DNA of 64,000 nucleotides from assembly GCA_009823395.1 (NCBI GenBank), contig CM020501.1, positions 11,975,361-12,039,360 on the forward strand, in the 5' to 3' direction. Position numbers and translations under genes: made by a program. Every line of letters begins with the position of its first letter. The stretch's first letter is position 1. The notes under the pieces were generated by a model. The model was not told the origin of the DNA, searched no databases, and saw only the letters and a program-made list of their open reading frames with translations. This DNA is from Thamnaconus septentrionalis (Eukaryota > Chordata > Actinopteri > Tetraodontiformes > Monacanthidae). Of this stretch, positions 1 to 64,000 are shown piece after piece.

Positions 1-144
1 TCCCGTCTCTTTTCTCGCTCCAATGTGTCCAAAAACATCTGTCATCCAATCCTCCGGAAATCAGATACTCCACTTCAGGAGCAGGTCCTTGGCCGTGTTC
101 ACGCTGCACCTCGAGCGGTTGGGTTGCTGCTTTGCGGTGACAGT

Positions 145-1919
145 CTAGACTTTGGCGCACTCTTCGCAGTGATTCAGGTACTCTGCGGCGTCCCTGTCGT
201 GGAAGGTGGCGAGGCAGCGAGGGCACTGGAGCTCCGACAGGCCCGTGAAGGTGTTCCAGTTGGTGTTTGGTGCTGCGGCCGCACCTGTAGTGGCAGCGGC
301 GGCCACGGGGGCGGCGACGGCGGGAGCGGGCTGTTTTCGAATGTCAGCCGAGGCCCTCAGGAGGGGCTCCGAGGAGTCTTTGTGTCGCCTCGTCGAGATC
401 CTGTGCCCAATGTGCACACAACACACGGGGACCATGTCTCTGCTCTCTCTGCTCGCTCCCTGCTGAAGTCAGTGAAGTAACGCTGTTTATTTGGGTTTAA
501 AAAAAAAAAAAAAGAAAAACAGCAAGAGGAACACAGCTGCTTCATACAGGGTTCGTCCTCTCACCTGTTTGTGCAGCTGCCGTTTCAACTGATAGACCTG
601 CTCCTTCAGGTCGTCGATCTGGCCCTGCGCTCGCTCTCGGTCGGCGCGCTCCGACTTAAAATCCTCCGTGTAGATGAGGACCTGCAGGGAAGGAAATGAG
701 TAAGTAAGTAAGGGGGAAGGATTTTCCCAAACAGAGGACACGTCAACCAAAAGTAGGTCAGAACACCGACCTGCTGCTCCAGAGTCTGGATCCGCTCTTT
801 GGATTTCCTCCTGACGCTGGCCGCCTCTCTTTCCAGCTGCTCGCACTCGCTGATCTTCTCCTCCAGCAGGGCGTTGAGCCTGGAGATCTCCTGTTGGAGC
901 AGGCTGGAGCTCACCGAGCCCAGGGCCGGCATCAGGCCCTGCTCGGGGCTCTCCTTCAGCCTCTGGCACAGGCCTCTGATGTAGTCCTCCCTGCTGGAGT
1001 CGTACTTCTGCCACTGGGTATTCAGACCTTGGACCTGTGAGGTGGTCAGACGGTCCCATTTAAAGTTGTATGGACAACTGACTTCATATTATCATTAATA
1101 TCATCATCATTAGTTTTTTTATTAATGGTGGGGACCTACGTATGAAACACGCTGCTTTAGCTGTCGATTCTCCTCTTTAAGTTGAAGGATTTGGGTGTTC
1201 AGACTGTTTGCGTCTGAGGAGTCCGACACCTGCAGAAGACATGGTGCTTCAGTTAGAACAGGATGCGTGAAAGCAAAAGAGGTAAAAATCTCAAAAAGAC
1301 GCACAAAGCGGCCGACACACACTCACCTCTTTGGAATTCTGCTGCGAAGACGCAGCCTCTTGCCCGTCTCCACCCCTCTTCTCCTTCTCCAGCCTGGCGA
1401 GCAACTCCTGGCACACCTTCACCGTGGCCCCCAGCTGGCTACGCATCTGATCAGCCTCCTCGGCCAGGGATGTGCATAGCACGGCTCTGGTGGCCTCTGC
1501 GCACTCCCGCTCCTCCAAAGTGGAGCGCAACCTGTGGATCTCCTGGTCCTTCTCGTGGTCTGGCTGACTCCGGAGCCTCTCCAGCTCCTGGTCCTTCTCC
1601 TTGAGCTGCACGCTCAGCCGCTGGATTTCCTGAGGTGAGGTGGAGGAGGAGCTGGGTTACATGAGCTCAGTCAGAGAAACAGTGATTCAAATGTACGGGG
1701 GTAGGCAACAAAACAAAACCAAGTGAAAGAAGCAAAATTCAAACTAGTCCCGATATTCTGTTTTGTTTTTAAATGTATACCTAGACTATCTTAATTCTTT
1801 CTTCAAGAATTCAGCAGTCAATATTAATATTAAGTCAATCTTAATTTGCGCCACTTAGAAGTAATTCATTTTCAAATAGAAAAAAATAGAAAATACAGTC
1901 CCGCATTATGTGTTGTAAC

Positions 1920-1951
<32 letters not shown>

Positions 1952-2423
1952 TGATGATGATGAGTTCAACACCGCCATTGGCAACTAAAGTTTCTAACTC
2001 ACAAATGTTTATAATTTTCCCTGATCCATAATCAAATTATTCCTAATTTATTATACAGTAGGGGGAAAATGAACCCGTCACGGGATTTCAGCCCATTCGT
2101 ACCTCCACCTGTTGCGCATCCTTCAGCTCCATGTCGCTGTTCTTCTGCTTCAGCTTGCAGATCTCCTTACACAGGCTCTCCAGCACCGACTTGGACGGCC
2201 CCACCACCACCGGCTCGTTAGTTCCAAACTTCAAGTATATCCGCTCGTATTTGCCCAGCCTGGCCTTGAGGTCGGCGATGATATTGTCCTTGACGCGGTT
2301 CTCGCTTTTCAGCAGATCCACCTCCAGGTGCGTCTCGTGGTAGAGGGAGTTCATCGTGCTGTAGCTCCGCATTTTGCCGCGCAACGCGTCGTCGCCGCCG
2401 TTCGCGCTGTCGTGACGATCCAT
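145..2423 (-). CDS. tnip2: TNFAIP3-interacting protein 2 (ABIN-2), six coding exons
   Basis: Coding exons in transcript order: 2423-2103, 1629-1327, 1229-1140, 1034-771, 681-565, 459-145. All junctions are GT-AG and phase 0, giving 469 aa. ABIN-2 is a cytoplasmic coiled-coil adaptor that binds A20 and polyubiquitin and restrains NF-kB signalling. Most of the protein is heptad-rich coiled coil. Exon 5 carries the UBAN ubiquitin-binding motif (DFKSERADRE, about residues 333-342). The last exon has an Ala/Pro-rich low-complexity stretch, then a C-terminal zinc finger (CPRC...H...C). The segment LRSTLEERE...LCTSLAEEADQMRSQL matches the human ABIN-2 block HEREKEVVLLRRSM...LCRSLANETHQLRRTL. The start MDRHDS is preferred; an in-frame ATG lies 19 codons upstream at 2480. 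The 3'UTR runs off the left edge. Human TNIP2 is on 4p16, away from SFRP2, so this neighbour is not part of the human block. Confidence 0.9.
1920..1962. repeat. (ATA)n/(ATG)n microsatellite in tnip2 intron 1
   Basis: About ten ATA units pass directly into four to five ATG units, inside the first intron of tnip2. Confidence 0.95.
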
Positions 2424-4838
2424 GACGAGCTCAGGTGCGACTTTTTGTTGTTTGCTTCTTATTTCGGTTCCACCCCCCACCTCGACCTTAATAGTCCAGC
2501 ATTTGTACCAACCTCTGCCCTCGTCGGTCGCGCGTCTTTAAAACTGTGAACGTTGGAAGTCAGTTGTATCGGAGAGTGTGGCGCATCAAGAAGCACTCTA
2601 GGGGGATTTCCTGGGGAACTTCCCCTGGGAGTTTTCTTTTTTTTTTCTCTCTTTTTTTTTTTGAGACACTCGATGCGTCAAAGTGAGCCCAGCTCGCTCT
2701 CAAACAGTCCCCGACGACTGTCATTAGGACGCAAAAGGGGCTTTATGGCCTATTTGGTACTAAAAGTAAACACACGCCAGTCTTTAATTCGGGTTTCAAG
2801 AGTTAAACCGGCGGCGAGACGTCGCTCCGGCGGCTGGCTGGGGAGGAAACGGCTGTGTTGCGTTTGAGACTGTCGTAAATTCCCCAAGCCCAGGTGGACC
2901 CCGTGTTCTAACGCACTAGGCAGCATATCATTAATAATTATAGAGGGGTGAAATAGCGTTGTATCATTAAAAAAAAAAAAAAAAAATCCATTATCTGCGC
3001 CACACAACATGAATAACAAGGACAGGAAAAATCCCTCACGGGTTAGACATTGTCATGTTTAATTTCAAACAAATTCAGACACAGCGACCAACATAAACTC
3101 ATTTTAGAAGAGTTCCCCGGCATCACTCGCCCATGGTTTCATCTGGAATCTACACGACTATTGAAATGTGAGCCAAGATTACAATTGCATCCTGTCCTCT
3201 GATGGCCGTATCAGCACACCGCAAATCCCCCCATGTCAAAGAGCAACACAATTTTCAGGACGTGAATGCATCATGAAGTGTAGTCGTGATGCAATACCCG
3301 GGCTCTGGTAAACGCACTGGATTGCGCAGTGGCGGACACGGTGGTTTAGTGTTCCAGCCGCTGATTCATAACGTCTGACGGACCGTCAGTCGGCTCGTGG
3401 GACATTTCTGCCTTCCGAAATTTTGGAAACAGAACAAGAACGCAAACGTTTACCGTAATAAATTATTAACTGATCTGCATTTCCATATGACCTCATGAAA
3501 CTGTATTTCTGTCGTTTGGTGATGAAGTAATCAGAATTTACTGTAAAGGTGCCAAATGAAATTCAGGCAATTTCCCATCCTGCCTTTTGAATATGACCAG
3601 TTTGAGATGTATGCCACAATCCAAAATCAGCATTAATGATATCACCAAACAGTGAAGTTCAAGAAGTGTAATGTGACAATGTGATATAATGTGGTGCCAG
3701 TTCATTCATATCTTCAGTGATACAATTGTGCGCAAAGGAGTTAAACAACTCATCAGTGACCTTTATCTCATTCAATGTTGGGTCCTACTGACAACAGTAA
3801 GTGTCAGCCAAAATTGAAACTGTTTTCTAGACAGTGGGTGTTTTAAACTTGGAAAAAAAAAAAAAGAAAGGAAAAGAAAGACACCTATTAATGTGAGCTC
3901 ATCATCCAGTGGCCAGCGGAGAGTCCCAGAAATGACTGGGGCTGGCTGAGCACATTGAATGTGGCTGTGGAAGCAGTTATAGGGACAGGCACATGGTAGT
4001 CATGTGACAGATGTCAGGGTCATCATGTGACTCAAGGTGAGACACAAAGAAGACTTGAAAAGCATTGTGGTCACAGCAGGAATGTCAATGACTCATCTTT
4101 CTATTATGTTTTTTTTTTTTTTTTTTAATTAGGTCTGTTGAGCCATGAAACATGTTTTTCTTTTGTCGATGTTTGAAAGTCACAAAAAGTAAAATCTTAT
4201 CAATACTTCACAATGTAGAACTAGACCAGGTCAGTAAAAACGCCGCAATTAAGTGTACTTTTCAAAGTATTTAGATATAAAATAAATTTTAAAAAAAAAT
4301 AAAGAAAAAAAGGCTGTTTAAATGTCAGGGTCTATCTGATGCAGACTTCAGAATCACTGAAAGCCTTATTATTTAGCTCTTATGAACCCAAAGTATTTTA
4401 TTTGAAGGTATCAGTCCCTTTATCTGAAGCTATCCTTCAGATTGCACGAAAAAATATTTAAATGACACATATAAATGATTGTTTGGAGTGATGACTAATT
4501 TAAAAAGTTCTCTCAGAATTAACGGGACCTGAGTTGTGTCAGGTGTGTGAGTTTTGTTGCGAACCACTAAATACCAAACACAAAAATAGAATATTGCAAT
4601 GTAAACGTTTGATGTTCCACTTGATATCACATCATTCTACTGTTAATTTTAGTAACATTTTCCGAACTAAAACAACGCAGATGAGTTGTTTCCTTTTTCA
4701 TTAATCGTCGTAAAACACAATGGAAGACTTCCAAGTGCCATAATAGATTTCCCATAAAAATCCACTAGATGGCAGTGTTTAGTAGACCGCCAACTCTGTT
4801 AAAAGACGTCGCAAAAGTAAACCCAATGTTGGGACATT
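2424..4838. other. Intergenic DNA between tnip2 5' end and sfrp2 3' end
   Basis: No coding exon is recognisable here. The part nearest tnip2 (about 2424-2560) is GC-rich and probably holds its promoter and 5'UTR. The rest is AT-rich single-copy-looking DNA with short A/T runs, for example 2639-2662, 2968-2986 and 4109-4127. The open reading frames in it are short and lack protein-like composition. Confidence 0.6.
4762..4775 (+). promoter_or_regulatory. CTCF-like motif (plus orientation)
   Basis: CCACTAGATGGCAG fits the CTCF core CCASYAGRKGGCRS at every position. It lies just past the probable sfrp2 poly(A) signal. Motif match only; occupancy is unknown. Confidence 0.45.
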
Positions 4839-4844
4839 TTTATT
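4839..4844 (-). terminator. Candidate poly(A) signal of sfrp2
   Basis: AATAAA on the minus strand, about 1.1 kb downstream of the sfrp2 stop codon. It would give a 3'UTR of about 1.1 kb. This is inferred from the hexamer only. Confidence 0.4.
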
Positions 4845-5700
4845 AACTAAAACCTTTATACAAGAATAAAAGACAGTATTTTGGTATTTACACGGCAATA
4901 CTTCAAAAAGGAATTTACAATGCACGCAACAGCATGGTTATATATGATTTTGCAAAACAACACTACAAAAAAATTTATCAGGAAACGAACCTCTTATAAA
5001 TGTTTAAAATTGAAAACGAAAGTCTGGGGTAGAAAAATATTAGAGTTTAGACTGTGGTAGAAAAGTACATCGTGACTCAAGTATAAAAAGTTCACCATTC
5101 ACAGTTCAAGAACATTATTAAAATGTTAAACAGGAGGAGAATATAGCCAGCTATCTCTCAGTTTTGCTTGAGAAAACAGATTAAATCAAAACACAAACTT
5201 TATCCACACTCTAAATGTCACACTGCACTCAGCTTTAGACACTTGGCCCACACGACATGAAAGTGACCCTCCAAAAAGGACAATTTAATTGGACACGCAC
5301 ACTCCGAGTAGGACTCCAAATCTCTAAATGTCTTGATAGAGCTCTTGCAAATGCATTAACTTTAACTATCAAGACATCAAGTTATTTCTTTGTACCTTAA
5401 CTATATATTTATTCCAAGATATTTTAACTGTCTCAAACAACTGCTGACTGTGACGCCAACTTTAGGTTGTCATAGGGTCTAATTCATAAATCGGGAGGAA
5501 ATGAGGCCAAGAAATTACAGGAAAAACTCACCCTGGTCTCCTGCTCCACAACCGCTGCAGTTTAAAGGGGTTAAATGTTAATTCTTTGTGTTCGGTTTGG
5601 ACTTCAACCAAATGATAACTACAACAGGCCCCTGGTCTTCCTAGGACACCAGCTGAGTGCAATCAATGGGCTAACGTCACTAAGTAACTACTTAAAAAGA

Positions 5701-5714
5701 CCACTAGGGGGCAC
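5701..5714 (+). promoter_or_regulatory. CTCF-like motif (plus orientation) in sfrp2 3' region
   Basis: CCACTAGGGGGCAC fits the CTCF core CCASYAGRKGGCRS at every position. It lies 250 bp beyond the sfrp2 stop and has the same orientation as the motif at 4762. Motif match only. Confidence 0.5.
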
Positions 5715-5964
5715 CCAGTGCCCATGAGGTGCAAACATGAATTGGGGGACAATGAATGGACAAAACACAATTCCATCAGTGCTACCATTTAAATGACTTC
5801 TCTACATAAGCGCAGTTATGATGCTCCCGATGGTCGTGTTTGCTCTTTGCACATCAACAAACAATTGCCGTTCAGCCAGTCGCTGCTAGTCATGGAGATT
5901 ACACACGACAAGCTTCTATGACGCTTGTAAAAACAGGAGGACACGGCGATTCTCCAACTCCTTC

Positions 5965-7332
<1,368 letters not shown>

Positions 7333-7401
7333 CTTTTATTTATTTATTTTTTATTTTAGCAGCGCGCGAAAAAGCTGCGGGGGGGATTTAAAAAGATGCG
7401 A

Positions 7402-7434
7402 ATCAGTCAGTCAGTCAGTCAGTCAGTCAGTCAG
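7402..7434. repeat. (CAGT)n tandem repeat in sfrp2 5' region
   Basis: About eight CAGT units, 70-100 bp upstream of the sfrp2 start codon, in the expected 5'UTR or core promoter. Confidence 0.9.
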
Positions 7435-9009
7435 CCAGGGGAGGTTTAGAGCGTCAGTGAGGGAGGATGGAGCCTCTGGAAGTGGCCAGCTCCTCATGCA
7501 ACGAGAGGTTTTCTTCCCAGCGTGTCTGGGAGGAGTCTGTGTGCGGTGCGTAAAGAGCGGGTCTCCATTCAGCACTCGGTTCCCTCACGAGTCTCAAAGG
7601 AAAAACCCATTTCACTCATAGACTGTCAGCAACCCCCCACAACCCCACCCTAGCCTACCGCCCCCACCTCGCCCTGGATCTGACAGTCATTTGTCTCATT
7701 ATAATCTCCCTACTCTGCATCCTCACTCTCTGTGCGCTTCCATCCCTTGGCCCTCTAACAGGAGTCATATAGGACAGGTTTTTTTCATTACACCCCAAAA
7801 TCGGCCGCAACATATCCCGTGCCAAGACGCCCCCCTCCCCTCCACCTCCCCACCGCGACTCGCTGTTTTTAGGCCCATGCTGTAAATAGATTGGAAATAT
7901 TGCCAGCAGGGGCGTTCGGCTCAGCGCAGTGGAGCGTTCATTTTTCCATCATTAAGAGTTGAGCGGCGAGCTCCTCTGGGCAGGTCTGCAGGTTCAAGGC
8001 GCACGGTGAAATATTGCTTGGCAAAGCGTCGTGAGGAGCAGGCAGGCCTCCAGTCAAGAGCACCCGAGGGTGAAACCAGATCCACCCCTCCTGCTCAGAC
8101 CCCCCTGGGCTACAGTCTGGTCGCCACACAGCCCCCCCCCCCACCCCCACTCCCTTGGAGGGGAGAGCATTTAAATGTGGGGTATAACATTTGTGGAATT
8201 TCTGGCTAAAACTCAGCTTTCCTTTAAATCACAGAACCATATTTGCCCCCCCCTTGTCATGGCTCCGAAGCAGTACTTATATTTTTTGGTTTCACTTACA
8301 CAGATTTATTGATAGCTGTCACTGGGAGCTGGACTAGCACAGTACTGTGGGAGTGTTAGTAAAAAAAACAACAACAACAACAACAGGGTTTTTTCCAGCA
8401 TTGAGAACAGCTGAAGTATTTGTTTTCCTAATTGTATCTGTCCCACTCGAAATCTCAGAATTATTCAGAGAATTTATGCCTCACTTCTTTTTTAAAATTC
8501 TGGAACTGTGAGTCAGAATGTTTGTTTCATTCCAGTTAACCCCATTCTGCAGATATAGCTGTATCTTTTCTTTTAACACGATTTACTAAAGACAAAGAAA
8601 ACAAAGAAAAAACAAACAAACTTGCTCCAAACAAAAACAAGACAGAATTTATTACAAAAATATTTAGCACAATTACACAGTGTGGAACAGCAACCCCAAA
8701 TAAGGTCAATGTCAAATTATTTTCTAAAAAATGTTTTCCATAATTCTAGAAATAACCCACAAAGCAATTTGATACACTGTCTCATACTAATCATGTGTCT
8801 TCATTCTCTATACTAGTGACATACGAATTGTGAGTATAAAGTATAGCAGAGTAAGCGATTACTTGAAACTGATTAGTGTAATGGAAAAACAGAAACTCTG
8901 GCTCAGTCACGCTAATTTACATTTATAAATAGTTTAATCTGAATGGTTGAGTGCTATTTTGTTTTCAGCCATGCAGTGGTTGTAGTGTTGTTTTTTGTCA
9001 TGTCCATGT

Positions 9010-9011
<2 letters not shown>

Positions 9012-9048
<37 letters not shown>
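9012..9048. repeat. (AT)n microsatellite
   Basis: About 18 uninterrupted AT units in the sfrp2-dchs2 interval. Confidence 0.95.
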
Positions 9049-9051
<3 letters not shown>

Positions 9052-11474
9052 AATTATATATATTCAAATTGTAACAAAAAAAAACAAAAATTGTAACCCT
9101 CCTTCACATTCTAAAGGAGTGTGCTTGTATGTCTTTGATAGGAAATATTTCTCTTCTAGATGATGCCAGACTGCTGCATGATCCTTCACCTCACTGACAC
9201 ACTGGACTGGCTGGTCTGCATCCAGAACTCTTTTAAAAGTTGCCAGAGAGTCTCAAATGATTCTCTGGTCTCGTGCCACAATCTCAAGATGTGCATCACA
9301 CCCCAAAGTAAAAAAAAAAGAAAAAGTACAAATATTCCAGTATTGCACATGTAAACAATATGTGGAATATAAGTGGTGGAAGTGAAAGGATTCCTGGATG
9401 CCTTGGACAGCTTTTGCAAATGATGAAGCTGAGGATAAACGGAGTGGAAAGCTACGATTATCTGACCTTGCAGGCACAGGACTGTACTCCCCCAAACCTT
9501 CGGTCTCTGTTGACATTTTCACAGACAGAGTCTCGGCTGGGGCTGGTTGGTAAACTGATCCCAGGCCTGTGCCTTCAAGTCACCCCCGGTGGGTTCTCGT
9601 TTCAGCTCTGTGTCAAAATGAGACACAGCTTGTCAGACCTCTCGCTCCATCTGTAACCCAGTAACCCCTCCATAGTTCCTCCTCAACAATGCAGATTTTA
9701 ACCTCCCCCTCCACCCCTGCCCTCGGCCTCCGCAGAATTAAGGACGAGGCTACTGTCAAAAGCGATCACAGGATGTACTCCACAGGTTCCAGCGAGAAAA
9801 CGCTGAAGGAGTCGGTTTATTCGGGGACCCCATGAATCTCTCTGTGAGTTGCATCTAAGCCAGCAGGAATTCTGTAATGTAAACCAAACCAGGCTCCTTC
9901 TTATGCAGAGAGACAGCCCTGCTCCATACAGGGCCCTGGGCTTTGTGCAAAATTGCATCCGGTCAGAACAGATTAAAGGAGATTTGGGTATAGTTGGATT
10001 AAGCGTGCACGTCTGACTGGCTTGAAATCTTAAGAAGCAATCTTCATAAACAACTATAGTCTGCAGTCCGAGCCGGATTCTTTCATCTCGCACTGCAGCC
10101 TGAAATACATCAAAGAAACACAACACTTATGATACGGGCACTAAATCATTTCCAGCAAACATCATCTTGCTCTTGTGAAAACGGGTGAAGGCCACCAAAT
10201 GTGTACGAATCCACAGACCAGTGGCTTTAAAACCAACAGCAGCGAGTAATTTGATGGAATGTTTGAGCCTCCTTTGATTTTTTTTCTATGATTGGCGTCT
10301 TTGGCAGACAAAAATTGTGTTTGCGGCCGAAGAAATCAGAGAGAACTCAGCAATTGTTATTATATCTTAGTTTAGTTTCGCTCATGTCATTTGTTGACAA
10401 GAACATGAAGCGAGTCTATTGTACCGTCAAACCTTGTTATTCTGAAATCTTACTCTGCAATTAGGCTAAATCACTTCCAGTTCAGATTGAGTGGAGGGGT
10501 TTGGACTAAACATCAAAACACCTCTTGAAAAAAAAAAATGGGGGTTTATGGTGTTAAATTGCCTGATGAAATACGGATTACCTCCGAGCGAGATAAAAAG
10601 CTCGGCAAGCTCCACTGCTCGGGCCGCTTCTCTTCCTTTCGACCCCAATGATTACCGAGTGAGGATCAAGCACACGGCTCTGAACATTGTCCTGAAGTGT
10701 ACTAATGAGCTTGTTAACTTCAATCACGTCGCCTCCACGTTGACATTTGGGAAGGAATTCATCTCCAGCAAGAGGGATTAATCTCATTAGTGCGGGAGAG
10801 TCATATAGATTGTGTCTGCTCGGCGTAATTGATGGTTCTACTGTAGCGGTCGAATTGCCACAGTATGGGGTTTCAGAGCAGCTGTGGGACACCTAGACGA
10901 CTCTACCAGATGCACGTTGCAGGAACTTGTGTTGAGCGGGGGTTAATAAGTGGACAGGGTTAAAAAAGAAATGGCATTTTTTATTTATTTGTTTAAAGAC
11001 TGTATCGCAAAAACTAACAATGAGGCGCTACATGTGGCATTTTTATGTAGTTATGCCATCTTGCTTCCCTGATTTAGTGAAAACATTACTCAGATTTACC
11101 CGTTAGCAGCAGTTAGCTTGTGTGAAACTGGCACAGTTTGAGGAAATTGGACTGAACCAAGCATGCCGGATGGAGTAGTTTCCGGTTGCTTTGGAATTAT
11201 CTTATGTGTCTGTAGTGTGGTTTACAAAAAGCACATAGAAAGCACTTGCGAAAGGAAAACAAAATGCGGAAGCTGATTGACCGAACTCTGTGTCAATCGT
11301 GTTCAAGCACGGCCACAGCATTTGGCGGCGCTGATTTTTCTCCTGGGCTTCCTATTGGTCTGGGAGACAGCATGAACTCCACCATTTGTTTATCTTTTCT
11401 TTTGCACTGAGCTCTTGAAATAAGCCAGAAGTAAAGTAAAATTATAGATTTTATTCTTTTTATCCATTTTTTTT

Positions 11475-11544
11475 ACCTGTTGTAAAGCACTTTGGTTCTC
11501 CGAAAGGACGTTGTAAAGGGCTATATAAATAAATTACATTACAT
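11475..11544 (+). repeat. LINE/SINE-like 3' tail
   Basis: The segment has the form CCTGTTGTAAAGCACTTTGG ... GGGCTATATAAATAAATTAC. This is the 'TGTAAAGCRCTTTG...GCTATATAAATAAA' tail found at the 3' ends of many fish L2-type LINEs and their SINEs. Only the tail is recognisable. Confidence 0.6.
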
Positions 11545-14500
11545 AAAAATATATTTTCTTGTTCCCAGTCATATGTATATAAATGGTATTCTGCAGCAGA
11601 CTGATGATTAGCTGACAGTTTCTCTGCCATGTTTGTGATCAGGCTAGCTTCACTAGCATCAATACTTGCACGAGTCAGTGCAGGGGATCTCCAATTGGAC
11701 TCTTTGCAAAGTTGCTAATTAGATGCAATTAGCGCTAAACCAATTCCCAACTGTTCTAATCGTCTGACAGATTTATTTCAATATTTGAAACAAAATAAAG
11801 CTTTGTAAAAAAATATCCAAATTTTGCTACAGCACAGTGTCATTGCGCGATAAACCACCGCAGCGAGTGAGACAGGTTTATGCCTGCAGGATGTCCATGG
11901 ATCAGTGTGACAAGCAGATCCTCCTGTAGGGCTCTGCCCTTTGACCCTTGACCGACACTGAAACCGCAAGACTCACGCTGTGAAGGCTTCTATGGGGATA
12001 TTTTACAATTGAGACCAAAGTGCGAGCAGCTTGAAGTGGGTGTTTTCTGAATGACCCGTACCTGATCTCCGGCACAGATGGAGCCCAGAGCCCTGCCACC
12101 CTCTCCACCGTCACATTCCTCGCCGGTGTAATGTTGCTACTCTCCACCTCGTCTGCTTAATAAGCAAATGAACTTGAAAGACAGACTGAGACATTAAATG
12201 ACATGGTTAGCTGGGACGAGTTTCCCTCTTGTTAAGACAAGCTAAAGTGAATCCCAATCATGGAAATTCATAGTTAATAAATTGCAATTGTGCTTCTGAG
12301 ACATATAGAGAGACTATAACATACATTGATTATATATGGCAAAAAAAGATATTCTTAGCAGCGTTGCTCCATTAAACAATCTATTGTATAGAAAGAGACA
12401 TACATTAAAATATGTTCTGTGTGCTGAACGTCTTTGCTATAAATGACAGGCTAAAAAAAAACATCAGACATGGGTGTATTTGTCAGTATCTCTGTTCTCT
12501 TGATAAGTATAAGCGTGTATAATAACGCTGATGTGTGTCTGTTTGAGAATTTGTTTGTGGTGTAATTCTCTTTTTTGCCCCCCCCAGTCTTTTAGCAATT
12601 TGTGTCCTGTTGAACTTTGCATTGTGTTTCAGTGGTCTGCTTGCTGGGACAGCAGTTTTTAAAAAATTCTACTCATGAGTGCGCAATTCCGCATTGGAAC
12701 ATTTATTTATTTCCTCATGCAATATGAATCCTGTCCAATTTCAGATTTCTATTAGTCTTCCTTATTAGTTCAAAAATTAATGTGAGTGTCAAATTAGTTG
12801 CTGAAAGGGTTATCACTCTTTTACAATTGAAAAAGACAAATTCAGTGCTATTTGACAAAGCACTCCAATTCACTTCCCTCCAACAAAGATCTTAATGAGA
12901 CAAACTCATTTCCACAAGGAAATGGCCGCCGCCGCACGGGACACTGAAGTCAGGGATCATTTGCCTTTTAACAGTTAGCGTTGTGAAATATGATCTCATG
13001 TGCATTCATCGCAGGAATTTGCGAGTTAAAAAAAGAAAAAAGAAAGAAAAGAAAAAGACCCCCTTAATTTTAGCGTGGTGGCAGCAGGTTAGCAAGTGAC
13101 CCGCAGTGACCCGCGGAATACCAGACGCGGGCTCAAGTGTAAATAAAGGTTTGGCATCCAAGGCAGTCGTGGCACCACAACAAGGAAAGACTTTATCTCA
13201 AGATATCGCAGAGGAGCTCAGCCCAGACTGCAAACAGTCCAACACTCACCTATCTAACTGCTGGAGCTATATATTTTTTAAGCTGTTTATAGATGATCCT
13301 CTATTCTCGCAAGGCTCTTACCTTTAGCACAGTTACAAGCAATTACTGTGATTCTGTCCAGACATTCTCAACTTGCCAACAGCTACTGCAATGAATAAAC
13401 ACGACACGCTCTCTCATTTTTCTCAAAATCTCACTGTGCTCCCGGACACCAGAGTCTTATTTTGATAGCAGCGGGAAGAAAACAGTGCATAGAAAGCAAC
13501 AGAGTCCTGCAAACACTTAATAAAAGTGAGAAATGATGGCAAAAACGTTAACATCGATCAAAGACGTACGCGGGAAGAATTTTCAGCACCTGCAATTAAA
13601 ATTCAAGATTAAAATTCAGATTCAAGATTTAAAATTTCCCTCAATTTGCCTCAATTCTATCGAATTCACAATTAAAACAGTGTGCCAGCTCTCTTGCATT
13701 GACAGTATTACAGAAAATCTGGAAAACATTGGCACCATTTGGCAAATGTCTGGGTGTCTTGTCTCTGCGAGACGGCGCCCTCTCTTTTTGAAGGTGAAGC
13801 TTTCGCTTCCAGATTGTCTCTGTTGAGTGCAACGCACGCGGCAAGAAAAGGGACAAACCAGATTTTTCTTGACCTGAATGTAAATCCTTAAAAGCATTTG
13901 GATTGTATAAACGTTCAAAGAAATCTCCACATCGATGATTTGCATGTTGCCCTCGCTCTTCAAAGAGCGCCCCAGGTTCGCTGAAACGGCGCCCGTTCAC
14001 CCGCTGGTTCCTCTGACACAACTCACTTCGCGCCATCTGTTTTGCACGTTTGGCCGTTTAAATGCGAGTGTGGCCGAATATGTGGTTTCCCTCTGTTAGC
14101 GGCGCGAGGCAGACGTTAACGTTGTTTGCCGCGTGTTTACGTCCGTGATGAAGAAGGTAAACAGCTGAGAGAATCAGAGTAAAGCATGGCTGGCAGTCCT
14201 GATATGTAAAAACACAAAAGAAAAAACAGGTTAGAGAGAAAAAGGGAAAATACTCAACATGTCCGCTTCGGTGTTTATGCTTTCAGCCCAGTCATTTGTT
14301 AATAAGACTGATGGAGATGTTGGACGCACAGAGCAGGTTTAGATTAACCTCATAAAGCCCAGACAAGCTTTATCTGATGATTCATGTTCAAAATGTGGCC
14401 CGTGTCGAATGTTTTCTCGCTTGTTTTCCATCACGTAAAGCCTGGAATTTTTTTCCTCATACGACTTTTCTGCAAAGATTATTTTATAGCTTTTTTTTCC

Positions 14501-16492
14501 TTCTTATTTTCTCCTCAATTAAATTATATGTTCTTTTCCAAACGTGCCCGCTATGAACATTAAGTTGTAAATTTCCTGTTGTTTTTCTCCAAATGAGGCA
14601 ACACTAAAAGGGTTTATGGTGTAAGTCGCCTGTGTAGACAACAGAGGGAACGCACTCTTATGTCAGTCAGAAGGAATCACCGTAGCCTTTACTACCCCTG
14701 AGTGCTCTCCCCGAGGAGACGGCCTTTATGCTGACTTGCAGAAGCGTCGCTCCCTCCATGCAGAGAGACACATGGAACAAGCCGGAGGCAGCGCACAGTA
14801 AACCTGCAGAGTCCCACTGGGCTCGCACTGGGAAAAGACCCTGAGTTATGGCAAACTCATTGGGTCGGACGCATCACAGTGTAGTTAAAGAACCCAGTGT
14901 GTCAGATTTAGTAGCACACTGCAAACAATGTCAGTATTAATCCCTGGTTTGATGATTTCCCTCTTTATTGTTGCAGGATTCTTATATCAACTTTGAAACC
15001 CACAGGAGCCTCCTCTTCAAATTCAAATATATTACTAAAGGACGCAATGCAAATCACTTCACTTCACTTCACTGCAGCAAGATGAATGTTATTTAAAGGT
15101 AAATGTTGCCAAAGTTTTACTTTGACGCTCAACCAATGATGCAATTCAATCCCTTTAGAAAGTCCTGGTTGAAGACTGCTAATCACACAACACTGGCATC
15201 GACCCACCAAAAGCATCAACATGGACCTCACTCAAACCAGAACACCTCTGTACGCCATCCCATCATGACAGAGTCAGCGTATGTCAGGCTCAATGTATCA
15301 TTTATCAGCCGTTTATGCAGCCGTTGTAGAAGGTTAAAAGGCTGCAGTGACTGATGAATGGCAGGAATGGAATTGGAAGACAAAATGTGTAATGTCAATG
15401 ATGAGATGACATTAGTGCGTGACAAAAATGTCTGCTTGCTTTGATAACGTAACAAAAACGAGCAAAAAAGCCGTTTTGGATAAAAAAAAAACATGTGTTA
15501 CCCATTATTTTAAGGTCACCATCGTCACGCAAAGTGCACAATAATAAAAAGAATGAAGTGATTTGTTCTCAAGTACATAAAACAGAAGGCTCTGGCGCAA
15601 CAGATGGAATGTCATTAAGCTCACTCAGGCAACCTTTGGGCTCGAGAAAATATTTTGTAATTCCCCTTTATATGCAACATATCTGCAGCCAACACACGCA
15701 GTCTGTCACCATGTCAAAATGACACAACAAAGGCAGTGGGGAGGTGTGCGATTCTATTTTCATTTGAATTGCAGTTACGAAAAGAGGTAAATGAAATATG
15801 TATTCGAAATATATGTGATAAGAAAGTGACATGCGCAGGACACTGGGGAGGGACGATGGAGGAAAAGCCTGCAGAAACTGGAGGGAAACCATAGCTGCCA
15901 AAAACAGATAAACACTTGTGAGAATGTTGTTCTCTGCATTTATGCTGGAATAAACAGTAATACGGCAACGTGATTAACAGAGCTCGACTGTTTTGACGCC
16001 TGCTTTTTACGCACAACAACTTGCACACCCCCAGCAGCTGCAATGTAAACGAGTCTTTCTTTAGGGCCCCTTTGTGTTTGGCAAAGACTGAGGTTTTACT
16101 CCCGGTGAAGCAACAGTATCTGTCTTTTTACGCAGCTTCAACCGACCGTACACACATTAAGAAGCACGGGCACAGTACCAACGTATACCAGGAAAAGAAA
16201 TAGAGAAAAATGACGTATAAATGCACACATGCTTCATGCTACCACGCTGTGCAGCTAATCCCCAAAGTGAAGGGCTAAAATGAGCTCCACATGGGACAGT
16301 GTGCAAAGTCCTGTGCCACTGCTTTCACAGGTCACACCCCCCACAACACACACACAGTTTTTCTTTATGTCCTCCACATCTGTGTCTATGGTCCTAATTG
16401 TTTAATACCTCTCTCCTGTGCAGCTGAGGCACTAATAGGGCCATCAGAAAAGAAAGCCCCGCCACGGCCTCCGATTGCTGCTAGCCTCGACG

Positions 16493-16594
16493 AGCAGCAA
16501 CTTGCATAAATTAAGGGGGCGGCGGCAGGACGGTGTTACGGACTTTGGTTGTGGCCGTCTGCCAGCCTGCCCTTAATTTATGCAAGTTGCTGCT
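16493..16594. repeat. 102-nt foldback with perfect 25-bp inverted repeat
   Basis: Arms 16493-16517 and 16570-16594 are perfect reverse complements (AGCAGCAACTTGC... against ...GCAAGTTGCTGCT). A shorter imperfect stem (GGCAGGACGG against CCGTCTGCC) continues inward before a loop of roughly 20 nt. Unlike the usual AT-rich palindromes of the region, the sequence is complex. It could be a structured RNA, a microRNA-like precursor or a palindromic regulatory element. Confidence 0.7.
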
Positions 16595-17885
16595 GAAACG
16601 AAAGGAACTTTTTTTTTTTCTTTTGGTGTTGAGCGTCCGCTTTTGTTTTTGTTGAGCCTGGAGTTGCTACCAGCACTTTTAACACAATATGCCTTGATTG
16701 ATTAACTATTTTGAAAAAAGAAAAAAGGGGTAGAACATAGATACGTTTTTTTAACTTCATCCCTTCATTCCCCTTTTGAATATGGAGTAGTTACTTATTT
16801 TCATTTATTACTTCTTATTACAGAGTTGACATTTTTTTTGCAAAACCATGTTTACATATTCTATTTTTTTATTTAACCTTTAACCTGTTCATAAATGAAT
16901 GAAATGAATGAACTGACTTGATGTTTTTCTCACATCCTGTGTTTCTGCCCCCCATGAACAAACTCCATCCTCAAGTCAACTTTCTTTGCCTGTTCACACT
17001 TTTCAGATCAAACAATCCTGGAAATGAGTTCTTGCTGGTGTCAAAAAGGCCGTTGATACAAAGTAACCTGGGACTGCGTGATCACCCCCTTTTATTGGTC
17101 TCCCTGAAAGCACGTGAAAGGTTTATCAACAAAGGAGGCTAAAACGTATCTTTTTTTCTTTTTGGCCAGAGGCTGCAAACAGCGTGCTAAGCCTGCTCTT
17201 GCAGAGGATCTACTGTTGTGTTTTTCTTGCATAACGAACTCCTCCTCCACTGGATCCAGGGGGTGAAGAATCAAACAGCACTGACACCTGAGTAATAAAG
17301 GACGGCGGTCGGCAGTTTGGAAAAACTCGACCCCCTGGTTGTTTCAACCTCCACCAGACAGAAATGGATGGACTGCTTTTAGACCAGAAAGAAGAAAAGC
17401 TGTCACTGCCACCTCGTCCACACCGCTCGTCAGCCGCAGCCGGTTGAACCTGAGGTTGGGGCATAAATCTCCACCCTCGGGCGAGCCTTGACATTCTGCT
17501 CCCACGTGGTTCCTCCCCCACGGTGGACTCTGCCCTGAAGGGGGGCCTGGCATCTCAGGCCCAGCCATCCATCACGGGAGCCTTGTGGTGGGAGCGGAGG
17601 CCCCGGTGGGGAGCACCTGCCCGCGCGTTTTCACCCTCGTGGCGAAAACAACTCCAGCGGCCGTCGAGAGCACTTCATCGCCGACCGCTTTTCCCAGGGG
17701 TCAGAAGTCGTTTGAGGTTGTGAGACAACCCTGCATGTCCAAAGACACTCTTTTAAGGTGACATTCACACGCTGGGCCCGTAGATAACCCGCTAGGCATC
17801 CTATTGCGGGGCAGGGCCAAAGGTTGAGATTTGTTAACGGAGGGCCACACATAGGTGCGATCAGGCGAAATCGTGCGCGCGCGCT

Positions 17886-17887
<2 letters not shown>

Positions 17888-17932
<45 letters not shown>
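17888..17932. repeat. (CA)n microsatellite
   Basis: About 22 CA units following a short GC run. Confidence 0.95.
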
Positions 17933-17934
<2 letters not shown>

Positions 17935-19063
17935 TACAAGCATAATACAGCTGCAAATAGTAATTTAATTTAATAAAACAAAGAAAGAAAGCTGAAGCAA
18001 AGCGTTGAAATAAAACGGAGTGATATTTTTTATCCACAACAGTTTCTTTTTTCACAGAGCAACTCCACAGTATTTGGTCCATCTGTTTTATATATTGGGG
18101 CCAAAAAAAAAAAAATCACTGATTTGATTGAAGCCAAATGTGATGCTTGAGGCTCTTTCATACATCCAAAGCCTTTTTGACCCTCCTTCTCTTGCCCTCC
18201 ACCTACAAAGCTGCCTTCCCCATGACACACCAAGGGGCTCCACGTCTGACGTGTGTGTATGTGTGTGTGCGTGTGTGCATGTGTGGAGGTAGGGAGAAAG
18301 AGTCTACATTATTAGGCTTCCACCTCCACCCAAACCCCATGGAACACAGCAACGTGTGCAGTGATTCAGTTGAGCTGGGGTTGAATTTACTGTTGCTATT
18401 TCATCAGCCAGACATGGCGAAACTGGCCTAAATGCACAGCTGATATCCACTGAAATGAGAGAAATAGCCCACCACTGACACAACCTCACTTACTGTCACT
18501 GGCCACTTTATAAGGTAGACCTAATAAATTGGCCACTATACACTGCTCACACTGTTTCAAGGTTGAAGGTGTCCATGGTTGTAGCCAGCGGTTATCTGAC
18601 TTCCCGTCACTGGTCTCCAACCAGTCCGTCCATTCTCCTCCCAACATCAACAAGGCCCACATTATACACACAACTGCAGCTCCACGGATGTTTTTTCTTT
18701 CTCAGCCCGTTCTCTGTAATCCCTCGAGAAGGTTGTGCGTAAAAATCCCAGTAGGTCAGCAGTCCAGTGTTATCATATACAATTGCAGAGCCCGGTCCTC
18801 CTTGTTAATGAATCATGGCTGTTAACATTTTCAAACGTCCTCTCTTTTGTTTATGGGAAAAAAAAACAAGAAAAACATGTTTTCAGCCTGCAAATGAAGC
18901 ATGGCTCATACTTTCAGGCTGACAATGTATACCCAATCATTCAGCAGCACACTCTAGAATGAATGTACAGATTTTTGGACGACTATCAACTATCAAGACT
19001 CTCAACATATGTTGGTGGTCTGCAGTCAAGGGACCCTTTAGTGGTTAAACCATCCTCCAGATG

Positions 19064-19139
<76 letters not shown>
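19064..19139. repeat. (TA)n microsatellite
   Basis: About 37 uninterrupted TA units. Confidence 0.95.
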
Positions 19140-19141
<2 letters not shown>

Positions 19142-21375
19142 CCAACCAGCTGCTGATAGATCGTTAACAGATTGCGGCTTTCCTGTAATTACATTGTTTC
19201 TAAGCTGACTCAGGTTTTCAACTGTCCTACAAACTGCATCTATTTATCCATCTATGCATCTATCAAAAATCAGATGTGCTCAATAAAGTTAGCATTGGCC
19301 AAATTAGCAGCTAGCAGTGATAATCCCCTGGCCCCCTCGTCCCCATGTATTGCATGGCTAGTTTATTGTAGCCTATCGTGACACAACAGATGAAGAATTT
19401 CCCATGTGTTTGATATTCAACTCGTAACTCACTGTTTAGGCTGTTTGGCTTTTTAAAACAAAGCAAAAAAAAAATCTGTTACAATTTCCCAATAAGATTC
19501 CTTCAGTGTTGGTGGGGCAACTTGATCCCTGTGCGACATTTCCCATTCGCAGCTTTAGTCAGTCAGAACCAGAACCCTACAGAAAGAGTCTTTCTCCTAT
19601 AAAGGCATTGATTGATCTAGTCACATTCCAACAGCTGAGAACGAATCAGATGGAAGCCTTGTGAGAATTTAGACTTGAAATGCTCATCCTAATGCAATCC
19701 TTAGCCTCTATTCCGTTAGCAGTATTGGAGCCTGAGAACGGATCATCTTCAAGGTCCCAAGTTTTGAATTTATAAGCAAAATAGACAAAGAGTTTTGATC
19801 CTATCATCAAAGCACTGCACCAGAGGAACAGCACAGCATAGATTGTTGACAATGCTGCCATGAATGGTGTAAAACATGGTTTTATACAGCAATGAGCATT
19901 CGCAAACTCCCTTTGTATGTTCCCATCATGTTTTATCTACATTCTTGGATCCAGGTTCCACCTCCTAAACTCCGACTAGTTGGACTTGGAAGTTACCATC
20001 GTGCCTTCAATTTCACTGTTGCACAAAACTCCACAAGTATGTTCTTCTGTCATTTTTCATTGGGGTAAAAATGGTTCAAGTCCCTACAGACTTCCCTGAG
20101 CGTCCACTGCTTTGTTCCCCAAAAGACGCGCCAATAATTACACAAAGTGGAACAGAAGTCGCGCCCTCTTCCAGTCCATCTCCTTGTTGTACCGTAGGTC
20201 ACCGTGAGTCACGTACGAAAAATACGACGATGAAAAGGAGACTGCAGATTCCTAAAACACTCAGACCGCATTCTTGCACTGTATTATCACAAAGACACCA
20301 ATATACACAGCGCAAGGATGCGCCCCCTCTTTGATAGACCTCCAAGATGGCAAATAGAGATCTCTGAAGCCCACAATAATGCACAGTCATCTGCTTTGGA
20401 TCATCACTTGTCAAATCTGGTCAAGGATAAGCTCACAGTGTTCGCCCTGGGCCGTACTTCCCAGCAGAACAAGAGAGAAGATCATCTGATAGTCCGGTCC
20501 GATCGCCCCGTGGAAGAGGAGGTGGTTTGGAATAAAACACAGCTGTGCGTCTTCCTGTGGTTTCAATTTTACGCTCATCTCTATTAGCATTTTATTGAGA
20601 TACGCACTGGGCCTCTGTACATGTTTTGCATTGTTGTTTCTGGCTTGTTTTTCTGCGGATTCAGTGACACAGCAAGTTACATTTTACTTCCACTGTGAAT
20701 GGTTGCGGTGCAGAGAAGTGCACGACTGCAGATTTTTGAATTAAACTGTGTAAAACATGGTTTAAAGGGTTTCTATGTCTGTATTTTTCCACTTGAATAG
20801 AAAATATAATTTGACAAATTAGACCATATACAGAGCGACTGAATGTACAGATTGTAAGGTAATACACTGCATTACCTCACATGTGTATATAGCAGGCACA
20901 CATATTTTAACACTGACAAATGTAAAATCTAATTAAATATAATTGCGGCAGTCTGATGTTGGTTTGTTATGTTCCATTCTGCCGGAGGAACAGAGAGAAC
21001 TGAGCCTTTTCGCCTCGCTCTGAGCGCAAAAACAAACTGCAATGCTGAGTTATGGCATCAGTTTTCCGTTACAGATTCCACCTGTTGTATGTAAAGCCAC
21101 AACAATAGATTCGAGGAACTCCTCTGAAGTCTTCGCACATGAAAGATGGTACACATTACAGGCTGAGATCAGACAGAAAAATAAAAACAGCCAAAGTATC
21201 TCATTACAGCGTGGGCAGCCGGCCTCTAGTCTGCAGACATTCCTTACACGTTATACTTTTTTTTTTTAATTTTTAACTTTTTCTCATTTTTCTTTACCTA
21301 CATGAGCACTTTCAACTATCAGTCCACTTTCAATTTAAAAGTCCCTGATTTATTTATTTTTTTAGCAGTTATTTA

Positions 21376-21425
21376 ACTCCTGCTTCGTTAAACATAACAT
21401 TACTTGTTATGTTTAACGAAGGAGT
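21376..21425. repeat. 50-nt hairpin with a perfect 16-bp stem
   Basis: Arms 21384-21399 and 21405-21420 pair perfectly around a 5-nt loop. After a 3-nt bulge, ACTCC (21376-21380) pairs with GGAGT (21421-21425). It lies in the sfrp2-dchs2 interval and no transposon body is evident around it. Confidence 0.75.
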
Positions 21426-24290
21426 CGGGTGGCTCGAATACATGCCAACAGATACGTTGTTTTCTGTGTAAGCCATTTTCAGGAACTTTTCGGGGCTTGC
21501 GTGTGACTCATTTCGGATACTTGCCGCTGACGGGTGTGAAATTATAAAACCTAACCGTCAGTTGTGCAGTTCTCCAGAAGGCTGGTTTGCGTAAATGAGT
21601 GACGGGATGATGATGACAATAGAGATCTGAGCTTCATAAATAAAGTTTCCATGGAACATTAGGCTTCTTAAATATTTACGGCCCCACATTTAATGGTCCA
21701 GAAAATAGCTATTTTTGTATTTTCATTTTTCATCCCAGACCCCAGCAGAGCCATCTAAATTAATTAGCTCCCCCGAAAAAACAAATTGAGAAAAAAATCC
21801 AGCCAAAAAACCTTTAACATTATCTCAAGAACAAAGCATATTTAGCCTTATGTTTACAAGTTAGCTTCCTTTAAATATTGATGCTTCATTGTACTTTCCA
21901 CATTTGGAGAGAGGATAAAAACAAATCAGCTAGAGGGTGTTTTTTTAAAATGTAAATGTAACACCTTACTGTTCTTGCTGGGACATTAACTTATCAAGGC
22001 CCTCTGTCACATCAAAAAGGGTAGATTTCTAGAAGTTTTTTTTTTTAGCATCAACTTTTTGAAAGTGGAGCAAACAAAGGAGGAATGAACTCTTAATTCC
22101 TCGAAAGGCTAAAGACGCCAACATGGGTTTGTATCGTAGTGTATACTATATTTTTGTATAAACTATAAATTGTCAGGGATCCAATATGTAGTTTTCCCAG
22201 CATATTATAGACACCGGTCGTTCATAGGGTGGGTTAGAGGTTAAGAGTTTGAGACTTCATCTTGCCAAGCCGTGGGTTACTATCATTTTCACCATACACG
22301 CTCTAAAATGTAAACTATATGATGAATGTGTGCATGCGAGAGCCAAGTACTCTTACTGTATTTTCACAAACTGCGTCTCCACAAATTTATTTGTCTGACT
22401 GACACAATCCGCTCGACAGCTGCGCAGCCTGACTGCTGAGCGGCTCAGACACAGGAGCTTTGGCCGGATCACCATTGGAAAAGATCTCTTCTATCACCAT
22501 GATCTCAAGGCTAGGGAGCTGCAGGAATCACAAATAAGGAGAAGTGCAGACATTGTGAAAACCCGAAGAGGTGCAAGCGCGCAGACGGGACCCGCTCAAT
22601 AAATAATTACACACGTATCAGCGGCAACACGCAGCGCACACTTGGCTTGTATGGTTTCGGAATCTGACTGTTTATTATCCCTGGTGAAGCTATCTGATAA
22701 AGACTTGACTCCTCAGCTTCCTCAGCTCATGTGTTCCCTGAGGGCAGCACATTTGGATGAACAGCAGACCCAGTGGAGCCATGCTAACTCACTTAGCTTT
22801 CCTGAACAATTCTTAGGAAAGAGAATTCTTGAATTTTCAAGTGTCTCATGCGGTGGGCAAGAACAATACAGTCCACTGCTGTAAATGCTCACCTCTCTGT
22901 CTTTTAAATTAGCATCTTTAAAACCATTATGACACTGGCTACAATAGTATAAAAAGCAATAACATCTGAAATTAAATTTACTTCAAATTACACTGCAATG
23001 GAAACACACGTGAGATCTTGTGAGATAATTTCAGGACATTCAAATTTATAATGTTAAGAAACCCAACTCATTTTCAATTTTTTTATTTATTTTTTTAAGT
23101 TGAATAAAAAACTTAAAACCCCAGGATCTATGAAATGCATTAAAAGGTCAAGAATTGTGTATTTAGAAATACTTTAAAATAAACAATGCAATGACAATAG
23201 ATAATGACAAGTAATGCTGAGAAGTCTTACTGATGTGAAGTGCTGCTCCTCCTTTGTAAAAATAAGTGTTAGTTCAAGACAGTTTGAACTAAATGCAGCA
23301 TTGTCTTTCCAAAGAATATGAGCTGATAAAGTAAAACAGTCCCTGGTAAAACATCCTGCGTGTAAAACAATACACGAAGAATATACAGATCAAAAGACCT
23401 TTATTGCAAAATTGTACACACTATGCTGTTTATAGGGTGTCGGTATCCTACAATCAGAGCACAAAGATTCAGTCACGAAAGGGAGATTATTTCTGTCTAT
23501 AAAAACGCAAGCAGAACATGGAGTGACTTTGTAAAAATCTGTCATCACTCTAATCAGAAACAACCAAGCAACTACCACTTCTTGAGTCTGTTTCCGATTA
23601 ATAGCAGAGGAAAATCACTTAATTTTAAATTATTCTTGATGACGTCTGCAAAAGCTTAGACAGTTGGCTAGCTTTGAAAGACTGAACAGTATAAGACTGA
23701 TAATAGGAGTTGTCCTACAAGGAGGAAATGAAGTGAACTTTTTTTTGGCATATTACTGGCAAAATACAAAACGGATGCAAAAGAAGTCTGTATTAAATAC
23801 TGGTTTTTAAAAGATTTCAGGGAGCAAGTCTTTACCACAGAACAAAGAAGTCTTTCTTTGGTAATTCACTTTCAAACTCACCTTGGCAACTTTTTTCATT
23901 TTGAAGTTGCAACTAACCGCAGTAAGAGAGTGTTTCATTTTCTGCACATATTAACATGTTTACAACAAGACATTCAGTAATTACAGTCACATTCAAACAT
24001 CTGCTCTAGTTCAAGAGCTGCATTACAAAGTTACAAGGTAAGACCAAACCCCTTTTCTTTAATGTAGATGTTAGTTTTATTCCAAAACACACTACGACTT
24101 TGACCTCAATCTGACGGACCACTTTATATTGAATGAAAACTCTGTCCAGTGTTTCCCGCTGAGACTGACACTGGTAGAGAAATATTTTTGGACACCCTTA
24201 AATTTTCAAATATTACGATAAAATATTTTTTTTGTGTGTGTGTTTCAAAAGATGTGGGTGCATCAGACAGATGCAAAGACAAACAATTGT

Positions 24291-24300
24291 TTTATTTATT
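24291..24300 (-). terminator. Candidate poly(A) signals of dchs2
   Basis: Two overlapping minus-strand AATAAA hexamers about 310 nt beyond the dchs2 stop codon. A further hexamer at 23400-23405 could serve a longer 3'UTR. Confidence 0.45.
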
Positions 24301-24607
24301 GTTAAAAAGTTTAAAAAAAGGAAACACTGGATGTGTGCCAAGATCCAATTTGGATATAGGCAGAACAGTGCACCCATAGGAAAAAGCATCTGAGTTGTGT
24401 GCAACTGTTCAAAACAGAAAAAAAAGAACTAGGAGTGATTCTTGATGCAATACATGACAAATGCATGAGGTGTCACAAAGTGATATGACTCAAACAAAAA
24501 ATGTAACTGTGAATTGCTATTAAAGTCCCATCCTTCTTTCGGGAACACCTGATGGTGGAGGAAGATTGGGACTGAATGCCACAGATGAACTTGGTCAAAG
24601 TTCATGT

Positions 24608-27213
24608 CTAAACTTGAATCTCTGCCTCCAACAGGCTTGCAGTGAGGGGTCCTGAGTCCACTCTTATACCCCCCAGCCCAGTGTCAGAAACAACTGGTGA
24701 GACAGTAGGCGTCCGAACAATGAGCGACGACAGTGACGGGGAGAAGCTGGGAGTCATTGCTGAAGGCGTAAGCCCCGTGTTTCTTGCTAATGGTGAATAT
24801 GCATATCTACGAGAGGATGACTTCCTACTCAGACCTGGCACACGCCCTGGCTTCCGTGGAGGTACAGTCCTAATGCCAGGTTGAGCCACTCCTGTTATGA
24901 GAGGTGGCGGGTACATGAGGCAGCTGGTCTCAGGTGCTAAGTCCTCACGGCCACCTTGAAGCTCCTCATCAGGGAGCATCCCGATATCGGTGAAGACCGA
25001 GGCCAGATTTTGGTAGCGTGGCTCCCAGTCCAGAATGTATTCCCAACTATAGCTGCCCTGCAGCTGCTCGTCCAGGCACAACAGTGAAGACAGAGAATCT
25101 GCAGATGCCTGGGCCTCTGATAAGGGAGCGTACCCATTTGTCCTCATGCTCTCTTCCAAATCTTTCACTCTCAGCATTGCAGGGAGTGGGGCCTCACCTC
25201 CTCCCTCCTCTTTGAAGTGGAAGAGACTTTCTGTGCTGGCCATTCCAGACACAAAACATTTATTAACAATTTGCTCCAGCCCCACATTGATAGAGTGGCA
25301 GGAGACATCGTCCCCTGGAACAGTTAATTGTTCCATCTCTGTGGACTGCGTGCCCTGGATTGATTCGTTTCTGTTTTGACAAGGGTATTCATTAATCCAC
25401 TTGATCTCCTGGTCCTCGGCAGTCTCCCCCTCTGCCGATCCGCGGCCACTGGAGTCTGATTGACTGTATATGTTGGAGATATCTCTTTTGGTCACCAAGA
25501 TGCCAGGCCGTTTCATTTCCTGCAGAGAGATTCCACTTTGAATTTGGCCATTGGGTCTTCTAAATGAGCCGGTGCTATGGTTTAGGCTTGCAGCAATGGA
25601 AGCAGCCTTTTTGATTGCCGCTTCCTTGAGTTTATATCTCAGAACCAAGGCCACAAAAAGAAGGAGGATGAAGAGAATCAGCGTCAGTGAGACACTCAAG
25701 CTTAGCATGTGAGTATCTAGAGGTACGCCAGTTAGTGCCTCGACAGAACTTGAAATATTGATGAAAACAACACAGTTCGTGGTCCTGGAGGACAGTCTAG
25801 GACTACTTGCAGATACCACAAGCTTCACCATTTCCTCACTGGCAGGGCTGCCTCTTCTGCGATACACGTGCTCCGAAACAAAAATGCTTCCAATAGTTTT
25901 GTTGACTGAGAAAAATGGAGACGGATCTTGGAGAGAATACTCTACTATTCCATCCACTCCTCCGTCATGATCCATTGCCATCACGTAGCCGACCACCTCG
26001 CCAGGCTTGGCTTTTTCTGGCAAAAGAAAATGGTACTGTTTCTGGGTGAAGACAGGACTGAACTCGTCAACACCTTTGATGGCTACCTGCACTCTGACGG
26101 TAGCGGCTTTCTCTCCTTTGTCCCTGGCTTCCACAACAAAACAGTACTCACTCTCACGTTCATAATCGAAGGTCTGTCTGGTGTGAATATCACCTGTTAG
26201 GGGGTCGATGACAAACGCTTCCTTCTTCTCAGGGCTCCCGCTGCCATAGTCCATGAAGCAGGAAGACAGAATGGAGTAGGTGAGATGGCCGTAGGGTCCC
26301 AAGTCATTGTCAATAGCGTGGACGGAACAAGCGTGGGTAAATGCTGGGAGGTTTTCTAGCACAGAACAGTTAACAGTGGGGAACATGAAGTATGGGGTGT
26401 TGTCATTTTCATCCAGCACTGTTATGAAGACCACTGCAAAAGCCACTTTACGCTCCTCTGCTAATTCACCGCCGTCAGATGCTCGGATAGTCAGCGCATA
26501 TTGCGAGTCTTCTTCATAGTCAAGAGAGTGGTGGACTATCAGGATCCCAGTGTGAGGGTCAAGCTTGTGGTGACCTTTACTGTTCCCCGAAACAATCTCA
26601 TATCGCAACAAACCATTGGTTCCCAAGTCAGGATCATGAGCAGTGACCTGAAGCAACGTGGTGCCAACATGGCTGTTTTCGCTCACCTGTGCATAGTACT
26701 CTGTGCTGGAAAAGACAGGGGTGTTGTCATTGCAGTCCGTCACCGTCACCATAATGACAGCAGAGCTGTTTAACGGAGGTGTACCACGATCGGACACGCT
26801 CACTGTAAGCACATAGCTCTCGGTGGTCTCACGGTCTAAAGACTTACACAGGACAAGTTTTGCAACATTGCTCATCTGATTTTCAACTTGCACCATTTTT
26901 TCCTCCAGACAGAATCGGTTGTCCTTGCTACCTCCGAGCAAGGTGTAGTCTAAATGGCTGTTTTCAGGGCTCCAATCTTGATCTTCTGCAGACAGTGTAA
27001 GCAAGGTGACATCTATGGGTGTGTCCTCTGGGACCGTGAGCGTGTAGATGTCCTGGTGGAATGTGGGTGCGTGGTCGTTGGAGTCCAGGATCAGCACATC
27101 GATGGAGGCAACAGTTGACAACGCAGGATCACCGTTGTCTTTGGCCTCAACCAGAAGATGGATCAAGTTGCTGTTTGTGATTGCCTTCAAGGGCTTGTTG
27201 GTGAAAACAGACC
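24608..27213 (-). CDS. dchs2: dchs2 last exon: membrane-proximal repeats, TM helix, cytoplasmic tail
   Basis: A 2606-nt terminal exon. It finishes the extracellular part (linkers DSNDHAP, DCNDNTP, DENDNTP and the degenerate GVDEFSP). The helix SLTLILFILLLFVALVL maps to about 25640-25708. A basic stop-transfer follows (RYKLKEAAIKKAAS), then a tail rich in Ser, Glu and Pro. The Dachsous tail conveys polarity information through intracellular partners; no catalytic domain is seen. The stop codon is at 24608-24610. Confidence 0.93.
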
Positions 27214-30200
27214 CTGTGAGAGAAAAACTGTTCGTGAATGCATCTGGTTATGTTTAAACTTTTGCATTCAAATAAGATGTAGTGACTTTGGAAGGATGGC
27301 TCTGAAACAACAACAATCAACAAGCTGTCCTGAGTGAATGAATTACGAATAAGGGCGCACTCACACTAGGCAATCCGTATCGTGAAGTTTCAACAAAGAA
27401 CCGAAGATGAACACACATACTGTAAGATCTTGTAGATGTAAAACTATAAACTGACAGTCTGCAGATGGCAAAACAAATCCATGACATGTTCATTGATTTT
27501 TTTGCAAGCTTAATCAAACTGCCTTGTCAGTACATGGCACACAGCATCCTCTCCCGCGTTTTGATCATTTCCATATGCAGACTGTGGGATGGCAATTGAA
27601 TTTTTCTCCATTTGATTACTTCTTCCACTTCACTGTCACTTTGCTATAAGAAGATTTTATTAATTCCGAGGCCTGTCTCGAAAGTTCAAAAACACAGGAA
27701 TGGAAAATCTGAGGCAACTCACCACAAAAAGCCCAATTACATTTTTTTTAATATCATTTTGGAACACTATGGTCAACATTGATAAAATGTTAACTCTTCA
27801 TTTCAGCTTTTTGCAGCAGAACAGGGCAATCACTTTTCTTTTGATATAAAACGTTGGCATTAACAAAGACAGAGTTCTGTAAACCAGCCTCCGTTTGTAA
27901 AGACCTGCCAGAACGAAGGAGCTGTGGTTTCAAGCCATCACTGTTGGAATTTATCGTCATACTATGTTTTTAGGAACTTAAAGTCTCAAGTTTTACTTCC
28001 AAACATGACAATGAATCTAATTGAAGCTATTTATACTTTTATTAGAGAAACGTTCCTACCATTTTCCGGCTGGATATAAAAGCCTTGCAAAGGGGATGAA
28101 AGCAGCCTGTAGGTGACCTTGCCATTGAGTCCAGCATCCCGGTCTGTCGCAGAAACAGTCAAAACTAGCGTGTCTGCTAACACTAGCTCTGACAACTCCA
28201 CCTGAAATGGAATCCAAAAGATGAGCCAAAAGATTATGTTCTGTGTTGTGATGAATCAGTTTACAGTTTATGGTTGTCTTAAGATAAAAAGCGAGAATTA
28301 AATTGTGCGATTGATTATGGAATCAGATGAGATTTTAAGAATGCCTGAAAATACTATTTATTGAAAGGCAGCAACATGGAGGGTTAGTTGAAACTTGAGA
28401 GATCCAACTGCCTTGCAAGGTTGTGAAGGTTGGCTACTAAAAACATACTAAACTTTTCTAACCGGGGTATGAAAAAAAGCAACAAAAAAAAACAGTGAGT
28501 CAAATTTACACATGTAAAGAAATAAAAAATAAATAGCAAAACCAAAGAAGTTGTGATAAAACTGGAGAAAATTGTTGTTCTCTTTTCATTATTTACAATA
28601 GTATTAGTGTAGTCAATTACGCTGATGGAGTTATTCTAACAACAAAGTTATTCCCTTCGACCCAACAAAAATGTCATCTCTACCTGGTAGGAGACCTCGG
28701 TGAAAACAGGGATGTTATCATTGACGTCAACCACTTGAACTTTGACCTCTCCAATGGTGTGGTGGAGGGAGTCGGATGCCGAGACAGCCAGTGTGTACTC
28801 TGTCTGCTGTTCATAGTCCAAGGCCCGGGTCAGGGTGACCACGCCAGTATAGCGGTCAATCGCAAAAGGAAAATTGGTACTACTGTTGTCAGAGAAGCTG
28901 TAGGTGATAACTGAATTCATGTCCACGTCGTTGGCAACCACCTGGGTGACCATGTAGCCTGCTGGGAGATCTATAGGGAAGTCAAAAAAATGTACAGAAA
29001 TGAGGTGAAAATCAAAAAAGTTTAAATGAAAGCTGCAGTGTTTGGTATTACTTTCTGATATGAGTACAGGCTCCATGGGAGGGATGGTTGGACTGTTGTC
29101 ATTGACGTCCACAACTTGGACCCGGATGATTGCGGTGGTGCTGAGTGGAGGATTCCCCTTGTCCACTGCCTGCACAACCAGCCTGTGAAAAAACAGCAGT
29201 GAGACACGAAGGCTGGTTCATTGAATACAGGTATTGCAGTGGACATACTGATAAATGATGCAACTTCAGTTCGTTTGTTTAAATTTTTTTTATTAAAAAG
29301 GATGAATATTTTGATAAGGATTTCATTTTATTGATTTGATACAACAAAGTGTGTCCAGTCCTCGAAAACAAGTATCGTTAAAACCTGCCACTAACTAAAG
29401 TCAGATTTGACTTGAAATCCAGTGGTGACATTTTTCAATGTTGACATGTCTGTTTGCATCATAACAGTAAAATCAAGGAAATACTTCTCGGCAAAACTGG
29501 TAATGCAGAGGCCAATAATTAAGAAGTATGACTATCTCGAGCTCTGCCTCGACACTCTTATAGCTTTTATATGAAAAGCACTCTTACTTGTATGATGCAG
29601 TGATTTCCCGGTCCAGTAACACATTGGTGGCAAGAATCCCACGAACCGAGTCCAAGATAAAAGCTTCATTGGGGTCACCTGATACTATGGAGTACTCAAT
29701 ATGCCCATTAAACCCAGTGTCAGCATCTGAAGCAAACACCTGCAAGATAACATAGGAAGTATTTAGAATAAGTATGATTTAATTGCTTCCAAACAAACAA
29801 ACAAAAAATATGGTTTAGATTTTCATCTGACTAACCTGCATAATGTAGGTGTTGTGTGATTGGCCCTCCCAGACGGCAGTTCTGTAGCTGCTGTGTTCAA
29901 ACACTGGCGCGTTGTCATTTACGTCCAGCAGGTTGACAGAGACCCTGCAGTGAGCCGTCTGCAGTCCATTGTCAGCCAATACCACCAGTTGGATCTGAGG
30001 GCTCACCTCAAAATCCAGACTGTTGTCCTTCTGCACACGGATCTCGCCTGAAACACAGCATAAGGCCGTAAAATAACCTCCGAAAGTCTACTTGTGAAAC
30101 TTGTGTAATGTTGTAGCCAGGTGCAGCTTATGCTAGTTTTAGTCAGAAACAAAGTTTCTTTCGAAATATGGCCAAATAGTCAGTTGAAAGAATATTTTGC

Positions 30201-32871
30201 ACAATTGAGGAGTTGTTTTTTTTTTTGACTTGGCCCCTTATTCCCACTGAGAGAGGAGTTGGGAAAAGAAAACAAACCCTCATCTATTTAATAAAGGTGC
30301 TGATCTAAGCTTTTATAGGCTCAAATTTTGTGGTTAGAAAGTATCCAGTTGAGTGTCATCATAAATACACGGGCAACATATTGTGGCATGAATTGGGGGG
30401 AGAAGAGTTTGGGTTGAAATATGATAAAAGTCAGACAGGCAGCAATCATAATCCTTTAGGAAATACTTGTGTATAAACAACGAGATGAAGCTGATAAGTG
30501 GAATGGACATTTTGAGGCGAGACAGAAATAACATAGAATGGTTGGATTTGGATACTTGGGCGGGGTGGATGTACACTAATTGAAAGTGACTATAAATGAG
30601 GGGTATTTTTGATTAAATGACTGGGATTTTGTGCTATTACAACAGCTTGCATGGTAAAAATGCGAATGATGTTCCAAGAATGACATCTGTTTCACATCGC
30701 CCAAGCAAAGGCTCACGATACAGTTTATCAAATCAGAGCCTTTACATGCAAGATTTCATGCGTGTTTCTTACCCGTGTGACGGTTGATGGAGAAATCGTG
30801 GTTCTCATTGCCACTAAATATGGTGTATGTGATCCTTTGCCTGCTGCTGGTTTGCTCAATGGCCTCCACTTTTGTAATCCAAGTGCCTTCATGAAGAGAA
30901 AGTGAGACATTTAACTCCAAACCTCCTCATACAGACAACTTACACGAAAGACAGCAAGTTCAAAAGTACAACAAATAAAAAAGTAAAAAAAGGAATGGTA
31001 CAGGGGAAGATTGCCTAAACATTTTAGATATTTAAAAAAAATATTAAATGTTAATCAAAACATGAAAACCCTTTATGCTGTATGATTGACCACTGAGAAG
31101 TCAATAGTCCACAAGAGTCGTTTTAAATTTGTCATTCATTCTTTTGTGTGATGACCTCCAGTTCATCAACTCATTGATCCTATTTATTATTTGCAGTGAT
31201 GCCAGCAGAGCAAAGCATAAAAACACGTAAAACAGCTTGTAATATGTTGCCAGCTAAAAAAGAGCCAGCCTCTCTAAAATCTTGGTGGTAGACAACCGTC
31301 TAGATGAATTAAAACGGAGATAACAGTGTGCCCTGTGGTACTCCATTTTTAGTTTTTAAGACCGAAAAACTTTATAAGGGACAACAGCTGATCTATAACA
31401 CAAGCAACGATTCTGTCGCATAATTTAATAAAATCATGGGCTGATATGTCAGGGTGATGAGGTGGTTGATGAAGATTTCACCGATGTTGTAAAAAAAAAT
31501 GGAAAAGGAGTCGGTAAGACATACCCGCTCTACTGTTTTCCTTAATAGTCGTGTTGTACTCCTTGTTTATGAAATGCAGACCCTCGTGCTCTCCCTTCAG
31601 ATGTATCAGAACCAGGCAGGTGGAAGTCAAAGGAGGCTGGCCACGGTCTGAAACCACGACGTGTAACTTCCTGCCGGAGAAACCTGCTCTCACACGCCTC
31701 CTCAGCGAGATCTCGCCTGTCTCGATGTTGACATCAAACAAGTTCTCCTCATCCGATAAGATGAACTGCACACTCCCGTTCTCATCCTGGTCCCCATCCG
31801 TCGCCGTCACAGTGGCTATTATCTGGTTGGGCAGGGTCCTCATGGAGACCCAGGCATTGATGGGGTTCTGCTCACAGACCGGCACGTTGTCGTTGACATC
31901 CTCAACCTGTATGGTCACCGACACGGCGGAGCTCAGCGGCCCCTGGGTGCAGCCGTCTGTGGCCACGGCTCTGAGGGTGTACTGGGCCCTGCTCTCTCTG
32001 TCCAGGGACCTGGTGGTCTGGATTACTCCGGACAGAGGGTCTACCGAGAAGGCTCCCTGGCTGCTGTCCTCCGTCAGAGAGTAGGTCAGGTCCCCATTTG
32101 ATCCCTCATCGGGGTCAAAGGCGCTGACACGCAGGACCTCGGCGCCTGCGGGGAGACTCTCGCTGATGGAGGCGTGGTAGCTTTTGCGGCTGAAGGACGG
32201 GACGTTGTCGTTCTGATCCAGCAGGACCAGCTGAAGTCGGGTGAAGGAGCTCAGTGGGGCGGGGCCATAGTCGCGGGCCTGGATGGTGAGCGTATAGTTC
32301 TGTCTTTCCTCACGGTCGAGCACCTGCGTGGTGCTGACGACACCTGAGTGGCTGTTGATGGTGAAGCGGCCCCTGTAGTCCTCACCTGGGGAACCAATGA
32401 TGATATTCATGAAGATGTAACAGTGTGTCGTTATCCGTTGTCTGTTGTGAAGTGTGTAGAGGTAGCAAAAGAGTTCACATTCTCTACTTAAAAGTATGTA
32501 TACTTGTGTTAAAAAAATATCTGGTAAGTAAACGTGCTGATTTAACTCAATGAACACAATTAATATATACTGACTACATACAGACGAAACTAATATATAC
32601 TGATTCAACTAAAAAGAAATCCTCTGAAATATGATTCAGTTTCATATTGAATGACACAACAGCAGAGTTCAAATAGCTCCAAGCAACCACAACTAAAAAT
32701 AATAAGTGAATTTGTATAGTTTAAAGAATTTAAAACACAGCATGTTTTTCCGATGTAAGAAGTAGAAAGTGCAGCGATTTGTGTAAAAACATAATGAGTA
32801 AAAGTAAAAAGACCTCAGAAAAAGAAATAATCAAGTTATGTACAGAAAATCTACTTGTAAAGCACTGTCAC

Positions 32872-32920
<49 letters not shown>

Positions 32921-35900
32921 TTCCCACCTCTGAAAGTGTGTGCAACACTGCAGGGCAGCGACACACTTCTTGTGTCCTCACCTGATATGGAGTAGTGTAT
33001 AGTTCCATTTTCCCCGTGGTCTGGGTCAGAAGCTTGGGCAGTGTGCACTGGGCCAGGCAGCAGGTTTTCTGGGATGCTGATCTGGAAGGACGACTGCATG
33101 AACTCTGGGGGGTTGTCGTTGTCGTCCAGGACTGAGCACAACACTGTGGCTGTGCCCGTCATAGGCCGAGAGCCACTGTCCCGGGCCTGGACTGTAAACC
33201 GGCACCACCATAAGAGAACAGTTAGACTGACTGCAGATAATCACGTTACGGCAGACTTTTTAGATTGAAATTCTGGATTTTTACCGATTTTTCTATTTGC
33301 CAGAAGACCAAATCAAAACAGAGAGACTTCAATCACAATATATATTTAATTAGAGTTTTGGTCTGCTGGCCTACATGACTTCTAACTGTATCTAATGATA
33401 TTGAACTATGAATTAGTCAAGTGGTAAAAGTCCTGCCTATTTTATTTAGATAAATACAGCATTAATTTTGGGCATTCAGAATTGTTATCAGTAATTATTT
33501 TGCAAAGAAGGTCTCAACCAACAACCACAACCATTGCATTTTGACTGTGTGATCAACTTCAACCTGCTGCTCAATTTTCCCCTGTTGTTTTAACTGGATG
33601 GCTCAGGTTCTACAAAGTCACGTAATGCAATACACCATTTAAATGTCCCACTTCCCTGCACAAAACTGGTATGAACAATATTAGGAAGTTATCAAGACAT
33701 TTCAAGGAGGTTAGTTTTGGCCCTAATAGAGTTTTGGCCGTAAAGCATAAAGCAGTGACTTTATGGATGGTTAACAGTGTTGCAGACATTGTGAATTTAG
33801 ATTAAGACCCCGTCAGCAGAGCGGCCTGCAGCAGCTTTAATACAGGTACCCATTACAGACAGAACTTTGCATTTATTTTATTTCCAGCCAAATGCGTCTG
33901 CAGCCCGAGATGATTGTCGCCATATATTTCAGCATTTCCCAGCAAAGCCCCCAGAAGATTCTGGCACCACTTTAAGACGTCCAGGCTTTCCCTGCCATTA
34001 CTTTTGTTATTACATTTAATTGTTCATCGTCCTGCTCACTGTACAAATATTATGATAAAACATCTGAAAGCGTTTTATCGCTAAACACTGCTGACTAGAT
34101 TGAAGGTAATTGCCGTGTGCGCCCACAAGAGAGTGAAAGAAAAACACTTCAAACAGGCAGAGCGGCGCAGCAGTCAGTGGACGTGAGTGGCACTGTACTC
34201 GGCCCCATAAAAGTCTACCGTTTCCTCCACATAAATCCATCTGTGGAATATTGTCGCCAGCGCACAAAAGACAGACTGTGAATTCTTTATGACTCTGGTC
34301 GTCAAGCATGACAAGGGAGAAGGTAGAGAATGAGAAACAGACAGGGCCAGTCAAATGCCCCTCTTTTGAAACTGAAAAAAATGATACAGTTGTTTGAATT
34401 GTCCATGTTGCCAAGTTTAGAATTTTTACTGATATTTGTTCAACGTTTTTAAAGTAAGAACATTTGGGCGTCGTATGGCTGAAACGGAACAAGAAAGTGA
34501 ATCATACAGACAATCTACATTTTTCTCTATCTGGCTTACTGATGAATGCTCTCAGGGCATCAGTCTTATGGTGGAATCCATTAAATGCCCTCTATTATTT
34601 TCAGTTCTTTGTTTTTTTTTTTTGTTCTGACATTATTATGGCAGCCTCACTTGATGTTTCGCGCAAAAAAGCTCAAAAAATCTATTTAAAACAGAATATT
34701 TATCCTTTATTTATTTTTTTGTTATATATTTATATTTATCCTTTTGTTTACATCTCCCTGCATGTGTGCCCTCTTTCATTACAAAGAGCAGACGTTGCTG
34801 TGGTTTAAACTTTATGACATGTTGCCAATTAGGAATCTTCAATATGGTTTCAGACCTGCAGTCAGGTTTTGTCTATTTTTTGTATCTTTACATGACGCAC
34901 ATCACATGATCAACATGTGTCACTTCTGCTTCTAAACAAAACAGATGTTTTTTTTATTTTTCACAATGCAGCAGGCCACTGTGAGAGAAGACAGAGAGGC
35001 CTCGAGGCGAGAAGCTCTCGTAATGCAGTTCATCAACAGACCTCTCAGACTCGAACTTAGCTTTAACAAACACAGTTACAAAAACAACAATAATACATTA
35101 ACGATTAATAATAATGAGTCTGTGTGTGTGTGTCCCTCCTACCTCTGAGGGTGAAGTGCTGCTGCTGCTCTCGGTCCAGGTAGGAGGTGGTGGTGATCAG
35201 ACCGGTGTAAGGGTTGATGCTGAAGAGTTCGTAGCCGGGACCAGGCAGCAGACTGTACCACACCACAGCGTTCTCTCTCTGGGGGCAGAGGTCGTCAATA
35301 CACACCGACGAGAAGAAGAAGAAGAAGGAGAAGAAGAAGAAGAAGAACTCATCAATCATAAGGCACACAGAACATTTTGAGTACTGCTTATCTCTCAGCA
35401 TTTGTTGTTCACTGACTTGTCCCTGCCAGTGCTGCGACTGAGCTGTGAATCAGCGAAGGGAATCACTCGGTTGCTCGTCCCACTCACCCAGAAGAACGGA
35501 TCAATCAGTGGCTCGGGGAGTGGGTGACTCAAATGACTCAAAACCCGATTCTCTTTGATGAGTGACCCCAATAAATGCAAGTCAGTAAAAAGAAGTATTC
35601 CATCACCTATCATGTTACCTGACACCTCAAGTTAATGAAAAATAGAGGCTTTGTTGGAACAATAATAATGAATTAATCATGAAGTCCTAAAGGAAAAAAA
35701 AATGATGAGCTTCTTAAATCGCTGTACACACTACTCGTTTTACATTGTTGATTGATTTAGTGTCAATAAAAAATTTGTCTCGGACTGTTGACTGTATTAA
35801 CTGCAAATTTCTCTGCATTTTTAAATTGAAATTTGAACTTAATTTGTCGAGCTGTGTGTCATTGATTTGAACAGTATGCCTTGTTAACAAAAATATTTTG

Positions 35901-38900
35901 AGTTTCTCATGCGTGAAAACAAGCAGATAGAGTTTCCCTAATGTTCAGTCCGTTCAACGGGAACAGCATGCTTTGTGTCTTTCGTCTGCGCATCTGTCTT
36001 AATTCTAGCGCTGGGGTTTTAGCACCTCATCAGGTGAGCTCTCGCCAGCTTTGCTCCTAATTAAAAACGGGCCGTGCGGCGCGCAGATTGAAAACAGAAC
36101 CTGTTCGGCGTGTCACCCCAGAGCCCCGACAGAGGAGAGAAAGCTCCGTCTGAGTCGTCGGCACGGCGGCCGCTTCGGGTTCGCAACATGACCACAGCCA
36201 GCAGAAAAAAAAGAAATCCCTAATTAAGTAGTGTACGAGCTACTGGTGAGAGAGAGAATAAAAAAAGTGCATTGTGGGAGAGGGGGGAATATCTGCATGA
36301 TGCAGTAATTAGGCCTCACATGATGACTTCCTGTGATCAGTGTTTACCAGAGCTGGAGCGGAGCAGAAAGAGCCCTTGTGAAATCAAGTGAAGCGGAGAA
36401 GATGGTTCATGTGCAGCTCAGCCTGTTTTAACTGTTTAAAGGGGTCAAAGTCAAAGAGGAAGTACTCATTTACGAGCTCATGACGCTATTCTTTCTGTCT
36501 TAGAATCAGCATTGCGTGTGTGATTTGGTGGATGAAGGCACTTCTCACACAATCTGAGTTTAATTTTGAAAACCGCCCTTCAAGGTACACTTACTGATAA
36601 AGTTTCTCAAATTGTCCTAAAACACTCGATATTTCAGGACATGCCGCTTCATTTATAGTTTCTATATTTTATAAGTAAGTGTTGTCTCATTATGGGCGGT
36701 GGTCACCAGGTGCAGACTGGCCATGTGGTCCACTGGGAACTGTCCCAGCGGGCTGATGGCTTAAGTGGAATTTTGTTTATTTATTTGCACGGCCACAGAA
36801 ACTGTCTGACAGGCCAGTTGTCGCGGTCCGTCGACACATCCCATCGGTTTATACAGCTGTCAGTCACTGGCGGTCTGTTAATCACATAATTACTAAATTG
36901 CTAAAGCTATTGAACGGGGCAGGTGTGACGGAGCAGCGGCCATCGTGTCCTGGTGCCGCTGGCAAACAGCTGAAGGTGTTTTTTTTTTTTTTTTTTTCCA
37001 AAAGACATCTTTAAAATTTATTTGTACTGGAGATTCCACTTTTCATTTTTGCAGCCCTCATCGCTGTCAGTTCAAGGGACCAAAAAAAGCCAAAAGCTGA
37101 TTTTGTTTGGTCCCTGGGAGGCACTGACTGCATTTACAGTGTCTTAATTTCATAGCAGTTGTTAAAATGTGAGAACAAACCAGTACAATTCTCAATCCGC
37201 TCAACACGGGAGCACAGACAGACCCAAGTAAAAGACTGACACGAACCATTAGCGTAGCATCTCTAGCTAATGAAGTTCTTAAACAGGTGGTGGGCCAATA
37301 CAAGGAGAAAACAAAGGTCATCTTGGAGCAGTGTGTTTGCGGCCCAAGCGAAGCTGTTAGGAGGGAGCTCCTGAGCGGCCAGACGAGCCGATTCAAGGAG
37401 ACGGATGAAAACACGGCGCTTATTGGCACAGATGGCTTGGATTATGGAAATCATCACGGGAGAGAGAGACTGAGAGAGGACCTTTCAGATCTCCCAGAGG
37501 AGCTGTGTGCTTGCTGTTCTTGGACAATTCTCACCCCCCAAAAATGTTGGTTCAAATCTAGGGACCCACTCACCCTCCCCCCGTTCCTGTACCGCCACAC
37601 AAAACCTCCCACCTCTGGTATTCCGGAGGACTGGTACTGTCAACAGGACCAGATGAAATGGGATTTAGGAGGCCCCTGTGCGCAGCGTGTTAAAATAAAC
37701 AGGCCTGATGTGTGGATTTGTGAATGCGGCTGCGGGTCAGATTTGCGGGGATGTAGGGTGAACGTGTAGCACATGGAGGAGACGCCGGAGGAGCGAGGCG
37801 TGAGGAAATGGGTCAGGGTTTGGTTCCAATTAAAGAGCTGTTTCACTCCATTAAACTAATGGAGTGAAGCAAAACAGCGAAGGGCCACCGCTCGGTGCAG
37901 TGTCCACGTTCACCCACAGCATGGCAGAGCGGCTGCTTGCGCTGATCAGCTCTGTCCCCCCCAAAAAAAAAATCACTGTTCATTATTGACATTTAAATGA
38001 GCCATTTGGATTGGTATTTTGTTCCTTCCAGGTCAGTTATTTGAAATAAGTGAACCGACCAAGAGCTTGAATTGGTTCTCCAGGCTTAGAAGCTTTTCAG
38101 TACAAATGAAAAGCTTGGACGGCGTGCAACTTTTTGCTTTAAGGCCTTCTGGTGTGAATCAAGACGAGAAAATATCAGCAGCCTTTTTTATGAACTATTA
38201 GAAAGAAAACAAACCAATCAGCTCAAAATCAAAACCATCTGCGCAGCCTCACAGCCCAGCTTGCGTGGACTGGGAGACTTACATCAGCGGTCTGACTTTG
38301 AAAGAATTTGGAAAAACACATCAAAGTGGACTGCTCCACCATGCATTGATTTTGTTTTCGTTGAACTACACACATTCATTTTTTAGACAACAACAACAAG
38401 AACACCATTTCTGCCAAACCCTGGTGTCGACTTCATTAATCGTTGCTTTGACCTGATTGGTTTGTTTTTTTTAAGAAAGTACAAAAAGCTCTTTACTGGG
38501 ATTGTCCGATGCAACTGAATCAGATATTTAGGGACACATCAAATTGAATCGTTTTGTTCTGTAACAAAAATAAATTATTTTTGAGTCACATTGGTAACCA
38601 TCTACCTAGACATGTATCAATTGAAATATCACAGAGAGTCGGCAGTTCTACAATTTACCCTTTTTTATGGTTCCACAACTTTTTGCAAAAATTAAAAATT
38701 TGTATTTATATTTTCAGGTCAATACTTTTTTTTTTTTTTTGACTTTTGCACAGGGCAATTTTTTCTTTGGTTTTTGTCTAGCGAATAAGTCACAAATATG
38801 GCCACCATAACAAAACCAGATACATAAGATCTTCTTAAAATCTGGAGTGCAGCGGACTGAAAGACATTTTAAGATGAATTTACAACATAAACATGCAACT

Positions 38901-39970
38901 TTGTACGTCAGGGAATGATGTCAGTCTTCACGCAATCATACACAAAGAGAAAATGCCCATGACGTCACCGACACTCGAATGCTGCCACCTGGACGCTTTT
39001 AAAGCATATTGTACTTCCTTATCTGCTGCACTTTACACCCGCAGTTACACATGGAACACAATAAAAACGCAATAAATCCAGGATGATAGAGTAACTAGCA
39101 GAAGAGAACTACCAAACATATATATCGAAGCCAGTGTGAGTGCAAGCAACACCATCCAGGACTTTTTACACTCATCCAGGACACTTGAGTCAACTCAGTC
39201 CTTATTCATCTGATATTTAAAAACAATCTTATTCTGTTCATACTGTCGACTGGACTGTTACCTGAGTCCCCGTCAGTGGCAGAGACCCTGATCACTGGCT
39301 CTCCAGGGTCTCTGTTCTCGGCCACGCTGGCGTTGTAGACGCTCTGGCCGAAGACGGGCGACTGGTCGTTGACGTCGCCCACCTCCACCGTCAGGGTCTG
39401 GGTGGAGGAGAGCGACGGCAGGCCTTGGTCCACCGCTCGGACGGTGAGACGGTGGAAACGCTGCGTCTCGTAGTCCAGAGGAGCTGAGAGGAACAGGAGG
39501 CCTTAGAGAGAAGGAGGAGGGTTTGTCGGGTTATTGTCACTCAGCAGATCTCCCCTGTTGGCACAGTAACACTGGTTATAGGGGTTTAGTGTTTTCATGT
39601 AGAGCTGTGCCGACTATATAGAAAAAAAACACATTATGCAACATTCATACAACAGCTCAGTCAGAAAAGGTTTTGGTGATCAATTCTTAATTAATCATGT
39701 TGAATATTTCTTCCAAGTCAACTAACTAGCAAACTAATCTAAACTGACACAATACTGTATTTCCCTCAGGGAAGACTCAGTAAAACGTCAGGCTGCATCG
39801 CCCCCTACTGGTGAGAAGCTCAACTGCTTTGGCTAAAACCTTCACTAATACAAGACTCTCCTTGACAATAAACCACGTTTTCAGTTTTTGTGCTTTTTGT
39901 GTCAATATTTCTATTTAACATTTTGAGCACCCACTGCTCCTCACTGCCTCTATGTCACGTGATGCACGCG

Positions 39971-40024
<54 letters not shown>

Positions 40025-43000
40025 CAAATATATACATAAGATAGCTCTGTTCTTCCTCCTGTCATACAGTAATTGCATCAGGTTCTTATTAAAACATACT
40101 CAATTAATTCTTAATAAACCTTAAAAATAGAACACATCTCTATCAGTGAATGTATTTATCTCTTTGTTTGTATATCAATATTTTATGGATGTTTCAAGCT
40201 ACTGCTTCTGCTATTTAGGTGACACTTAACATCTAAATACAAAATGACAGCTGCATTAAAAATCTTCTGTAAAGTGTTTCTTGTAAAATCACACCAATTT
40301 CCAGAAGATAATTTCTGATTCATTCATCTCACCTGTTTTCTCCTCCAGCGTGAAAAGTCCATTTTCATTTCCGGCCACGGTGCAGTAGGAGACGAGCCCA
40401 TTCTCGCCCAGATCTCCGTCTATGGCCACGAAATGATGGAGCAGGCTGCCCAGCTCGGCGTCCTCCATCACCTGGGCCACGTCAGCTGACGCAAACACAG
40501 GCCGGTTGTCGTTGACGTCCAGCAGGACGACCTGAGCCGTCACCGACGTCCGCTTGCGCTCCTCCTCCCGCTTGGCCCGGTCGCTGGCCGTCACAGTGAA
40601 GGCCAAGGTGGGCGTGGTCTCCCTGTCCAGGGGCGCCGCCACGCTCAGGCGTCCCGTGCGTGGGTCGATCCGGAAGGGGGGGCGCGACAGAGGCCCGCCG
40701 GTGAGCCTAGGGTCAAAGGTCAGGGAATAGCGGAGGGCGCTGTTGGGGAACGTTCCGTCGGCGTCCCGGGCGTCGAAGGCGAAGGCCAGCGAGCCCACGG
40801 CGGCGTCCTCCTGCAGGCCGAACGTCACCAGCTTGTCGGGGAACCAGGGCGTGTGGTCGTTGACGTCCTCCACCGTTACGCCCACAAACACTGTCACGTT
40901 TGCCCCGGAGGGGGCGCCGGAGGCCGCATCCTCGGCACGGACGATGAGGAAGTAGTGCGCGGCCGACTCGTAGTCAAGCGGCTGGTTGACGTAAATGTCT
41001 CCCGAGGCGGCGTCCACGCCGAAGTGGACGCTGCCGTCGCCCTCGGAGATGGAATAGTGGAAGCGGCCCTGGTCCGCCAGGGAGGCGGAGCCAATGACCG
41101 TGGAGGGTGCTGCGTCCTCCTTCACCGTGAACCGCCGCACGACCTGGTGGTCGCTGCGACCGTAGACCCCCTCCAAGCCCTGGACCTGAGAGTGAGAACC
41201 AGGGTTAACATGGCGGGTGAACTGTCATGTGATCCTACTATGGAGATGTGTATTGAAAAAAAACTGGCCAAATGTTTTCCTTAATGGCGTTTGTTTATGA
41301 TGTAAAGGAACAACTTTTATACTATTTATCGAACCTGAACATAAATGACTGCCTCCTCCTCCAGAGGTGGCGACCCTCCATCCCTGGCCCGAATTTTCAG
41401 AGTGTAGTACGTCTGAGTGTTGAGGTTGAACAGCTCCGTTGTCCTGATGTCGCCGCTCTCGCTGTCAATCTCAAAGTGTCCCTGCCCATCGTTTTCTAAA
41501 TTAATTGATAATAAAAATAAAAGCCTGTTAATCCTCAGGAAATCCCCTACGGTTGATGTATAATACACAGAGTTCAGCTCTGTCGTCACCTGTGAGCAGC
41601 GAAAAGGTGACTGTTCCATTTTCTCCTGCGTCCAAATCTTTGGCAAACATGTTTGTCACCAGCGATCCTGCTGGTAAACCGGCCCAGGTCTGTTACAATG
41701 ACATATAGAGTGGTCCAATGTTAATGCAGCAAGTCCTTATCTCCAAATTACACTTTGATGGACAGTGCAAGGCCATGTATATTTGAATACAAGAAATATA
41801 CAAGAAATACAAAAGTGTTAAATGTGCTAAATTTTGATGAACATAAAATCTAATCTGAAAACGTTGCGGATATTTGGTGTCAAATTAGTCACGATACCAG
41901 AGCAATGTTCTTATAAGAAGACTATATTTATTTAGTATTGCTGACTGGAACCTTTTTTTATTTACTTTATCAGGCTTCTATAGTTTTATTCTCTATATCA
42001 GCCTCTTGTGCTTCGATAAAAACTTTGTAGTATTCCAGGACCGCTCATAGTGAACAAAACAAAGACAAAAATCTCTACATGCGCACCTGAATGTTGAGCT
42101 GCTTGCTGGCGGGGACGTGTGTGAATTGCGGAGCGTTGTCGTTGACGTCGGTCACCAGGATGTGGACGGTGGCGGTGGCGTTGAGTCGAGGGCGGCCCTG
42201 GTCGGTCACCATCACCCTCAGACTGTGCTGGCTGTGGTGCTCTCGGTCCAACGCCACCCAGTTGATAATTTCACCTGGACGGGAGACGACCATCAGTGAG
42301 GATGCGGACACTTGACGTGATAAGATTCTGAGGCTTATGTATCAGCACTAACCTGTGGATTTATATCTTTCTTTTAATCCGACATAGGTTTTTACATATT
42401 ATTTTGTTGGTCAAAGGGAGCAAAAACTTATGTCTGATGAAAAGAAATATATAAACCAAAGATATAATGAACACAATTGATCTAGTACTCACCGGTTTTA
42501 GCGTTGATGCGAAAGAACTTCCCATCCGACAGCAGGATGTAGGACATCTGGCCGTTCTTCCCAGAGTCTCTGTCTGTGGCCCTGACTGTTCCCACCAGGT
42601 CCTGAGGAGACGAGCCCTCCGAGACGGTGAAGTAGTAGACGTCCCTGCTGAAGACCGGGGCGTTGTCGTTGATGTCCATCACCAGCACCGTCACCGTGGC
42701 CGACGCCGTCGTATTTGCTGTGGCGGCCTCGCCGCTGGCGGTGGCGAGAACCCGAAATCGGAACCTGGTCTCTGCCTCGTAGTCCAGGTGGTTGGAGAGA
42801 TACAGCCATCCCGTCTTCGGGTGAACCCGAAAAGGAACCGGAGGAGATCCGGCCTCCGCCTCCAGAGAGTAGGATATACCCGAAAAGGAGGTGTGGGCTC
42901 CTCGGCTGCGGTGAGCCCTCACCTGAATGACCCTGGAGTCCTTCCTGAAGGCCTCGCCGATCTCCACCTGGTACGCCAGCGTCTCGAAGGCCAGGCTGTC

Positions 43001-44713
43001 TTCCGCCAGCGAGGAATCAACGTTGAGTGCCAGAGTCAGCGTTGAGCTCTGCGGCGGCTCGCCTTCGTCCCTCGCCACCACCTCCAGGATGTGCCTCTGC
43101 TGGTGGTCCGCCAGTAAACTCTGGTTTAACGTGAGCGTCCCAAGTCTGCGGTCAATGCCAAACAAGCCATTCCTGGTGCTTCTCAGGTGGTAGAGGACTC
43201 TGCCGTTGGCGCTGCTGTCCGAGTCGTGAGCGTGGGCGATGAACAGCACCGTCCCTGGTCTAGTGTTTCGAGACACGGTGACGACGTCACGGGATTTGGG
43301 GAAAGCGGGGGCGTTGTCGTTGATGTCAGCGACGGTGACGTTGACCTGGGTGGTGCTGTACACCAGAGAGGCGTCCGTGTAGGACTGGAGAACCAGCAGC
43401 ACGTAGGGCTGCGACTCGTGGTCCAGAGGTTTGACGTTGCTGATCAGGCCGGACTTGGGGTGCACGGAGAACCAACCCTGAGGGTCTCCAGAGGAGATCC
43501 GGTATGAAGGTGACCCCAGCGAGTCTGTGAGGGTTGAGATGTTCATTAATGGAGAAAAAGACAACAGAAGACCTGTTGATCTTGATCTCAAAAGCACCCA
43601 GTGATGGACAAATCTAATCACCCAACATAGTTTGGATTTGATTTCTCGAATCTCTACTGAAGGTCCCATATTTTGCAAAACTCCCTTTACCAATGTGACA
43701 ATGTGTGTCTCTAGCCAGTCAGTGAACTTCTCAGAAGTGAGGAAAATCCCCCCTTTATGTCTCTTGCTTGCTACCATTTTCAGGAATTGAGTGCTTAAGC
43801 GCACAGCTCTGGGATTTAGCCCATTGTGAAACGTCACAAGGAGTATCACAGCTCCCTCTGTGACATCACAGATGGAGCAGATAAATCTCTGGTTAGAAAC
43901 AACATCCCTGAGTAGAGGTTCTGTTTGCTGCTACTCAGACCGCCGTGCTGCAACCTCGTTTTGTCACCACGAACGTGGAAGGTCCAACAAAACCTCAGTT
44001 TTAGCTGTTTTATCCAACGCTGAGCCCATAGAATAAAAAATAAAGATTTCCCAGTAGTGTCGGGTCTACAGCCAGCCAATTAAAGATAGAAATAATAAGC
44101 GTCGATCATCTAACCGTCCACACTAGCAGACTGCAGGAAGCTGGACTTGGTAACGGAACGGTAATTACAGTACAGGTCGGAAAATCTCATTAATCTCCTC
44201 TGAGTGTTTGCCACACTCGAACAGTGACTATGGCGATCTGAAGCAAGCAGAGAGCTTAAGGCTGCCCGACCTTTGTCAAACAATCCCAGTGCTCTTATTA
44301 TGTCCTTAAATTCAGGCGTTAATCTGTTAATTGATGAGACAACCCGAGACGACTTGTCTTGTGTAGACAAACGGTTTAGCCGAGGATAATCCCGGAGGAC
44401 TGAGGTGTTTTCCCCACTGTTACTGCAAATCAAAAACACCTCTCTGAATGCTGAGTGGCTGCCCCACTCCATTCTTACCTGTTCATACAGCAGCTTCAGC
44501 AAAAGAAATATATTATATTTGTTGATGTGTTTATAGTAGGAGTGTGCTATGGCAGGTCGTTGACCTGCAGCTGCTGTAGGACAGTGTACAGTGTGTCGCC
44601 CCCAACACTTATCAACTGTGCATGTGGCCTGAGAGGATTAAAGATTAAACTGCAACCTTCCTCTGCACCACCCGCTCATGTCTGGAGGGAGACTTGAACA
44701 GTGATGATGTCGA

Positions 44714-44762
<49 letters not shown>

Positions 44763-47700
44763 TTTGTTAAGATCACAGGTCGCACTCACAGGTAGAACCC
44801 TACTTGATCAGGCCGTTATTGTAAATAAGAATTTGTTCTTAATGCCTGATCAAATAAAGGTTTAAATAAAAAAAATTGAAGACGCTCAAAATAGCTGCTG
44901 CAGTTTGACATTCTGTTATAAGTGCTCTCGGTAGTGTTACGGAAAAAATCTATACAATTGATGAAGGTGGTTTGCTTTTTCTTTTAAGAGGGTTGAATAT
45001 AATCACAGACAACAAGCAGAACATATTCAGTTTTACACCTGAACAGCTCCCAAAACAGCTCATCTGTGAAAGTCAAAGTTTATGTATGCAAAAATGTCAT
45101 TTAGACTTTAGCAGACACTCAGCTATGTAGGTTATGCCAGCCAGAAGTTGTTAGAATTGGTCATAAATGTCTTTATCTCCTTTTCATGTTTGACTGCCAT
45201 CACAATCAGCCATCTTGATGACATCACATGATAAACACAATTCTCTTACGACAGTGTGAAGTAGCACAGTCACAGTTTTCTTTAGAAACAAACAGGAAGC
45301 ACATGACAGACACAACCACGCTTCACGCTCACTGTTTTTAAAGTTTACATTGATACTTCTTAAAAATGAAAAACAATTACTTTTATTAAACCTGCTCTGG
45401 TTACAGCTAGAAAACTGCAATCACCAAAAACAAAGAAACATACGGATTCCTCTCACCTGCTGGGTTTACAGCCTCCACCGTCCCCACGGACGTCCCCGGC
45501 GGTGCATCCTCGGACACAGAGAAGGCGTAGCGGGACCTCTGGAACACAGCTGGAGCCTGTGCGCTGCGTAAAACGTTGATGTTGACCTCTGCTGGCCTGG
45601 CTGAGGTCAAGCCCTCCCCGTCCCGCGCTGCTATTAAGAGCTTCACACTAGCTGCTCCCAGGTGGGTCAGGCTGGAGGTCAGGAAGAGCATTCCTGCAGA
45701 CCAAGGTTCAGGTTCAAGCACTCTCACTGTTCAAAGCCATAGCTGGTTTAATTAGTTTTAAAGATTCCCACCACACGAATGGTCCACTTAAAGGACCTTT
45801 TTTTTTTAAAAGTTTTGGTCCAAAAAAATTTGCAACCAATACACTTGTTTTGTTCCCAACAGTGATTATTATTGTCATCATTATTATTATTATCATAAAA
45901 ACATTTGGTTTGTACTTTAGTTTCAGACAGTTGTTCTAATAAAACAAGCCATTTGTATTAACATTGGTATGTATTGATCTGACAATGTCAAAGAAGATGG
46001 ACTTAACAAATAAAGGGGTAAACAGAAAACTATTTTTTGAAATTCTAAATAATTGTATTAGAATGGCAACAGATAATCTGTTGTTTACTACGTGGGCAGA
46101 CAATGACAGATGGCTTCAGAATTGGACTATTTTTTGTGTCCTAACATTACCCCAGCATCCCATCGGTGGCTGGACACATTATTCTAAGAGACTCTGAACA
46201 CAGTTCTCTTTAAATTATGTCAAGTTGAAAAACAGAAGAGCTTTCGACAAGTAGTACCCCTTTCAGTACACCCTTCAAATACAGAGTTTTATTAATCAAA
46301 TGTGTGTTTCAGTGTGGCAGAGTGCAGCTCTGATCTCACCCTCCGGCCACATGGCCACATAAAGCTCTTGGCTTTCTGCTGCTCCCCTGCTGAGAGGTGA
46401 CACCAGCAATCATCTCATGGGGACTTAGACAAAGTAGTAGTTGTTTATCCCCGAATGCTGGGACAGCCAGCCACACAAGTTACTTAAAGATTCGACAGAG
46501 TGGACCAGTGGGCCGCTGGGTCCCTGCTGATGCTTGTGTTGCATCGTCTGACACAGACGGCTCAAGATCCAAAGCTTCCCGTCAGAAAGAAAGAGCGTTG
46601 TAAGAGTGTTGTGTTGCTTTCTGCCGGCAGGATTTCACTTCGTGTCCTCAATCAATCAACTACTTTAATTTATAAAGAGATTTTTTTTAGAATTCTTAGG
46701 TGAGTATTCTGATTCTGAAATCACATCCAGAGGTGTCTCGAAGTGCTTTGCACAATGAAAAGAGAAAACCAACAGCCCTCCAGAGTAAGAATGAAGTGGC
46801 AGTGGCAGCGAAAAACTCGCAGTGGGAAGAAACCTTGACCAGACCCAGATGGCTGCCCAGACAGGGCAGCCATCTGCTTTGACCAGTTGGGGTAAAAAAT
46901 GATATACAAATACAAAGGAAACACAAATACAGTTGAGAAATACAGACAGAGTGGCAGACAGGCTGGGAAGAAGAAGTACTAAAAGTATGAGTATTATTAT
47001 TGTGTCCACATACCAGTTTGTTTATCCAGTGCAAACAGACTGGACATGTCCCCAGTGAGGAGTTCATAGTTGACCTGACCGAACCTGCCCGAGTCTCTGT
47101 CTGTAGCGATGACGTTGAGGATCTCGGTTCCGGGCTGCGTGTGGCTGCTGATGCTCATGGTGTACTGGTCCGGGTTAAACACCGGAGCGTTATCATTCAG
47201 GTCCTCCACCTCGATGTGCACGTAGGTCTGAGCGCTCAGGCCTCCCTGTCATGGGGGACGAAAAAATGATATAAAAGACAGAATGAGCAGGAAGGTGTGA
47301 ATTAAACCTAAAAAAAATATTTTCTGCTTGGAAATCAAAGTGGAACGTCCACCCACTGGGTCCTCAGCTCTGATCAGGATGTCGTGGACCGTCGGCCCGG
47401 AGTCGCGGTCGATATCCTGAGACACACACAGCTCTCCGGTGTGCGGGTGGATCTGGAACAGAGGATGGTGGTCTTCCATGTTGAAGCCATCAGACAGAGA
47501 GTAGAGCAGTGTGCCAAACTCGGGGCCGTCGGCATCTGTAGCAATAACCTGTAGAGGAGGAAAAAAGTGTTTGCATTAGATTCAGGCACAACAGGCAATT
47601 AATTCCATCCATTTTCAAGACCCGCTTCTTCCTCAGCTCAGGGTCGCAGGGGTCTGCTGGAGCCTCTCCCAGCTGTCATAGGGCGAAGGCAGGTGTTAGT

Positions 47701-48859
47701 GTTAGATTGAGTTCTCTTTGGTTTGGCAGACATAAAAGCAGCATTTTTTAATCCATGACACTTGGCATTGATCTGTTACTTGGGGAAATAATAAAGCTTT
47801 TATTTTTTTAAAAGCTTTTTTACAAGTTCAAACACAAGGGAAAAGCCAGGTGGAGACACGCCTCACATCTGGGCTTTTCCTTGTGCGACTGAGCCCTTGA
47901 TGAGCGACACGTCTCACCGATAGAGCCGCTCACTTTCTAGCCATAAAGGGATTTTATGAGCTCTAATCAGAGGAGCTGTTCAGGCTTTGGGTCAAGGTCT
48001 GAATGAATGTGCAACTCACCTGAGAAGCTTTTGAACTACCATGTTGTCACCTTCCAATTTGTGTAAAGCTTTCAGCTATGGTGGCTCTTCTCAGCTCTTT
48101 TTTTTATGCTGATTGTAAAGCTAATCTGACATTGGCAGAACATAGCAGGAAGACTGTCTGGTTTTATGGCTGCAATTTGAATGCCTTACTGAAAGATAAA
48201 ACTCTCTTCAAAACACAAGTTCTCTTAGATCTGCAAGTTGGGACATCAAAGAACGATACGGACTACAATCTCTTTGAACAGTATGTTCTTGAAGTTCCTT
48301 TCTAACTATTTTCTGATCTTTTTTTTTTTGAATGGTAGACTTCAGTGAGCAGCCTTGCATAATAAATAATCCACAATAAACGATCAATCCCCCTGTTTAG
48401 AGCTGAAACATTTCAGTGATTTAACCTCCAGCTAAAACTGAGACTGGAACTGGATACAGGAACTTCCTCATGTTTAGAAGGGAACATGAGCAAGATGGCT
48501 CTGATACAGGAACGCCTGCCTGGAAGTGTTGACACACTTTGGGGTGCCTTTTATGACATCACAAGGAGCTAATGTACAGAATTTTCTGTTTTACCTCACA
48601 CTTTCTGAAAAGTGGGGCAAGCAAAAGGAAAAAAAAAACATGACTAACTTGTTACAAGTTAGATGGAGACAAATTGGGCTTTTTCTCAAACCAATTCACT
48701 ATATAAACTCCTACAGTTACATGGATTCTTAGTATATCAGACTCTAGGCTGTTGTGTGTTTCAATAAGAGACTTTGCTCATGAAGGCTTCTCTTGTAGTA
48801 GGACTCAACTTGTGGTACCAGGCGTCACATCTGTCACATCAGAGTCTCAGTACTGAACT

Positions 48860-48893
<34 letters not shown>

Positions 48894-51122
48894 ATCTGGA
48901 GGAAGGGGGTGTGGTACACTGATGCCTTTGTGCTTTTTGTGCAACCAATCGAGTCTGCTGGTGAAGAGAATTTAAATTGTCTACTGAACTGTGTTTTATG
49001 TGATTTTTGACTTGATCCCTTAAATTTAAAAGCAAAATTTGTGTTCAGGGAAAATAAGAAGTTGAAAATGAAGAAAATAGTCATAGAATAACGTCTCCAT
49101 TCTGTCCGTAAACAAAGGAAGTATTATTTGTGTGCACAATTTTTTCAAAATGGTTAAAAGTGATATTCTGAGAGCAAGAATGTTTGCAGCTAACACAATG
49201 TGTCAGCATTTACACTTCCACACCAATACCAAAAACTCCCTCCTAAACTTTAAACAAAGAGTTGTGAGCTGTTCTGAAAATGTCCTTCACATTATCAGGA
49301 CAGGTGCATCAGAGTGCCGAAAAACCAAAAGAACCACTAACAGTTCTGGGTTCTGCTTTCCCCTCCAACGTACTTGTAAGAAGCAGCTTCCGACGTCGCT
49401 GTGCTCCAGTACGGAAGCGTTGTAGAGCTGCTGCAGGAAGACGGGCTCGTTGTCGTTGACGTCCTCCACTAGCACGGTGACGGTCGCCGTGGACGACAGT
49501 GGCGGATCTCCCTGGTCGGCCGCCACCACGAGGAACCGCAGCTCCGACTGCATCTCTCTGTCCAGGGCTGCCGCCGTGGTGACCAGGCCCGTCTCTGGCT
49601 CCACGCTGATCAGGCCGTCCCGGCTGGACCTGAGGACCGAGTACCTGAGCTCCGAGTTGACGCCCTCGTCGGCATCTCGGGCCCGCACCTGGATGAGGGA
49701 ACTCCCCTTAGGGGCATCCTCGGCGATGCTGACGGTGTACGAGTCCTTCTCAAACACCGGGCGGCAGTCGTTTGCGTCAGACACCCTCAGGACAAGGATC
49801 TTCTCGCTGGCGAGGGGAGGGTCCCCAGAGTCGGACGCCCGCACCTTCAGCTCGTACAGGTCCCTCTCCTCGCGGTCCAGCTCCCCACTCACGGACAGAG
49901 TGTAGAGAAAGTCGTCGCTCTGCTGCTTCAGGGTGAACTTCCCATCGCCCCCGTCCAATGTGACGGCGAGCGAATCCTCCCCAAAGTCGGGATCCGACAC
50001 CGAGATCCTCGCCACGTAGTCGCCGACCGAGGCCGCCTCAGAGACCACGGCGTCCCCCAACTCGCTGAGGAACAGCACGCTGACGGCAGGGCTGTTGTCG
50101 TTGACGTTGACGACCTTCACGCCGACGTAGGTGCTGCTGCGCTCGGGCTGGGCGCCGTTGTCCCTGGCGCTGACGATCAACTCGTGGAAGGCCTGGGCCT
50201 CGTAGTCCAGGGGCTTGTTGAGGTAGATCACACCGGTGGTCTCGTTGATGGCGAAGACCTCGTCAGGGTCACTCTGCCGCCGGTTGATCTCGTACGTGAC
50301 CCTGCCGTTCTCGCCCAGGTCGAGGTCGGCGGCATGCACTCGACACACGCTGGACATCAGCCGGGCATCCTCCGGCAGAGAGGCGTGATACTCTGACCGG
50401 TTGAAGACCGGCGGGTTGTCGTTCTCGTCTAGGACATGAACGTTCAACGTGAGGGTCCCGGTCCTGGCCGGGATGCCGCCGTCAAAGGCCTCCACGGCGA
50501 AGGAGTAGAAGTCCTGCGTTTCTCGGTCCAGTTTGCTGGCGAGGATGAGGTCCAGGCTTGGGTGGGTCTCCGATCCAACGCGATACTCCAGGCGGAACAA
50601 ATCCAGCATCCCGCCGTCAGTGATCCTGTACCCCTGGGTACCGAACTCACCCTCATCCGCATCTTTGGCACCTTCCAGCTGGAAGCGGCTGCCCAGAGGG
50701 CTTAGTTCTGACACCTCCAGATTCACCTCGTCTGAGGGGAACGCGGGTGAATGATCGTTCACGTCCTCCACCTCGATCTCCACTCTGATCATCTCACCCG
50801 TCAAGGTCGCGGCCACGAACTCGTACTTGTCTCTGCTCTCCCGGTCCAGGACCACAGCGGTGGAGATTATGCCCGTGTCCGCGTCGATCTCCAGGTCCCT
50901 GAACACGTACGAGTCCCTGCTCTCCGAGATGAAGAAGCCGGTGCTCGGCCTGCTCAGTCCCGCCCCGAGGTCTCCGACGATGGTTCGGGCGGGTAGACCC
51001 TCTTTGACGGACAGCGTCAGGTTGAACACCTGGCCGAGCGTTTGCGCGCAAAGCAGCGCCAAGACGAGCGGCCGCAGGAGTCTGGGCGCGCCGCTTCCGC
51101 CGGCCATTCCCCAGTCACACAT
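24608..51122 (-). CDS. dchs2: Dachsous cadherin-related 2, 20 coding exons
   Basis: Exons in transcript order: 51122-49374, 47548-47357, 47245-47014, 45693-45457, 43524-42493, 42274-42087, 41689-41590, 41495-41335, 41185-40333, 39501-39262, 35274-35143, 33191-32982, 32385-31525, 30886-30773, 30047-29836, 29739-29588, 29182-29052, 28970-28684, 28201-28060, 27213-24608. All phases agree and the CDS is 9831 nt (3276 aa). Dachsous is a giant protocadherin that binds Fat cadherins between cells in planar polarity and growth control. The model has a signal peptide, 27 cadherin repeats (counted by DxNDN linkers and their degenerate equivalents, the canonical Dachsous number), one transmembrane helix at about residues 2911-2933 and a cytoplasmic tail of about 343 aa. 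The 27 repeats plus position between sfrp2 and plrg1 identify DCHS2 rather than DCHS1, a FAT or a clustered protocadherin. The exon 11 acceptor is the least certain junction. Confidence 0.93.
27214..28059. other. dchs2: dchs2 intron 19
   Basis: No second gene or repeat family is recognised. The intron is AT-rich. Confidence 0.6.
30048..31524. other. dchs2: dchs2 introns 13 and 14, around the 114-nt exon 14
   Basis: Exon 14 (30886-30773) encodes TWITKVEAIEQTSS...NHDFSINRHTG and is too short to stand out as an ORF. It was placed by the acceptor AAG, the donor GTAAGA and matching phase 1 on both sides. The flanking introns are AT-rich, with nothing else recognisable. Confidence 0.7.
32875..32919. 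repeat. (CA)n microsatellite in dchs2 intron 12
   Basis: About 22 CA units, 60 nt downstream of the exon 12 donor in transcript sense. Confidence 0.95.
33192..35142. other. dchs2: dchs2 intron 11
   Basis: Close to 2 kb without coding signal. A TG run on the plus strand (35119-35132) lies 10-24 nt inside the intron from the exon 11 donor. A 158-codon ORF at 34016-34492 looks spurious. Confidence 0.6.
35309..35347. repeat. (GAA)n microsatellite serving as pyrimidine tract of dchs2 exon 11
   Basis: Read on the minus strand this is a TTC/CTT tract ending about 35 nt before the exon 11 acceptor. Confidence 0.9.
37837..37878. repeat. 42-nt hairpin in dchs2 intron 10
   Basis: TTCACTCCATTA and TAATGGAGTGAA pair around a 3-nt loop. 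After a small bulge, GCTGTTT pairs with AAACAGC. The loop is too short for a typical microRNA. Confidence 0.65.
39798..39811 (-). promoter_or_regulatory. CTCF-like motif (minus orientation) in dchs2 intron 9
   Basis: On the minus strand, CCAGTAGGGGGCGA matches 13 of 14 positions of CCASYAGRKGGCRS. Similar words also occur in fish repeats, so specificity is limited. Confidence 0.35.
39975..40018. repeat. (CA)n microsatellite in dchs2 intron 9
   Basis: About 21 CA units followed by TATATACAAATATATAC. Confidence 0.95.
44713..44762. repeat. (GAT)n microsatellite in dchs2 intron 4
   Basis: About 16 uninterrupted GAT/ATG units. Confidence 0.95.
44800..44876 (+). repeat. Fish LINE/SINE-like 3' tail
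   Basis: Reads TTGTAAATAAGAATTTGTTC, then TTAATGCCTGATCAAATAAA and ends A-rich. This tail is shared by many fish retroelements ('GTAAATAAGAATTTGTTCTTAA...AAATAAAGG'). No 5' body is recognised. Confidence 0.6.
45694..47013. other. dchs2: dchs2 intron 3
   Basis: Contains the interspersed repeat at 46648-46905. The rest is AT-rich without recognisable content. Confidence 0.6.
46648..46905 (+). repeat. Decayed fish interspersed repeat (ATCAATCAAC...GAAACCTTGACCAGACC type)
   Basis: In order it shows the landmarks of a very common fish repeat: AATCAATCAAC, a TTTATA-like word, GAAGTGCTTTGCACAATG, GTGGCAGCGAAAAACTC, GGGAAGAAACCTTGACCAGA and a closing foldback. The CAGATGGCTGCCC and GGGCAGCCATCTG arms of that foldback (46846-46876) pair perfectly. 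Family assignment is from memory of the pattern only. Confidence 0.6.
47604..47691 (+). repeat. Fish interspersed repeat fragment (CCATCCATTTTC...CCCAGCTGTC type)
   Basis: CCATCCATTTTC, ACCCGCTTCTTCC, GGGTCGCAGGGGTCTGCTGG, AGCCTCTCCCAGCTGTCATA and GGGCGAAGGCAGG occur in order. These are the landmarks of a repeat found throughout fish genomes. A second short fragment is at 59678-59715. Confidence 0.7.
48862..48892. repeat. (GT)n microsatellite in dchs2 intron 1
   Basis: About 15 GT units. Confidence 0.95.
49374..51122 (-). CDS. dchs2: dchs2 exon 1: signal peptide and first five cadherin repeats
   Basis: One 1749-nt exon encodes the start Met at 51122 (a second Met lies five codons on), a hydrophobic signal peptide (LLRPLVLALLCAQTLG) and the first five cadherin repeats. 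Their linkers read DVNDHSP, DENDNPP, NVNDNSP, DANDCRP and DVNDNEP. It ends in phase 0 at the donor CAA|GTACGT. It is GC-rich, with a CpG-rich flank that continues into the promoter region. Confidence 0.93.
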
Positions 51123-52375
51123 GGTTTAAGAGTTTTTATATGTATATGTGGAAAATCTGGCTACATAGTTCCGGGTTACTCGCTCCTCGATTGCTTTTTT
51201 TAAGCACCTACCCAAACAAAAGCAGGTAAATGCACCATTTTTGCGCGCAGCCAAACAGCCAGCCGCTATCGTCCATGGTCGTTTCTTATCGGCTCGTCCC
51301 GTAACTTTGGAAATAAAAAAAGAAAAATCCTGAATGAACACAAATCAAGTTGCGTGGTTCTCCGGGGCTCCTTCACTTACTCTCGGCAGCGCCGAGTGGC
51401 CACGCAGCCAGCAGCCCACCCACTGTGCGCACTGCGTGCGCCTCCTGGCAAGCGTCACATCCCACGCTGATCGGCTCCATCTGTGGCTCTGATTGAATTA
51501 GGCCGCGAGATTAAGACCTACCGGACTGACAGGTGGCACACGAGCCTCATGTTTGAACTCCAAACTGCCAGGTGGGTCGCGGGAAAGCGGTTTCAACACC
51601 GGTCCAAGTGTGGGAAGACAGCGGCGCTTCTGGAATGGTGACAGCGGGGACGATTCCGACGTAGTCTGTGCTAGAAATCCAATAAATAGACGCTTGATTG
51701 TGCTCAGGTTTGGCGCAGTTCAGTCCATGTCGAAGTAGCTCCATCTAGCGGCAAGACGATAGAAAAAGCACCTTTCAAAACGCACAACGGGCCTGATGGT
51801 GATTTTTCGACAAAGGCAAATTATTCCGCCATAAAGGTCTTCACAATATTTTTTTTTTACATTAAATAATAATTATAATAATCTCGTTTAAGAAAATTCT
51901 GCACCGATACATCCTCTAGTATTTTGAATTTCCAGACTTTTACGCCTGAATACATATATTATTTTCCTATAAAGTTTTGTGTATAAATAGTCGTACAAGG
52001 CCGTTCATGTCCTAGATGAGAAAATATAAGATCTGAAACATATGTTTAGGATATTTTTTTAAATTTAAAAATATAGACTGAAGAAAATATAAATAAAAAC
52101 ATAATATGTTAATTTCTGAGGATAATCATTTTTAGGATTTGAATGCATACAGCCTCACTATTTTGGAAGTGTAAGGTGACAAAGGTCAGATTCATCCCCA
52201 CAGTCATCGTGTTACCAAAGTGAAGCTACTGGTCCAGCAGGAATTGAGACTCACCAGCACGCTGCGTCACCAGGTAACAGGTATAAGTAACCTGGGCTGG
52301 AAACAAACAACAGAGCGACTCAGCTGCCTGCCAGGGCCATTTAGTTGAGCGCCTCCACACACTCTAAGATCAAAA
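51123..52375. promoter_or_regulatory. Shared divergent upstream region of dchs2 and the TIR gene
   Basis: The start codons of dchs2 (minus) and the TIR gene (plus) are 1.25 kb apart, head to head. The dchs2 side (to about 51740) is GC- and CpG-rich like a CpG-island promoter. The middle (51780-52150) is strongly AT-rich. The TIR side is ordinary. No TATA box could be placed with confidence. Confidence 0.5.
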
Positions 52376-53915
52376 ATGCCGACTCACATCATGCTCTCCT
52401 ACCAGTGGGACGACCAGGCTCTGGTGAAGAAGGTTCACGATCGCCTCAGGGACCAGGGCCTCCCAGTGTGGATGGACATCGAAGGCGGGGTGACTGGGAA
52501 CATCAACGACTCGTAAGCAGCCGCCTGACGCTCTATCAACAAGAAAAGAACGAAGAGGAGAGGAGAGGAGAGTCATGACAGTCTGTGTGTTTCACTGTGT
52601 GTTCAGGATGGCTGCGGGCGTGGAGGAGGCCGCCGTCGTCTGTCCGTTCATGACTCCGGCTTACCAGGCGTCACGCAGCTGCAAGAAAGAGCTGAGCTAC
52701 GCTGACGCCAGGGAGGTCGCCATCGTGCCCGTCATGCTGGCTGACGGCTGGGAGGCCAGCGAGTGGCTGGGACTGATCACCGCCGGCCTGCTGTGGGTGG
52801 ACTTCAGGTGAGCCGGGGCCCTGGGGGACGACTCAACTGCTGCGACATGGCAAGAAAAGAAAGTGTTTCTTTAAATCTGTAAAACGGCTTTTTTAGAGGC
52901 GCAGGAGAGGATGAGGAGCACTTTGAGATGTGCGTCAGCTCCCTGGTGGAGGAGATCATGTTTAGTGGCGGCCCACTCCTGGCAGCTGAGGAGGCAGCAA
53001 CAGACTCGACTGGTCGGGCCGGACACCTCAAATCCATCCTGGGGAAGAAACCCGGTCGCGGGTTTTGTCACAAAGTCACAAAGCTGTACATGTGTGACTC
53101 AGGTACATGTTAGAACAAATGCAAAATAACAGTCATGATGATGACAAGAACATGATGGATACACTATTATCATCAGCTTGCCGATTGTCAAGAAGTGGCT
53201 TCAGAGGGCTGGGAATGTTCTGGCTAAAGTGACTTAGCTTTCTCTCCTTTCTGAAAAGTAGAACATGCTTAAGTAAAGTAAGCAAGTAAAGGCTGGACAG
53301 AATAGAGACACGGATTACTATTAAAAAGTGAGTTTTGCTTGAAACCAAACCTTTAAAAACATCTGTTGTTTTTGTTAAATAAAGATGGGCTGCTGAGTGA
53401 CCGTGGTGGCCCAAACACAAACACAGTGGAGCTCAACGAGACCATAGGAGACCATTGTTACTGGAAGGAGATCAAGGGTAACGGCTGTAAATACTACAGG
53501 AACCTGGTGACCAACAGATACCTGGGTATGGACAGAAACTCACCAAACAAAAGCATGTTTATGAAAATGTGGTCTTTATTAAAAAGAAGCAAAAAACAAA
53601 CATGTCGGAAGGGTGTTGTTTGTATTTTTTTTTTTTTTTTTTTACCGGGCAAACATAATTTAATTTGACTTAAATCAACTGAATTTTTTGTCCTTTCCTC
53701 TCGCAGGGATCGACTCTATCGGGACGAAGGTCTACTCAGCGATCGGCCCGTCTGTGTGTGAGGAGTGGCAGCTTCTGGTGGATCAGATGGACCAGAGCCA
53801 CCAGAGAGCCGTCGTCATCAAGAACAAACACTCCGGGAGCTTCCTGGCAGTCCGAGGTGGCCGTTTCGTCGGGGCAGCATCGTACAATGAAGACTGCAAA
53901 TGGATTTTAGTCTAA
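52376..53915 (+). CDS. TIR domain plus C-terminal beta-trefoil-like protein, five exons
   Basis: Exons 52376-52512, 52607-52807, 52897-53102, 53385-53525 and 53707-53915. All are GT-AG with matching phases (2,2,1,1), giving 297 aa. Residues 1 to about 135 form a TIR domain: strand A HIMLSYQW, WMDIEGG at the B strand and BB loop, then VVCPFMTPAYQ, SCKKELSYAD and IVPVML. Glu74 in SCKKEL sits where TIR NAD-hydrolases carry their catalytic glutamate. From about residue 160, three lobes each end in a Trp motif (CYWKEI, EEWQLL, CKWILV), with fascin-like wording such as TNRYLGID and IKNKHSGSFLAV. This fits a beta-trefoil. No signal peptide, TM segment, LRR or death domain is seen, so it is probably cytosolic and neither a Toll-like receptor nor a MyD88-type adaptor. 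I recognise the architecture but no named gene; function is unknown. AATAAA follows the stop by 5 nt. Confidence 0.88.
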
Positions 53916-53919
53916 ACCA

Positions 53920-53925
53920 AATAAA
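53920..53925 (+). terminator. Poly(A) signal of the TIR gene
   Basis: AATAAA begins 5 nt after the stop codon, giving a very short 3'UTR. Confidence 0.65.
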
Positions 53926-53946
53926 CAGCTAAAAAAATGTGGCCTC

Positions 53947-53952
53947 TTTAAT
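53947..53952 (-). terminator. Candidate poly(A) signal of plrg1
   Basis: Minus-strand ATTAAA about 125 nt beyond the plrg1 stop. Cleavage downstream of it would fall close to or inside the TIR gene's last exon. Confidence 0.4.
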
Positions 53953-54075
53953 CAAAAACAAAACAGATATAAAGAAGTTTTCCAAATTAAAGGCCGTTAT
54001 CTACATCAAGGGAAGCGACAGAAACGAAACAGTAACTGTGACAGCGTGGGACGAAAAAAAACAACAACCCAGAAA

Positions 54076-55357
54076 TTAAAATTTCTTTCTTTTGAGAATC
54101 TCTGGCTTCCAGTTGACTGGGTGGCTTTCCTCCGTCTGCAAGAACAAATAAAACATTGTTGTTGAGGCGCTGCCTGGAACACTGGGACAGCGCAAACACT
54201 GTCAATCTGTGCGGTGAAACTTACAGCAGTGGTGTCCTCTCTGTACACTTTAATGGTCTTGTCGGCCTCGGCTGTGATCAGTTTGGTCTGACTGATGTCG
54301 AACATGCAGGCGAAGATGCCCGACTCGCTGTCCAGAGATCCGGGCTGCACGGCTGCATGGATGCGCTGGAAGTTGTAGCCGGTCCTCCAGTCCCACATGT
54401 GGATGGTTCCGTTGTCGGCTGCGGAGAGAGCCAACCGCAGTGCAGTGTGTTGAGTGTCCCTGATCCTTCGTTATCACCACTTGTATCACAGCCATGACTG
54501 ACTAATGCTTATCAACGTCGTCCGATTCATTACCTCCAGACACCAAAACGCCATCGGTGTTCACAGCCAGAGTGTTGATGATGGCGTTGTGACCCGACAG
54601 GTTCTGGGTGAATTTGCCATCCGGGAACATCCACTGCTTGATGTTGTCAGCAGAACCAGAAGCAAACGTGTATCTGAGACACAAAACACAAGAGAGGGTG
54701 TTTCAATGTGAACGTAGTCTCACCTCTGTTCTGTTGATCAAAAGAGCAGCGCGAGCGACCTCTCCTGACTAAAAGGTTTCCCACGTGATCGCGTTGCCAG
54801 GTGTGTTCTGGAATCAACCCCCCTCGTGATGTCACAAAGGGAATTGCCACCAGAACTTTAGAGCCAGTGTTTGCGCAGGAAGCTATAAGCAGGTAGGTAC
54901 AATATGACCCTCTCATTATGACCTTTTCGTGTGACCCTAACCTACAAACCTACAAAACACAATAAACAGGAGAGTTTACTGACATTTCTGAAGTTTCATC
55001 ATAACAATGCATCATATTTTAAAAAAATAATACCAATGCCAATTTCTCACAGATGTCAAAGTGTGAGACTGTATTTTATTTTAAGTCTTCAAAATAGGAA
55101 ATATGACAATGTGTGTGCAAACCAGTGGGTGCAGGAACTGACTGATGTGCTCAGAGAATGGAGGTCACTCACTGTTTGGGGTGCAGTGCAATCGTTCGCA
55201 CGGATTTCTTGTGGTTTGTCAGAGTTACTCTGGTTTTCCCCGCGACCAAATCCCACAGCCTGATGGTTGAATCGTGACTTCCTGCAAAAAGTCAAACAGG
55301 TGCAACTTCATGTTCACGAGCGGCCGAACAGCAACATGACTTGACAACATGGATTAT

Positions 55358-55391
<34 letters not shown>

Positions 55392-58300
55392 TTTACCTGT
55401 GATGACTTGAGGTTCGGCAGCCTGACATCTGACTGTGGCCACAGTGTTGGTGTGGCCACTTAGCGTGTGCACGTTAGCTTTGGTTCTAATGTCCCACACC
55501 TGCATTGAGAGAAGCAGCCAAATCTGATTGATCAACAATCCAATCACAGCTCTCCAATTTCTGAGTGTTTTTGATTTGAATATTAAAGAGAGCAACACAA
55601 TAGAAACTGCGTAAATTGTGCCGCGACTCCCAAAGCTAAACATAAGAAGGGTAAACATGACATGAGGAATAAAAATAAATTCTGTTTCAAACTCCAGAGA
55701 AGTGCAGCGTCACTTACCCTCGCTGTGGCATCTCTGCTGCATGTCACCAGCAAGTCAAGAGTTGGATGAAGGTCCAAATCATAGGCTGCACTCAGGTGTC
55801 CGTGGTAGTGCCTGATGACCTGATCAACACATCCACAAGTTCAGGAACAAAAAGAATCAGTGCAGCACAACAATTGTGACATTTTGCATTTCAAACAACC
55901 GACAATTTTTAATTTCTCAAGTAAAAAAAAAGAAAAAAGAAAGAAGGTGGCTGATTTTGTGACACTTCAGACTGCCAGCCAAAATCCGATTTTTAGCCCA
56001 TCCAGATTGAAACCGGATGGCTCGTTAGTAGTCTGAACATTCACAAATTACATGAAATCTGATTTTTGCAAAACGGATTGAAACCACCTTTGGGAGGTAG
56101 TTTCAAATTGCATTTGGACAGATGAGTCCTGGACAGAGGAGGAAACTCATTGCCTCCTCAGTCTGTGGGGAGATAGCTCCATTCAAGCCAAGCTCCAGGG
56201 CATGTATCGCAACAAGTGCCGCTGTCGCAATTACATGCCGTCACACACTACATGCTACGCTGGACGACGCCTCCGCTCCGACGTCGTTACTACAGCAACC
56301 TGTCAGAAGGGTCAATGATGTGGCCCAGTCTGAACAGAGCCAGATCCCATTTGGACACTTGCTAAAAACAGCGTGGACAGTCAGCCCTAAAAACCGGATT
56401 TGAGAAGGAATTTGATTGGAATCAGATTCACCTACAGTCTGAACGCAGCCATGATAATGAAAATGAAAATGAAAATGGCAAAAAACACAATGTTACCGTG
56501 TTAATCACATGACTAGGACACTGTCTAGCAACTCCAATAATGTGATAATTGCACAATGGGGCCTGTGGTGAGTCCCGCCCTGGTGGATGAACTCGTTCTT
56601 GAAGTCGCATCGTACCTTGTTGTACTCCAGATCCCAACACTTGACCTGCTTGTCTTCTCCACATGAGAACAGGTAAGGGCTGCGAGTGCTGACGGCCACG
56701 CCGCGCACAGTGCTGATGTGTCCCGTCAGGGACAGTTTCAGCTTCCCACTGAACAGGTCCCAGATCTGTCGAGGTGGGTAAATTATTTTTCAGTAAAATG
56801 CGTCAACTTTTTTAATATTAGGATGCTGAAGAGGGTTCCAGAGATCTTGGAGAGGATTTGAACATCCGTTCTTAATATTTGTATCAATACATTACAACAA
56901 TGAACATTTTGAACATGTTTATACCTGCACCAAAAACAGAGGTGAATGTCGCCTAAACTCACCTTAATGGTTCTGTCAGCAGATCCTGTGACAAACCACT
57001 GATTGCCAGGCTCCACAGCGATGGACCTCACCCAGCCGAGGTGACCGCTGATGACCTGTCACAGGAAACACAATACTGTTAGAAACAGGATCAGGCCCCA
57101 GTTTGCTTTCATTTTGCTGAACATCTTAGTAAAAAAAGACCCCAGAAACTAAAACAGAGGCTGGATGGTTAAGACCAACTTGGACTCACCCGGGACAGTT
57201 TCCACGGTGCGTGCCACTGGGGTTTGGGCATGGTCGGTGCTTTCCTCATCAGCGAGGAGTTTCTAGTGCCACCTCCTTCCATGAGTGACTGAAATGAACA
57301 CGTCCCTCATTAGCTTTGCACTGCGTTAGGAACGATAAGAGCCGGGCTGAACGAGACGTCTGGTTTGAGTGTAAAACCAAACAAAACAGGGTGACCTACG
57401 AGAGCACTGGACTGAGGATGGGACCTCTCTCCTCCTCCGGCATGTCGGTGGATCTCAGCCACACTGGCTGCCGTGCGGCTCGCTTCTTGCCTAAACGTCA
57501 ACAAGCATGGGTCAAACTCAGAATCCTTAGAATATCGACTACCAATTACTTTTGAAAATGTTTACCTGGCTTGAGAAGGTAACAAGGCCAGGGCCATGGA
57601 GTGGACTCCTGCCTCGCTGGGATTCCTGTGCACCTTTGTATCAGCAGTCAATGCTAAGCCTAGACCAGACATTAAAACAAAATCAAATAAATACTGACTA
57701 TACTAGCTAATAGAAAAGAATGAGGTCAAAGCAAAGTTGGAGGTAAAGAGAAAAGGTAAAAGAGGACAGAAAAATAAGTAGACAAAAAGTAAAGGAGAGA
57801 AGGGGGCGACACATAATTAAGGGCAAAAAAGTGAACACAGAGGAGGAAAAACAAGAAAAAAAAGACAAGAGAAGATGACTGTGATGCCAGCGGCCGACTA
57901 TTAAGAAAACTTACCAGGACCAGAAGGATAAGCATGAGTTCCTGTGATGAGATAATCTGGATCCTCTCCTGGAAGATCAAAGTGGGGACACAGACTTCGT
58001 CAACATGTTATTGATAAATATATACACAGCCCGAAGTGCTGAAAGTTAACATTAAAACAAACAAAAAACATAATGCCATGATCCTCAGGAGAGTAGTTGA
58101 ATCCTGACCTGGCTGTGTGTAGCCCTGCATGCTGCCAGGGTGCTGAGGGACTCGGTCCTTCAGGACGGGCATGTGCAAAACCGCACCGTAGTCCGCCTTC
58201 AGCTTCACACCCATCTTCAGCTTGGAGCTGCAAACACAACAGATCTCTTTAGCCTTTTCGAACACTCGCTCTTGCTCATGTGTTTGAGAGACAATATGGT

Positions 58301-59121
58301 GGGATTATTTTACAAGAAAATAAAAGGCGTTTTACTGGGAATGATCAATCTGGACAAAGCCTTTTAATAGGAAATGTTGAGTATTTTATTGTGCTAAAAC
58401 TGACGATTACAAATTCACCACGTTAAAGAAATATTTTACAGTTACACCAATAAATCAATTTTTAAAAATCGTTAATGGCAAGCGTTTTTCTTCTTGTGTT
58501 AACACTACTCACTCGATCTATATGATATGTGCTAAGAAACCATTAAGCTGCGACAGTGAGAGAAACAATTCTCTTAATAATGTTTAAATATCAAAATAAA
58601 CACATTTTCTGGCTTCCTTACTTTCTAATTTGTAATTAGTTTGCCAGAACTTCTAATTCAGCGTAACGTTACTTAGTAACTTCAAAACAGAAGGAGATAG
58701 TATTACTTCGGACAAATAACCCGCTAAAAACTAGGGACATTATAAAAACTTCAGATGAATATCAACCAGTGCACAACTCTAACTATGACTTATTTTACAA
58801 GCAGAATTACCTTTCGTCGTCCTGACTGATGGGCTTAGCATGGTCGGACACAAACATATCATGCGTCCTTTTGAGAGATCTGAAGACCAGAGTGTGGACT
58901 GAATGCTTCTGCACGTCCTGTGGAAACGAAAACAGTTCACGTGACGTTAAAACGGCAAATCGACCGCCGTTGTTTGAATTAATTACATTTCGAATCGATT
59001 ACCAGAAACAAGCGGACACAGTGAATAGACGGGCCCGCCGAGGTTTACGTTCGCTAACGCCGGTGCGAAAACCCGCGAGAAAGCTGCTGAATCGTTTCAA
59101 AGGTTGGCTTACCTCAGTCAT
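54076..59121 (-). CDS. plrg1: Pleiotropic regulator 1 (Prp19/CDC5L complex WD40 protein), 15 coding exons
   Basis: Exons in transcript order: 59121-59113, 58917-58811, 58227-58109, 57968-57915, 57659-57566, 57490-57400, 57288-57190, 57055-56963, 56765-56616, 55819-55718, 55499-55397, 55281-55173, 54673-54534, 54418-54225, 54135-54076. Phases agree throughout and give 507 aa (human 514). PLRG1 is a nuclear core component of the Prp19/CDC5L complex, needed for spliceosome activation. The N-terminal half follows human PLRG1 ([36 protein letters not shown]). The C-terminal half holds seven WD repeats ([60 protein letters not shown]). The last exon is [17 protein letters not shown]. The first coding exon contributes only Met-Thr-Glu. 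The 3' end is convergent with the TIR gene. Confidence 0.96.
55361..55393. repeat. (GT)n microsatellite beside a plrg1 splice donor
   Basis: In transcript sense this is a CA repeat starting 4 nt inside the intron after exon 11 (donor CAG|GTAAACACAC). Confidence 0.95.
55949..56450. mobile_element. Degenerate DNA transposon in plrg1 intron 9
   Basis: The ends share an inverted GGCTG...TTCAGACTG word (55949-55974, and the reverse complement of 56435-56450). Inside are repeated words typical of a common fish element (AGTCTGAACA, AAATCCGATTTTT, CAGATCCCATTTGG). It also holds a fragment of a Myb/SANT-like ORF at 56121-56240. Family assignment (Harbinger-like or hAT-like) is not certain. Confidence 0.55.
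56121..56240 (+). pseudogene. Myb/SANT-like DNA-binding domain fragment in transposon
   Basis: The frame starting at 56121 reads [20 protein letters not shown] then [12 protein letters not shown]. This fits the Myb/SANT-like domain (W-T-x-E-E...LL...W...IQ..L....RN) encoded by some fish DNA transposons and by the MSANTD gene family. It then runs into sequence without domain similarity. No transposase is seen, so it is a dead fragment. Confidence 0.5.
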
Positions 59122-59221
59122 TGTGATTTTAAATGCGTTAATAAACCCGCACAATCGAAGAATGTTATAATTTCACAAAATAAAACTTGATCGCACTCTA
59201 AACTGTAATTCAATCGCCGCT

Positions 59222-59285
59222 ACATGGCCACCACGCAAGTCGATAACAACAAGACCCGGAAGTGAAACGGTATTAGCGGAAGTTT
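59222..59285 (-). promoter_or_regulatory. plrg1: plrg1 proximal promoter with ETS-type motifs
   Basis: CCCGGAAGTG (59255-59264) and GCGGAAGTTT (59276-59285) are ETS/GABP-like words 135-165 bp upstream of the plrg1 start codon. A CATGGCCAC word resembling a YY1 site is at 59223-59231. This composition is typical of housekeeping promoters. Confidence 0.4.
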
Positions 59286-59297
59286 GGTCTTTCTCAG

Positions 59298-59312
59298 CAC
59301 CCTCTAGTGGCT
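59298..59312 (-). promoter_or_regulatory. CTCF-like motif (minus orientation) upstream of plrg1
   Basis: On the minus strand, CCACTAGAGGGTGC matches 13 of 14 positions of CCASYAGRKGGCRS. It points left, towards the plus-oriented motifs near sfrp2. Confidence 0.4.
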
Positions 59313-60162
59313 AGGAAGTGCAAATCAATGTGAAGCAGTCACCGAATAAATCAAAATTAGGTACCAACACGACCTCACTGCTCCGAGGTTGGACTTGCGC
59401 TTGTCGTGCAGACCTTGTTAGGGACCGAGCAGAAGCAAGACTGGCATTAGATTTTGTAACTGGAACTACTGTTACCTGTCTATGTGCTCTCTTACCAGTC
59501 TGGCCATTCTTTCTCAACTTTATATGTACTCTCCTCTTAACACTGACTATCCATCAGGCACTTAATTTTGTCCTCAAAAATTTTACCCAATATGTATTTA
59601 TGTGTTTATGTGTATTTTACCCAAACGATGTCCTCTAATTTTTGTGAGATTTTGTTCTTGTATTTTATTTATTTATCCAGCCATCCATTTTCTATACCCG
59701 CTTCTTCTGCACTCTTTGGAATGGGAGGGTAGTATTATTCCAGGGCCACTTTTATCCATAGATAGAATGCATAAATCTAAATTAGGACAGGCATTGATAC
59801 AAAATGGAATTAAATGATGGGCCAAACACTAATTCCCTGCCCATTGATAATCACGTTCATTGTTTCATGCAGTTCTCGCTTTACCAAACCCTGCACCTAC
59901 TCTTTTTGGTCAATGTTTGATATTGTTGCAAAACTTCCTTTATGACAGATGTCATGTTTCATGATGTTTAAATACAGACAGACCATATTTCATAAAGAAA
60001 AGATGTTTATTTTGTGCTTCCTGAACAAAGAGAAGGAACATGGCTATGTCAGCGCCCTTTTGAGTCAGATCAGTCGAGAGTGCAACTGTGTGAAGAAGTC
60101 AGGATCATTTCATCCTAAAGTCACCTTACGGTGTCCACAACTAGACCACAAGCATCCACTTT
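59313..60162. other. Short intergenic region between plrg1 and fgg
   Basis: Less than 1 kb. It holds a fragment of the CCATCCATTTTC repeat (59678-59715) and the fgg 3'UTR. No trace of fgb or fga exons is seen. Confidence 0.65.
60006..60011 (-). terminator. fgg: Candidate poly(A) signal of fgg
   Basis: Minus-strand AATAAA about 150 nt beyond the fgg stop codon. Confidence 0.6.
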
Positions 60163-61875
60163 TTAAGCGTCTCCAAGTCCACCAAACTGTTTGGTTCCAG
60201 ACTGCTGCCCACCGGTTGCCAGGCGGCTGAGGGGGATGAGCTTCATGGTGGTCTCCTTTAGCGAGTACCAGCGGTCGTGCCACGTGACCCAAATAATGCC
60301 GTTGTCAAAGCCAAATTCACCTGCGTCCTTTGCACTGTACCTGCCACCTAAATGGATGGGAACGCAGAGAATTAAAAGTGAGCATTATATGATATTTTAA
60401 TGTATGATAGTATAACACGTACTGAGCTGTGAAGCGCAAGAAGCCTTGCAGTCTTACCTTGGTAGTATTTGCCATTCAAATGTGCGGCGTGGCACCGGTT
60501 CATCCACCAGCCGGAGCCGTCCTGCAGGGCACAGTTCCCGTCGAATGCGTCGTTATCGTTGTCGAAGGTGCTGAACTTTATGCCGTTGTGGGACGTGTAA
60601 AACTTGTCGCTGGGGTCGTCACCAAAGTCAAAGCCGGCAAAGGCATCGCCGGCGTTACCGCCAAAGTAGAAGCCGTACATCAGGCGGTAACCGTCGGCCT
60701 CAGATCCCATCCTGAACATGGTGTAGTCGGCATACCTGGTGAAAGGATTCATGTGTGGTGAGATTTTCTTCTGTTCCAAAGGGTCATATTTGCCAACTCA
60801 GACAATTTGTTCCCCTCTTGCATAACTTGTTATCTCCCGTCTCTGTGTGTAGGAGCATATGTACCGCTTATTGCCCTCCCAGTCGACCAGCTCTATCCTC
60901 AGCACTAAGGGGATGGTAGTAGTGGTCGTTAGGTGATAGATTTTCTCGTTGCCCAGCCAGAACTCTGTGGAGTCGTCTGGTGAGAGATAACCAAAGCCCT
61001 CCCTGTATTGGATCCAGTCCTTGTGGAAGTCCACGCTTCCGTCACGTCTCTGCGTGCAAAACAAACAACGGTGTGAGACTGCTTCAGGCTCATCGTTTTT
61101 ATTAAGTGTGATATGGAAACAGCTAACAGGCTAACCCTTTGGATGACTGTGAAACCACGGCGGGAGCTGTCAATCTCGCAGTAGACAAGGAACTGCTGAG
61201 GGGCCGTAGCTGGCTTCACATAGTAAAGACCACTGGTAGTGGCGCCTTTGTTGGCCACGTCCTGGCAGTCTGACAAAGAGAGAAGAACGGTGAGAGTTAA
61301 ATGAAACTGAAGCTTCACCTTTCAACGTAAAAAAATTGCCAGGTCAGCCCAGATCCAAAACATGTTTACTTTGCAGCGAATCGATTTTTGTCAAACCAAA
61401 TACTGAACAAGGACAAATGTTCAGATGGTGCAGGGTTGAAAAACCTCTTGCGCAATACAAACAGCCTGAGCTTTAGTCATTTATTCATTATCATCTTTTT
61501 TCTACCTGTTCCCGTGATGGTCTGGATCTCGACGGTGTCTTTGCACGGTGCGCTGCACTTCTGCTGCAGCTGCTGGGAGAGTGTTTTCAGGTCTGTCATC
61601 CTCCTCTCGTTGGATACGAGCAAACTTTGGAGATCGCTGAGTTGGAGGAAGGAAAATGAGCGGCATGAGATGCTTTACGTTCTTTCACAGTGTTGAGTGC
61701 TGGGCATTTAAAGGAGCTGGTGAAAAAAATACATTTTCTAATTTGTGGCATCAGGCGTCTATGAGGAAAAAGTGGGCGGCAAATGTTGCCTCGCTCGGCA
61801 TTCAGCCAAAACTGTGTGGGTGTATGTACTCATCTGGAGATGTGGGCGGCAGGTCAGGCAACAAAAGCATGATGC

Positions 61876-61908
<33 letters not shown>

Positions 61909-62996
61909 AGAAGAATTTGGTAGTCTACGCTGAACTGTGTGTTTTTTTTATTAACCATTTCTGACATAAGACCATCAGGACCTGCCCATTCACCGATGAG
62001 AAGGCTCACGACATGGAAACTTCTATAAAACTCTCAGAACTCACTTAACTTCATCGTGCAACAAGAGGAAAATAGATGGAAATAGCTACCAATGAATGAA
62101 AAGTTACCAGTTGTCATACATGCCATGTATTGTAATGATGTCATTATTTTTGAATACATTTTTTTTTTTTTTTTTGAAATGGTTGGTATTTAAAAAGTTG
62201 ACATACTGAAGCACATCTCCTAAACTGCTCTCTACTTTGTTTCGTGCTTCACTTACCTTATTTGTTGTTCTTGTGCCACGATGGTTTTTTCAAACCGAAC
62301 AATGTCATCCAACATGCTCCTTGACCTTTTTAAGTATCCATCTTAAATAAATACACAAATAAACAAAGAGGGGGATGGGAGATTAGCAGACGTCAAATAA
62401 ATCAATATTGTGATGGCACACAATACTGATACCAACTGAGAACTTAATTAAAGCACGATCTTTGTTTTTGGTTTTTTTACAGGACGGTGCATTGTAACCA
62501 AACTAACTTTGTGTCTTCATCTCTCACCTGCGGGGGAACTCTTCTGAGCCACAGTGACGGAATCCTTTATGTGCTGTATTGTTTCATCGGCTCCTTGGGT
62601 CAAATTAGTGATGGTGTCGAGGTCTTGTTGCAATTGGTCAATCTCCCTGTTTGTACCCATAATATACCCACGCATGTAATCGGCCACGCCGCATGTTGTA
62701 GGACAGTATTGTCCCTGAAAGACACCAATTAGCCGTCAAAGATTAAATATGCAAAAATGTTTTCGCTTTTTCTTTTTCTTTTAATTAGACACTTACAAAA
62801 CCATCATTTTGGGTGCACGTCCTGATGTTGTCTCCTCTGATTTGCTGCAAAGTTGAGAAAAAAAAATCTTGATCAGATTTTGTGTGATCGCTCCTCGTTT
62901 AAAAGGATCGTAAAGAATAAAAATTGTCCCCCTCACCGCCGATGAGAAGGAGAAGAGCAGCAGGAGTCCTGCCGCTGCAAGAAGTGATGGAGCCAT
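60163..62996 (-). CDS. fgg: Fibrinogen gamma chain, nine exons
   Basis: Exons in transcript order: 62996-62937, 62844-62797, 62714-62528, 62341-62257, 61636-61506, 61269-61136, 61049-60865, 60735-60458, 60347-60163. Phases agree and give 430 aa (human gamma-A 437 including signal). Fibrinogen is the secreted hexameric clotting protein made in liver. A 20-residue signal-peptide exon is followed by the coiled-coil region with the disulfide-ring motif YCPTTCG and a second ring ([13 protein letters not shown]). The fibrinogen C domain starts at [18 protein letters not shown]-type knob-pocket residues and the calcium loop are kept ([37 protein letters not shown]). DCQD-ANKGA-SGLY and [11 protein letters not shown] identify gamma rather than alpha or beta. 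The tail is [16 protein letters not shown]: the cross-linking Gln-Gln and Lys are present, but the mammalian AGDV end is not. Confidence 0.96.
61868..61906. repeat. Poly(A) tract in fgg intron 4
   Basis: About 29 A residues followed by GAAGAAGAA. It could be a retroelement tail, but no body is recognised. Confidence 0.85.
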
Positions 62997-64000
62997 GTCC
63001 CTTTGTGTCGACAGCAGTGGTCTTGTCCTCTTGGAGTAGAATAAAGACGCGCTCTGCCCTGCGGGTTATTTATCTGACCAAGGACCTTGACTCAGTGTTT
63101 GAGGACAGGTTCAAATACAAACATCCCACTCACTCAGCTGGGACAAAGTGGTGACTCAAAGGATCGTCAGCGATCACTTCCCAGATGTGAAGTCTGTGAT
63201 TGACTGTGACGACTCAAACGCCACTATCAGCATTCAGCCACGTAGGACTTGACCATGAATTCTGTGTTTGAATCTGAAGTGACGATAAAGCAATTCAATG
63301 CGATGACAAATCAGCTTTGTAATGGCTTTTTTTTTAGGGGGAGGGGTTGGGGTGTTGTTCTGTTTGACTTGGTCTGTCATTAAAAGAGATCTCTTACAGC
63401 GAAAAAGTGGGCCTGGAACACTCTTTATTTACAATTCTATTTCATCATTTTGCCCAATTATCAAAAACATCAGAACGCATGAGTCATTCCTTGCAGAAAC
63501 ACTATGAATAAAACATACCCCTGTAATAAAGCCTGTCCCTTCATTGAGACATTGCTCAAATAAGTTGGACCTAAAGCAAAAGCTTTGCTAAATAAGATCA
63601 CCTGGATATGTTTCAAACCACTTGTTGCTATGACTGAAAATTAAATAAATGACATGAACAACGATTGTATTATTTTTTCCCCAAACAACAATACATTATT
63701 ATCCTTATTTCAAGACATTACTTTAAAAACACTGTTGAAGTGCTCCCAGTGACAAATTTGTCAGGATTGCTAAAACAAACAAACAAACATGCAATAATAC
63801 AAACAGGCAGACAGACCACATTAGGTCAACATTAGATCAGTGCCCTCTCCCAGGTACACTGGTGAAGACCTGGAAACCTGGCTGGAACCTGCCCAACGTT
63901 TATCCACCGCTTTTCTGCATATTGTTCTAATTTGAAATCTGGGTGCATTTTTTCCATGAAACCACTAGTGGCAGTAGAACCACAAAACACCCCGTCTCCC
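62997..64000. other. fgg upstream region to right edge
   Basis: No exon is recognised. The first 150 bp upstream of fgg hold a TATA-like word and a TGAGTCA word on the minus strand. Further out, a 14-bp palindrome (TGACAAATTTGTCA) lies at 63750-63763, and the remainder is AT-rich. Confidence 0.5.
63066..63073 (-). promoter_or_regulatory. fgg: TATA-like element of fgg
   Basis: ATAAATAA on the minus strand, about 70 bp upstream of the start codon. This is a plausible distance if the 5'UTR is about 40 nt. A TGAGTCA (AP-1-like) word lies 15-20 bp further upstream. Confidence 0.4.

Follow-up and report, generated by a model that had tools for sequence, protein, structure and literature searches.

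TIR biology in vertebrates has centered on the Toll/IL-1 receptors, their adaptors, and SARM1. SARM1 was described in 2020 as the only metazoan TIR protein with known NADase activity (PMC7075850), and NAD+ hydrolysis by the human enzyme requires E642 (PMC9223315). A catalytic-type glutamate is reported to be required in all examined enzymatic TIR domains (PMC10022894). A tryptophan four residues ahead of this glutamate is a ligand contact in SARM1; the glutamate is also found in TIR domains of the TLR1/2/6/10 type and is rare in TIRAP, MyD88, and the endosomal TLRs (PMC7075850). Several eukaryotic TIR clades are described as unstudied because model species lack them, and clades 10–13 are listed as unstudied (PMC13142454). 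A mixed “group 18” brings together TIR domains from lower metazoans and protists, with diverse partners and some bony-fish members (PMC7075850). The ecTIR-DC proteins appear to be absent in vertebrates (PMC6321704, citing Gerdol 2017), and Arabidopsis PP2-A5 is a predicted TIR-lectin (PMC12355970).

A gene of Thamnaconus septentrionalis, located in a window of 64,000 nucleotides (the whole stretch of DNA analyzed), encodes a predicted soluble protein that falls outside the systems on which vertebrate work has centered, joining a TIR domain to a β-trefoil. Proteins of this family are already on record, labeled in databases as “TIR domain-containing” or “uncharacterized.” For the architecture itself, no description was found in the literature searched (the ecTIR-DC paper, Gerdol 2017, being covered only via citing papers), and no mention of six locus names of the family was found there.

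Gene Structure and Genomic Neighborhood

The gene is confirmed as intact and real at the coordinates collected in Table 1. As the first-pass annotation had proposed, five exons lie in one frame, giving 297 codons and a stop (894 nucleotides in all) with exon start phases of 0, 2, 2, 1, and 1; on reading of the sequence, 4/4 introns are bounded by GT...AG. Support for this splicing is comparative. Eight predicted fish proteins, representing species or clusters (P0036, P0041, P0042, P0043, P0048, P0050, P0051, and P0085), diverge right after exon 4, where they read YLG plus residues coded by intron 4 (53526–53706). Either these models are artefacts of annotation, or they mark a short isoform in which the trefoil is broken and the TIR possibly set free.

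Table 1. Features of the TIR-β-trefoil locus and its neighbors, in window positions
Feature	Positions	Strand	Basis or remark
Whole coding region, TIR-β-trefoil gene	52376..53915	+	297 aa, five exons; homologues
Exon 1, start of TIR	52376..52512	+	Exon joining
Exon 2, TIR core	52607..52807	+	Exon joining
Glu-74 codon	52689..52691	+	Aligned with KEI/KEL-motif glutamate of SARM1 and TIR-1; invariant 72/72
Exon 3, TIR end, linker, first trefoil strands	52897..53102	+	Trefoil start ~53045, structure prediction
Intron 3, phase 1, codon 182	53103..53384	+	Position common to coral-/jellyfish-like fragments
Exon 4, lobe 1 of trefoil and beginning of lobe 2	53385..53525	+	Structure prediction
Intron 4, phase 1, codon 229	53526..53706	+	Position common to coral-/jellyfish-like fragments; several fish gene models read into intron
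Exon 5, remaining lobe 2, lobe 3, stop	53707..53915	+	Structure prediction
Counterpart of lobe-2 motif near-invariant outside fish	53709-53768 (exon 5)	+	Conservation script
AATAAA, possible polyadenylation signal directly 3' of stop	53920..53925	+	Sequence reading
Neighbor, dachsous-type open stretch containing five cadherin repeats	49287..51125	-	DCHS2 by position
Neighbor, open stretch with PLRG1 exon	54006..54470	-	Sequence match
NTR-domain stretch, SFRP-like by position, far left	5965-6645	-	Domain match
Fibrinogen C-domain stretches (60372-60797 gamma-type)	60372-61130	-	Domain match

Cadherin exons on the opposite strand form the left flank, the nearest stretch aligning with Protocadherin-16 (dachsous), beginning at the N-terminus of the latter, and PLRG1 and fibrinogen gamma lie to the right. 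With a dachsous-type cadherin exon and PLRG1 on its two sides, the position of the gene fits the DCHS2-PLRG1 block to which it had been assigned, and the order in the window resembles what we take to be the human order, SFRP2-DCHS2-PLRG1-fibrinogen. Rfam gave 0 matches in the 64-kb window, and NCBIfam matches were all far under cut-off. An immune-inducible promoter was considered and rejected: ISRE-like and NF-κB-like elements occur 7 and 14 times in the window (shuffle means of 5.5 and 9.9), with 0 of either within 1 kb upstream.

A TIR_2 scan of the 474-Mb assembly that holds the window, in which counts are lower bounds, returned at least 7 matches, 2 of them exons of the TIR-trefoil gene. 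Four lie in open frames of 819–1061 aa that would be TLR-sized, one is presumably TIRAP-like, and none of the 7 represents a second TIR-trefoil. At C14 16322674–16330337, TIR_2 matches fall in two long open frames ~4 kb apart, probably tandem Toll-like receptor genes.

Domain Architecture

The N-terminal TIR domain of the earlier reading is matched by Pfam TIR_2 at 84.2 bits (cut-off, 28), a family also matched by 72 of 72 homologues at E ≤ 1, and the TIR part is predicted to take the TIR fold. The product would be a soluble protein consisting of this domain, a flexible linker of ~20 residues, and a β-trefoil; its 297 residues show neither the ectodomain nor the membrane segment of a Toll/IL-1 receptor. 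Because no trefoil Pfam model reaches cut-off on the window protein (RicinB_lectin_2, E 0.12), the trefoil assignment rests on predicted structure and structural alignment, which for P0001 give three lobes of four strands. Both folds are predicted with confidence.

Assignment of this trefoil to a particular class is more difficult. A trefoil-only sequence profile found no significant match in the PDB (best E 0.19; SeviL, 0.41), and FGF1 and fascin are equal in structural-alignment score. The C-terminal trefoil originally proposed is upheld by structure prediction, but its fascin-like character is not: no fascin family appears among the 19 Pfam families matched by 72 homologues, and there is one trefoil against the four of fascin. 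Neither Pfam, on the protein and those homologues, nor structural alignment gives the fascin/actin reading specific support. Among R-type lectin families, PF14200 scores 13.5 bits against a cut-off of 25.6 (E 0.12) and is matched weakly by 2/72 homologues. The QxW motif is absent from the lobes, where Trp-208, Trp-249, and Trp-294 are conserved and the residue at −2 is mostly S/C, E, and C, respectively. A trefoil circulating as a mobile module was also rejected: in a trefoil-only profile search limited to proteins of ~75–240 aa (96 matches, 37 inspected), the clear homologues were exon fragments or partial models of the same gene.

Distribution and Descent

A single-sequence search gave similarity well above the chance level, with 104 proteins passing E ≤ 1e-3 and the best of them reaching E 1.7e-140 at 71% identity over the full length, and a profile search returned 175 matches, of which the best 120 are listed. 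Named near-full-length matches among fish come from percomorphs, Lota, Coilia, Sardina, Denticeps, several eels, Aldrovandia, and Megalops, and those from other animals are of Rhopilema, Clytia, Nematostella, Exaiptasia, Porites, Oculina, Desmophyllum, Macrostomum, Owenia, Dimorphilus, and Tubulanus. A Convolutriloba match is missing its N-terminus, and the Latimeria sequence (P0126) is a partial model with the TIR and first trefoil strands that stops at the intron 3 position. P0111 is labeled Opistho-2 in EukProt, a name that we take to denote the filasterean Pigoraptor chileana, contamination of the transcriptome being possible. The family to which this vertebrate gene belongs spans the animals and is perhaps older still, with homology extending over the whole length. 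The first-pass annotation had pointed to similar TIR wording in invertebrates; the same TIR-trefoil fusion is in fact found there, in corals, jellyfish, and worms, and these full-length homologues bear out its view of an old gene kept in fish, with the qualification that presence among fish is patchy.

No named tetrapod orthologue occurs among the matches listed (best 120 of 175). Because carp, catfish, salmonids, gar, and shark are all lacking from the named matches listed, several losses within fish are likely; missing gene models could give the same picture. The record P0076, labeled Mustela putorius furo, clusters with a tilapia sequence and is probably a mislabeled or contaminating fish sequence. 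P0049 of Denticeps clupeoides is fast-evolving (branch, 0.52), has a TIR without the GNIND stretch, and may be decaying or altered in function. A prokaryotic relative of the whole protein was not found in a scan of genome contigs, and a recent bacterial origin was rejected, with 0 of 44 pattern matches confirmed.

Intron positions were compared by script over all 216 fetched proteins, many of which are genomic open frames running from exon into intron. Exact frame limits at Gly-229 comprise 26 ends and 23 starts; by best reference, 12 of these ends and 17 of these starts are fish-like, the remainder being coral-, jellyfish-, or other non-fish-like. Another 11 starts, at residues 227–228, are in our reading chance extensions by one or two residues. 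Fifteen starts lie at residues 181–182, 14 of them non-fish and 1 fish. The limits at 229 and 181–182 coincide with fish introns 4 and 3, and the phase agrees, with Gly read at the junction and 11/14 non-fish ends reading Gly-Lys, matching G/GTAAG in phase 1. The comparison outside fish covers introns 3 and 4. In a midpoint-drawn tree of 31 rows, coelacanth and teleosts split from the remainder with support of 100/100. The sharing of introns 3 and 4, together with the separation of vertebrates as one group, argues for descent with losses, and neither horizontal transfer between animals nor two independent fusions is favored.

Conservation and a Candidate Binding Site

Conservation was scored by script over 67 sequences, including 23 percomorphs, 33 non-fish, and eight from herring, eels, and tarpon. 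Between percomorphs and non-fish, identity is 54% in the TIR and 34% in the trefoil; within non-fish, the trefoil (67%) exceeds the TIR (61%). The lobe-2 stretch YDPNGDYxYTKxQHYGAEEW is near-invariant outside fish, with most positions conserved in 29–33 of 33, yet both the window protein and percomorphs have it replaced. Between residues 230 and 246, 12 positions conserved in non-fish carry a different residue in percomorphs. At positions 233, 234, 236, 238, 239, 240, 245, and 246 the herring/eel/tarpon majority (n = 8) has the non-fish residue, whereas at 230, 235, 243, and 244 it differs. In the predicted structure the motif forms a hairpin and the loop after it, a site where trefoils often bind ligands. 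Since near-invariance in 33 non-fish sequences is how such a site would show, the motif is the best candidate both for a putative binding site and for the place at which the ligand changed, if it did; its replacement in percomorphs suggests a changed ligand or partner.

The divergence of the window copy could also be taken to mean that the gene is decaying in T. septentrionalis, making this copy no guide to function. Presence is patchy among fish, lobe 1 has 53% identity to percomorphs where percomorphs share 66% with one another, and the terminal branch is 0.40 compared with 0.09 for grouper and sea bass. Such decay is nonetheless very improbable, as the 297 codons hold 0 stops and 0 frameshifts, every intron is GT-AG, the TIR has 82% identity to percomorphs, and Glu-74 and the three lobe tryptophans are retained.

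Candidate Catalytic Residues of the TIR Domain

Beyond the family (Table 1), Glu-74 has its counterpart in 40/40 members of a broader TIR set, some of which have no trefoil; the aligned SARM1 residue is presumably E642. Within that wider range, P0090, P0091, P0099, P0100, P0128, and P0133 carry SYQW...WMDI-type TIR domains joined to other partners, including rotifer NHL repeats, a protein kinase domain, and uncharacterised C-terminal regions; a chytrid protein is also among them. The tryptophan at Glu −4 is absent from the family, replaced by Asn in 52/72 and Ser in 20/72. Because this residue is missing and the glutamate is present in some TLR TIRs, simple membership in the NADases is disfavored. 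In a profile comparison with the PDB, the CRISPR-associated TIR Cat1 comes closest (E 1.4e-5), followed, apart from one SEFIR protein, by TIR-1, plant TIRs, and SARM1. Matches in a defense library are weak (SAVED-TIR, bSEFIR, ThsB), and in fold comparison Hydra TRR-2 ties for best match.

Proposed Mechanism and Alternatives

The protein may work in the cytosol, where its trefoil would bind a ligand or partner, most likely through lobe 2, and so bring TIR domains together; once clustered, the TIR would more likely process NAD+ or a related nucleotide enzymatically than serve purely as an adaptor, with innate defense or cell death as the putative output. This whole sequence of events is our tentative preference, at slightly less than an even chance. 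The first-pass interpretation is supported in part: the proposal retains the age and, conditionally, the ligand-binding role of the cytosolic TIR effector or sensor first suggested, and drops the actin-binding module, which lacks specific support. In favor of the proposal are full-length conservation across animals, the confident prediction of both folds, the invariant glutamate, Cat1 as closest profile match together with the weak defense-library matches, the near-invariant lobe-2 motif, the shared introns, and the clean vertebrate split. A ligand-gated enzyme is favored, without certainty, over an adaptor.

A non-enzymatic adaptor or decoy, whose TIR-TIR contacts would tune Toll/IL-1-type signaling while the trefoil anchors it to a receptor, membrane, or cytoskeleton, appears unlikely, albeit a serious competitor. 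It would account for the absence of the Glu −4 tryptophan in 72/72, for the glutamate in some TLR TIRs (PMC7075850), and for the tie with Hydra TRR-2, but the glutamate that TIRAP, MyD88, and the endosomal TLRs seldom carry (PMC7075850) is invariant here, the nearest PDB profile match, Cat1, is no adaptor, and 54% TIR identity between percomorphs and non-fish is in our judgement high for one. A more specific version of the ligand-gated enzyme, in which the trefoil would serve as a cytosolic lectin-type sensor and set off the TIR on reading glycans exposed on microbes or damaged vesicles, is improbable: FGF1 and fascin reach an equal structural score, the SeviL sequence match (E 0.05 to 0.41) covers later subdomains rather than the sugar-binding α subdomain, and both the QxW motif and any lectin Pfam match above cut-off are absent.

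The ligand-gated enzyme admits a broader and more doubtful extension, that beside SARM1 some vertebrates possess a separately evolved cytosolic TIR-trefoil enzyme producing an NAD-derived signal or NAD+ depletion, inherited from the earliest animals or unicellular ancestors, lost toward tetrapods, and rebuilt in trefoil specificity in spiny-rayed fish. A soluble TIR-trefoil whose fish introns are common to coral- and jellyfish-like genes is experimentally reachable, since sea bass, grouper, and anemones kept in laboratories all have it, and the percomorph replacement of a motif near-invariant outside fish makes a ligand change directly testable.

Comparison with Known Systems

SARM1 and Caenorhabditis elegans TIR-1 are metazoan TIR NAD hydrolases of ARM-SAM-TIR order with no trefoil, and unlike them the TIR-trefoil family does not have the Glu −4 tryptophan. 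Toll/IL-1 receptors and adaptors share the TIR fold, but no ectodomain, membrane segment, or death domain was seen here. The prokaryotic defense TIRs SPARTA TIR-APAZ and Cat1 differ in partner domains. Identity to the β-trefoil proteins FGF1, fascin, and SeviL is 12–14% or lower, and in contrast to them a single trefoil follows a TIR, outside any Pfam trefoil family above cut-off. Arabidopsis PP2-A5 likewise combines a TIR with a carbohydrate-binding-type domain (PMC12355970), although PP2 is a β-sandwich and not a trefoil. Compared by description, the nearest groupings are group 18 (PMC7075850) and clades 10–13 (PMC13142454), mixed lower-metazoan and protist TIRs with some from bony fish; the parts of these two sources covered mention no trefoil. 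Their partners are diverse, and the wider TIR set found here likewise has kinase and NHL partners.
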